Positions 1 through 30,466 of a DNA stretch of 30,466 nt are shown piece after piece. Within the stretch, counting starts at the first letter, position 1, and each line of letters begins with the position of its first letter. The translations under genes were made by a program, and so were the position numbers. The notes under the pieces were generated by a model. It had not been told where the DNA came from, did no database searches, and worked only from the letters and a program-made list of their open reading frames with translations. The stretch comes from a virus. The stretch is taken from IMG/VR virus record IMGVR_UViG_3300007276_000191, positions 1 through 30,466 of that record; one strand, 5' to 3'.

Positions 1-72
1 CTTAAAGGTGGTAAACTGTTAGACAGAATGCGCCTAGGTGCAACAAGAAAAGAAATAGAGAGGTTTTTATAA
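1..72 (+). CDS. C-terminal end of an upstream phage protein (partial)
   Basis: An open frame enters from the left edge and ends with TAA at 70-72. The visible tail is 23 residues, basic and leucine-rich, ending in KEIERFL. Its stop overlaps the next ATG as TAATG, the same junction used by the following three gene pairs, so it is probably the preceding gene of the virion-protein operon. A GAGAGG stretch at about 57-63, inside this tail, serves as ribosome binding site for the next gene. Too little is present to assign a function. Confidence 0.55.
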   Translation, partial: LKGGKLLDRMRLGATRKEIERFL

Positions 73-857
73 TGGGAAAGGCAGCTAGTTATTTAGACCC
101 AACTGCTGGAGATAACATCTGGTCTGATGCTGATGATTTTGCGGCAAGTTCTAGTATTGGATACGACCTGGCGACGGGAAATCGTGAGGGCGGAATATTA
201 AACACAATCGGAGACTGGACTGATTATAACCTGATGGGAGGAAAGGAAGAAGAAGCCATAAATAAAGCGGCTGATGAGGCCGAAGCTAAGCAGCAGGACA
301 TTATTCAGCTTTACGCTGATCAGTATCAGTCATTCATTGAAATGACCGCACCTTACCGCACCGCTGGAGAATCATTTATTCCTGAATTCCAAGACCTACT
401 AACAAGCGGCGGCAAGGAGGGCTATATGCAACGCGCCCTTAATGGTCAAGAGTTTCAGAATATTGCAGGTGCGGCAACAGATCAGTTGGTTTCTAATTCG
501 GCAGCTCTTGGTAATCGCTTATCTTCTGGCATTCAGCGCGACATACTTAGCAATACTGGACAGCTTGCGACTAACTACGCCAACCAGTCTTATCAGAATC
601 GTATTAATGAGCTAGGTCAGGGAATCAATCTTGGCTTGGGTGCGATGGGTACGCAGCTACAAGGACTTCAGAGCACTACTGCCGGGCAAGCTGGGGCGTT
701 GGGTAATATTGCAAATATAAACCTACAGGCGGCCAACGCAGCGGCTATGCAGCCTAATATGCTTGGTGGCTTGGCTGGCGCAGGTTTGGCAGCTCTAATA
801 CCCGGTGCTGGCGCTGCTGGAATTGGTCTTGGCTATAATATCGGGAGTAGCGTGTAA
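72..857 (+). CDS. Putative DNA ejection/internal virion protein (position of P22 gp7)
   Basis: This 261-residue protein is rich in Ala, Gly, Asn and Gln. It has a coiled-coil-prone middle (about residues 60-190, many Q/N) and a hydrophobic Gly/Ala C-terminus with LGGLAGAGLAALIPGAGAAG. Proteins of this composition just before the tailspike in P22-like phages are minor virion proteins ejected with the DNA to form a conduit across the envelope. That role is inferred from composition and position; no catalytic motif is seen. The stop overlaps the next start as TAATG, which suggests translational coupling. It could also be a different minor tail-associated protein. Confidence 0.55.
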   Translation: MGKAASYLDPTAGDNIWSDADDFAASSSIGYDLATGNREGGILNTIGDWTDYNLMGGKEEEAINKAADEAEAKQQDIIQLYADQYQSFIEMTAPYRTAGESFIPEFQDLLTSGGKEGYMQRALNGQEFQNIAGAATDQLVSNSAALGNRLSSGIQRDILSNTGQLATNYANQSYQNRINELGQGINLGLGAMGTQLQGLQSTTAGQAGALGNIANINLQAANAAAMQPNMLGGLAGAGLAALIPGAGAAGIGLGYNIGSSV

Positions 858-1891
858 TGGCTGGTAATATGTTTAGTGGATTTATTCAAGCTGGTCAGAA
901 TCGCTCTAATGCGATAGGTCAGGGCATTGGTGCGCTAGCTCAAGGCTATCAAAACAAACAAACCGCCGAAGCTAATACGCAGAAGCAGCAACAGGCTATG
1001 CAGCTAATGAGTCAGGCATATAGCCTAGCCGATTCAGACCCGCAGGCGTCACAGGATGCGTTTTTGAAAGCAGTTCAGATTGCGCCTGAGTTTGTATCTC
1101 AGGCTACTGGAGCGATTAAGCAAATGCGCGCCTCACAAGGTCAGGAATCCAGCCTAAGCCAGCAAGAGTTTGAGCAGCTAACCACTGGAATGACGCCTGA
1201 AGAAAAAGAGCAGGCGCGCCGTATTAAACTTGGACTATCGCCAAGGGCAGTAGGTTCTAGTGCAATGACAATATCAGACACCGGAAAAGCTGGGGATGTT
1301 GCTGAATCTGAATCAATTATCGCCGGTGCTAAAGCTCAGGCTGCTGAGGAAGGCAAGTCACGCGGCATTTCAACAACTTCCAGTATTGTAGGTAAGGCCA
1401 AGGCTGATATTGCACAAGCTGTTAAGGCTGCCGAAGTGCAAGGCAAGAGCAAGGGCGAAAGCGTGACGCAGCTAGATTCAGCAAAGGCGGCGCTACCAAG
1501 TTTGATTGGAGTTGTTGAATCTCTGAAAACACTTGCGCCCGTGGCTACAAATACTTATTCAGGGAAGGCTTTTGACTTCTTAGCTAAAGAGGCTGGATTT
1601 GGAGCAACCAAAGGTGCAGAGGCTAGAGCTAAGTTTATCGCAATTATCGATAACCAAGTTTTACCGCTACTAAAGCAAACTTTTGGCGCTGCATTTACAG
1701 CAACGGAAGGTGAAGCCCTAAAGAAAACGATGGGTGATCCAGACGCCAGCGCAGAGGCTAAAATAGCTCAGCTAAACTCATTTATTGAAAACAAAGTCAG
1801 AGAGATTGAAGTTAAAGAGCGCGAACTTAGTGCTGAAAGTCAGCCACAAGAGCAGAAGTCAGAAAATATTATTTCATGGGATAGCATGTAA
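857..1891 (+). CDS. Putative DNA ejection/internal virion protein (position of P22 gp20)
   Basis: This 344-residue protein begins with a Gln/Asn/Gly-rich segment (FSGFIQAGQNRSNAIGQGIG) and continues as a long Ala/Gln/Glu-rich, helical, coiled-coil-like protein. No enzymatic motif is recognisable. Low complexity, position second of three in a block upstream of the tailspike, and TAATG coupling to both neighbours fit an ejected pilot protein like P22 gp20. The assignment is by context rather than by motif. A segment around residues 210-320 is less repetitive and probably forms the folded helical core. Confidence 0.5.
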   Translation: MAGNMFSGFIQAGQNRSNAIGQGIGALAQGYQNKQTAEANTQKQQQAMQLMSQAYSLADSDPQASQDAFLKAVQIAPEFVSQATGAIKQMRASQGQESSLSQQEFEQLTTGMTPEEKEQARRIKLGLSPRAVGSSAMTISDTGKAGDVAESESIIAGAKAQAAEEGKSRGISTTSSIVGKAKADIAQAVKAAEVQGKSKGESVTQLDSAKAALPSLIGVVESLKTLAPVATNTYSGKAFDFLAKEAGFGATKGAEARAKFIAIIDNQVLPLLKQTFGAAFTATEGEALKKTMGDPDASAEAKIAQLNSFIENKVREIEVKERELSAESQPQEQKSENIISWDSM

Positions 1892-3885
1892 TGAGAGTAC
1901 AGCTACCGAACGGAACGATTATCGAAGGTGTTCCAGAGGGCACCACTAAAGATCAGATAATGCAGAAGGCTATATCTGCTGGGTTAGCTACTGCTGAAGA
2001 TTTTGGTGTGCAAGCCTCTACCGAGACGCCTGCAAAGGGCAGTCTAACTCCCGAACAGTTTGCTGATATGTATGGCGACCAGCCTGACATTGAAGGGCTT
2101 ATTGCTCCATCTCAACCTAAGCCAGAGGCTGGTATTGGTGAAAAGGCACTAGGTGTTGGCGAGGCTGCGCTAACTACTGCCACGGGCGCTACGGGCGGTA
2201 TGATAGGTATGCTTGGCGGAACTCTGATGGGTTTAGCTGAAGAAATCCGTTCCGGTAATTTCGGAACACAAGACGCTGCTAACCGCATTGAGAAACTAGC
2301 CGCTGAATATTCGCAGGCGCTGACTTATGCCCCGCGTACCGAAACCGGCCAAGAGTATGTGCAGGCTATTGGTGAAGCTGGCGAAGCATTAGCACCACTG
2401 GCTGGAGTTGGTGGGCAGTTAACCGCCGTAGGGCAGATGGCAAAAGCAACACCACAAGCCGTAAAGGCTGCGGAGGTAGCGAGTAAGGCCACGGCACCTT
2501 TAAGGCCAAAAGGAAAGCCGGTTGAAGTTATTCAGGCTGAACAGTCAGGGATACCAATTACTGAAGGTGAGGCTTTAAAATCAACACAATCAGGCTTTGA
2601 TAAGCTAAAGCAAGAGCAATTCTTGTTAGAGCAGTCTGGAGAAGCTGGCGACACAATGCGAGCGTTCAAGCTAAATCAGAGTCGTGAGATTAAGAAATAT
2701 CTAGAAGGTATTTCACCAGATCAAGCTGGCGAAGTTGGTGCGGCAGTGAAAGACGCTATCCAATTACGCGAGAACTCGGCACGCTTTAAACGCTCGCAGG
2801 CTTACGACACTCTGGCTGAAGTAACTAAAGATATTGATGTTGAATTGTCTAAGCGCCCGATCTTGGACGCCTTCCCTGAACCTGGTGAATTCAGAGACTT
2901 TGCCGCCACGAAAACAGGTGAGTACAACGCCTTGAAGGGGTTGATGGAAGAGTTTGGAATTATAAAGGGTGACGGCAAGATACCAGTCGAAAACTTATCT
3001 ATCTCAAATCAAGAGCGATTCCGAAAGCGGTTGGCTTCTATTGAAGCTGGCGACCCTACCGGAGCAACGTCTAGGATTGTAGGCCCGATTAGAAAGGCTT
3101 TGGATTCTGAGTTTGAGCTTGCATCTAGCGCATTAGAAAAAACAGGCGCGCCGGATGTTGCTTTAGCTGCTAAGAATGCCCGCTTGTCTCATGTCGCACT
3201 AAAGACCGAGTTTGACGATAAGGCGCTGGTTTCTCAGCTGATAGCCGACAAATCATTTAAGAGCAGGGTGCCAAGCATTGAAGAAAGTCAGGTTTATTCT
3301 AAATTGGTTGCCAAGTCCACACCTATTGAGCAGTTTGATAAAGTTATCAAGTCGCTAGATAGAGCTGGAAGCCGTGGGCGATTCGCTAAGAATTCAATGA
3401 AGGCCGAGTTTATCCTAGATTTAATGGATTCAGGTTACGGAGCTTCTAGCCGAAAGATTCAGGGAGAACGCACATTTGGGGCTAATGCTTTTGTTAAGCG
3501 CTACGACCAGTTAGAGCCAAAGCTTAAAAAAGTATTTACGCCTGAAGAGTTTGCGAAGCTAAAGCTAATGCGCAAACAAGCCGAAGACTTAATACCACCA
3601 GCAGGCGCAATCCCTAAAGGTTCAGCTGGTTTCTTTATTGACAGCATGGCTAAGCTTGGCGTCTTTTCGCTGCTGAATAAAATCCCTACCGTTGGGCCGA
3701 TTATCGGCAACCAAGTACAAGAGATGGGGCGCAGTGCTAAAGCGGCGTCAATGGCTAATCGGGCGGTGCAGGGTTATAAGCCTAACGCTGACCTGCTTAT
3801 GCTAATCGAAAAACAATACCCTAGGCTTGGTGCTGGAATTGGCCTTGGCGTTGCGGTTGAAACTATGAGTGAAGAGGAACAGTAA
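1891..3885 (+). CDS. Putative large ejection/internal virion protein (position of P22 gp16)
   Basis: This is the largest of the three ejection-type genes, 664 residues. The first 30 residues (VQLPNGTIIEGVPEGTTKDQ) form a short N-terminal motif that recurs in phage internal virion proteins. Residues about 80-125 are Gly/Ala/Met-rich and hydrophobic (GATGGMIGMLGG), compatible with membrane insertion; the rest is helical and charged. No lytic transglycosylase catalytic motif was identified. It ends directly at the tailspike start (TAATG), preceded by a good GAGG ribosome site. Its role in crossing the periplasm or inner membrane during DNA entry is inferred from the P22 layout. Confidence 0.5.
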   Translation: MRVQLPNGTIIEGVPEGTTKDQIMQKAISAGLATAEDFGVQASTETPAKGSLTPEQFADMYGDQPDIEGLIAPSQPKPEAGIGEKALGVGEAALTTATGATGGMIGMLGGTLMGLAEEIRSGNFGTQDAANRIEKLAAEYSQALTYAPRTETGQEYVQAIGEAGEALAPLAGVGGQLTAVGQMAKATPQAVKAAEVASKATAPLRPKGKPVEVIQAEQSGIPITEGEALKSTQSGFDKLKQEQFLLEQSGEAGDTMRAFKLNQSREIKKYLEGISPDQAGEVGAAVKDAIQLRENSARFKRSQAYDTLAEVTKDIDVELSKRPILDAFPEPGEFRDFAATKTGEYNALKGLMEEFGIIKGDGKIPVENLSISNQERFRKRLASIEAGDPTGATSRIVGPIRKALDSEFELASSALEKTGAPDVALAAKNARLSHVALKTEFDDKALVSQLIADKSFKSRVPSIEESQVYSKLVAKSTPIEQFDKVIKSLDRAGSRGRFAKNSMKAEFILDLMDSGYGASSRKIQGERTFGANAFVKRYDQLEPKLKKVFTPEEFAKLKLMRKQAEDLIPPAGAIPKGSAGFFIDSMAKLGVFSLLNKIPTVGPIIGNQVQEMGRSAKAASMANRAVQGYKPNADLLMLIEKQYPRLGAGIGLGVAVETMSEEEQ

Positions 3886-5990
3886 TGGTTGATCTAACAA
3901 AGAAAAAAACGCTAGCTGAGTACGAGACTGGAGCATTGGCTGATGGCGATACTGTTGTCACATACCGCCCAGCTAACGCAGTTGGCGAAAAGGTATTCCG
4001 TGGCGACATTGTAGCTGGCACTGCCGCGTCCATTGCTGACGGAACCAGTACCGCGCTTAAAATGTACTCTGATAAAGCCCTAAAGGACGCAGTCAATACC
4101 GGCGCTATTCCTGTCGGGACAGCCGCAGAAATCGAAACTGGAACAGATACAATCGCGAAGCTTTACGCGCCAGATCAGCTTAATTCAGCTATTGATAGTC
4201 TGATTGAAACTGCCGTTCCGAACGGTACAGAGGCGCAGGTAATTGCCGGTACTGATACGGTTGAGCGCAAATATACGCCATCAGACTTGAACGACGCTAT
4301 TAACTCGTTGGTGGAAACCGCTGTTCCTGACGGCACTAAAGCCCAGATAATCGCAGGCACTGACACTACAGAGCGTAAGTTTACCCCCGCCGATATTAAC
4401 GGAGCTGTAAAAGATATTGCTATAGCTCAGTACGCTGGACGCACTGCCATGAAGGCAGCCACCGGCCTAACCGCTGGCGATGTCGCCTATCTCAGCGAAG
4501 GCGGTCGTAGCGGGCAGTTTATCTGGACGCTTGGCGACTTCTCGGCTGAGGTAGCTGCTGATACTCTGCAAGGCGTTTATGTTGCGAGTGATGCTGTGGC
4601 GGCGACTGTTGGGTGTTGGGTGCGGGAAGATTCTCAACCTACAACAGCAGATACTTTCGGCGGTACGTACTCCCCATTACTGTCAAGTATGCGCAGCGGC
4701 GACCCTTTCGAAATGGCGCGCGCTGTATCAAAAAGCCAATACGCAGATATTTTGGAGGGTGTTTCAACCGACGATTATGCTGCGCTAATCAATACAGTTC
4801 TTGAAGACGCAAAAGTCACAATATTAAGCCCCGGAAAATGGACATGTAGCTCAGGTTCAATAATTTTACCAAGCCGACGTGGGCTTTGTGGTCGCAATCC
4901 TTATAGGACTTTTTCCGCCTATTCTCTCGGCACCAATACTGTTTTGGATATAACGCACGCAGGCGATGGAGTAGTAAACGCTGTCGGAGCTTCGCTTTAC
5001 GCAATAGAAGGGTTGACGATTTTTAGTGAAACAGCGCAACGTGGTATAAATTTCGATAACGGGCAATGCAGCATAAAAAACTTAGGAGTTAACGGCTCGG
5101 AATATCAAGGAATTTTACTGGGGGAGAATACAATAGCATCTAGGATAGAGGATATTGTATCTGTGAACACTATGAGAGATCGTGCATCATTTGTATCTGA
5201 GGTCGGATCGGTTGAAATTGACGGAACAGATCACTTATTATCAAGAGTGCAATGCAATGGTCAAACTGGTTTTTCAACAGTTGCGGCGGCAAAAAAATCA
5301 ATAGCACTGTATGCAAAAGGCGTGAATCATTTTCTCACGGATGTAATTGGGGAATTCGGCGAAATTGGCATAAAACTAGCTTGCAATAAGTCAAGGGTAG
5401 TAAATGCTAGAGCTGATCGTTGTATGGGTGACGGAGTAGTAACCACTGGTCAAAACAACTCAGTTACAAATGCACATGCAGTTGAGTGTGGAACGGCGGC
5501 GGCTAACACATATTACGGCTTCCGCACTGCGGGATTAGGAAATACATTTACCGCTCCACAGGTTTACGCGCAAAATGCGAGCAACTTGCTTGTGTATGGG
5601 TTTTATGATTCAACCGCCAGCAATTCACAAATAAACACCTACGTCTCTCCGATAGTTAGTGCTAATTCAGCAGTTGTTGATTTCTACAATGAAGCTTTTT
5701 TGGGTTGCGCTTATAACTTTCCATCCAAAACATTGAGATATAATACAGGAACCACAATAAGCGTTTCCGGTATAACCGGAATTTACTTATATCATTCGAC
5801 TGCAACTACAATTACCGAGTTTACTGGCGGCGTAAACAATCAAGAGGTCAGGGTACACGCGAGTAACGCAAATATAACGATTGAAGATAATTCAGGAATT
5901 TCTCTGATTGGGGGGGTATCTCGTGCGCTCGTAGCTAATGAGATTATAACGCTAATTAACTATAATGACGTATGGTACGAGGCAAACTAA
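3885..5990 (+). CDS. Tailspike/tail fibre protein with N-terminal repeats and beta-helix body
   Basis: This 701-residue adsorption protein has a modular layout. Residues about 1-45 probably form the virion-attachment segment. About 46-180 hold four degenerate repeats of roughly 37 residues with the pattern VPxGTxAxIxAGTDTxxRKY followed by TPxDLNxAI. After a linker (about 180-260) comes a long Asn/Gly/Ser/Val-rich region typical of a right-handed parallel beta-helix, as in pectate-lyase-like spikes that bind and often cleave surface polysaccharide. No catalytic residues can be picked out by eye. The C-terminus (NEIITLINYNDVWYEAN) looks like a small trimerisation or end cap. It lies last in the virion operon, where P22-like phages encode the spike. 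Confidence 0.8.
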   Translation: MVDLTKKKTLAEYETGALADGDTVVTYRPANAVGEKVFRGDIVAGTAASIADGTSTALKMYSDKALKDAVNTGAIPVGTAAEIETGTDTIAKLYAPDQLNSAIDSLIETAVPNGTEAQVIAGTDTVERKYTPSDLNDAINSLVETAVPDGTKAQIIAGTDTTERKFTPADINGAVKDIAIAQYAGRTAMKAATGLTAGDVAYLSEGGRSGQFIWTLGDFSAEVAADTLQGVYVASDAVAATVGCWVREDSQPTTADTFGGTYSPLLSSMRSGDPFEMARAVSKSQYADILEGVSTDDYAALINTVLEDAKVTILSPGKWTCSSGSIILPSRRGLCGRNPYRTFSAYSLGTNTVLDITHAGDGVVNAVGASLYAIEGLTIFSETAQRGINFDNGQCSIKNLGVNGSEYQGILLGENTIASRIEDIVSVNTMRDRASFVSEVGSVEIDGTDHLLSRVQCNGQTGFSTVAAAKKSIALYAKGVNHFLTDVIGEFGEIGIKLACNKSRVVNARADRCMGDGVVTTGQNNSVTNAHAVECGTAAANTYYGFRTAGLGNTFTAPQVYAQNASNLLVYGFYDSTASNSQINTYVSPIVSANSAVVDFYNEAFLGCAYNFPSKTLRYNTGTTISVSGITGIYLYHSTATTITEFTGGVNNQEVRVHASNANITIEDNSGISLIGGVSRALVANEIITLINYNDVWYEAN

Positions 5991-6034
5991 ATATTATAGT
6001 TAACCATTACCCACCCCACAAACGCCTCCCACGC

Positions 6035-6085
6035 CGCCTCGTGGCCTAGTGCCACGCAGGCGTAAACGCCGCACTGTTGTGCGGC
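6035..6085 (+). promoter_or_regulatory. Two tandem hairpins ahead of the M15 peptidase gene
   Basis: Hairpin 1 (6035-6062) pairs CGCCTCGTGGC with GCCACG-c-AGGCG around the loop CTAGT, with one bulged C. Hairpin 2 (6068-6085) is a perfect 7-bp stem, GCCGCAC/GTGCGGC with loop TGTT. It ends three bases before the AGGA ribosome site. Neither is followed by a T-run, so a simple intrinsic terminator is unlikely. Processing, mRNA protection or control of lysin translation are possible. Confidence 0.45.
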
Positions 6086-6096
6086 TTAGGACTATC

Positions 6097-6519
6097 ATGT
6101 ACAAATGCAAACACTTTGACATCGAAGAGCTAGTACCGCCTGAGCTGTTCGTAGCGTTGCATGAAGACGACTTGTGGCGGCTATTTGATCCTGATTTATT
6201 AAAAGCCGCAGACTGGCTTTGGGAGCGCTACGGCACCGCTACTGTCAATGACTGGAAATGGGGCGGTAACTTTACTCAGTCTGGTATTAGAACTACTGAT
6301 TCTGAGTATTATTCTCCGACGTCTCAGCACTCTATCGGCTGCGCTCTTGACATGAAATTCAAGCACAAAACAGCGCAGGAAATACGCGACGATCTAGCAG
6401 AATATCAGGCCCAAGGTAATGATATTCCGTACTTCACTCGGGTAGAAAATAAAGTTAGTTGGCTCCATATCGACACGAAACCAACCAACCAATCTAGCTT
6501 GTATTTCTTTAATCCGTAG
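6097..6519 (+). CDS. M15-type (D-Ala-D-Ala carboxypeptidase-like) peptidase, probable endolysin
   Basis: This 140-residue protein carries the zinc-peptidase M15 signature: SQHSIGCALD (pattern SxHxxGxAxD, giving one His and one Asp zinc ligand) and WLHID near the C-terminus (second His). Such small M15 proteins cleave peptide cross-links in peptidoglycan and act as phage endolysins; no signal peptide is visible. The ATG at 6097 was chosen because AGGA lies five bases upstream; an in-frame ATG at 6049 would add 16 Arg-rich residues encoded by the hairpins. The 3' end overlaps the convergent gene by 11 bases. It could instead be a virion-associated peptidase. Confidence 0.75.
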   Translation: MYKCKHFDIEELVPPELFVALHEDDLWRLFDPDLLKAADWLWERYGTATVNDWKWGGNFTQSGIRTTDSEYYSPTSQHSIGCALDMKFKHKTAQEIRDDLAEYQAQGNDIPYFTRVENKVSWLHIDTKPTNQSSLYFFNP

Positions 6520-6730
6520 CATGCTTTCTTAGCGCTTTTCGGATTTCTCTAGCTGTTACCTTGCTCACCGATGTCAGGTGCCATTGGTCGCAGCTAGAGC
6601 ACAGGTAAGGCCGCAGCTTCTTACTTCCTAGCGTGCCCTTGCTGGCCTTTCCTACTTTGATGTGAGTAATTGCGCTTGCCTTGTCAGGAAACGCCATTTT
6701 GTTCGGATGAATCTCACAACTCATAGCCAC
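6509..6730 (-). CDS. Small zinc-finger-like phage protein
   Basis: This 73-residue basic protein has a possible metal site formed by an early CEIH and a later CSSC followed by DQWHLTS. The C-terminus is Lys/Arg-rich. Small phage proteins with a Cys/His layout and the ending PYLCSSCDQWHLTS are common in accessory operons, but their role is unknown. It is the last gene of the leftward operon. It overlaps its upstream neighbour by 10 bases and the M15 gene, from the opposite strand, by 11. Confidence 0.6.
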   Translation of the reverse strand: MAMSCEIHPNKMAFPDKASAITHIKVGKASKGTLGSKKLRPYLCSSCDQWHLTSVSKVTAREIRKALRKHATD

Positions 6731-7197
6731 CCCCGAACTTTGCGCCAGAACTTGCTAGTGTCGGAAGCGTAGTACACAAAGCCTCCAGCCCGTACGGCCT
6801 TGTACATTGAATCCGCTTTCCAGTATGGCACCGGCGACATGCAAAGCACGTAATAGAAAATTACATCATTCAGAACGCGCCGTGAGCGGTTTTCATAGCC
6901 TAGATCATGGAATAAGCTAGCTACGCGAAACTCTTTGTCTGTTGGCTTTCCTATGAGCCACTGGGTACTCTTTGGAATGCTTGCGCCGTCCCACTTGTAG
7001 CCATTCTTTAATTCATAATCGACGTTATGAATTGTTGTTTTCTTGCCGTCGTTTTCTTCCACGACAAAAGTTATTTTCTTGTTCGGCCCTTCGTAGATTA
7101 ACCCTTTGTCGTGCTTAGAAATCCAGTGCTCAACTTGGCTCATGGGCGATGTCATATACACCTTGTAATGCTTGCCGTCGTGTCCGTAAATAATCAT
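6721..7197 (-). CDS. DUF1353-family phage protein
   Basis: This 158-residue protein matches the recognisable pattern of the DUF1353 family: GYKWDGASIP, then SLFHDLGYENRS, then a helix with ADSMYKAVRAGG. Family members occur widely in phages, often near lysis or accessory genes, and their biochemical role is not established. The conserved His-Asp pair in FHDLGY suggests a possible catalytic or metal site. It starts six bases after the YopX-like gene stop, within the leftward operon. Confidence 0.8.
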   Translation of the reverse strand: MIIYGHDGKHYKVYMTSPMSQVEHWISKHDKGLIYEGPNKKITFVVEENDGKKTTIHNVDYELKNGYKWDGASIPKSTQWLIGKPTDKEFRVASLFHDLGYENRSRRVLNDVIFYYVLCMSPVPYWKADSMYKAVRAGGFVYYASDTSKFWRKVRGWL

Positions 7198-7203
7198 GCT
7201 TTA

Positions 7204-7638
7204 TCACTCCTGATGGACGTTCCCGATAACTTCTAATGCGCGGTCTACATATCTCGCGTACATGAAATTCCCCCACTCGAAAATATTCTCATGCTTAGAA
7301 TTCACTCTTCGTAACCGAAGTGATGGGTGCATTTCTACGATAGCGATTCTAATTGGCATCTCTTCGAAATTCTTAACATGACCCCACTTTACAATATCCC
7401 CCTCAAAAATCTCAACTCCGTTAAGGTCTTTCAGGCCGGTGTATTGACCTACCGTCTCAGGCTTAACGTACTGTTTTCTTGTTACGTTAAACCAGCCGCC
7501 ATTGCCAAATGCTGATTCGACGATCCAAGTCTTTGTATGACAACGCTCCATGTGTTTAATGAATCGGTCAGTAACAACTAACGAGCCTGTTATCATTTCA
7601 CCCTTAGTTGTCATGCCGCGAAACTTAGTTTCTCTCAT
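7204..7638 (-). CDS. YopX-like protein
   Basis: This 144-residue protein has the hallmark YopX segment: an N-terminal RETKFRGM and a central VKPETVGQYTGLKDLNGVEI followed by FEGDIVKW, then a small beta-rich domain ending in EVIGNVHQE. YopX proteins are frequent in phages and prophages and form a small beta-barrel; function unknown. The start overlaps the preceding gene by four bases (ATGA), so it is translated as part of the leftward operon. Confidence 0.88.
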   Translation of the reverse strand: MRETKFRGMTTKGEMITGSLVVTDRFIKHMERCHTKTWIVESAFGNGGWFNVTRKQYVKPETVGQYTGLKDLNGVEIFEGDIVKWGHVKNFEEMPIRIAIVEMHPSLRLRRVNSKHENIFEWGNFMYARYVDRALEVIGNVHQE

Positions 7639-7817
7639 GCTTCACCGCCTTTGGTCATATCGACTTTTTCACCGATAAAGTGGAAGTCTTCCGCAACGTA
7701 GTTGAAATCGTCGCCGGTCAGATAATACTCATCTTGAGCCGGATAATACCGCGCAACGTGCCAGCCGGTGTCATTACGAACATAAACGTAATAGGGCATC
7801 ATTGTAGTCATTAGCAT
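7635..7817 (-). CDS. Small hypothetical protein (60 aa)
   Basis: This acidic, aromatic-rich protein (PYYVYVRNDTGWHVARYY) has no recognised domain. The aromatic first half may be a small beta-sheet. Methionines at residues 1, 3, 6 and 7 leave the exact start open. It overlaps the upstream 36-residue gene by seven bases and the downstream YopX-like gene by four, so it is very probably a real operon member. Confidence 0.55.
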   Translation of the reverse strand: MLMTTMMPYYVYVRNDTGWHVARYYPAQDEYYLTGDDFNYVAEDFHFIGEKVDMTKGGEA

Positions 7818-7921
7818 ACTCCGTATTGAATACAGTCTTGAAAAGCCATTTCGCTAGATACTGCAAAGAGCGAAAGCGCGATCAGAGTTAAAATCACGTT
7901 GGTTGCAAGTTTTTTAGTCAT
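7811..7921 (-). CDS. Small membrane or secreted peptide (36 aa)
   Basis: This short gene translates as MTKKLATNVILTLIALSLFA followed by VSSEMAFQDCIQYGVC. It has a Lys-containing start and a single hydrophobic helix of about 17 residues, resembling a signal anchor or signal peptide, and two Cys in the short tail. It fits exactly between its neighbours, overlapping the upstream stop by eight bases and the downstream start by seven. This supports translation despite its size. Candidates are a small holin-like or envelope-acting protein, but nothing in the sequence decides. Confidence 0.55.
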   Translation of the reverse strand: MTKKLATNVILTLIALSLFAVSSEMAFQDCIQYGVC

Positions 7922-8519
7922 TGTCTTTCTCCGGTGCTTTGAAGTCTGCGTCGTAGAGTTCTTCTAGCAATTCTTCGGTTGTCCATTGGCGCGCCTTAAC
8001 AACCTCGAGCGCAGCCTCAATGAACTTCTCGCGGTCTGATTTAATTGGGCGTAAGCATTCAACAAGTAATGCGTCACATTCACCATTTTTACCGTCTATT
8101 TCAATCATTGCTATGTGGGATGATTTTGAGTTTAGGGCGACAGAAAGTACTGTGGCTGTTTCGCCATCCTGTCTGCGATCAGATGAAAACGTACCCATAA
8201 AGACCTCAACTCGCGCCCCCAACTGCGGCCATTCTTCGGCAGGAGAATCATACTTCTCGCAAGGAAAAGCAGCTCGGAATTCTTGCATTGTTAGTTGTTT
8301 AGATCGGCTAGTCCATTTGGCATCCTCAACCCCTGTGTATGTCTTTAAATTATATCCCCAGCATCCGTAATCATCGTGGGCATGCTCCCGTCTGCCACCA
8401 ACATACATACCTTCAACAACATCATAAGCTACCGCCCCATTAGCAATTAACCGCTCGACAATCTCAACAGCTTCATCGTGCGTAGGGTTTGCAACGTAGC
8501 ATTCGAATAGTTTAGTCAT
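7914..8519 (-). CDS. Hypothetical protein (201 aa)
   Basis: No recognised domain. The N-terminal 75 residues (ECYVANPTHDEAVEIVERLI) look like an alpha/beta unit with many aromatic and His/Asp residues. The middle (about 95-150) looks like a small beta-barrel (GARVEVFMGTFSSDRRQDGE, as in short barrels that bind nucleic acid or protein). The tail is acidic and helical. It starts directly after the preceding gene: the TGA/ATG overlap is one base at 8519. Confidence 0.55.
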   Translation of the reverse strand: MTKLFECYVANPTHDEAVEIVERLIANGAVAYDVVEGMYVGGRREHAHDDYGCWGYNLKTYTGVEDAKWTSRSKQLTMQEFRAAFPCEKYDSPAEEWPQLGARVEVFMGTFSSDRRQDGETATVLSVALNSKSSHIAMIEIDGKNGECDALLVECLRPIKSDREKFIEAALEVVKARQWTTEELLEELYDADFKAPEKDND

Positions 8520-8782
8520 CAGTTCAACTCCTTAAAAATACGCACAACCGCGTCATATAATGGGCTTTCTTCGTTTTCGCCTACTGATTTTAGATACTTG
8601 ATCAATACTTCATCCATTGCGTCTAAGTCTTCCTTAGTCGCGTTGTCGTGAAACATTGCAAGTATCGCTTCAGGATCGTGCTGAATCATGCAGAAAACTT
8701 CATGCTCGGCTTCTTCATCAGCAGCCTCTAGCGCGTCAATAGCGTCTAGTCGTTGTTTTTCGATTACTTCATCATAGCTCAT
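8519..8782 (-). CDS. Small acidic hypothetical protein (87 aa), first gene of the leftward operon
   Basis: This strongly acidic, helical protein (many Glu/Asp; start MSYDEVIEKQRLDAIDALEA) has no known motif. The acidic helical make-up would suit a DNA mimic or a host-enzyme inhibitor, but this is only a composition argument. It is the first gene behind the leftward promoter at 8851-8808. A GAGGG sequence shortly before ATG provides a good ribosome site. Confidence 0.6.
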   Translation of the reverse strand: MSYDEVIEKQRLDAIDALEAADEEAEHEVFCMIQHDPEAILAMFHDNATKEDLDAMDEVLIKYLKSVGENEESPLYDAVVRIFKELN

Positions 8783-8807
8783 GGTGTTGCCCTCTTGGTT
8801 TTTACTA

Positions 8808-8851
8808 ACTATACCGTCCAGGAATTAAATTTGTAGGACACTTCACGCCAA
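8808..8851 (-). promoter_or_regulatory. Leftward promoter with TTGGC / TGTCCTAC element (copy 1)
   Basis: Read on the minus strand: TTGGCGTG starts at 8851, TGTCCTAC lies at 8840-8833, and a TATAGT -10 box lies at 8813-8808. The spacing from TCCTAC to the -10 box is 19. It lies 26 bases upstream of the 87-residue gene and can drive the whole 8782-6509 operon. Confidence 0.7.
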
Positions 8852-8889
8852 CATGCTATATTTTCCCCGTTGATCCCCTTCGACACTTT

Positions 8890-8911
8890 GCCCCTTAACT
8901 GGGGCTTTTTT
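8890..8911 (+). terminator. Rho-independent terminator, rightward
   Basis: Stem GCCCC/GGGGC around TTAACT is followed by six T on the + strand (8906-8911). It lies between two divergent promoters, where no rightward gene ends. It would stop rightward transcription that has run antisense through the leftward operon. Confidence 0.85.
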
Positions 8912-8922
8912 ATGCCTGAAAG

Positions 8923-8967
8923 TTGGCCCGTTCCGTCCTACCATCCGTTTAATCAGTTCGCTAATAT
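8923..8967 (+). promoter_or_regulatory. Rightward promoter with TTGGC / TCCTACC element (copy 2)
   Basis: TTGGCCCG starts at 8923 and CGTCCTACCA lies at 8934-8943. A TAATAT -10 box lies at 8962-8967, 20 bases after TCCTAC. ATCAACTA follows at about 8972, a downstream block shared with several other copies. It drives the gene at 9001 and probably the operon to about 11400. Confidence 0.65.
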
Positions 8968-9000
8968 GTACTCATCAACTAACAACGGTGGGGAATAAAC

Positions 9001-9231
9001 ATGAGAAAATCAGCATTAGTTAAAGTAGTTTCAACCGGAACGCTAAAGGTTCCATCTGACTTTCCTTACAGGGATTTTGTAAGACTAAGCATGGTAGGCG
9101 ATACGGAAGACCTAGAGAACTTACGCTTCGAGCTTGCAGCAATTAAAGATCAAGTTAATCGTGACATATCGCGCTTCGGTATGAACTTAGTAGATTTTCG
9201 TATTGTGATCAAACTGGAATTTGGAGAATAA
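9001..9231 (+). CDS. Hypothetical early protein (76 aa)
   Basis: This small mixed alpha/beta protein (MRKSALVKVVSTGTLKVPSD; later a helix ENLRFELAAIKDQV and a final strand FRIVIKLEFGE) has no recognised domain. It is the first gene behind the rightward promoter at 8923-8967. A GGTGGGG ribosome site lies at the usual distance from ATG. The following gene starts two bases after its stop. Confidence 0.55.
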   Translation: MRKSALVKVVSTGTLKVPSDFPYRDFVRLSMVGDTEDLENLRFELAAIKDQVNRDISRFGMNLVDFRIVIKLEFGE

Positions 9232-9233
9232 AC

Positions 9234-9638
9234 ATGAAAACACTAACAGACGCACAAGTATTCCAGCACATGGCTGATAACGTACGGGCTGGCAAGAGTC
9301 CTGTGGATTGGTTGCAGGCAAAGTCAGGAACAGTAGAGTGGATAGACGCGCCAGAAAGTATCTACGTTGGTGAATTGATATCAGGATATTTTGAATTCCG
9401 CCTCACCCCTCGAACTCACACTATCAACGGCTACGACGTGCCAGCGCCTGAGACGGAAGCGCCTGATGTTGGGGTTAATTTCTGGACGCTCAATCCTTGG
9501 GTTGATTGCGGGATAACTAAAGAAGTGTGGAAAAATACTAATACAGATCAATGCGCCCTACGCAACGGCCTATGGCTATCAGAAGAGGACGCTACGGCTA
9601 ACGCCAAGGCATTGCGCGGGGAAAATCCGCATGACTAA
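9234..9638 (+). CDS. Hypothetical phage protein (134 aa)
   Basis: Its most recognisable portion is INGYDVPAPETEAP followed by a Trp-rich stretch (FWTLNPWVDCG). Phage proteins with a similar NGxxVPAPExEAP segment occur in early regions and are unassigned. The N-terminal half is helical (DAQVFQHMADNVRAG). It overlaps the next gene by eight bases, which supports operon translation. Confidence 0.6.
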   Translation: MKTLTDAQVFQHMADNVRAGKSPVDWLQAKSGTVEWIDAPESIYVGELISGYFEFRLTPRTHTINGYDVPAPETEAPDVGVNFWTLNPWVDCGITKEVWKNTNTDQCALRNGLWLSEEDATANAKALRGENPHD

Positions 9639-9996
9639 TCAAAAACGAGCATACAGACCGATTCGAGCAAACGAGCTTAAAGCATTGGAGGAATGCCGAG
9701 GGCTTGGCATTGATGCAATGAAAGCGCGCCTTCCGCACTTAGATGAAAAGAAAATTCGCAGCTATGCAAAGCGATACGGCGTTACAGTTGTGAATTTTAG
9801 CAAGCCTTACAGCTCTAAATATTCTGATGATGAAATAGCAGCTATCTGCGAGCTAAAAAGCACTGGATTGACGTGGGCAGAGATCGCTACAGCATACGAA
9901 TCAACAGCGCCAGGTCTAAAGAGTTTAGTTAATCGTAGATTGAGAAAGGGAGCCTTATGTCTCACGTCACAATCATTGAGCACTGCGAAAGCGTAG
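9631..9996 (+). CDS. Putative DNA-binding protein with two HTH-like repeats (121 aa)
   Basis: Two related units are visible. One spans roughly residues 12-52 (ELKALEECRGLGIDAMKARL, then KKIRSYAKRYGV). The other spans roughly 66-108 (DDEIAAICELKSTGLTWAEI, then LKSLVNRRLRKG). Each looks like a helix-turn-helix of the type found in small phage regulators or resolvase-type C-termini. It is basic overall. This makes it a candidate regulator for the repeated promoter element, but no direct link is visible. The C-terminal 13 residues overlap the start of the next gene by 40 bases, unusually long for this phage. Confidence 0.5.
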   Translation: MTNQKRAYRPIRANELKALEECRGLGIDAMKARLPHLDEKKIRSYAKRYGVTVVNFSKPYSSKYSDDEIAAICELKSTGLTWAEIATAYESTAPGLKSLVNRRLRKGALCLTSQSLSTAKA

Positions 9997-10145
9997 GTAA
10001 AGATAAACACGGCTTAACAAACTGCCGCTTATGTCCTGCCGACGTTCGCATTGAATGCAATAAACCAGCTCCGCTAACTTACGAAGCTATAATGGACAAA
10101 GAAGCAAGGATGCTTGAAATCTTAAATAAAGAAAGGGGAACATAA
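9957..10145 (+). CDS. Small Cys-containing hypothetical protein (62 aa)
   Basis: The sequence contains four Cys in a possible zinc-binding layout (HCESVG, then NCRLCPADVRIEC) followed by a helical tail. No family is recognised. The start ATG at 9957 follows an AAAGGGAG ribosome site, although it lies inside the end of the previous gene. The stop overlaps the next ATG as TAATG. Confidence 0.55.
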   Translation: MSHVTIIEHCESVGKDKHGLTNCRLCPADVRIECNKPAPLTYEAIMDKEARMLEILNKERGT

Positions 10146-10437
10146 TGGACACAAATCAAATGATCAACGACGCTTTGAGTGACATGAATTCGAATTGTCT
10201 AAATTGCGGTGTATCGGTTGTGCATGGTTCATTCGGAACTGTAAAGCTGATAGCGTTCCGCGACGGCTCAAAGCACTGGACGATGAACGACCGTTCTACA
10301 TCAAAGGATCGCATAGACAAGTTGATGAGTGGGGTGTCTTCATGGCCACAATAGCATTGATAACATTCAATATTTTAGTTGATATTTATTGCATCTACTC
10401 ATTTATAAAAATGATGCGCGAAGAGGATGTAAAATGA
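10145..10437 (+). pseudogene. Small Cys-rich gene apparently split by a frameshift, ending in a membrane helix
   Basis: Frame A starts at 10145 (GGGGAA ribosome site, TAATG coupling) and runs to 10354. After about 17 residues it reads unnaturally. Frame B, open from 10183 and ending at 10437, reads CIGCAWFIRNC, then a polar stretch, then ITFNILVDIYCIYSFI (a transmembrane helix). Frame B has no ATG near its beginning, only TTG at 10195 without a ribosome site. The simplest reading is one ancestral gene with the start in frame A and the body in frame B, broken by one deleted or two added bases near 10185-10197. A separate 31-residue membrane peptide from ATG 10342 is an alternative. Confidence 0.45.
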
Positions 10438-10603
10438 TTACAGGCAGCCTTCGCTAGACCATATTGTGCCAAGATCAAAAGGTGGCAAAAACACGCTTGA
10501 AAACATGCAGTTTTTAACTTGGTTTGAGAACAGGTGTAAAAATGACCTTAGTCAAATCGAGTGGGACTCCATTAAGAAAAACATAGAGAGTTATTTTATA
10601 TGA
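10433..10603 (+). pseudogene. C-terminal fragment of an HNH endonuclease
   Basis: An open frame without a start reads PSLDHIVPRSKGGKNTLENM and continues QFLTWFENRCKND. This is the second half of an HNH nuclease domain: DH dyad, SKGG turn, the central Asn of NTLEN, and the final N-x-x-K. The N-terminal zinc or beta strand half is missing, and TAA lies directly upstream in frame (10430-10432). It ends at 10603, overlapping the methyltransferase ATG. It is most likely the remnant of an endonuclease once associated with this site. Confidence 0.7.
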
Positions 10604-11406
10604 GCGAACATCAAGGAGACTTGGGTTTGCCAGCACCAGAATTGACACTATGGCATGGTGACTGCCTAGAGTTGATGAAAAATATCCCTGATAACTCAGT
10701 GGATATGGTGCTGGCAGACCCTCCGTGACCATACGGAACGACTGCCTGTAAGTGGGATTCAATCATTCCACTTGAGCCAATGTGGGAGCAGTTAAAGCGA
10801 ATAATTAAGCCTAATGGGGCTATTGTGATGACTGCATCACAGCCGTTTACAAGTTTGCTGATTAGCTCAAATATGAAGATGTTTAAGTACGATTGGGTTT
10901 GGCAGAAACCTAAAGGCACTGGACACTTAAACGCTAAAAAGCAGCCAATGCGAGACAAAGAGGACATTGTAGTGTTTTACGCAAAGCAGTGTACATACAA
11001 CCCGCAGATGGTAAAGGGGGATCCATATAAAGATAAGGCAGGTAAAGACCATGCAAACAGCAGTAGCATGACCGACAGTTACGGCGCGTACACGAATAAG
11101 AGAGAAGACAACAGTGGTTTTCGATACCCTAAACAGGTGCAAAGCTTTCCAGTAGTAGAGAGGGGGACGGTACACCCTACCCAAAAACCAGTAGCACTTA
11201 TGGAGTACCTAATAAAGACCTACACCAACGAGGGTGAAACAGTTGTAGATTTTACTATGGGCAGCGGAACGACTGGCGTGGCTTGCGTCAATACCAGCCG
11301 TAAGTTTATTGGCATCGAACTAGACAATGATTACTTTAATATTGCACTGGAAAGAATAGAAGCCGCAGAAAAGGAATTTTTGAATCAACCCAAACCAGTG
11401 CTATAG
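10600..11406 (+). pseudogene. Phage DNA adenine methyltransferase with an in-frame TGA in the catalytic motif
   Basis: The frame from ATG 10600 encodes a beta-class-like N6/N4 methyltransferase, with catalytic motif IV first and the SAM-binding motif (DFTMGSGTTG, near the C-terminus) last. It also contains HPTQKPVALMEYLI, typical of phage MTases. Codon 43 is TGA (10726-10728), placed within DPP-stop-PYGTTACKWD where DPPYG is expected. Removing six bases that include the TGA restores DPPYG exactly; reading TGA as Trp would give DPPWPYG. The downstream 225 codons are intact. Either the gene is recently inactivated, or it is expressed by TGA readthrough (the following base is C, a leaky context). 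Confidence 0.8.
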
Positions 11407-11419
11407 TAAAACTCCCTCC

Positions 11420-11480
11420 ACGGCCCCCTAGCCGTCCGCCCCAGTAGTTATGCTGCTGGGGCACTCCTTAAACTTGGAGT
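11420..11480 (+). other. Three consecutive hairpins between the methyltransferase and the next gene
   Basis: Stem 1 is ACGGC/GCCGT (11420-11435). Stem 2 is a 10-bp stem, GCCCCAGTAG/CTGCTGGGGC with one T-G pair and loop TTATG (11438-11462). Stem 3 is ACTCC/GGAGT (11463-11480). No T-run follows any of them. A triple CCAATA repeat follows at about 11497-11516. The block may be a transcription attenuator, an mRNA 3' protection element or a leader for the gene at 11534. Confidence 0.4.
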
Positions 11481-11533
11481 TAAAAATAAGGGAAAACCAA
11501 TACCAATACCAATACTACAAAGAAGGTAATACT

Positions 11534-11815
11534 ATGAAACTCACAATTAAGATCGTAGATCAATACTCTGTTTATATCCATCCAGTAGAAGGCCAGATAA
11601 GCATTCATCACGCTGACGGAAAGCCTGATGGTTTGTTTAAATTGTGCTGCGAAGAATCTGGATATGATTGGCTTGAAAAGGGTTTGTGCGCGTTTGTTGT
11701 ATCAGACAATCCAGAAACAAAACTAATACCAGTCTATGACCGCATGGGCTTATATGTGATTGACGACAGCGGCAATACAGTATTCGCACTAAAGCCAGTC
11801 AAGAAAGAGGGTTGA
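11534..11815 (+). CDS. Hypothetical protein (93 aa)
   Basis: This small beta-rich protein (MKLTIKIVDQYSVYIHPVEG; later VIDDSGNTVFALKPV) has no recognised domain. The start at 11534 is chosen because AGAAGGT lies at the right distance. An in-frame ATG at 11450 lies inside a hairpin and would add 28 low-complexity residues. It is followed after three bases by the next gene. Confidence 0.55.
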   Translation: MKLTIKIVDQYSVYIHPVEGQISIHHADGKPDGLFKLCCEESGYDWLEKGLCAFVVSDNPETKLIPVYDRMGLYVIDDSGNTVFALKPVKKEG

Positions 11816-11818
11816 TAT

Positions 11819-12070
11819 ATGTTTGAGGATGAAATCAATAATCAATCATGCAATAGAATGATTGGCGGAATTCCTGTTTTTACTGCCTCTGGGTTATGTA
11901 AAGCTTTGGGATTCAATATGTCTTCAGCCTTCATGGCGGAAAAACTTAGAGTAAAGCCAGACTTTGAAACCAGTAATGGTAAGTTTTACACCATGAATAC
12001 AGCTCACTTAATTGTTGAGCGACTAAAAAAATATCTTGAAGAGATAACAGAAAGCGACCCTGTTTTTTAA
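11819..12070 (+). CDS. Hypothetical protein (83 aa)
   Basis: An Ala/Ser-rich helix pair (FTASGLCKALGFNMSSAFMA) resembles a helix-turn-helix. It is followed by a short strand and a C-terminal helix (LIVERLKKYLEEI). The first part is like the start of small phage antirepressor-type or excisionase-type DNA-binding proteins, but the match is weak. GAGGGTT provides a ribosome site. Its 3' end carries the upstream part of the promoter for the replication gene. Confidence 0.5.
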   Translation: MFEDEINNQSCNRMIGGIPVFTASGLCKALGFNMSSAFMAEKLRVKPDFETSNGKFYTMNTAHLIVERLKKYLEEITESDPVF

Positions 12071-12075
12071 ATAAG

Positions 12076-12144
12076 TGTTATAATACCTATGCGGCTTGTG
12101 GGTGGATTGATCCCCTCCCTTGCCACGGTCTCGGCCTTGCCGCA
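12076..12144 (+). promoter_or_regulatory. Extended -10 promoter and hairpin leader of the replication gene
   Basis: TGTTATAAT (12076-12084) is a perfect extended -10 box; no -35 match is visible at the proper distance. Transcription would begin near 12090. The first transcribed bases, ATGCGGC (12089-12095), pair perfectly with GCCGCAT at 12138-12144, and inner GTGG/CCAC pairing is possible. The structured leader precedes the likely start codon at 12185. Confidence 0.5.
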
Positions 12145-12184
12145 TATCCTTTCTGAACAGAGACCAATAATTAGAGACCACATT

Positions 12185-13174
12185 ATGGCGATTGAACGCG
12201 TCAGTGCTACCTTGGCACGCACTCAAGAATTACCTTATACAACATTCCTAAATGGCACTATAGAGCTGATAAAGAATCCTGATTCTTTAGCGGTATACGT
12301 TTACCTGCAAACAAAGAATGAGCGCTGGATAGTACGCCGTGAAGACGTTATGAAACGTTTTGAAATAGGCAAGCACAGATACACCGAAGCCATGAAGCAC
12401 CTTAGAGAGCTTGGGCTAGTTGAGAGGAAAGTAACAAGAGGTGACAAGGGACAGGTTATAGATAACCAGCTAATAATCCACTACGCACCGAATGCCCTAT
12501 CATCCGGACTTCGGACTATCGGGAATCCTGCTGATCAGGAATCCAGTTCATTAGGACACTTAGAAACTGATCAATCTTTTAGAAATGAATCAATAGATAA
12601 CAATACACCGCCTACCGGCTCTGCGTCTGGCGCCGCTTGTATTCAGGAATTGGAATTAAACGAACCACAGAACACTGATCAACCGTGGTTAAAAGAAAGT
12701 GGTTCTTCCGCTGCTGATAAACCTATCAGAAAAACTAAAGCTCAAACGCTGCTAGACCTAATTCGTTCCAAGCCTGAATTGTTGGTTTGCTTTAACTGCG
12801 TAGACGATGAATTACTTCTTGAATGGTGTCAGGTGCGAGAGAAGAACAAAGGATCACGCTCTGATCGCGCTCTAAGCAAGATTGACCGCGCACTTGATGA
12901 ATTACGCACGAAGCATGGAATCGCGCCATACAAGGCCGTAGAGGTGGCTTGCGATAAGGTTTGGCGCAGTATCGAGGTTGAATGGGTTGTTAACGTCTTA
13001 AAACCAAAATGTTGGCCCAATGCGTCCTACCAAACCAACCAGAACCAGACTAAAGTTGACGTAGATGCCGCGATGGCGCCAAGAGCGGTTAGACGACAAG
13101 AGTCTACGCCAGAGCAGTTAAAGCGAAATCAAGAGCAGGCTGCAAACCTGTTAAACATGTTTAAAGGGGGTTGA
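12185..13174 (+). CDS. Replication initiator-like protein with N-terminal winged helix
   Basis: This 329-residue protein has an N-terminal domain of about 110 residues resembling the winged-helix domain of phage replication proteins (WIVRREDVMKRFEIGKHRYT, then LRELGLVERKVTRGDKG). A polar, Ser/Asn/Gln-rich linker (about 115-215) follows, then a helical C-terminal domain (LLEWCQVREKNKGSRSDRA). It lies upstream of a DnaB-type helicase gene, as lambda O and DnaD-like initiators or loaders do. Loading the helicase at an origin is inferred from that context. Three CTGATCA repeats lie in the linker coding region (near 12530, 12569 and 12677); origin function is unproven. ATG 12185 is preferred because 12089 would start inside the leader hairpin. 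Confidence 0.65.
   Translation: MAIERVSATLARTQELPYTTFLNGTIELIKNPDSLAVYVYLQTKNERWIVRREDVMKRFEIGKHRYTEAMKHLRELGLVERKVTRGDKGQVIDNQLIIHYAPNALSSGLRTIGNPADQESSSLGHLETDQSFRNESIDNNTPPTGSASGAACIQELELNEPQNTDQPWLKESGSSAADKPIRKTKAQTLLDLIRSKPELLVCFNCVDDELLLEWCQVREKNKGSRSDRALSKIDRALDELRTKHGIAPYKAVEVACDKVWRSIEVEWVVNVLKPKCWPNASYQTNQNQTKVDVDAAMAPRAVRRQESTPEQLKRNQEQAANLLNMFKGG
13012..13056 (+). promoter_or_regulatory. Intragenic copy of the TTGGC / TCCTACC element (copy 3)
   Basis: TTGGCCCAA starts at 13012 and GCGTCCTACCA lies at 13022-13032. A weak -10 box, TAAAGT, lies at 13051-13056, 20 bases after TCCTAC. It lies inside the end of the replication gene but keeps the exact 13-base phase of the other copies. 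It could drive the small ORFs at 13176 onward, or be a binding site only. Confidence 0.4.
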
Positions 13175-13175
13175 T

Positions 13176-13292
13176 ATGAACGCTCTAGTTCTAATCGCAC
13201 TGTACGCCGGATCCGCTTTTTTGATCGTTGGCTTTATAGTAACGCTGGAGATATTTTTAATTGCTTATGAAGATTCTAGGGGTGGAGAATGA
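13176..13292 (+). CDS. Small membrane protein (38 aa)
   Basis: It consists almost entirely of one long hydrophobic segment (MNALVLIALYAGSAFLIVGF and on through IFLIAY) with a short polar tail (EDSRGGE). GGGGG before TTGAT ATG gives a strong ribosome site, one base after the replication gene stop. Its stop overlaps the next ATG. Its role is unknown. Confidence 0.55.
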   Translation: MNALVLIALYAGSAFLIVGFIVTLEIFLIAYEDSRGGE

Positions 13293-13452
13293 TGACTAAC
13301 AAACAAGAGCAGACCAGCCGAGAGGCGTTTGAAGAGTTCCTATTGCCCGAGGGCTTCGCATTGATCTTAATGAATTTGGCGTTTATAGGGATAGACTTGT
13401 GCATAGATTATGGCAGACATGGCAATCCGCTACGCAATGGGCTGATAGATAG
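13289..13452 (+). pseudogene. Small phage gene broken by a frameshift
   Basis: The first 25 codons (ending REAFEEFLLPEGFAL) are in the frame of ATG 13289. From 13363 the natural continuation lies in another frame, reading DLNEFGVYRDRL and then VHRLWQTWQSATQWADR before TAG at 13450-13452. The combined protein resembles small phage proteins with a REAFE start and a WQAWQAA-type end. The original frame continues to 13504 with unlikely sequence. One base seems to be missing near 13360, so the gene is probably inactive unless this is a sequencing error. Confidence 0.6.
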
Positions 13453-13497
13453 GCGCAAACCGTCCTATTGCTTGGTCGGTGAGTGTGGTTTTATAAC
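13450..13497 (+). promoter_or_regulatory. Variant TTGGC / TCCTAC element (copy 4)
   Basis: TAGGCGC starts at 13450 and CCGTCCTATTG lies at 13460-13470, again with 13 bases between block starts. A -10 candidate is TTTTAT at 13489 (spacing 20) or TATAAC at 13492-13497 (spacing 23). The -10 region overlaps the left arm of the first attC-like site. It would transcribe the ORF at 13564. Confidence 0.45.
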
Positions 13498-13548
13498 CAC
13501 TTAATTTGCGACTGGCGTTAGCCAGTCCGAAACATTTATTTGTTATGC
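13491..13548 (+). repeat. attC-like imperfect palindrome 1
   Basis: The outer arms are TTATAAC (13491-13497) and GTTATGC (13542-13548). The inner perfect 7-bp stem GACTGGC/GCCAGTC has loop GTTA (13510-13527), and TTT/AAA pairing lies outside a 2x2 mismatch. This is the weakest of five sites, because the outer arms also fit the promoter and the inner hairpin could stand alone. Confidence 0.4.
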
Positions 13549-13563
13549 TTTGGAGGGTAGACA

Positions 13564-13737
13564 ATGATTAAGAAGTTACTAACAAGAGCAGGGCTTATTG
13601 TAATGATTCCGCTTCTGCCGATTGCGCTTTTAATAGATATTGCTATTGGCGACATTATGACGGGGGTTAAAACAACCATGAAGGCAAAAACGGTTGAACA
13701 ATATAGGCTCTGGGTGAATTACTGGCAAGAGGCATAA
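13564..13737 (+). CDS. Small membrane protein in a cassette-like unit (57 aa)
   Basis: A short basic start is followed by a hydrophobic helix (LIVMIPLLPIALLIDIAIG) and a polar C-terminal half ending LWVNYWQEA. GGAGGG provides the ribosome site. The TAA stop lies inside GCATAAC, the left arm of attC-like site 2, and attC-like site 1 lies just upstream. The unit therefore has the form of an integron gene cassette: one ORF followed by its recombination site. No function can be assigned. Confidence 0.55.
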   Translation: MIKKLLTRAGLIVMIPLLPIALLIDIAIGDIMTGVKTTMKAKTVEQYRLWVNYWQEA

Positions 13738-13779
13738 CAATAATAGACGCGGGCTTGTCCCGCGCATGAAGTGTTATGA
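13732..13779 (+). repeat. attC-like imperfect palindrome 2
   Basis: The left arm is GCATAACAA, with the ORF stop inside. The right arm is TGAAGTGTTATGA (13767-13779). The inner stem is CGCGGG/CCCGCG (13748-13764). The left side has one more base than the right between the arm and the stem, as the extrahelical bases of attC sites do. Length is 48 nt, near the short end for attC. TGAAGTGTTAT is repeated exactly in sites 3 and 5. Confidence 0.55.
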
Positions 13780-13800
13780 AACAACAAGCAGGAGGTAAAA

Positions 13801-13974
13801 ATGAGAATTAGCAAAAAACAACTGAAGCTAATCGTGCTGCTAGAGCGCAGTGGAGGCATGTTCCGCAACGAACTAAATGAGATGCAATACCCGAAGAGCC
13901 TTATAGATGCCCTGATAGATAAAGGGCTGGTTACTGAATTTAAAGGAAAACTCACAAGTTACACGGCGCGCTAA
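13801..13974 (+). CDS. Small winged-helix-like protein (57 aa)
   Basis: The sequence MRISKKQLKLIVLLERSGGM, then a second helix and LIDALIDKGLVTEFKGKLTS, reads as a miniature winged helix: recognition helix, GL turn, short beta wing. AGGAGG gives a very strong ribosome site. It is directly downstream of attC-like site 2 and 18 bases upstream of the helicase gene. A DNA-binding or regulatory role is plausible from the fold only. Confidence 0.55.
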   Translation: MRISKKQLKLIVLLERSGGMFRNELNEMQYPKSLIDALIDKGLVTEFKGKLTSYTAR

Positions 13975-13992
13975 TAATAATCAGGGGGATTA

Positions 13993-15333
13993 ATGAACGA
14001 TAGTAAGTTGTACAGTCAAGAAGCTGAGCAAAGCGTTCTCGGAGCTATCATGCTCGATGAGATAGCGTTTGATATTGTGACTGAGGTAGGACTTCAAGCC
14101 AGCCACTTTTACGGCGGGAATCACAAGCTAGTTTTTGAAGCAATTACGCACTTGTCAGAGAGTGCGCAGCCGACGGACGTTGTAACAGTCGCGGAACGGC
14201 TAGATGTTACAGGCAAGTTAGAAGCAGCAAGCGGGGCGGCTTACTTATCTCGCATGGTAGATATAACGCCGTCAATCGACAATGCCAAAGCCTACGCTGA
14301 AATCATCATAGATCGTTCGCGCAGGCGCTCGCTAGTGGCCCTCAGTGGCGATATTCGCGCGAAGATAGGCGAAGGTGCGGAGACTGAAGAGGTAAAGGAC
14401 TACACGGCCACACAGTTGCAGAGAATGGATGACGACTGCAACACTGGCGACATTATCAGCGGTGACGACGCGCTCAGGCTTGCAATCGAGCGTCTAGATA
14501 GTAGGTTTAATTTTAAAGGCGATGATTGGACGTTTGGAATAGATCAACTTGATAAAATGCTAGTACCTGAACCAAGCCGCGTTATCGGGATTATCGGGGC
14601 GACAAGCTCGGGGAAATCCACGCTAGCCCAAACGGCAGCGGAAACCAGTTTGAACATGGGTATCCCTGTTTTTTACGCGACGATGGAAATGCCACCAGCG
14701 CAAATGATGAACCGCTTTATTTCATCCGCTGGCAATGTCAACCGTGACTTTCTAAGAGACCCGCGCGGATTTGCTCATCCAGACGAGCAGTGGCCACGAT
14801 TGGCCGCCGGAACGCAAAAGCTAAAAGGCTTACCGCTCACTATCGACGGAGGCGCACGCCAGACAATTTCAACGCTAACTGCAAGAATTAAGGCGTGGGT
14901 GCGAAAGATGAAAGCGGAAGGCCACACGGAGCGGCTTTTGGTTGTTGTTGACCATGTTCACTTGATGAGTATTCCGGGTAAGGACATCGTCAATGAGCTG
15001 GGTAATATTTCCAAAGGCTTGAAGTTCCTAGCGCTAGAAACCGGAGTTTGTATTCTTCCACTATTTCAAGTAAACCGAGGCATAACAAACAGGCCAGACC
15101 GTAGGCCGATGAAGCATGACATTCGTGATTCTGGTAAAATTGAGGCCGACTTAGACGCTGTTATCGGTGTTTATCGTGATGAGATATACAACCCAGACAC
15201 AGAGTATAAAGGCGTTGCTGAGGCTATCATAAGTAAGAGTCGAGACGGTGAGCTGGGAACGGCTTACATGAAAGACGACTTGCGTTTTAGTCGATTTGGA
15301 AACCTAAGCGATTCATTCCAGAACCAAAACTAG
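13993..15333 (+). CDS. dnaB: Replicative DNA helicase, DnaB family
   Basis: This 446-residue protein has the two-domain DnaB plan. The N-terminal helical domain (residues 1-110) includes EAEQSVLGAIMLDEIAFDIV. The C-terminal RecA-like ATPase has Walker A GATSSGKST (202-210), a MEMP segment (231-234), Walker B VVVDHVHLM (317-325) and a downstream QVNRG (H4-type) motif. It unwinds DNA ahead of the phage fork as a hexamer. A GGGGG ribosome site precedes the ATG. Its TAG stop lies within the next promoter element (GGCGC, 15333). Length and motifs are normal for the family. Confidence 0.95.
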   Translation: MNDSKLYSQEAEQSVLGAIMLDEIAFDIVTEVGLQASHFYGGNHKLVFEAITHLSESAQPTDVVTVAERLDVTGKLEAASGAAYLSRMVDITPSIDNAKAYAEIIIDRSRRRSLVALSGDIRAKIGEGAETEEVKDYTATQLQRMDDDCNTGDIISGDDALRLAIERLDSRFNFKGDDWTFGIDQLDKMLVPEPSRVIGIIGATSSGKSTLAQTAAETSLNMGIPVFYATMEMPPAQMMNRFISSAGNVNRDFLRDPRGFAHPDEQWPRLAAGTQKLKGLPLTIDGGARQTISTLTARIKAWVRKMKAEGHTERLLVVVDHVHLMSIPGKDIVNELGNISKGLKFLALETGVCILPLFQVNRGITNRPDRRPMKHDIRDSGKIEADLDAVIGVYRDEIYNPDTEYKGVAEAIISKSRDGELGTAYMKDDLRFSRFGNLSDSFQNQN

Positions 15334-15374
15334 GCGCGTAATGTCCTACCAAAAAGCCCCAGCTTAGCTATAGT
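15331..15374 (+). promoter_or_regulatory. TTGGC / TGTCCTACC promoter of the recombination genes (copy 5)
   Basis: TAGGCGCG starts at 15331, overlapping the helicase stop. TGTCCTACCA lies at 15342-15351 and TATAGT at 15369-15374, spacing 19. ATCAAC follows at 15381. A CCCC/GGGG pair flanks the -10 region. It drives erf, exo and ssb. Confidence 0.75.
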
Positions 15375-15399
15375 GGGGTTATCAACATAGGGGATTGAT

Positions 15400-16101
15400 A
15401 TGAACGAAGTAACAACATTTTCACCGCAAGCATTGCTTGAAAAAGCAATGAAGTCTAATGATATTGCGGTACTAGAACGAATCATTGATTTAAACGAGCG
15501 CATTGTAAACCGTAACGCACAATCTGAGTTTGTCGCGGCATTGTCTCGATTCCAGCGTGATTGTCCAGAAGTTAAAGCTCTGAAGCAGGGGCATAACTAC
15601 AAGTACGCGCCACTGCAAGACATTATCGCTCAAGTTAAGGCGCTGCTAGTTGAGTGCGGCCTGTCTTATCGTTTTGAGCAAAGTCAGACAGAAAAGGAAA
15701 TCACTGTAACCTGTTTGGTTACACATCTATCTGGGCACTCTGAAGCGACGACTGTATCAGCAATGCCAGACACGGCAGGTAGTAAAAACAGCGTGCAGGC
15801 GATTGGTTCCACGATTACTTACTTACGCCGGTATTCATTCACGGGCGCACTAGGCATTGTTACCGCTGATGTGGATTCTGATGCTCGTCTGGCTGGCCAA
15901 GCTACGCAGGAGTTCACCGACGCTCAAATGATTATGGATATTGAGGCACTAATTGAAGACACCGGTTCAGACCGTGCGAAAGTGTTGCAATGGGTTGGCA
16001 CTTCGGTAGGCGCTGAGATAACAGCATTTAGCCAGCTTTACAAGAAAGACGGCCAGAAAGTCATCAAGCGTCTTAAAGACAAGGCGGCTAAGAATGTTTG
16101 A
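15400..16101 (+). CDS. erf: Erf-family single-strand annealing protein
   Basis: This 233-residue protein has clear ERF family segments: YKYAPLQDIIAQVKALL, GLSYRFEQ, TCLVTHLSGHSEATTV, then DTAGSKNSVQAIGSTITYLR and RYSFTGALGIVTADVDSD. Erf proteins form rings that anneal complementary single strands and promote phage genome circularisation or recombination. It is partnered here with the exonuclease that starts eight bases before its stop. The C-terminal 50 residues are less conserved and helical. GGGGATTGAT before ATG gives the ribosome site. Confidence 0.93.
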   Translation: MNEVTTFSPQALLEKAMKSNDIAVLERIIDLNERIVNRNAQSEFVAALSRFQRDCPEVKALKQGHNYKYAPLQDIIAQVKALLVECGLSYRFEQSQTEKEITVTCLVTHLSGHSEATTVSAMPDTAGSKNSVQAIGSTITYLRRYSFTGALGIVTADVDSDARLAGQATQEFTDAQMIMDIEALIEDTGSDRAKVLQWVGTSVGAEITAFSQLYKKDGQKVIKRLKDKAAKNV

Positions 16102-16762
16102 GTTAGATTTTGCGCAGGGTTCGCCTGAGTGGCTACGCTCTCGAATCGGGATTGTTTCCGCAAGCCGCTTTAAAGACGTTCTAACAGAACCTAAATCTAA
16201 TGCTGACAAAGAGGCTGGTATTCTATCGGTAACGGCTGAGACTTACTTGTACGAGCTTGTAAGTATGATTTTAACCGATGAAGCTCCGAACTTCTCAAGT
16301 GCCGCGACTGACTGGGGGCATGAGAACGAACCTTTAGCACGGCTTGAATACAGCATGATGACTGATAACAATGTCGAAGAGGCTGGAATCTTCTTCCACG
16401 ACAACCGCAAAGCAGGCGCAAGCCCAGACGGATTGGTTGATGATGACGGCATGATTGAGGTTAAGTGCCCATTCAATACCGTGAACCATGTTCGTACTGT
16501 TGTTGCTGGTGATATGCCGAAGGAGCATATGCCGCAGGTTCAGGGTAATTTGTGGATTAATGGCCGTGAGTGGTGCGACTTCATAAGCTTTGACCCGCGT
16601 ATCGAAGGTGATGGGCGCTTGTTTATCAAACGCATATACCGCGATGAAACTTATATCAAAAACATAGAGCGCCGCGTGTTGGCGTTTATTCAAAAGCTTG
16701 ACTTTGTATTGCTGGAATCGTTCAGCATTGCATGGGAAGGCGTAAATAAGGAGGCCAACTAA
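16094..16762 (+). CDS. YqaJ/lambda-Exo-type 5'-3' exonuclease
   Basis: This 222-residue protein has the lambda exonuclease fold motifs: GSPEWLRSRIGIVSASRF near the N-terminus, WGHENEPLARLEY (Glu near 77-79), GASPDGLVDDDGMIEVKCP with Asp112, Glu122 and Lys124 as the D-x(n)-ExK active site, and QVQGNLWINGREWCDFISFD. It degrades one strand of duplex DNA to give 3' tails for Erf to anneal. Overlap with erf (eight bases) and with the SSB gene (TAATG) supports co-production of one recombination machine. Confidence 0.93.
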   Translation: MFELDFAQGSPEWLRSRIGIVSASRFKDVLTEPKSNADKEAGILSVTAETYLYELVSMILTDEAPNFSSAATDWGHENEPLARLEYSMMTDNNVEEAGIFFHDNRKAGASPDGLVDDDGMIEVKCPFNTVNHVRTVVAGDMPKEHMPQVQGNLWINGREWCDFISFDPRIEGDGRLFIKRIYRDETYIKNIERRVLAFIQKLDFVLLESFSIAWEGVNKEAN

Positions 16763-17235
16763 TGGCACATACAATCACTGGGAAACTAAACAAGCCAGCT
16801 AATCAATTCCAAGCTGGCGAATCACTGGGCTTTAACGTGCGGTTAGGCGTTAAATATTACGACCGCAAGACAAATCAGGATGAGTGGACAAATTACAGCG
16901 CGGTTATCTTCTCGAAGAACGCTAACCAGATTGGATACTTGCAACAGGTTTTAGTTGAAGGCGCCGTAGTATCGGTAAGTGGTGAGTCTATCAAAGTCGA
17001 TCAGTACGAAGGTCAAAACGGATCGTCTATAACTCTTGAGTTACAGAACGCACGACTAGAGTATGCCTACAATCCGCAAGGGCAGGCTAATGCTCAACCT
17101 CCGCAGGCTTACCAGCAACCGCAACAGCAGGCACCGCAATACCAGCAGCCGCCACAAGGCTATGCGCCACAACAGCAGGTTCAGCAAGGCGCATACAACC
17201 AACAACAGCCGGTTCCGCCGGGCCATCGTCGATAG
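16762..17235 (+). CDS. ssb: Single-stranded DNA-binding protein with Gln/Pro tail
   Basis: The first 110 residues form an OB-fold SSB (VRLGVKYYDRKTNQDEWTNY, then FSKNANQIGYLQQVLVEGAV, VSVSGE). The C-terminal 45 residues are almost only Gln, Pro, Ala, Tyr and Gly. The protein ends PVPPGHRR. Bacterial SSBs normally end in an acidic DDDIPF-type tip that recruits partners, and that tip is absent here. It acts with Erf and Exo directly upstream. The next gene starts inside its stop (TAGTG, a GTG start). Confidence 0.85.
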   Translation: MAHTITGKLNKPANQFQAGESLGFNVRLGVKYYDRKTNQDEWTNYSAVIFSKNANQIGYLQQVLVEGAVVSVSGESIKVDQYEGQNGSSITLELQNARLEYAYNPQGQANAQPPQAYQQPQQQAPQYQQPPQGYAPQQQVQQGAYNQQQPVPPGHRR

Positions 17236-17402
17236 TGTCTGACCTACTAACCCGCGCTGAGAAATTCGGCGCGATTAAACCAACAGAGTGCGCTTGTGAC
17301 CACCAGTTAATGGGCACAGGCGCAATATTCTTCCAGTCGGTCGGTTTGCTCAAGTGCGCAAACTGTCTAGGCTGGCAGCTAATAAGGAAACCTATCGAAT
17401 GA
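17235..17402 (+). CDS. Small zinc-ribbon-like protein (55 aa)
   Basis: It starts with GTG at 17235, sharing a base with the SSB stop. Four cysteines are arranged as CAC (with a following His) and, 20 residues later, CANC, a likely zinc ribbon. Between them lies a hydrophobic strand pair (MGTGAIFFQSVGLL). The end LGWQLIRKPIE is compact. The stop overlaps the next ATG (ATGA). Role unknown; a nucleic-acid or protein adaptor is possible. Confidence 0.55.
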   Translation: MSDLLTRAEKFGAIKPTECACDHQLMGTGAIFFQSVGLLKCANCLGWQLIRKPIE

Positions 17403-17704
17403 ATACGGATGATTTAATTAAGGCGATTGAAGCATGGGCGAAGATGCGAGAGCTTGATAATGGAGACTCAGCGCGTCAAATGCTCAAGACGGTTGAAGAA
17501 GTAGGTGAGGTTGCTTCAGCGCTAGCTAAAGGCCAGCGTGACGAGCTACAGGACGGGATTGGTGACGTTGTTGTTACTCTAATCATATTAGCTATGCAAA
17601 ACGGCATGACGCTGAATGAGTGTTTGCTTGCGGCATGGCTTGAGATTAAAGACCGTAAAGGCAAAACGGTGGATGGTGTTTTCATTAAGTCTGAAGACCT
17701 ATGA
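17399..17704 (+). CDS. MazG-like nucleotide pyrophosphohydrolase
   Basis: This 101-residue protein has the MazG/all-alpha NTP-PPase metal-binding pattern: KTVEEVGEVASALAKG (EExxE-like) followed by DGIGDVVVTLIILA (ExxD-like second motif). Such enzymes hydrolyse NTPs or dNTPs and, in phages, may adjust nucleotide or (p)ppGpp pools. ATG 17399 is chosen because it gives a normal ATGA overlap with the previous gene and the natural N-terminus. Its TGA stop lies at the left boundary of attC-like site 3. Confidence 0.8.
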   Translation: MNTDDLIKAIEAWAKMRELDNGDSARQMLKTVEEVGEVASALAKGQRDELQDGIGDVVVTLIILAMQNGMTLNECLLAAWLEIKDRKGKTVDGVFIKSEDL

Positions 17705-17749
17705 CAAAGAGTTTGCGCGCCGCAGGTCGCACAGAATGAAGTGTTATTG
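17699..17749 (+). repeat. attC-like imperfect palindrome 3
   Basis: The left arm CTATGACAA (17699-17707) contains the MazG stop. The right arm is TGAAGTGTTATTG (17737-17749). The interior is GC-rich with TTGCG/CGCA pairing but is more degenerate than in sites 2 and 5. The right core GTTATTG overlaps TTGGCGC, the first block of the next promoter, by three bases. Confidence 0.5.
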
Positions 17750-17789
17750 GCGCTAAGTGTCCTACCCGCCAAGGAAGGCACGGTATAGA
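17747..17789 (+). promoter_or_regulatory. TTGGC / TGTCCTACC promoter (copy 6)
   Basis: TTGGCGCTAAG starts at 17747, TGTCCTACCC lies at 17758-17767, and TATAGA at 17784-17789, spacing 18. It begins within the core of attC-like site 3, so it sits at the very start of the following cassette-like unit. It drives the ORF at 17814. Confidence 0.7.
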
Positions 17790-17813
17790 CTATAAAAAAA
17801 ATGAGGAAATGAG

Positions 17814-18128
17814 ATGAACAATGAGATGAACAACGTATTTGATTTTAACGCACTACTGAAGAAAGCGAACGAGCGGGATGACTTTCCAATGCCGGGATTA
17901 GAGCGACGAAACTTAGACGCAGCGATGAATCAATGCAGCCGCGTTGATACCTTAATAGGCATGGCTTGCGATGACTTAGATTTAATGTCAGACATCATCG
18001 AATTGGCTTTTGATTCAAGCAAAGAGAAAGCGCGTGAGTTTGACGCCGGAATCGCTGAGCATATCAAAGCCAACCCTGATGGACGGATAGCGCAGGTTCT
18101 TAAAGCAGCGCTTCAGGATTATGTTTAA
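17814..18128 (+). CDS. Hypothetical helical protein in a cassette-like unit (104 aa)
   Basis: An acidic, helical protein (FDFNALLKKANERDDFPMPG; later LIGMACDDLDLMSDIIELAF) with no recognised family. AGGAAATGAG is the ribosome site for ATG 17814; a second ATG at 17826 is in frame. It has its own phage-type promoter and ends with TAA inside GTTTAAC, the left arm of attC-like site 4. Promoter, ORF and recombination-like site thus form one unit of about 455 bases. Confidence 0.6.
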   Translation: MNNEMNNVFDFNALLKKANERDDFPMPGLERRNLDAAMNQCSRVDTLIGMACDDLDLMSDIIELAFDSSKEKAREFDAGIAEHIKANPDGRIAQVLKAALQDYV

Positions 18129-18204
18129 CCCCTTGCTTTATGGCTGAGAAGCGACAGCGCAGCAGTCCTAGCGAGGAACGAGCGATAACAGCAATTTGTT
18201 AGGT
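18123..18204 (+). repeat. attC-like imperfect palindrome 4
   Basis: The outer boxes GTTTAAC (18123-18129) and GTTAGGT (18198-18204) match the attC consensus pair RYYYAAC and GTTRRRY. Arms 18124-18144 and 18182-18203 align through TAAC, TTGCT, TTAT and GC, with one extra unpaired base on the right arm, a feature of attC. The interior contains the small hairpin TCCT-AGCG-AGGA. Length is 82 nt. Confidence 0.6.
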
Positions 18205-18211
18205 ATTGAAT

Positions 18212-18415
18212 ATGGCAATTATTTATCAAATTAAACAGCACGTAGAAACAATAAACAAAGGTTGGCTTGAGGTCGTTGCAACAGAAGAGATCGAGCGAAT
18301 TGCAAAGCTCACATATGAGCGGTTGTGTGCAGAATATCCAGATGAATATTTTGAACTAATAAAATCGGAGTCCACAAATTCTTGCATGGCATTCACAACC
18401 AAACAAGATACCTAA
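18212..18415 (+). CDS. Hypothetical protein in a cassette-like unit (67 aa)
   Basis: A small helical protein (MAIIYQIKQHVETINKGWLE, then IERIAKLTYERLCAEYPDEY) with a short polar tail; no known family. The ribosome site TTAGGT is part of the right core of attC-like site 4, as happens in integron cassettes. TAA at 18413-18415 lies inside the left arm of site 5. An in-frame TTG at 18206 is an alternative start. The unit between the two cores is about 257 bases. Confidence 0.55.
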   Translation: MAIIYQIKQHVETINKGWLEVVATEEIERIAKLTYERLCAEYPDEYFELIKSESTNSCMAFTTKQDT

Positions 18416-18461
18416 CAAGAATGGACGCGGGCGGAACGTCCCGCGCTCTGAAGTGTTATTA
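18410..18461 (+). repeat. attC-like imperfect palindrome 5
   Basis: The left arm is ACCTAACAA, with the ORF stop inside. The right arm is TGAAGTGTTATTA (18449-18461). The inner stem is CGCGGG/CCCGCG (18426-18445). It shares TAACAA-n-AAT-n-GACGCGGGC and the right-hand TGAAGTGTTAT with site 2, so the two belong to the same subfamily although 4.7 kb apart. Length is 52 nt. Confidence 0.6.
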
Positions 18462-18472
18462 AGGGGTGAAGC

Positions 18473-18700
18473 ATGAGCTACAACAGAGACAGCGATGAGG
18501 CGCTAGGCAAGAGCTTGGCAGTGAGTAATAACGCAAAAGAGCAGCTATCTATGTGCTGCCAGACATTGTGCGATAAATCAGTCGTAGAGCGGTACATAGC
18601 GAGTTTAGAGCTAGAAATACGAAACCAGCGTAAACAGATAGAGCTATTACAGCTTGAGATCAAAGCGCAGGATAAGCGAAACGGCGTTCTCTGGAATTAA
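18473..18700 (+). CDS. Small coiled-coil protein (75 aa)
   Basis: The C-terminal half is a clear coiled coil (YIASLELEIRNQRKQIELLQ and on). The N-terminal half is polar with a CC pair and another Cys. Proteins of this shape are common in phage early operons, with no known function. AAGGGGTGA gives a strong ribosome site just after attC-like site 5. Confidence 0.6.
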   Translation: MSYNRDSDEALGKSLAVSNNAKEQLSMCCQTLCDKSVVERYIASLELEIRNQRKQIELLQLEIKAQDKRNGVLWN

Positions 18701-18719
18701 TCAGGCGCAAGGGGTGAGT

Positions 18720-19121
18720 ATGGAATTACTTATAAACAGCGACCAGAGTTTGCAGGAAGCAATACAAGAGCTTACGGCGGCCTATGAGGCCGATAGATAC
18801 CTAAAGGTTAAGGTAAGCACTGGCAAGCAGCGCACGCTCACTCAGAACGGCGCTTTGCATTTGTACTGCCGGATGGTATCGGATGCAATGAACGATGCAG
18901 GCATAGAGCAGCAAGTATTCTTCAAGCCCGGTTTTCAGGTTCAATGGAACGAACGCACGGTGAAAGACAACATCTGGCGACCGGTGCAGCTTGCTATAAC
19001 TGATCAAGAAAGCACTACTAAGCCGAAGCGAGAGCATTACTCGCTCATATATGAACACATAAACAGAAAGCTATCAGAGCACGGCATACATGTACCTTGG
19101 CCGTCTAGGGGGTTGGAATGA
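18720..19121 (+). CDS. NinB-like recombination protein
   Basis: This 133-residue protein has features of the NinB family: a strand-rich start with SLQEAIQELTAAYEADRYLK, the motif KQRTLTQNGALHLYCRMVSD (compare RSLDQNxxLW in NinB), and a C-terminal KREHYSLIYEHINRKL. Lambda NinB (Orf) binds single-stranded DNA and SSB and assists recombination. NinG lies downstream, supporting a nin-type module. The ATG at 18720 has GGGGTGAG seven bases upstream. The match is distant. Confidence 0.6.
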   Translation: MELLINSDQSLQEAIQELTAAYEADRYLKVKVSTGKQRTLTQNGALHLYCRMVSDAMNDAGIEQQVFFKPGFQVQWNERTVKDNIWRPVQLAITDQESTTKPKREHYSLIYEHINRKLSEHGIHVPWPSRGLE

Positions 19122-19333
19122 GTAATAAAGAAAAGTTGAAGCCGTGTCCGTTTTGCGGTGGCGAACCAAAAATAAAAAGAAGTCGAGGCAATGAATATGC
19201 GGGCTACGCTGAAGCTGTATCGGTGAGCTGTTGTGTGTATATGTGCTGCAATGACAAGATGGATTCTAGCGGCAATCCCATTGAAAATGACGCATACAAT
19301 AGGGTTATAGAGCGATGGAATAAAAGAGCATGA
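19118..19333 (+). CDS. Lar-like (restriction alleviation) zinc protein
   Basis: The N-terminus KLKPCPFCGGEPKIKRSRG and the C-terminal AYNRVIERWNKRA match the small Lar-type family (PCPFCGG ... WNxR). Rac Lar modulates type I restriction; many phage relatives are untested. Extra Cys pairs (SCCVYMCC) lie in the middle. ATGA overlaps with both neighbours show tight operon translation. Confidence 0.75.
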   Translation: MSNKEKLKPCPFCGGEPKIKRSRGNEYAGYAEAVSVSCCVYMCCNDKMDSSGNPIENDAYNRVIERWNKRA

Positions 19334-19536
19334 ATAGGCGTAGAAAGTTTGGAGAGCTTGTTAGTGTCGATGGTGCTATTCGGGCTGTTATTGTTAGATT
19401 AAACCCTAGTTTAGATGGGGCAGATAAGCGCCCATGCTTTGCTTGTGATGATTGCGACTGCGAGGAGTTCGATAACTTACTGACTGAAAACGGTGAATTC
19501 ATTTATCACATCAGTGAATGCAGGATGAGCGATTAA
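19330..19536 (+). CDS. Hypothetical Cys-rich protein (68 aa)
   Basis: A basic start (MNRRRKFGELVSVDGAIRAV) is followed by an acidic Cys cluster (CFACDDCDCEEFD) that may bind a metal, then EFIYHISECRMSD. No family recognised. It overlaps the Lar-like gene by four bases and the next small ORF by one (TAATG). Confidence 0.55.
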   Translation: MNRRRKFGELVSVDGAIRAVIVRLNPSLDGADKRPCFACDDCDCEEFDNLLTENGEFIYHISECRMSD

Positions 19537-19625
19537 TGACAACAAAACTACAAGAAGAGCGACTATCTGAGATAGTAAAGAATAGCCGCCAGCAGCGGTC
19601 AGTCAGTTATCTGAGTCTGGCATAA
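19536..19625 (+). CDS. Short ORF, possible truncated relative of the gene at 20138 (29 aa)
   Basis: It begins MTTKLQEERLSEIVKNSRQQ, close to the beginning of the 20138 gene (MTTTLQKELLFEIAKY). It stops after 29 residues, before the winged-helix part. It starts on a TAATG overlap. It could be a duplicated and cut remnant or a short real peptide. Confidence 0.35.
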   Translation: MTTKLQEERLSEIVKNSRQQRSVSYLSLA

Positions 19626-19688
19626 TTAAATAAAACTCGGCCGTGTTGTGATTACGGATAAGTATTAGCTAGAGATAGAGGGTAACGA

Positions 19689-20141
19689 ATGAAGAAAAGA
19701 AAACAGAACAACATGAACAAGCGTTTTTCACAGGTTGCCAGAGGTGCAATCAAAGATTTGGCGATTTGTTTTGTGGAAACCAATCCAAAAGCACAGGTTG
19801 TCAGTCTGAAACATAAGGCAAAAGTCAGACCATCCGAAGCCATGATCCGTGCGTTTACCTCCGTTCCGTACAAGTGGACTATATATCTTTCAGTAATAGG
19901 AAAGGACTGGGCTGGTAATCTCTACACGAAGTCGCTTGAGGTTGAGACGGGTGTGCCATGCTTGCAGGATACTCTAGCTGAACAATTGTGGCCAATTCAT
20001 AACGAGTTGCGTGATGGAATGCCGGAGCGCGACTATATATGTAGGGCATGGATTGCCAGTCCTCACGGGTATTCGTTCGATGAGGCAGAAGCTATGGAGT
20101 ATTTCGATATGATCGGCGTTGCGGAGCGTGATGCGGCATGA
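19689..20141 (+). CDS. Hypothetical protein (150 aa)
   Basis: A basic N-terminus (MKKRKQNNMNKRFSQVARGA) is followed by a mixed alpha/beta body (SVPYKWTIYLSVIGKDWAGN, then LWPIHNELRDG) and an acidic end. No recognised family. GAGGGTAACGA before ATG is the ribosome site. The 63 bases upstream hold no clear promoter. The next gene starts four bases before its stop. Confidence 0.55.
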   Translation: MKKRKQNNMNKRFSQVARGAIKDLAICFVETNPKAQVVSLKHKAKVRPSEAMIRAFTSVPYKWTIYLSVIGKDWAGNLYTKSLEVETGVPCLQDTLAEQLWPIHNELRDGMPERDYICRAWIASPHGYSFDEAEAMEYFDMIGVAERDAA

Positions 20142-20332
20142 CCACAACACTACAAAAAGAACTGCTATTTGAGATTGCAAAGTACACTCAGACACCGACT
20201 AAGACACGCAGAGGCTTTAGCGCAGAATGGAACAAGACGCTGGTAAAGCAGCTCATTGCGCTAGACCTGGTGACTGTAAAATTTGGCAGTGTAGTTCTGA
20301 CTGAAAAGGGGTGGCAGGAAATTGGCAAATAG
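20138..20332 (+). CDS. Small winged-helix-like protein (64 aa)
   Basis: The sequence ends in a winged-helix-like unit (WNKTLVKQLIALDLVTVKFG, then VVLTEKGWQEIGK: helix, strand, wing). Such small proteins occur next to ninG in many phages. ATGA overlap upstream and an 11-base overlap with ninG downstream point to coupled translation. DNA binding is plausible but untested. Confidence 0.55.
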   Translation: MTTTLQKELLFEIAKYTQTPTKTRRGFSAEWNKTLVKQLIALDLVTVKFGSVVLTEKGWQEIGK

Positions 20333-20909
20333 CAAAAAGCGATGCAAGCACTGTAAAAGCTACTTTGAAGCTGAATCAATGGTAGTGGTGCCCGCTGGAA
20401 CCTTCTGTACTTACGAACACGCTACGGAGTGGGTTAAGACAAAGGCTGGTAAGGCAAGCGAAGAAAAGGTTCGTAAGTCTAGTAATATTGAGGCGAAAAA
20501 AGCAATAGTGCCAAGGTCTAAGTTGTTATCTAGATTGCAAACACTTGTAAACCAATGGATTGTTCATGTTAGAGATAAGTATGAGCCATGCTGCACATGT
20601 GGAGAATTAAAGGAAAGCATAAAGTATGATGCTGGCCATATGATTAGTCGCGGGGCGTCACCAGCTCTTAGGTTTGAGTTAACCAATATACATAAGCAGT
20701 GTTCAGTAAAGTGCAATATTTACGGATCAGGCAAAAGAAAAGAGTATGAGTTATTTATTGTAAGTAAATACGGAAAAGATCATCTTGATTGGCTTAATGG
20801 TCCTCACCCATCTCTTAAGGAGAAGTTTCCTGACAATGAATCAATAAAAAAAGAAATTACATTGTATAGGAAGATACTAAGAGATGCTGGCTTAAGGCCT
20901 AATTTGTAG
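20322..20909 (+). CDS. ninG: NinG-type nuclease/recombination protein
   Basis: This 195-residue protein matches NinG (Rap). It has a Cys pair CKHC near the N-terminus, a Lys-rich linker, then CCTCGE (residues 90-95), KYDAGHMISRGASPALRFEL (101-120), NIHKQCSVKCN and KRKEYELF. Lambda NinG is a structure-specific endonuclease acting on recombination intermediates, with an HNH-like core. The start is TTG at 20322, supported by an AGGAA site at the right distance and by the lack of an earlier ATG. The coding sequence is AT-richer in its second half. Confidence 0.9.
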   Translation: MANSKKRCKHCKSYFEAESMVVVPAGTFCTYEHATEWVKTKAGKASEEKVRKSSNIEAKKAIVPRSKLLSRLQTLVNQWIVHVRDKYEPCCTCGELKESIKYDAGHMISRGASPALRFELTNIHKQCSVKCNIYGSGKRKEYELFIVSKYGKDHLDWLNGPHPSLKEKFPDNESIKKEITLYRKILRDAGLRPNL

Positions 20910-21007
20910 TATCATTATCTTGTGCCTAGGCTTAGCGGCTGAATCTGGACTTCAATCACCCAGCGGCACTACATATTAGATTGATAGCCGATAATTGTGA
21001 GGTTTCT

Positions 21008-21595
21008 ATGAATTGCAAAATAAATAACTGTAAAAATAAAATAATGTACAAAAAGGCACAGCTTTGCCAAAAGCACTATTTTAGATTTATGAGATACGGG
21101 ACATATGATTTAACACGAATAGGAAAAGGGCGTGATAAGTTTATAACGCCCAATGGGTATGTAAAAATACTAGCATTTGGCCATGTGCTTGCTGATAAAA
21201 ATAATTACGCATTTGAGCACCGGATAGTATTTTACAAAAAAAATCAAGATAAGGAATTGTGCTGCGAGTTTTGCGGGAAGTATTGGGATTGGAGGTCGCA
21301 TAAGGATCACGTTGATCATATTGATAACAATCCACAAAATAATCATATTACAAATCTTAGAGCGCTTTGCAATGCGTGCAATACTAGAAGGTCAAGAAAG
21401 CCGCCTCACACCGATAATGGAAATTTCCCAATAGAGTTTAACGGCGAGGTTATGACTGCTGAAGAATGGAGTAGAGATGAAAGGGTTTTTGTATCTGGAG
21501 CCTGTATAAGACAAAGAAAATCAAGGGGGCTTAGTGATTTTGATGCTCTTTTTATGAAAAAGAAGACTCATAACAGAGCAACGGCAACGGGATGA
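21008..21595 (+). CDS. Free-standing HNH homing endonuclease
   Basis: This 195-residue protein has an N-terminal Cys/His cluster (CKINNC, CQKHYF), a central HNH core (FEHRIVFY, CCEFCG, DHVDHIDNNPQNNHITNLRA, LCNACNTRR) and a C-terminal helix-turn-helix-like DNA-recognition module (TAEEWSRDERVFVSGACIRQ). The start ATG 21008 has GAGG upstream; an upstream in-frame TTG lacks a ribosome site. It is AT-rich and A-rich in codon use compared with neighbours, so it is probably a recent insertion between ninG and the next gene. Confidence 0.88.
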   Translation: MNCKINNCKNKIMYKKAQLCQKHYFRFMRYGTYDLTRIGKGRDKFITPNGYVKILAFGHVLADKNNYAFEHRIVFYKKNQDKELCCEFCGKYWDWRSHKDHVDHIDNNPQNNHITNLRALCNACNTRRSRKPPHTDNGNFPIEFNGEVMTAEEWSRDERVFVSGACIRQRKSRGLSDFDALFMKKKTHNRATATG

Positions 21596-21777
21596 AATTC
21601 GACGGCAGGGAGTCGCTCTACACTTTGTTTATGATTCGAGAGTTTGGCGAAGAGTTCGTAATACACATGCAAGACGTTAAGAAAACAACGGTTAAACGAA
21701 ACACTAACGACTATGATGATTTCATCAAGACGGCTAAAGCTGAAGTTGCGAAACATAAAAAGAGGCTAGGGATATGA
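21592..21777 (+). CDS. Hypothetical protein (61 aa)
   Basis: A small basic helical protein (MKFDGRESLYTLFMIREFGE, then DDFIKTAKAEVAKHKK). No known family. It overlaps the homing endonuclease by four bases (ATGA) and the next gene by four. Confidence 0.5.
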   Translation: MKFDGRESLYTLFMIREFGEEFVIHMQDVKKTTVKRNTNDYDDFIKTAKAEVAKHKKRLGI

Positions 21778-21947
21778 AAGAGAAAGACTTTAGCAATCCG
21801 GTTGAAGTTGCGATATTTATTGCGCATTACAATGAATGGCGTCGTGGTGGCGATATTGAGCATCCACACCCGAAAGAGCTAGGTCTAGCGCTAGATGCGG
21901 CGGTTGTTCATTTGCTAAAGATTAAAGATTTGAATGTTGGCGCATAA
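21774..21947 (+). CDS. Hypothetical phage protein (57 aa)
   Basis: The sequence reads IAHYNEWRRGGDIEHPHPKE and then LGLALDAAVVHLLKI. Short phage proteins with NEWRRG followed by a PxPxELGxALDxA segment are common and unassigned. The last codons (VGA stop) overlap the TTGGCGC block of the next promoter. ATGA overlap with the gene upstream. Confidence 0.6.
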   Translation: MKEKDFSNPVEVAIFIAHYNEWRRGGDIEHPHPKELGLALDAAVVHLLKIKDLNVGA

Positions 21948-22002
21948 CTTCCTACAAATAATTTAAAATAATTCTTGTATTCTTTAAATAGTTGGGTATA
22001 AT
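21937..22002 (+). promoter_or_regulatory. TTGGC / TTCCTAC promoter with long spacer (copy 7)
   Basis: TTGGCGCATAA starts at 21937 and TTCCTAC lies at 21949-21955. The TATAAT box is at 21997-22002, 41 bases away instead of 19, an addition of about two DNA turns. A TTGTAT lies 16 bases before TATAAT and could serve as its own -35. ATCAACTA follows at about 22009. It drives the ORF at 22036. Confidence 0.6.
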
Positions 22003-22035
22003 GATTACATCAACTAGAGAAACGGAGCAACAAAA

Positions 22036-22200
22036 ATGGAAAACTTAGAAATCGGCAAAGAATACAATGTTAACGGAAAAGCAATGACTCTTAGGTGGGT
22101 ACGGTATGAGCATAGTTACTCAGAATTGCATTACCATTTTAGTGATGGATTTTTCTCTAGCGGCCTGCGTGAATCTGAGCTGAAAAGGTTTGTAAAGTGA
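22036..22200 (+). CDS. Hypothetical protein (54 aa)
   Basis: A small beta-rich protein (MENLEIGKEYNVNGKAMTLR, then RYEHSYSELHYHFSDGFFSS) that looks like a miniature barrel. No family recognised. AACGGAG before ATG gives a ribosome site. The following GTG start lies inside its stop. Confidence 0.5.
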   Translation: MENLEIGKEYNVNGKAMTLRWVRYEHSYSELHYHFSDGFFSSGLRESELKRFVK

Positions 22201-22358
22201 CCCCGTCCCAGCAAGCAAAAAGCGTAGGGCTGAAAAGCCTTACGCAGGTTAGCCAGATAACAGGCGTATCACTAAACACGCTCACAAACTGGCACCGAGA
22301 TAAACCTGAACTATTTAGAATTGTTCTTCTTGGCTGTGTTACCGATATTGGCGCATAG
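22197..22358 (+). CDS. Small HTH-like protein, GTG start (53 aa)
   Basis: It starts with GTG at 22197, overlapping the preceding TGA. The protein contains a helix-turn-helix-like segment (LTQVSQITGVSLNTLTNWHR, then DKPELFRIVLLG) as in small DNA-binding phage proteins. The final codons (IGA stop) overlap TTGGCGC of the next promoter. A regulatory role is possible. Confidence 0.55.
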   Translation: MTPSQQAKSVGLKSLTQVSQITGVSLNTLTNWHRDKPELFRIVLLGCVTDIGA

Positions 22359-22391
22359 TGTCCTACACAAATAAAACAGGTCAGGTATAGT
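22348..22391 (+). promoter_or_regulatory. TTGGC / TGTCCTAC promoter (copy 8)
   Basis: TTGGCGCATAG starts at 22348, TGTCCTACAC lies at 22359-22368, and TATAGT at 22386-22391, spacing 19. It drives the ORF at 22437 and can also transcribe the tRNA and the long structured RNA, since no terminator lies between them. Confidence 0.75.
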
Positions 22392-22436
22392 TAATACATA
22401 AAGTAAACGAAGCAAACAAAGCCAAGGAATAAAAAA

Positions 22437-22625
22437 ATGACTAAATCAGAGCTACAAGCAAGAGTCGATGCCGCTACTAAGAATATTGATCTTAGCGACT
22501 TGGAAGAGTATGGCGTTGAGCTAGTTAAGGATAATAGCGTTGAGGAATACTGGGCAAATTCAGCTTCTCAGTCTTACGTCAACTCGGTTGAGCGAGGTAG
22601 TGTTCGCACTGTAAAACTAGGTTAG
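22437..22625 (+). CDS. Hypothetical acidic protein (62 aa)
   Basis: A short acidic protein (MTKSELQARVDAATKNIDLS, DLEEYGVELVKDNSVEEYW) with no recognised family. It is the only ORF between copy 8 of the promoter and the tRNA. Its ribosome site is weak (AAGGAATAAAAAA before ATG). The C-terminus is Ser/Val-rich. Confidence 0.5.
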   Translation: MTKSELQARVDAATKNIDLSDLEEYGVELVKDNSVEEYWANSASQSYVNSVERGSVRTVKLG

Positions 22626-22637
22626 TAGCCGACCCGT

Positions 22638-22658
22638 CGCGGTGTAGTTTTAACCGCG
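22638..22658 (+). other. Hairpin just upstream of the tRNA
   Basis: Perfect 6-bp stem CGCGGT/ACCGCG with loop GTAGTTTTA, eight bases before the tRNA 5' end. It may guide processing or form part of the structured transcript. Confidence 0.4.
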
Positions 22659-22665
22659 GGGACAT

Positions 22666-22742
22666 GCGCCCGTAGCTCAACTGGACAGAGCATCGGTCTT
22701 CTACACCGAGGGTTGCAGGTTCGACTCCTGCCGGGTGCGCCA
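22666..22742 (+). tRNA. tRNA-Arg (anticodon UCU), CCA encoded
   Basis: A complete cloverleaf. The acceptor GCGCCCG/CGGGTGC has one G-T pair; the D stem is GCTC/GAGC; the anticodon stem TCGGT/ACCGA has loop CTTCTAC, giving anticodon TCT; the T arm is GCAGG-TTCGACT-CCTGC. Discriminator G is followed by encoded CCA. It reads AGA codons, rare in many hosts. It immediately precedes the large structured RNA region. Confidence 0.95.
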
Positions 22743-22908
22743 ATTTAGTGTATTAGAAATAAGAATTCGGGCTAACGCCCTCAAGAATTGCGCCAGCGCC
22801 CTGATGATTCGGGTATCGTTAACGGTGGAACTTTAACTAGCTGGCGCAAACTAATTTCATCTAGCAGTACAAACTAGATGAAAAAAACTGATGAAGGAGT
22901 GGTAGGAA

Positions 22909-22998
22909 ATGAGCGATTTAAAATCTACAAAGTCATGGCACAGTCGAGGTAATGTTGATTATTCTGTATTGCATGAAGCTGAAGCTTACGAGGCTTAA
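22909..22998 (+). CDS. Doubtful 29-residue ORF inside the structured RNA region
   Basis: An ATG with AGGA close upstream opens a frame reading MSDLKSTKSWHSRGNVDYSV and ending HEAEAYEA. It could encode a leader-like peptide. It is the only reasonable reading frame in the structured region and lies between strong hairpins, so it may simply be part of the RNA. Confidence 0.25.
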   Translation: MSDLKSTKSWHSRGNVDYSVLHEAEAYEA

Positions 22999-23130
22999 AG
23001 AACACCCTCTAACCGGAGGTGATTGACTAAGCGCAGTTAGTCGAGCGCATTGCCTAAGCCGCTGGGAAGCGTGATGGGGCACCACTAACGCGCAGTACGT
23101 GAGCCGAAGGTCTAACGCTACGCTGTGTTA

Positions 23131-23158
23131 TTGATAATAGAAAGCAAAGTTGTATAAT
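23131..23158 (+). promoter_or_regulatory. Sigma70-like promoter at the start of the pseudoknot domain
   Basis: TTGATA (23131-23136), a 16-base spacer and TATAAT (23153-23158). Transcription would begin near 23165, one base before the first stem of the pseudoknot at 23166. This could make the 3' domain an independent RNA of about 380 nt. Confidence 0.5.
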
Positions 23159-23608
23159 GGTCAGGCACTGTGGCGGTGCGAGTAGTTATAAGGCAGTCTT
23201 TGGCGTAGATTAAACCCGCCACGGTGTGTCGAAGATTGCACTTATAACTATTCAACCCTCCTCAATGCCTTGGGTATCGGGCAAACCAACGGGCACCAAG
23301 TCAAAAACGCTGTAGAACGATTGTTACCGCTCCAGACTGTAACTCCGAAAGGTGCCAGTCATACAGGTCGGATGCCTAATATCTGAACTGCGTACAAGAT
23401 GGGGAGTGGACAGACCTTAGCTAGTAGTGGTCTGGGCATAAACAGGTGGTAAGGTGGCTTTCCCTGATTTTTAGGGCTGAGATAGGTTCCGGCAAGAACA
23501 GAAACTGTATCCTGATAAGTGTAGCAATTGGAATCAGCTAGTTAAGAAGATTTAATAAATGGGACGGCGTTCTAAGTATAGGCCACCAACCCCATCTAAT
23601 GACCACTA

Positions 23609-23636
23609 TTGCCTAAATTTCACTCAATGGTACAAT
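23609..23636 (+). promoter_or_regulatory. Sigma70-like promoter of the membrane-gene cluster
   Basis: TTGCCT (23609-23614), a 16-base spacer and TACAAT (23631-23636), 21 bases before the chosen ATG at 23658. It contains no TCCTAC element, unlike most early promoters here. Confidence 0.45.
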
Positions 23637-23657
23637 CTAGTAAAACGAGGGTGGTTT

Positions 23658-23861
23658 ATGAAATCAATACTTGCAACTGCTATCAAAGCTGGACTGATGT
23701 ACATGATTCGCAATTATGCCGCATCTATCGTATTCGACATGATTGTAGAGCAGGCTGAAAAGCTCTCACGGCGCACTGACACTGAAATCGACGACAAAGC
23801 CGTGGCTATGCTGAAAAGCGATAAAAGCGACTTTATTGCAGCTATTAAGGGTAGAATCTGA
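23658..23861 (+). CDS. Small amphipathic/membrane-associated phage protein (67 aa)
   Basis: The sequence (SILATAIKAGLMYMIRNYAA, then FDMIVEQAEKLSRRTDTEID) resembles short phage proteins with a hydrophobic N-terminal helix and an RTDTEIDDKAV-like motif, often located near lysis genes. Function unknown. ATG 23658 has GAGGGTGG upstream. An in-frame ATG at 23559 would place a good promoter inside the gene and lacks a ribosome site. The stop overlaps the next start (TGATG). Confidence 0.6.
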   Translation: MKSILATAIKAGLMYMIRNYAASIVFDMIVEQAEKLSRRTDTEIDDKAVAMLKSDKSDFIAAIKGRI

Positions 23862-23974
23862 TGAAAAACAAAGCGAAAGCAACAAGTTACAAGCCAAAGA
23901 AGCCAAAGAAGAAATCAAACAAAGTTGCAGGCGGCTTTGACTCTAATATCACTAAGCGTCGGAAGGTCGCATGA
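23861..23974 (+). CDS. Very basic small protein (37 aa)
   Basis: The protein is one third Lys/Arg (KATSYKPKKPKKKSNKVAGG, ending TKRRKVA), with no hydrophobic segment. It overlaps both neighbours (TGATG upstream, ATGA downstream), supporting translation. It may bind nucleic acid or membrane phospholipid; no family recognised. Confidence 0.5.
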   Translation: MKNKAKATSYKPKKPKKKSNKVAGGFDSNITKRRKVA

Positions 23975-24420
23975 TTTTATTCTTTGCAGTAATTGCGTTA
24001 GTTATATTCATCCTAACATCAAAGCGCCTAGCGCTCGTTTCTTCGATAGCGTTCTTTATTGCGCAGTTCATATCTACTCGCAGTGTAGAGACGTTCAGTT
24101 ATGAAGCTGCTGTAATTAGCATGATGATTCTTAACTTGTCTGTATTTTCCATTGCTGTCATTGAGTACAGAAAGCACCACACAGACCTATCTCGCTCTCT
24201 TATGTGGCTTTATCTTGGATTTCTCGCTGTTACCGGCTCTTATGCATTTTACACTACTGCCGAGCAAGGCTATATTTTAGTAGGGATGTCTATTGTAGAA
24301 TTGATACTCCTAGCTTCACTGGACGGATGCCGCAGTGTATGGACTGATTTTAGACTCACTGCTGATACTATTCGTAACGGGAGTTATCGCCAGCGCCGTC
24401 ATTCACACCGCGAGGGCTGA
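23971..24420 (+). CDS. Polytopic membrane protein (149 aa)
   Basis: Four or five hydrophobic helices are visible: ILFFAVIALVIFILT (2-16), LVSSIAFFIAQFI, AVISMMILNLSVFSIAVI, LMWLYLGFLAVTGSYAFY and ILVGMSIVELILLASL. The tail is Arg/His-rich. The position between small genes and a holin-like gene suggests a lysis or envelope function, but no holin family match is certain. ATGA overlap with the preceding gene. Confidence 0.6.
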   Translation: MILFFAVIALVIFILTSKRLALVSSIAFFIAQFISTRSVETFSYEAAVISMMILNLSVFSIAVIEYRKHHTDLSRSLMWLYLGFLAVTGSYAFYTTAEQGYILVGMSIVELILLASLDGCRSVWTDFRLTADTIRNGSYRQRRHSHREG

Positions 24421-24422
24421 GC

Positions 24423-24650
24423 GTGATAGACGAAAGGTATCAAACAAGCAACGCAATGATCATTCTAGGAGTGGTCGGGACGTGGATAATTGAAAACCCT
24501 ACCGAATTTGTAACAATGGCGGTAGCGGTAGGCGGTTTCGTGATTATGCTGGCGAAGTATCTTGAGGAGCGAGTTCAGCGAAACGAGAAACACAGGTTAG
24601 ACATACGGCGAAAGAAGTTAGAAATCGAGAAGCTAGAAAACCCGGACTAA
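24423..24650 (+). CDS. Holin-like membrane protein (75 aa, GTG start)
   Basis: One clear hydrophobic helix (VTMAVAVGGFVIMLAKYL), preceded by a weaker one (AMIILGVVGTWIIENPTEF), is followed by a charged coiled coil (VQRNEKHRLDIRRKKLEIEK). This layout matches small phage holins of the class II type. GTG 24423 follows GAGGG at normal distance, two bases after the previous stop. The TAA stop lies in the loop of the following terminator. Confidence 0.6.
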   Translation: MIDERYQTSNAMIILGVVGTWIIENPTEFVTMAVAVGGFVIMLAKYLEERVQRNEKHRLDIRRKKLEIEKLENPD

Positions 24651-24849
24651 GCCGGGTTTTTTTATTCTTTCTGTTGTTTATTCTTTTTTTAATTCGCTCA
24701 CTTGCCGCCTTGGCTTCTTCGCCGTAGCTTGGTAATGACATTTTTTCCTTGTGTAGTTTTTCCTTTTCTTCTGGCGTCATAAAGTAATGCTCACCACAAC
24801 TGGCGAACATTACATAAAAACTTGCATCATCAAAGTTGTAGCCGCTCAT
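24544..24849 (-). CDS. Hypothetical leftward protein (up to 101 aa)
   Basis: The N-terminal two thirds (FDDASFYVMFASCGEHYFMT, then a Lys/Glu-rich helix) look like real coding sequence. The last 35 residues are encoded by the terminator and the antisense of the holin-like gene, so the natural C-terminus may have been extended after loss of a stop. It starts two bases after the stop of the gene at 25049-24852. Confidence 0.45.
   Translation of the reverse strand: MSGYNFDDASFYVMFASCGEHYFMTPEEKEKLHKEKMSLPSYGEEAKAASERIKKRINNRKNKKTRLSPGFLASRFLTSFAVCLTCVSRFAELAPQDTSPA
24637..24664 (+). terminator. Bidirectional rho-independent terminator
   Basis: CCCGG/CCGGG stem (24641-24656) is flanked by AAAA upstream and a seven-T run downstream. 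It ends the rightward membrane-gene transcript and, read on the other strand, can end the leftward transcript from 25049. Confidence 0.85.
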
Positions 24850-24851
24850 AA

Positions 24852-25049
24852 TTAAGCGGCAAGAATGGCGACATCTAACTCATCAAGGAATGAGTCGAAC
24901 AATTCAGATTCCATGCGATCTTCTAGGCTATCAAACAACCAACCGTAAACAGTGCGCTCCGCATCACTTAGTTTTTTTGAGGCCATAGAACGCATTTGGT
25001 CTTTAATCTCTTCGGTAGTTAGTTTGTTGATTAGGTCTTTATGGCTCAT
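24852..25049 (-). CDS. Hypothetical helical protein (65 aa)
   Basis: A fully helical, acidic protein (LTTEEIKDQMRSMASKKLSD, ERTVYGWLFDSLEDRMESEL). No family recognised. It is the first gene behind the leftward TTGGC/TCCTACC promoter at 25146-25102. GAGAGAGAATAACC before ATG is the ribosome region. Confidence 0.6.
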   Translation of the reverse strand: MSHKDLINKLTTEEIKDQMRSMASKKLSDAERTVYGWLFDSLEDRMESELFDSFLDELDVAILAA

Positions 25050-25101
25050 GGTTATTCTCTCTCTAGTTATCGCTTCGGTTCATTCCTTAGCTGATGTAAT
25101 C

Positions 25102-25146
25102 ATTATAGGTGTGTTGACTGGGTAGTGGTAGGACACAACGGGCCAA
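25102..25146 (-). promoter_or_regulatory. Leftward TTGGC / TGTCCTACC promoter (copy 9)
   Basis: Minus strand: TTGGCCCG starts at 25146, TGTCCTACCA lies at 25135-25126, and TATAAT at 25107-25102, spacing 20. The TATAAT box is followed by GATTACATCA as in copy 7. It drives the two leftward genes. Confidence 0.75.
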
Positions 25147-25172
25147 CATCAATAAGGTTTGAAATGTTTATA

Positions 25173-25216
25173 TTGGCGCGAACCGTCCTACCAGTCTAAG
25201 GCATGTTGGCTATAAT
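25173..25216 (+). promoter_or_regulatory. Rightward TTGGC / CGTCCTACC promoter (copy 10)
   Basis: TTGGCGCGAAC starts at 25173, CGTCCTACCA lies at 25184-25193, and TATAAT at 25211-25216, spacing 19. TTATCAACTA follows. It is divergent from copy 9, whose block 1 is only 27 bases away. It drives the gene at 25249. Confidence 0.78.
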
Positions 25217-25248
25217 GGATTTATCAACTACGAGAGAGGGACAGAACA

Positions 25249-25503
25249 ATGACACAGAACATGCCTTACCAAGTTTTCAAGACCGCCATTGCGAATAAGC
25301 TGATAGATGAAGGAATCTATGATCGTATCTGGTTTGAGTCGCAGGAGTCTCGCCTTAGTATGTTCTGGAATGCCGGAGAGACACCAGATAGCGCCTATCA
25401 AGTCATTGGTGAGATTGCCAATGCTAAGTTTTCACCACACGTTTACCGTGAAACAACATTTGCAAGCCTCGCAGCTTGTGGTTGTGAATTTCAGCGCGTC
25501 TAG
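25249..25503 (+). CDS. Hypothetical protein (84 aa)
   Basis: A small alpha/beta protein (MPYQVFKTAIANKLIDEGIY, then WFESQESRLSMFWNAGETPD). No recognised family. GAGAGGGAC upstream of ATG gives a good ribosome site. It is a single-gene unit between promoter copy 10 and the terminator at 25542. Confidence 0.6.
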   Translation: MTQNMPYQVFKTAIANKLIDEGIYDRIWFESQESRLSMFWNAGETPDSAYQVIGEIANAKFSPHVYRETTFASLAACGCEFQRV

Positions 25504-25541
25504 TTTTCACTCTTAGCATTTTCAAAATAGCGACATAATTG

Positions 25542-25561
25542 CCCGCCTTGCGCGGGTTTTT
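25542..25561 (+). terminator. Rho-independent terminator before the packaging genes
   Basis: CCCGC/GCGGG stem around CTTGC is followed by five T (25557-25561). It separates the gene at 25249 from the terminase operon. Confidence 0.85.
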
Positions 25562-25590
25562 GTATATTCAAACATGGCGCGAATTGGTGT

Positions 25591-25615
25591 ATATTTGTAC
25601 TGAAATTGCAAATAT
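25591..25615 (+). promoter_or_regulatory. Inverted repeat upstream of the terminase small subunit
   Basis: ATATTTG (25591-25597) and CAAATAT (25609-25615) form a perfect 7-bp inverted repeat with an 11-base centre, ending 18 bases before the terminase ATG. A TATAAC overlaps the right arm (25613-25618). It could be an operator over a late promoter or an mRNA hairpin. Confidence 0.35.
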
Positions 25616-25633
25616 AACGGGAAAATAACGGGA

Positions 25634-26074
25634 ATGGCAGAATTTACACCAGAAAACCAACCCAAGAAACGCAGACCGCGCGGTAAGTCGCAGCGTACAC
25701 TTCTACAGGAGTCTTTGGAGCGTCTTGGAACCTCAGAGTCCAGTTTCTACGATACGATGATTATGGCGGCTCTAGGGCTTACTGAAGATGAGTCAATATT
25801 AAAATTGCAGTCGTTCGCATTCCCTGAAGTAGTTAAGCGACTTTATCCTATTCCAAAGCAAGTAGCGCCTACAGTCGAGTTTGATTACCCTAAAGACGGA
25901 ACGCTAACAGAGAAGGCTAGCGCGATTGAGGTGGCTATTTCTGACGGCATTATCCCTCCCGATGTCGGTGTAAACCTAATATCTGTATTAGCGCACGTTG
26001 CTAAGATTGAAGAGGTCACGGAGATTAGAGAGCGCTTAGATAGGTTGGAAGAGCTACTAAAGAATAATGGCTGA
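25634..26074 (+). CDS. terS: Terminase small subunit (putative)
   Basis: This 146-residue protein has a basic N-terminus (KKRRPRGKSQRTLLQESLER), a helical central part and a C-terminal coiled coil (VAKIEEVTEIRERLDRLEEL). It occupies the place and size of the DNA-recognition subunit that selects the packaging start and feeds the large subunit. Two short genes lie between it and terL. The assignment rests on composition and context. The end of the gene overlaps promoter copy 11. Confidence 0.65.
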   Translation: MAEFTPENQPKKRRPRGKSQRTLLQESLERLGTSESSFYDTMIMAALGLTEDESILKLQSFAFPEVVKRLYPIPKQVAPTVEFDYPKDGTLTEKASAIEVAISDGIIPPDVGVNLISVLAHVAKIEEVTEIRERLDRLEELLKNNG

Positions 26075-26111
26075 TAATGTCCTAACTTGATTTTCAGGTA
26101 TGGGGTAGGAT
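26067..26111 (+). promoter_or_regulatory. Weak TTGGC / TGTCCTA element (copy 11)
   Basis: ATGGCTGATAA starts at 26067 and TGTCCTAACT lies at 26078-26087. TAGGAT lies at 26106-26111, spacing 20. The block phase is the same 13 bases as the other copies, but the match is poorer. It precedes the short gene at 26137. Confidence 0.5.
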
Positions 26112-26136
26112 TAAAGCCCACATAAGGGGATTTGAT

Positions 26137-26226
26137 ATGAGACTGCAAAACATAATCGACAGTATTGAACCTGCTGTAATCGCAAGGATAGAGGTTGGTG
26201 ATGACCAGAATAAGCAGAGACTTTAA
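26137..26226 (+). CDS. Short ORF before the terminase large subunit (29 aa)
   Basis: AAGGGGA seven bases before ATG is an excellent ribosome site. The peptide reads MRLQNIIDSIEPAVIARIEV with a polar tail, and overlaps the start of the next gene by 26 bases. It may be a leader that couples translation of the following gene. Confidence 0.45.
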   Translation: MRLQNIIDSIEPAVIARIEVGDDQNKQRL

Positions 26227-26575
26227 TTTTATTCCGAGCGCATATAAAAACTCTAGAATGTGCGTTACGGGAAGCTTTGATAAAGAAGGTCGTCGATACA
26301 AAGACAATAGGATGATGTGGATTGACGTTAAGGGAGGAAAGGATTTAACGGTCGGCTCCAAGTTTACTATTGATGGTTTGACCGGGTGTATTGTCGATTT
26401 CGTAGACTTGCGGAAAATCGACACAAGACAACCGATGATATTTACAGTCTTGGAGGTTGGAGGTTGGTTTAAAAATAGAGTAATGATATCCCCGGCAATT
26501 ATTAACCAAGGTCGCTATCAAAATTGCTTTGGTAAAGCCGAAAAAGGAGCGGAATTGAGAGTGATTAATGGGTAG
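26201..26575 (+). CDS. Hypothetical protein between the terminase genes (124 aa)
   Basis: A beta-rich protein (MTRISRDFNFIPSAYKNSRM; later LTVGSKFTIDGLTGCIVDFV) with no recognised family. ATG 26201 is preferred over an in-frame TTG at 26195; the region GATAGAGG is a ribosome site. It overlaps terL by eight bases. Its position suggests a packaging accessory or a moron-like insertion. Confidence 0.5.
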   Translation: MTRISRDFNFIPSAYKNSRMCVTGSFDKEGRRYKDNRMMWIDVKGGKDLTVGSKFTIDGLTGCIVDFVDLRKIDTRQPMIFTVLEVGGWFKNRVMISPAIINQGRYQNCFGKAEKGAELRVING

Positions 26576-28256
26576 TGCGATGTCTAACCGGCTGGATGAT
26601 CTTGAGATTCTAGCCGCAACCCTATCTGGTAGTCTCAAGCCTGCCGTTTATGGTGTCATTGACAGGGTTGATAAGATAGACGGCGAGCTAGTGCCTAACG
26701 TACTAAGATGCTGGAAGGGCAAGATTGGCGAAATGGTTCCGACTAATGAAGAGCCTGATGTTCTTCTGGTTGAGAAGCTGGAGCCGCTGATACTGAAGCA
26801 CAAGAAGTATAAATGCCTATTTGGCGGTCGTGGCGGCATGAAGACGCGCTTTGCCCAAAATGTAATGGTTAGCCAAGTATCATCCACAGGCTGTAAGGCA
26901 TACGCGCTTAGGGAGCGAATGACAGCGCTAAAGGAATCTATCTATTCCGGTATTGAAACAACTATCAAGAAAATGAACGTAGGAGGATTTCTGCCGGTTC
27001 CATCCCGTTGGGAGATACGCCATTCATCAAAAGGTAAATTCGTGTTTGGTGGTATGCAAAATATCATCGACATGAAAGGAACTTCAGACTTTAAATACTT
27101 TTTGATGGAAGAGTCAGAGAAAACCAGTCAGAACACTATCGACACGTTAGGCCCAACTCTTAGGGATGTGCAAGGCGCTGAACTCTGGTATCTATGGAAT
27201 ACAGCAAGCTCTGAAGACCCGATGTCAAAAGAATTCATTACGCCGTATCAAGCAGCTTTAGATCGAGATGGATTCTATGAAGATGAATACCACTATATCG
27301 TTAAACTAACGTACAAAGACAATCCTTGGTTTGAGCATGATGAATCACTTCAGGCTGAAATAAGCAAAGACCGTGAAAAGGTTAAAAAGCGCATTATGAG
27401 CAAAGCAAGGTTTAACGGTATCTGGAACGGTGACTTTAACGACAATTGCGCCACTTCGATTATTCAGGAAGACTGGTTCGAGGCGTGCATTGATGCTCAT
27501 AAGAAGCTGGGCTTTGAAGGTCGAGGTTTAAGTGTTGCTACTGCCGATCCTTCTGATGTTGGCTCTGACCCGTTCGGGTTTAGTATTCGCACCGGAGTTG
27601 TATTTAGTCACATTCAAGAGATTGATGGCGAGAATGGCAACCGGAAAATGGATGAAGCTTGTAAGCTGGCAGTTTTAAATCAGGTTGATTCATTCGGATA
27701 TGATGCAGACGGACTAGGCGCAACGCTTCGAGATAACGTATCAGCGGCATTCAATGGTAAGAATGTAAAGATAAACGCATACAAAGGTTCTGAGTCGCCA
27801 CACAATCCAGATGGCGAGTTTAAGTCTCAAGTATCAAACCTGAACAACAATGCCAAGCGCCTATTGATTAAAGACGTACTGAAGAACAAGAAAGCTCAGA
27901 ACATCACCGAGTTTGCCGACCGTGTTTACAGAACGTATGAGGCCGTGGTAGAGGGTAAGTATTACGACCCTGAAACATTGGTGAGCTTCGATTCTGAAAC
28001 GATAGAGCCGCGCATGATGCAAAAGCTGAAAGCTGAGGCGTGCAAGGTGCCTGTCAAGTCTGGCCCTACGGTTCAATTTTACACAAAGCCGGAAATGAGG
28101 AAGGGCGTCACAATGCCTGACGGAAAGCGAATGGTAATACCGTCGCCAAACCTTTTTGATTCGGTTATAATTTCATTTGACAATGATTGTAATATCATTC
28201 ATAGGGAAGAAAAGCCGCTAGATTCGGTTTATGTAAATCCCGTGAACTATTGGTGA
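26568..28256 (+). CDS. terL: Terminase large subunit (packaging ATPase/nuclease)
   Basis: This 562-residue protein has the two TerL domains. The ATPase has a Walker A-like FGGRGGMKT (residues 85-93) and Walker B YFLMEESE (177-184). The RNase-H-like nuclease has ATADPSDVGSD (Asp327), FGYDADGLG (Asp379/381) and NLFDSVII near the C-terminus as third acidic site. It pumps DNA into the procapsid through the portal and cuts concatemers. The residue before the Walker Lys is Met instead of the usual small residue. ATG 26568 overlaps the previous stop; ATG 26580 is an alternative. Confidence 0.93.
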   Translation: MGSAMSNRLDDLEILAATLSGSLKPAVYGVIDRVDKIDGELVPNVLRCWKGKIGEMVPTNEEPDVLLVEKLEPLILKHKKYKCLFGGRGGMKTRFAQNVMVSQVSSTGCKAYALRERMTALKESIYSGIETTIKKMNVGGFLPVPSRWEIRHSSKGKFVFGGMQNIIDMKGTSDFKYFLMEESEKTSQNTIDTLGPTLRDVQGAELWYLWNTASSEDPMSKEFITPYQAALDRDGFYEDEYHYIVKLTYKDNPWFEHDESLQAEISKDREKVKKRIMSKARFNGIWNGDFNDNCATSIIQEDWFEACIDAHKKLGFEGRGLSVATADPSDVGSDPFGFSIRTGVVFSHIQEIDGENGNRKMDEACKLAVLNQVDSFGYDADGLGATLRDNVSAAFNGKNVKINAYKGSESPHNPDGEFKSQVSNLNNNAKRLLIKDVLKNKKAQNITEFADRVYRTYEAVVEGKYYDPETLVSFDSETIEPRMMQKLKAEACKVPVKSGPTVQFYTKPEMRKGVTMPDGKRMVIPSPNLFDSVIISFDNDCNIIHREEKPLDSVYVNPVNYW

Positions 28257-28260
28257 GATA

Positions 28261-30390
28261 ATGAGAGCAGCTACAGAAACGCTAACAGATTTCCGAAAGG
28301 CTTACTCAGCGGAGTATGACCTACGTCAGCAAGTTATAGCTGATTTAGAGTTTGCGCTCATTCCTGGTATGCAGTGGGCTGGATCGGACGCTAAACAATG
28401 GGCAAATAAACCGAAGCCAGAAAACAACAAACTCTTTAAAAATATCATGGCGATCGTCGGACGATTCCAAGAAGCTGAATTTGGCGCGCGTATTTCAAGC
28501 GCAAGCGATGAGGCTACTGATGATGATGCTGAGACGCTGCAAAAGTTATGGCGCAACGACTTCAATGGCTCTGATGGCGCAGATGCTATCAATAAAGCGT
28601 TTGAGGAAGCCGCCTTCGGTGGATTCGGTGCGTACAAAGAGGTAGCGAAGTACGAAGATGAAGAAGACCCACAAGATGACCAGCAATACCTATCCTTTGA
28701 AATGATTGGATCGGCTGCGTCTAGCGTGTTTTTCAATGCTGGTGCCTTGCGTCGTGACAAGACGGACGCAACTCAGGGATGGCACTTGCAGCGAGTTAAT
28801 CGTGAGAAGACAGAGGAAGAATACGGTGTTGATTTTAGTTCGTTTCCGGCTGGAACAATAACCAACGGTGACTTTTCTTGGATTTGCGGCGATGGTGGCC
28901 GCGATGTCTATATTGCCCACTACTATGAGTTGGTCAGTAAAACCATTGTCGAATACTCGGTTTACGATGCCGAGGGCGGTACTTTCTTAATCACCAAAGA
29001 TGGTCGAAAATACATTGGGCCAGATGGTGAGCGAATCGAAAAGGAAGACGTAGACCTAATACTCGAAGTAAACGAATACGACGAAAAGCGCCGTAAAGTT
29101 AAGTTTGTCGAATACGCGATTATGTCAGGTGATAAGTATCTGACCAAGCCAGCCAAGCTACCGTTTAAGAATATCCCGCTGATTCCGATGTACGGATACC
29201 ATCACGAGATTAATGGCATTGAGTTCTACTGTGGTGAGGTTTGCCGCCAGCGAGATTCCCAACGGTTCTTGAATATGGGTTTTGGCGCACTGATGGAAAT
29301 CTTATCAGAGCCGCAAGTGGCTAAGCCTGAGTATCTGCCAGAGCAAATGCAACGACACGGACAAGCAAGGGCCGAGCAATCAGTAATAAACCGCCCATTC
29401 TTATTAAGCGATCCTGTAAGAGACTCCAACGGTAATATCTTTCATGTTGGCCCAATTGGTCGGTACGAGCCACCAGAGGCGCGCTCAGGGCTTGTGACGA
29501 GCTTACAGTTCTTATCTGAGAACATTCAAGAACAGTCGGCAAACGGTCAAGCAACACTCCCTAGCAACTCTAGTGCTTCTGCAATTCAGCAAGTAAACGA
29601 GCGTACTGATGATGCGTTCCTACCGTTAATGACCTCTGCCTCAAGCTCTATTCGTGTTGCGTGTCGAACTTGGATACCAGCAGCGCAGCAGCTTTACTTT
29701 ACTAATCCCCGCAAACGTCGCGGCATGGAAGAAGACGGCAACTACGTTCAGATTGAAACAATGGTTCCGTCATACGATAAGCAACGCGATGTGTACGGCG
29801 CAACAAAGAACACGGCTCGTGGGCGCTATGATGTGTCTATCAAACAAGGTGAGAGTTACAGAACAAAGAAAGATGCTGAAAGAAGCGCAGCAATTGAAAT
29901 CTTACAATACGCTGACTCTGGCACTCCATTGGGGCAGATGGCGCTACTAAGCGCAATCACTAACACCACTGGCGAAGGTATGCAGGATATGCGTACTCTG
30001 GCACGTATTCAGCAAGTGCAGTCTCTAGTTCAGCAGGCGCTACCATTGCTTATGAATGGATACCCACCTGAAAAGCTAGGTATTCGCTCCGAGGAAGAGC
30101 TAGCAATTATGCAAATCACTATTCAGCAAGCTATGCAGGCTCAACAGCAGCAGAACCCGCAATTGCAGGCGCTAGCTATGGAGGGTCAGGCCAGAATAAT
30201 GGAAGGTCAGGCGGCGATGGTCGATAAGCAAGTTGATATGTTCAATGCTGAAACTAAGCGCTTCGAGGCAATCCAGAAAGCGCAGAAGCTAGGGATGGAC
30301 GCCAATAAGACTATGGCTGATATTGAAGGCCAGCAAATCAAGAATGCTACAGACCTAGCAAAACTAACTTCTGGAATGGTTTATCAGTAA
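28261..30390 (+). CDS. Portal protein (P22 gp1-like)
   Basis: This 709-residue protein is close to the length of P22 portal (725). Typical segments are LTDFRKAYSAEYDLRQQVIA and IPGMQWAGSDAKQWANKPKP at the N-terminus, a central MYGYHHEINGIEFYCGEVCR, and a C-terminal Gln/Met/Ala-rich helical barrel region (QQAMQAQQQQNPQLQALAME). It forms the dodecameric ring for DNA passage. It begins five bases after terL and is followed by a terminator. Confidence 0.92.
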   Translation: MRAATETLTDFRKAYSAEYDLRQQVIADLEFALIPGMQWAGSDAKQWANKPKPENNKLFKNIMAIVGRFQEAEFGARISSASDEATDDDAETLQKLWRNDFNGSDGADAINKAFEEAAFGGFGAYKEVAKYEDEEDPQDDQQYLSFEMIGSAASSVFFNAGALRRDKTDATQGWHLQRVNREKTEEEYGVDFSSFPAGTITNGDFSWICGDGGRDVYIAHYYELVSKTIVEYSVYDAEGGTFLITKDGRKYIGPDGERIEKEDVDLILEVNEYDEKRRKVKFVEYAIMSGDKYLTKPAKLPFKNIPLIPMYGYHHEINGIEFYCGEVCRQRDSQRFLNMGFGALMEILSEPQVAKPEYLPEQMQRHGQARAEQSVINRPFLLSDPVRDSNGNIFHVGPIGRYEPPEARSGLVTSLQFLSENIQEQSANGQATLPSNSSASAIQQVNERTDDAFLPLMTSASSSIRVACRTWIPAAQQLYFTNPRKRRGMEEDGNYVQIETMVPSYDKQRDVYGATKNTARGRYDVSIKQGESYRTKKDAERSAAIEILQYADSGTPLGQMALLSAITNTTGEGMQDMRTLARIQQVQSLVQQALPLLMNGYPPEKLGIRSEEELAIMQITIQQAMQAQQQQNPQLQALAMEGQARIMEGQAAMVDKQVDMFNAETKRFEAIQKAQKLGMDANKTMADIEGQQIKNATDLAKLTSGMVYQ

Positions 30391-30410
30391 CCTAACCAGC
30401 CAATAAGAAG

Positions 30411-30432
30411 ACCGGCCATGTGCCGGTTTTTT
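30411..30432 (+). terminator. Rho-independent terminator after the portal gene
   Basis: ACCGGC/GCCGGT stem with loop CATGT and a T-run at 30427-30432. It would end or attenuate the packaging transcript before the next (coat/scaffold) genes. Confidence 0.9.
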
Positions 30433-30434
30433 CG

Positions 30435-30461
30435 TTTATAGACAAAAGTTGCACTTGTCAA
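30435..30461. promoter_or_regulatory. Possible promoter/operator at the window end
   Basis: An imperfect palindrome GACAAAAGTTGCACTTGTC (30441-30459) lies just past the terminator. On the minus strand TTGACA (30461-30456) and TATAAA (30440-30435) are 15 bases apart. On the plus strand TTGCAC at 30449 could be a -35 whose -10 lies beyond the window. Confidence 0.3.
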
Positions 30462-30466
30462 TGATA

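Follow-up and report, generated by a model that had tools for sequence, protein, structure and literature searches.

Hairpins at gene ends in a P22-like phage

We analyzed a virus record of IMG/VR of 30,466 bp (hereafter, the window), whose encoded proteins identify it as a P22-like tailed phage. The record, which is possibly incomplete, covers 30 kb of this marine phage and has genes for the marker proteins portal, terminase, ejection protein, DnaB helicase, Erf annealase, exonuclease, and NinG/Rap. The features discussed in this work are the following.

13491-13548, + strand: S1, probable attC site, with its bottom strand on the + strand, 3' of ORF71
13497-13737, + strand: exchangeable unit 1, made of C, the S1 stem, GTT, and ORF57 (13564-13737), ending with TAA
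13732-13779, + strand: S2, class B hairpin (TAACAATAATAGACGCGGGC...TGAAGTGTTAT), fixed right border of block 1
15400-16762, + strand: genes of the Erf annealase and the exonuclease (phage recombination system)
17354-17704, + strand: gene of a MazG-like pyrophosphatase, left of S3 (a dUTPase gene is found there in relative L002)
17699-17749, + strand: S3, class B-like hairpin (from the comparison with relatives)
17814-18128, + strand: ORF104, behind S3
18123-18204, + strand: S4, attC site by its predicted structure, with its bottom strand on the + strand and one extrahelical base
18129-18415, + strand: exchangeable unit 2, made of C, the S4 stem, GTT, and ORF69 (18206-18415), ending with TAA
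18410-18461, + strand: S5, class B hairpin, fixed right border of block 2
20322-20909, + strand: gene of the NinG/Rap junction endonuclease (phage recombination system)
23083-23133, + strand: S6, weak attC-like site

The initial annotation described S1 to S5 as integron-like palindromes at the ends of short ORFs. All the sequences it described are present, and four stop codons lie inside left boxes, at S2 (GCATAAC, 13732-13738), S3 (CTATGAC, 17699-17705), S4 (GTTTAAC, 18123-18129), and S5 (ACCTAAC, 18410-18416). The exact 11-mer TGAAGTGTTAT, said to be shared by S2, S3, and S5, has exactly three copies in the window, which are those of these sites. The alignment also places the one extra base reported for S4 in its right arm. 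The sixth site, S6, was absent from that annotation.

When the reverse strand was folded as DNA and compared with shuffled sequences, S2 (z = -3.7), S5 (z = -3.6), and S1 (z = -2.8) stood out, and S3 and S4 folded no better than chance (z about 0). The latter result, the position of the hairpins at gene ends, and a search of Rfam that matched only a tRNA would fit chance or ordinary hairpins, e.g., weak terminators, that are merely attC-like. We find such an explanation barely credible, because the stems on the + strand are not followed by a T-run and the terminator-like matches at S2, S3, and S5 sit on the - strand. The high specificity of the covariance models and the presence in relatives of different stems that occupy one position and keep its core boxes also argue against it.

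Scores of the hairpins against attC covariance models

A covariance model of attC sites had been proposed as a check of these five sites. We built two such models ourselves, using the neighbours of integron integrases (TIGR02249) in the bacterial order to which the only genome with a copy of the S2/S5 hairpin belongs. Model R1 is based on 19 bacterial integron attC sites drawn from these integrase-flanking regions, where it detects 123 sites, and model R2 is based on 106 attC sites. In 156 kb of phage sequence, R1 gave 34.2 bits to S4 (E = 3.9e-7), well above background, and a borderline 16.4 bits to S1 (E = 0.07). The corresponding scores with R2 were 33.9 and 16.9 bits, although R2 missed S4 with its default filters and recovered it only when these were turned off. 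With filters off, S6 scored 8.4 bits (R2), and neither strand of S2, S3, or S5 had a significant attC score. Hence, of the five sites initially regarded as attC-like, S4 stands and S1 is borderline, whereas S2, S3, and S5 are not attC sites by the covariance model.

About a dozen attC sites weaker than S4 were found across the window phage and its relatives. In the same 156 kb, R1 detected L015:3228-3296 (29.3 bits), L019:5513-5560 (23.7 bits), L014:12429-12506 (19.0 bits), L015:2930-2989 (18.0 bits), and three sites of L002/L014 at 13-15 bits. To these, R2 adds L014:5752, L014:11746, L002:7863, L015:2680, and L001:7464.

The covariance search had no match up to an E-value of 10 in a control set of 878 kb, mostly virus sequence. 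This control consists of 97 virus contigs fetched by a short pattern and one Marinomonas phage region, the contigs coming from a looser pattern scan of IMG/VR that itself yielded chance matches. Unrelated phage loci gave no attC match either, and the two matches of that search sit in a real integron. As a positive control, the Pseudoalteromonas phage PH101 has three sites scoring 34-42 bits (R1). Tetrasphaera phage TJE1 had zero R1 matches, and thus R1 does not cover actinobacterial-type sites. A scanner based on a pattern plus a stem was dropped for lack of specificity, as it returned 84 + 59 candidates in the window and 50-82 per strand in shuffled sequences.

S4 has the core boxes RYYYAAC...GTTRRRY (R''/R'), a paired inner stem, an extrahelical base, and a covariance score above background. 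Since the validated PH101 sites score 34-42 bits with the same model, S4 is an attC site by that yardstick. Judging from these sequence and structure features, S4 is a true integron attC site, S1 is probably an attC site, and S6 is perhaps another.

In line with the initial annotation, no integron integrase was found in the window. More precisely, there is no match to tyrosine recombinases (PF00589) in the window nor in L001-L004, L014, L015, L018, L019, and L022, records that may be incomplete. The window lacks the integrase gene that a complete integron includes. CALIN elements have at least two close attC sites and no integrase; the one strong and the one borderline site of the window are 4.6 kb from each other. 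Its relative L015 has two to three attC sites within 1 kb and a tandem array of attC sites and genes.

Exchange of hairpin-gene units among relatives

The window was aligned base by base with six records of relatives, some of which are short: L001-L004, whose helicase is 97-99% identical, and L014/L015. Close relatives trade whole units made of a hairpin and a gene. The variable blocks lie between conserved genes, from ORF71 to S2, from MazG/dUTPase to S3, from ORF104 to S5, and in the region of S6. In each block, the common sequence ends at ...TAAC and restarts at C-AANAATAG... or C-AAAGAG..., which correspond to the left boxes. For example, the window, L001, and L014 share the left flank of S1 up to TTTTATAAC, and the stems beyond it are unrelated in these three phages. 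The sequence from ORF104 to GTTTAAC is common to the window, L002, and L014, and is followed by three unrelated stems. Gene turnover in these phages also occurs at places without hairpins.

The borders of unit 1 hold different content in L001, L002, L003, and L014, and the place of unit 2 is taken by two other units in L002 and by a single other one in L014. A whole extra unit (stem, GTTATATGG, 60-aa ORF, ATATAA) is found in L014 between the TAA of MazG and the C of S3, and L015 has an extra unit at the left box of S6. Two genes in L014 and one in L003 have their start codon within the attC stem that precedes them, and therefore the stem and the downstream gene must move together. In these relatives, units span from left box to left box (13497-13737, 17705-18128, 18129-18415), so the boundaries proposed initially (17744-18198, 18199-18455, 13542-13773) are off by one hairpin. 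The expectation that relatives would differ by the presence or absence of units, with breaks in the GTT core, held for the units and for the breaks being at a core box; the box is the left one (AA|C) and not the right GTT.

We searched for switches in identity, with one side at least 75% identical and the other at most 50%. Of 35 pairwise comparisons, 19 have such a switch at the left box and 4 have one at the right box; the comparisons are not independent, as they involve six sites in six phages. An indel of small size behind S5 accounts for two of the four right-box switches, and at S6 one or two of the switches at the left box are offset by a single base. The insert of L002 at S6 (223 bp) is at the right box and is a poor fit to a clean G|TT insertion.

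Breaks at the same hairpin foot could also arise without a recombinase, if a fork stalled at the foot and jumped to another TAAC. One event, the loss of the S3 hairpin in L004 by a deletion between TGTAA repeats, is typical of slippage. However, the 4-nt TAAC is common and yet the landings are always at another hairpin foot. Furthermore, bacterial integrons, where the recombinase is known, show the same polarity (see below). We therefore regard template switching as very unlikely.

S2, S3, and S5, the hairpins of class B, stay in place as the right-hand borders of variable blocks. S2 is retained in L001, L002, and L003 despite different upstream genes, and the stems of all three hairpins are conserved although both neighbours differ. 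The ends of the S2/S5 type (TAAC...TGARGTGTTAT) are conserved in nine aligned copies from seven records. A copy of S5, identical over the 47 bp from TAAC to GTTAT, precedes a gene resembling SSB in L019, an otherwise unrelated phage contig of 51 kb, and an Oceanospirillaceae MAG has a close copy of the S2/S5 type in a prophage-like region, again before a gene that is SSB-like. The 5' half of the class B hairpins showed no clear excess over a reversed-pattern control in 390 genomes of the order of this MAG, and S5 had no blastn match in phage records. An attI site is a fixed double-stranded docking site that adjoins intI and where cassettes are inserted at G|TT. The class B hairpins are also fixed, with the variable units at the left box, but they lack a neighbouring intI and fold as hairpins. 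They could be divergent attC sites, attI-like docking sites, or passive or homologous linkers.

In lambdoid and P22-like phages, genes are bordered by short conserved linker or boundary sequences, and modules are exchanged around these. The hairpins of the window might be conserved intergenic linkers of this kind, either regulatory or remnants of old attC sites, with homologous recombination by Erf, exonuclease, and Rap swapping the flanking genes via short homologies. The phage does encode Erf, exonuclease, and NinG/Rap, and the conservation of the S2, S3, and S5 stems between differing neighbours is what linkers would give. The window also lacks a block of 1.6-1.8 kb that other relatives kept, flanked by two copies of an 18-bp palindrome, a loss that resembles a homologous deletion. 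Yet, the stems at S1, S3, and S4 are unrelated across phages, where the homology is restricted to TAAC, and the break is there each time. Unlike the known linkers, these unrelated stems have nothing but the core boxes in common, and S4 and the other sites of the attC class fit the model by structure and not by common sequence. On balance, we consider linkers an unlikely explanation of the exchanges.

Polarity of the junctions and orientation of the genes

Junctions at the left box might suggest non-canonical recombination of the top strand, an interpretation that two controls in bacteria ruled out. Among pairs of bacterial attC sites with the same stem, the model-downstream side, and not the other side, was common in 25 pairs, and the reverse was found in 3. 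Of 66 bacterial gaps, 59 had cassette genes on the strand opposite to the model and 7 had them on the same strand. Hence, the models describe the bottom strand of attC sites, which is the recombinogenic one. It follows that canonical cleavage is at the left box, AA|C (read as G|TT on the opposite strand), and that the phage junctions have the polarity of integrons. By sequence comparison, the exchange breakpoints of these phages sit at the bottom-strand integrase cleavage point AA|C of sites with the features of attC.

The orientation of the genes is different. In the phages, neighbouring genes are on the same strand as the attC model at all 14 sites, some of which score between 13 and 19 bits. 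The difference from bacteria is significant (Fisher p = 8e-11, or 1e-5 with the six phage records each counted once). The phage cassette is therefore an attC site followed by a gene, whereas the bacterial cassette is a gene followed by an attC site: genes in sense and upstream of their own attC site account for 0 of 14 phage sites and 59 of 66 bacterial gaps. Thus, the layout "exactly as in integron cassettes" of the initial annotation fails, because the genes lie inverted relative to attC. PH101 has the same layout as the window phages, with its genes and the attC bottom strand on one and the same strand, and two of its sites have a common stem and downstream side and differ on the gene-end side. 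Phage units end with their own stop codon, which doubles as part of the next core box. Since the attC bottom strand is the phage coding strand, the canonical cleavage point falls directly after each stop codon.

We favour, as fairly likely, an explanation in which true attC sites separate small exchangeable genes, a host integrase acts in trans, and phage annealing spreads the units. A unit would be composed of C, the attC stem, GTT, and the gene up to TAA, the final three bases serving as stop codon and contributing to the next core box. Strand exchange would be made in trans by the integron integrase of the bacterial host, on coding-strand attC sites folded when the phage DNA is single-stranded during replication or recombination. 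The annealing system of the phage (Erf, exonuclease, NinG/Rap) may then spread units via their conserved flanks. In the integron of V. cholerae, bottom-strand selectivity is linked to the replicated strand (PMC11023631). Some observations count against our explanation: no phage record has an integron integrase, S2, S3, and S5 are not attC sites by the model, S1 is borderline and S6 weak, the available relatives are few, genes turn over at hairpin-free places too, and homologous recombination could also move units. A broader proposal, that of a distributed integrase-less phage system shuffled by host integron integrases in the course of infection, with phage-adapted, attC-first cassettes beside attI-like class B docking hairpins recurring in unrelated phages, is tentative and rather improbable.

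We found no homologues of ORF69 and ORF104 in phage records, and the small ORFs that were searched against Pfam matched none of its families. One relative of ORF57 was detected, in a phage gene cluster without attC sites. Because this is its only detected relative, the capture of cassettes from a bacterial integron is a hypothetical origin.

Phage attC clusters and the use of their sites

Clusters of attC sites without integrase (CALIN) are already known in phages. The sections of Qi et al. 2023 (PMC9892861) used here describe them in the virulent phages PH101, TJE1, and Polaribacter phage P12002L, and report two functionally validated attC sites from PH101 and the recombination of phage attC sites by IntI1 in an assay. 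The window family resembles these CALIN, as described there, in having attC sites with small genes and no phage integrase. It also resembles PH101 in attC scores with the same model (34 bits for S4, 34-42 for PH101) and in having its genes on the same strand as the bottom strand of attC. It differs from what these sections describe in that its sites are dispersed over several loci, units are exchanged in the wild at the core box, and class B borders are fixed. With the sedentary chromosomal integrons of bacteria, the phage sites share the attC structure and the polarity of bottom-strand cleavage. Unlike in those integrons, the phage units are few and scattered, attC stands before the gene and not behind it, and no intI, attI, or Pc was found with them. 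In those sections of Qi et al. and in keyword searches of published open-access papers, we did not find the inversion of phage cassette genes, the exchange of units at the core among close wild relatives, or fixed recurrent hairpins. These three features, the last of them docking-like, appear to be new.

Up to now, attC sites were described in a few virulent phage genomes, and the evidence of their use came solely from laboratory assays. That closely related wild phages differ by whole units with junctions at the core box is evidence for a present or past use of the sites as these phages evolved. The genes being inverted throughout, phage cassettes would seem to form a separate pool and to be more than bacterial cassettes in transit, a pool apparently constructed with the coding strand of the phage as the recombinogenic one. 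A possible role of host integrons in the turnover of phage gene content thus becomes directly testable.

attC-like sites and small genes in other phages

Within the examined phage group, the stretch that most resembles an integron lies in the relative L015, where four attC-like sites stand in tandem and alternate with ORFs 108, 72, 71 and 132 aa long. The 51-kb phage contig L019 (G302), otherwise unrelated, has two attC matches (24.7 and 23.7 bits) and an identical copy of S5, the class B hairpin at the right border of variable block 2 in the window. Three small ORFs of the relatives L014 (two) and L003 (one) begin within an attC stem, which holds the start codon together with the codons for the first residues; two of the three products resemble Lar-type zinc-finger proteins.

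L015:2680-3697 (-), array of four attC-like sites
L019 1049-1111 (+) and 39385-39432 (-), attC matches
L014:12459-12659, ORF, stem-borne start MSEAKKDESDLSSLL
L014:5787-6011, ORF, stem-borne start MINSEERKDKSELSALL
L003:2972-3154, ORF, stem-borne start MSNAKKSESDLSELL

A possible integron integrase remnant

The Oceanospirillaceae MAG bearing a class B copy matches the integron-integrase model only at positions 1-131 and 273-314, both in one 261-aa open frame, as if the gene had been internally deleted.

G001:C31:52949-53458 (-), partial integron-integrase frame

Palindromic repeats and hairpin-free gene turnover

Allowing at most one mismatch, the palindromic 18-mer TWGGCGCNNANNGTCCTA has 8 copies in the window (0.02 expected), several of them followed ~20 nt downstream by a TATAGT-like box; it is probably a phage operator/promoter. 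Two copies border a 1.6-1.8 kb block 3' of the helicase in L001, L002 and L014. The window lacks this block, which looks to have been deleted through recombination between the two copies. The window also carries a tRNA gene.

13450, 15331, 17747, 22348, 25173 (+), 18-mer copies
21937 (+), 8834 (-), 4904 (-), variant copies
22666-22742 (+), tRNA-Arg (TCT)
9005-9630, 13286-13300, 19580-20138, 21762-22347, turnover without attC-like hairpins

Since the relatives also differ by gene gain and loss at these last, hairpin-free places, turnover is not confined to attC-like sites.

Follow-up and report, generated by a model that had tools for sequence, protein, structure and literature searches.

A covarying class of large structured RNAs in Vibrio and Pseudoalteromonas phages and a putative divergent member in an IMG/VR virus record

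Few classes of large, ornate phage RNA have been described, and the roles of two of these, GOLLD and ROOL, are unclear. Both form RNA-only cages, and the linker of GOLLD can hold tRNAs (PMC12286853). In the Vibrio phage ICP1, an ~800-nt non-coding RNA encoded between gp139 and gp140 is the most abundant ICP1 transcript (PMC7567579). A further class would give an independent comparison of the features that large phage RNAs have in common. The window analyzed here, which is the whole stretch of a 30,466-bp IMG/VR virus record, carries genes for a P22-type portal, a terminase, NinG, an Erf-like annealing protein, and a DnaB-like helicase. A preliminary description had placed a single large RNA, either GOLLD/ROOL-like or of a new class, at 22743-23545, beside a tRNA-Arg gene.

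Make-up of the stretch downstream of tRNA-Arg

The tRNA neighbor was confirmed, and the GNRA loops and pseudoknot that had been described have counterparts in GNRA-like loops and a pseudoknot candidate. The ~800 nt after the tRNA had also been called nearly free of ORFs, which holds for + strand ORFs of at least 50 aa, of which there are none, but not for a 29-codon ORF inside the stretch. The segments upstream of the proposed RNA were as follows:

22666..22742, + strand: tRNA-Arg (TCT), found by ARAGORN and Rfam; upstream neighbor of the RNA
22743..22905, + strand: two strong hairpins 3' of the tRNA, outside the proposed RNA and absent from a second phage, G001
22909..22998, + strand: 29-codon ORF with a Shine-Dalgarno-like AAGGAG, read from the sequence, outside the RNA
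22998..23130, + strand: structured intergenic element of ~130 nt, 86% identical in G001 with compensatory hairpin changes, distinct from the RNA
23131..23158, + strand: sigma-70 promoter TTGATA-16-TATAAT, 11 of 12 consensus positions, retained in G001

Strong folding had been claimed for the stretch as a whole, and this was not borne out. Over 22743-23560, the minimum free energy gave a z of −1.69 for the + strand, with 1 of 20 shuffles equally good, whereas the minus strand reached −2.56. These values lie only slightly below those of shuffles, and the plus strand scores worse than the minus strand, so a single giant RNA finds no support in folding energy alone. The sole part that stood out was the pair of hairpins at 22743-22905, whose fold was more stable than that of any of 200 shuffles (z −3.1).

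The borders of the single RNA were revised by comparison with the G001 contig (loci L087, L101, and L114), which was retrieved by scanning for a pattern near the inferred transcript start. G001 and the window match at 98.8% identity for 256 nt, beginning at 23129 immediately ahead of the −35 box and running to where the G001 contig stops. The shared part consists of the promoter, which is the top promoter match of the region, and the first ~220 nt (the 5' half) of the RNA proposed below. Long coding matches between the two phages were about 90% identical. Immediately upstream, G001 carries a 222-nt insert with a 66-codon ORF, followed by a homologue of window 22998-23131 at 86%, whereas 22743-22997 is not common to G001 and nothing further up to the tRNA is alike. 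Since G001 shares 23129 onward and the homologue of 22998-23131 but not 22743-22997, this comparison indicates that the stretch is a composite of three different things, namely 22743-22997, 22998-23130, and 23131 onward. The near-identity of the promoter and putative RNA 5' half, despite ~90% coding identity and a differing upstream context, counts for a free-standing RNA gene.

Several smaller features were observed around these segments. An intergenic element of ~48 nt (TAACGC...GCCGAAGGTCT...GTGTTATTG), with a likeness to integron attC or a small repeat, occurs repeatedly in several phages, where it separates small genes. Copies lie at 23086-23134 in the window and 1911-1954 in L049, a syntenic relative, with two more each in G001 (L114) and G003 (L115/L116); in G001, an extra gene stands directly after one copy. 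Farther downstream, an ATG at 23559 opens a 100-codon ORF, and the homologous gene begins at 23658; this ATG is probably a false start within the 3' domain of the RNA. A promoter-like TTGCCT-16-TACAAT stands just 5' of a 67-codon gene, at 23609-23636 in the window and ~6434-6461 in L049, and is kept in both phages.

A class of covarying RNAs in related phages

Relatives were sought by sequence, by gene neighborhood, and by covariance models. Used as a DNA query against phage and plasmid collections, the window stretch returned only tRNA or chance matches, and a DNA search of 369 gammaproteobacterial genomes gave chance matches only. A search with the downstream protein recovered L049, a single weak relative, and nothing else. 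Among 76 terminase relatives, two contigs, L033 and L066, had long ORF-poor stretches around tRNAs. These stretches contain a common 93-nt element at 82%, and the class RNAs in both contigs sit upstream of a homologous terminase. The L033 stretch folded far better than its shuffles (z −8.5), and that of L066 did not (z 0.05). L015 and L066 have a common 3' segment, and the pattern drawn from these two, GATAAACNG-N20..45-ACCAACANGGAT, matched 18 viral stretches, most of which extend the family; L126, L127, L129, L132, L133, and L135 appear unrelated. The corresponding 3' pattern of the window, CATAAACAGGTGGTAAGG, retrieved only unrelated DNA, and for this reason CATAAACAG of the window was not accepted as the class word GATAAACNG.

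Model R1, built from five sequences of the 3' domain, gave 13 matches. Model R2, built from the R1 matches, recovered 12 loci at E values of 1e-15 to 1e-32, a result that for most of them holds by construction. It also matched four independent cultured-phage loci at 1e-22 to 1e-27 (Vibrio phages 1.131.O and K30; Pseudoalteromonas phages BS5 and HS2), phages that had first been reached by BLAST from class members. An R2 scan of the 369 gammaproteobacterial genomes returned no match. The 5' model, R3, detected members beyond its seed, namely L143, L141, L142, L139, L134, and L066. On one phage contig, IMGVR_UViG_3300028045_000047, two different copies of the class were observed (L121 and L125).

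MAFFT and RNAalifold on the raw 3' alignment gave only three pairs because the sequence alignment breaks helices; consequently, the class helices were set by hand and then tested for covariation. In a model-fitted alignment of 16 sequences of the 3' domain, 94.3% of cells were paired, and 51 double-change cells were counted against 16.0 in shuffled alignments (0 of 500 as high). Sliding the helix partners abolished this signal. The unfitted seed alignment, A10, gave the same signal, including a pseudoknot helix in which 8 of 10 pairs had changed on both sides. The 3' domain is pseudoknotted. For the 5' domain, 23 double-change cells were found against 9.7 shuffled (0 of 500); in its alignment, A16, the kissing helix of L033 is shifted by one base. 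In the 5' domain, a first hairpin is followed by a long one, and the two are joined by pairing between the loop of the former and the apical loop of the latter; a second helix is interleaved. The kissing strands vary between members and pair within each, as in GUGUGAGAG/CUCUCACAC, UUUGGUAG/CUACCAAA, and GUUUAGUAG/CUACUAAAC, and as CUGUGGCGG/CCGCCACGG in the window. Comparative evidence of this kind indicates that a large structured RNA class with strong covariation exists in related phages, comprising 12 metagenomic contigs and cultured Vibrio and Pseudoalteromonas phages.

Both domains were detected at E < 1e-4 in eight loci, where they span 415-798 nt. In three members (L033, L134, and L066), a tRNA lies between the 5' and 3' domains, and several relatives have a terminator-like U-run after the P3 helix. 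In Vibrio phage BT-1011 (L142 2989-3118), the 5' domain was observed by itself, and no 3' domain was detected; ORFs, a homing endonuclease, and terminase genes follow it. A long helix enclosing tRNA T-arm-like pieces, similar to the middle module of L128, L130, and L134, was seen at L037 2215-2360 and L074 840-990, where the class ends were not detected.

Five class members compared with Rfam gave no credible family match, and most class stretches in cultured phages with annotated records carry no annotated feature. Searches of Rfam 15 and of the open-access literature found no description of the class. The family appears to be new, although its kind, the large ornate phage RNA, is already known. 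Its unannotated presence in the cultured Vibrio and Pseudoalteromonas phages 1.131.O, NF, 1.054.O, 1.275.O, BS5, and HS2 provides small genetic systems for direct tests of expression, deletion, and particle formation.

The proposed RNA of the window and its alternatives

The proposed non-coding RNA most likely spans ~446 nt, from ~23165 to ~23610; we infer its transcription and exact ends from promoter spacing, the near-identity with G001, and the class-like 5' and 3' ends. Comparison with relatives placed the 3' end near 23610, past that of the preliminary description. Its predicted parts were as follows:

23165..23610, + strand: proposed non-coding RNA, ~446 nt
23165..23179, + strand: P1 hairpin, GCAC-loop-GUGC, read from the sequence
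23168..23176, + strand: kissing strand CUGUGGCGG, 9 bp with 23216-23224
23216..23224, + strand: kissing strand CCGCCACGG, partner of 23168-23176
23180..23253, + strand: P3 long hairpin, UAGUUAUAAG...CUUAUAACUA, in the MFE and centroid structures
23397..23404, + strand: H1 5' strand AGAUGGGG, partner 23590-23597
23427..23433, + strand: H2 5' strand GUGGUCU, partner 23580-23586
23580..23586, + strand: H2 3' strand AGGCCAC, partner 23427-23433
23590..23597, + strand: H1 3' strand CCCCAUCU, partner 23397-23404
23594..23610, + strand: conserved 3' tail AUCUAAUGACCACUAUU, which L128 and L049 share without change

Each of these elements was compared with shuffled or background sequence. A kissing pair of 9 bp was reached by 4 of 5000 shuffles. 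Taken together, the promoter, 6 nt, the P1 hairpin, and the kissing pair make 23165 the highest-ranking promoter-like site of the window; none of 60 shuffled genomes held a site as good. A nested helix as long as H2 occurred in 194 of 20,000 shuffles and the closing helix H1 is weak by itself (p about 0.02), with both p values optimistic, as the two helices were chosen after the relatives had been seen. The 3' tail was the best class-tail match among ~61,000 positions, ranking second without the closest relative, L128, and eleventh without the four most similar sequences. The single-sequence fold energy of the RNA is unremarkable and not significantly below that of shuffles (z −1.48 for 23165-23560 and −1.12 for 23165-23614).

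The covariance models did not recognize the window. R1 and R2 gave 6.1 and 5.6 bits (E 8.7 and 1.3), both matches ending at 23610, and R3 found nothing at 23165 up to E 10. Read directly, the window RNA leaves no room for a P2 helix between P1 and P3 and has no U-run past 23253, and the core words GAUAAACnG and ACCAACAnGGAU do not occur in it. L033 also lacks ACCAACAnGGAU, yet its R2 match is 1.8e-15. Because all three models fail, membership is judged from architecture and end motifs. The window has the class arrangement of a promoter, ~6 nt, and a P1 hairpin in kissing contact, through its loop, with the apical loop of P3; the closing helix H1, H2 nested within it, and the 3' tail also come in class order. 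Its 446 nt fall inside the class range of 415-798 nt, and the tRNA-Arg upstream agrees with a frequent, not universal, trait of class loci, that of lying near or holding a tRNA. The syntenic relative L049 has the same first 12 nt at equal promoter spacing and the same 22-nt end. On these features, the window RNA is probably a class member, at best a divergent one. The idea of a new class beside tRNAs thus stood in part: a covarying, non-Rfam class does occur beside and around tRNAs, and the window shares its architecture, but by Rfam it is not GOLLD, ROOL, or HEARO, and the window fails the three class models.

In the reading that we consider fairly probable, 23165-23610 is a free-standing non-coding RNA gene of ~446 nt with its own sigma-70 promoter and a divergent member of this non-Rfam class of structured phage RNAs. 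At its 5' end, the loop of a first hairpin would pair with the apical loop of the long hairpin that follows, a long-range helix beside the conserved 3' tail would close the RNA, and the variable middle, tRNA-bearing in relatives, would act as a linker or cargo segment. During the lytic cycle, such an RNA would most likely build up as a folded particle, with or without protein, like GOLLD and ROOL; a structural RNA or ribonucleoprotein particle is the role favored by this analogy. For the class as a whole, we lean slightly toward a new class of large, modular, sometimes tRNA-carrying RNAs of Vibrio, Pseudoalteromonas, and related marine phages, which fold through kissing loops and may form GOLLD/ROOL-like particles, the window RNA being a divergent, shortened form.

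The main alternative, which we consider unlikely, is a structured 5' leader of a late operon, in which transcription from 23131 would run into the downstream genes and the leader would control termination or antitermination, much as at lambda pR'/6S or HK022 put. Consistent with this, the genes downstream of the RNA include the 67-codon gene, one for a membrane protein, a holin-like gene, and terminase genes, several relatives have the terminator-like U-run after P3, and in BT-1011 a solitary 5' domain precedes ORFs, a homing endonuclease, and terminase. However, the window has no U-run after P3, a separate promoter-like sequence (TTGCCT-16-TACAAT) stands just before the downstream gene, also in L049, and an elaborate covarying 3' domain and embedded tRNAs would be unneeded for such a role. 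Decidedly unlikely, in our judgment, is a small phage RNA or a regulatory stretch that has no relation to the class and resembles its ends partly by chance or through shared promoter DNA. The failure of R1, R2, and R3 and the unremarkable fold energy would fit such a stretch, but the 5' arrangement was absent from all 60 shuffled genomes, and the best tail match among ~61,000 positions lies at the class-expected length. Very improbable is an RNA component of a HEARO-like element mobilized by T5orf172/GIY-YIG or HNH genes. Points in its favor are the T5orf172 gene that separates the two shared RNA ends in L049, the homing endonuclease that follows the BT-1011 5' domain, and the differing upstream contexts of the RNA unit in the window and G001; against it, most class members have no internal endonuclease, Rfam HEARO is unmatched, and no intact empty site was shown.

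The L049 gene, of T5orf172/GIY-YIG type (PF10544), occupies 5280-5794, exactly between the class-like 5' and 3' ends, and genes that by eye are similar to it immediately precede the RNA in L066 and L131. This suggests that endonuclease genes home into or beside these RNA genes.

Comparison with known RNAs

At curated or gathering thresholds, an Rfam scan of the window found tRNA only, with nothing credible in 22600-23700 at E ≤ 10. The GOLLD, ROOL, and HEARO covariance models, with which the preliminary description was to be checked, gave no match even at E 10, and membership in these three families was rejected. HEARO/OMEGA-type RNAs are large RNAs tied to endonuclease genes, which recalls the T5orf172 gene at the L049 locus, but no Rfam match was found here, and the endonuclease association is seen in few relatives. 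The HK022 put and lambda pR' leader place structured RNA at the late transcription start; HK022 put is a short hairpin pair, whereas the class RNAs are ~450-800 nt with a conserved 3' domain.

The ICP1 RNA is, like the class, large, ORF-less, and from a Vibrio phage, and it sits at the start of the lysis cluster; a point of difference is that ICP1 has no tRNAs. Identity with it is unsupported, as R2 had no match in ICP1 and the only R3 match (E 0.38) lies elsewhere in that genome. GOLLD and the class are both phage- or prophage-encoded, often near tRNAs, and have in common tRNAs sometimes placed in the linker, kissing loops, and a 3' region that is conserved with a 5' region less so. Many GOLLD members exceed 800 nt, compared with ~450 nt for the window RNA, and the GOLLD covariance model does not match. 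ROOL, likewise unmatched by covariance model, is alike in its phage setting near tRNA islands, its pseudoknots, and its kissing loops. The class resembles GOLLD and ROOL in setting and architecture rather than in sequence.
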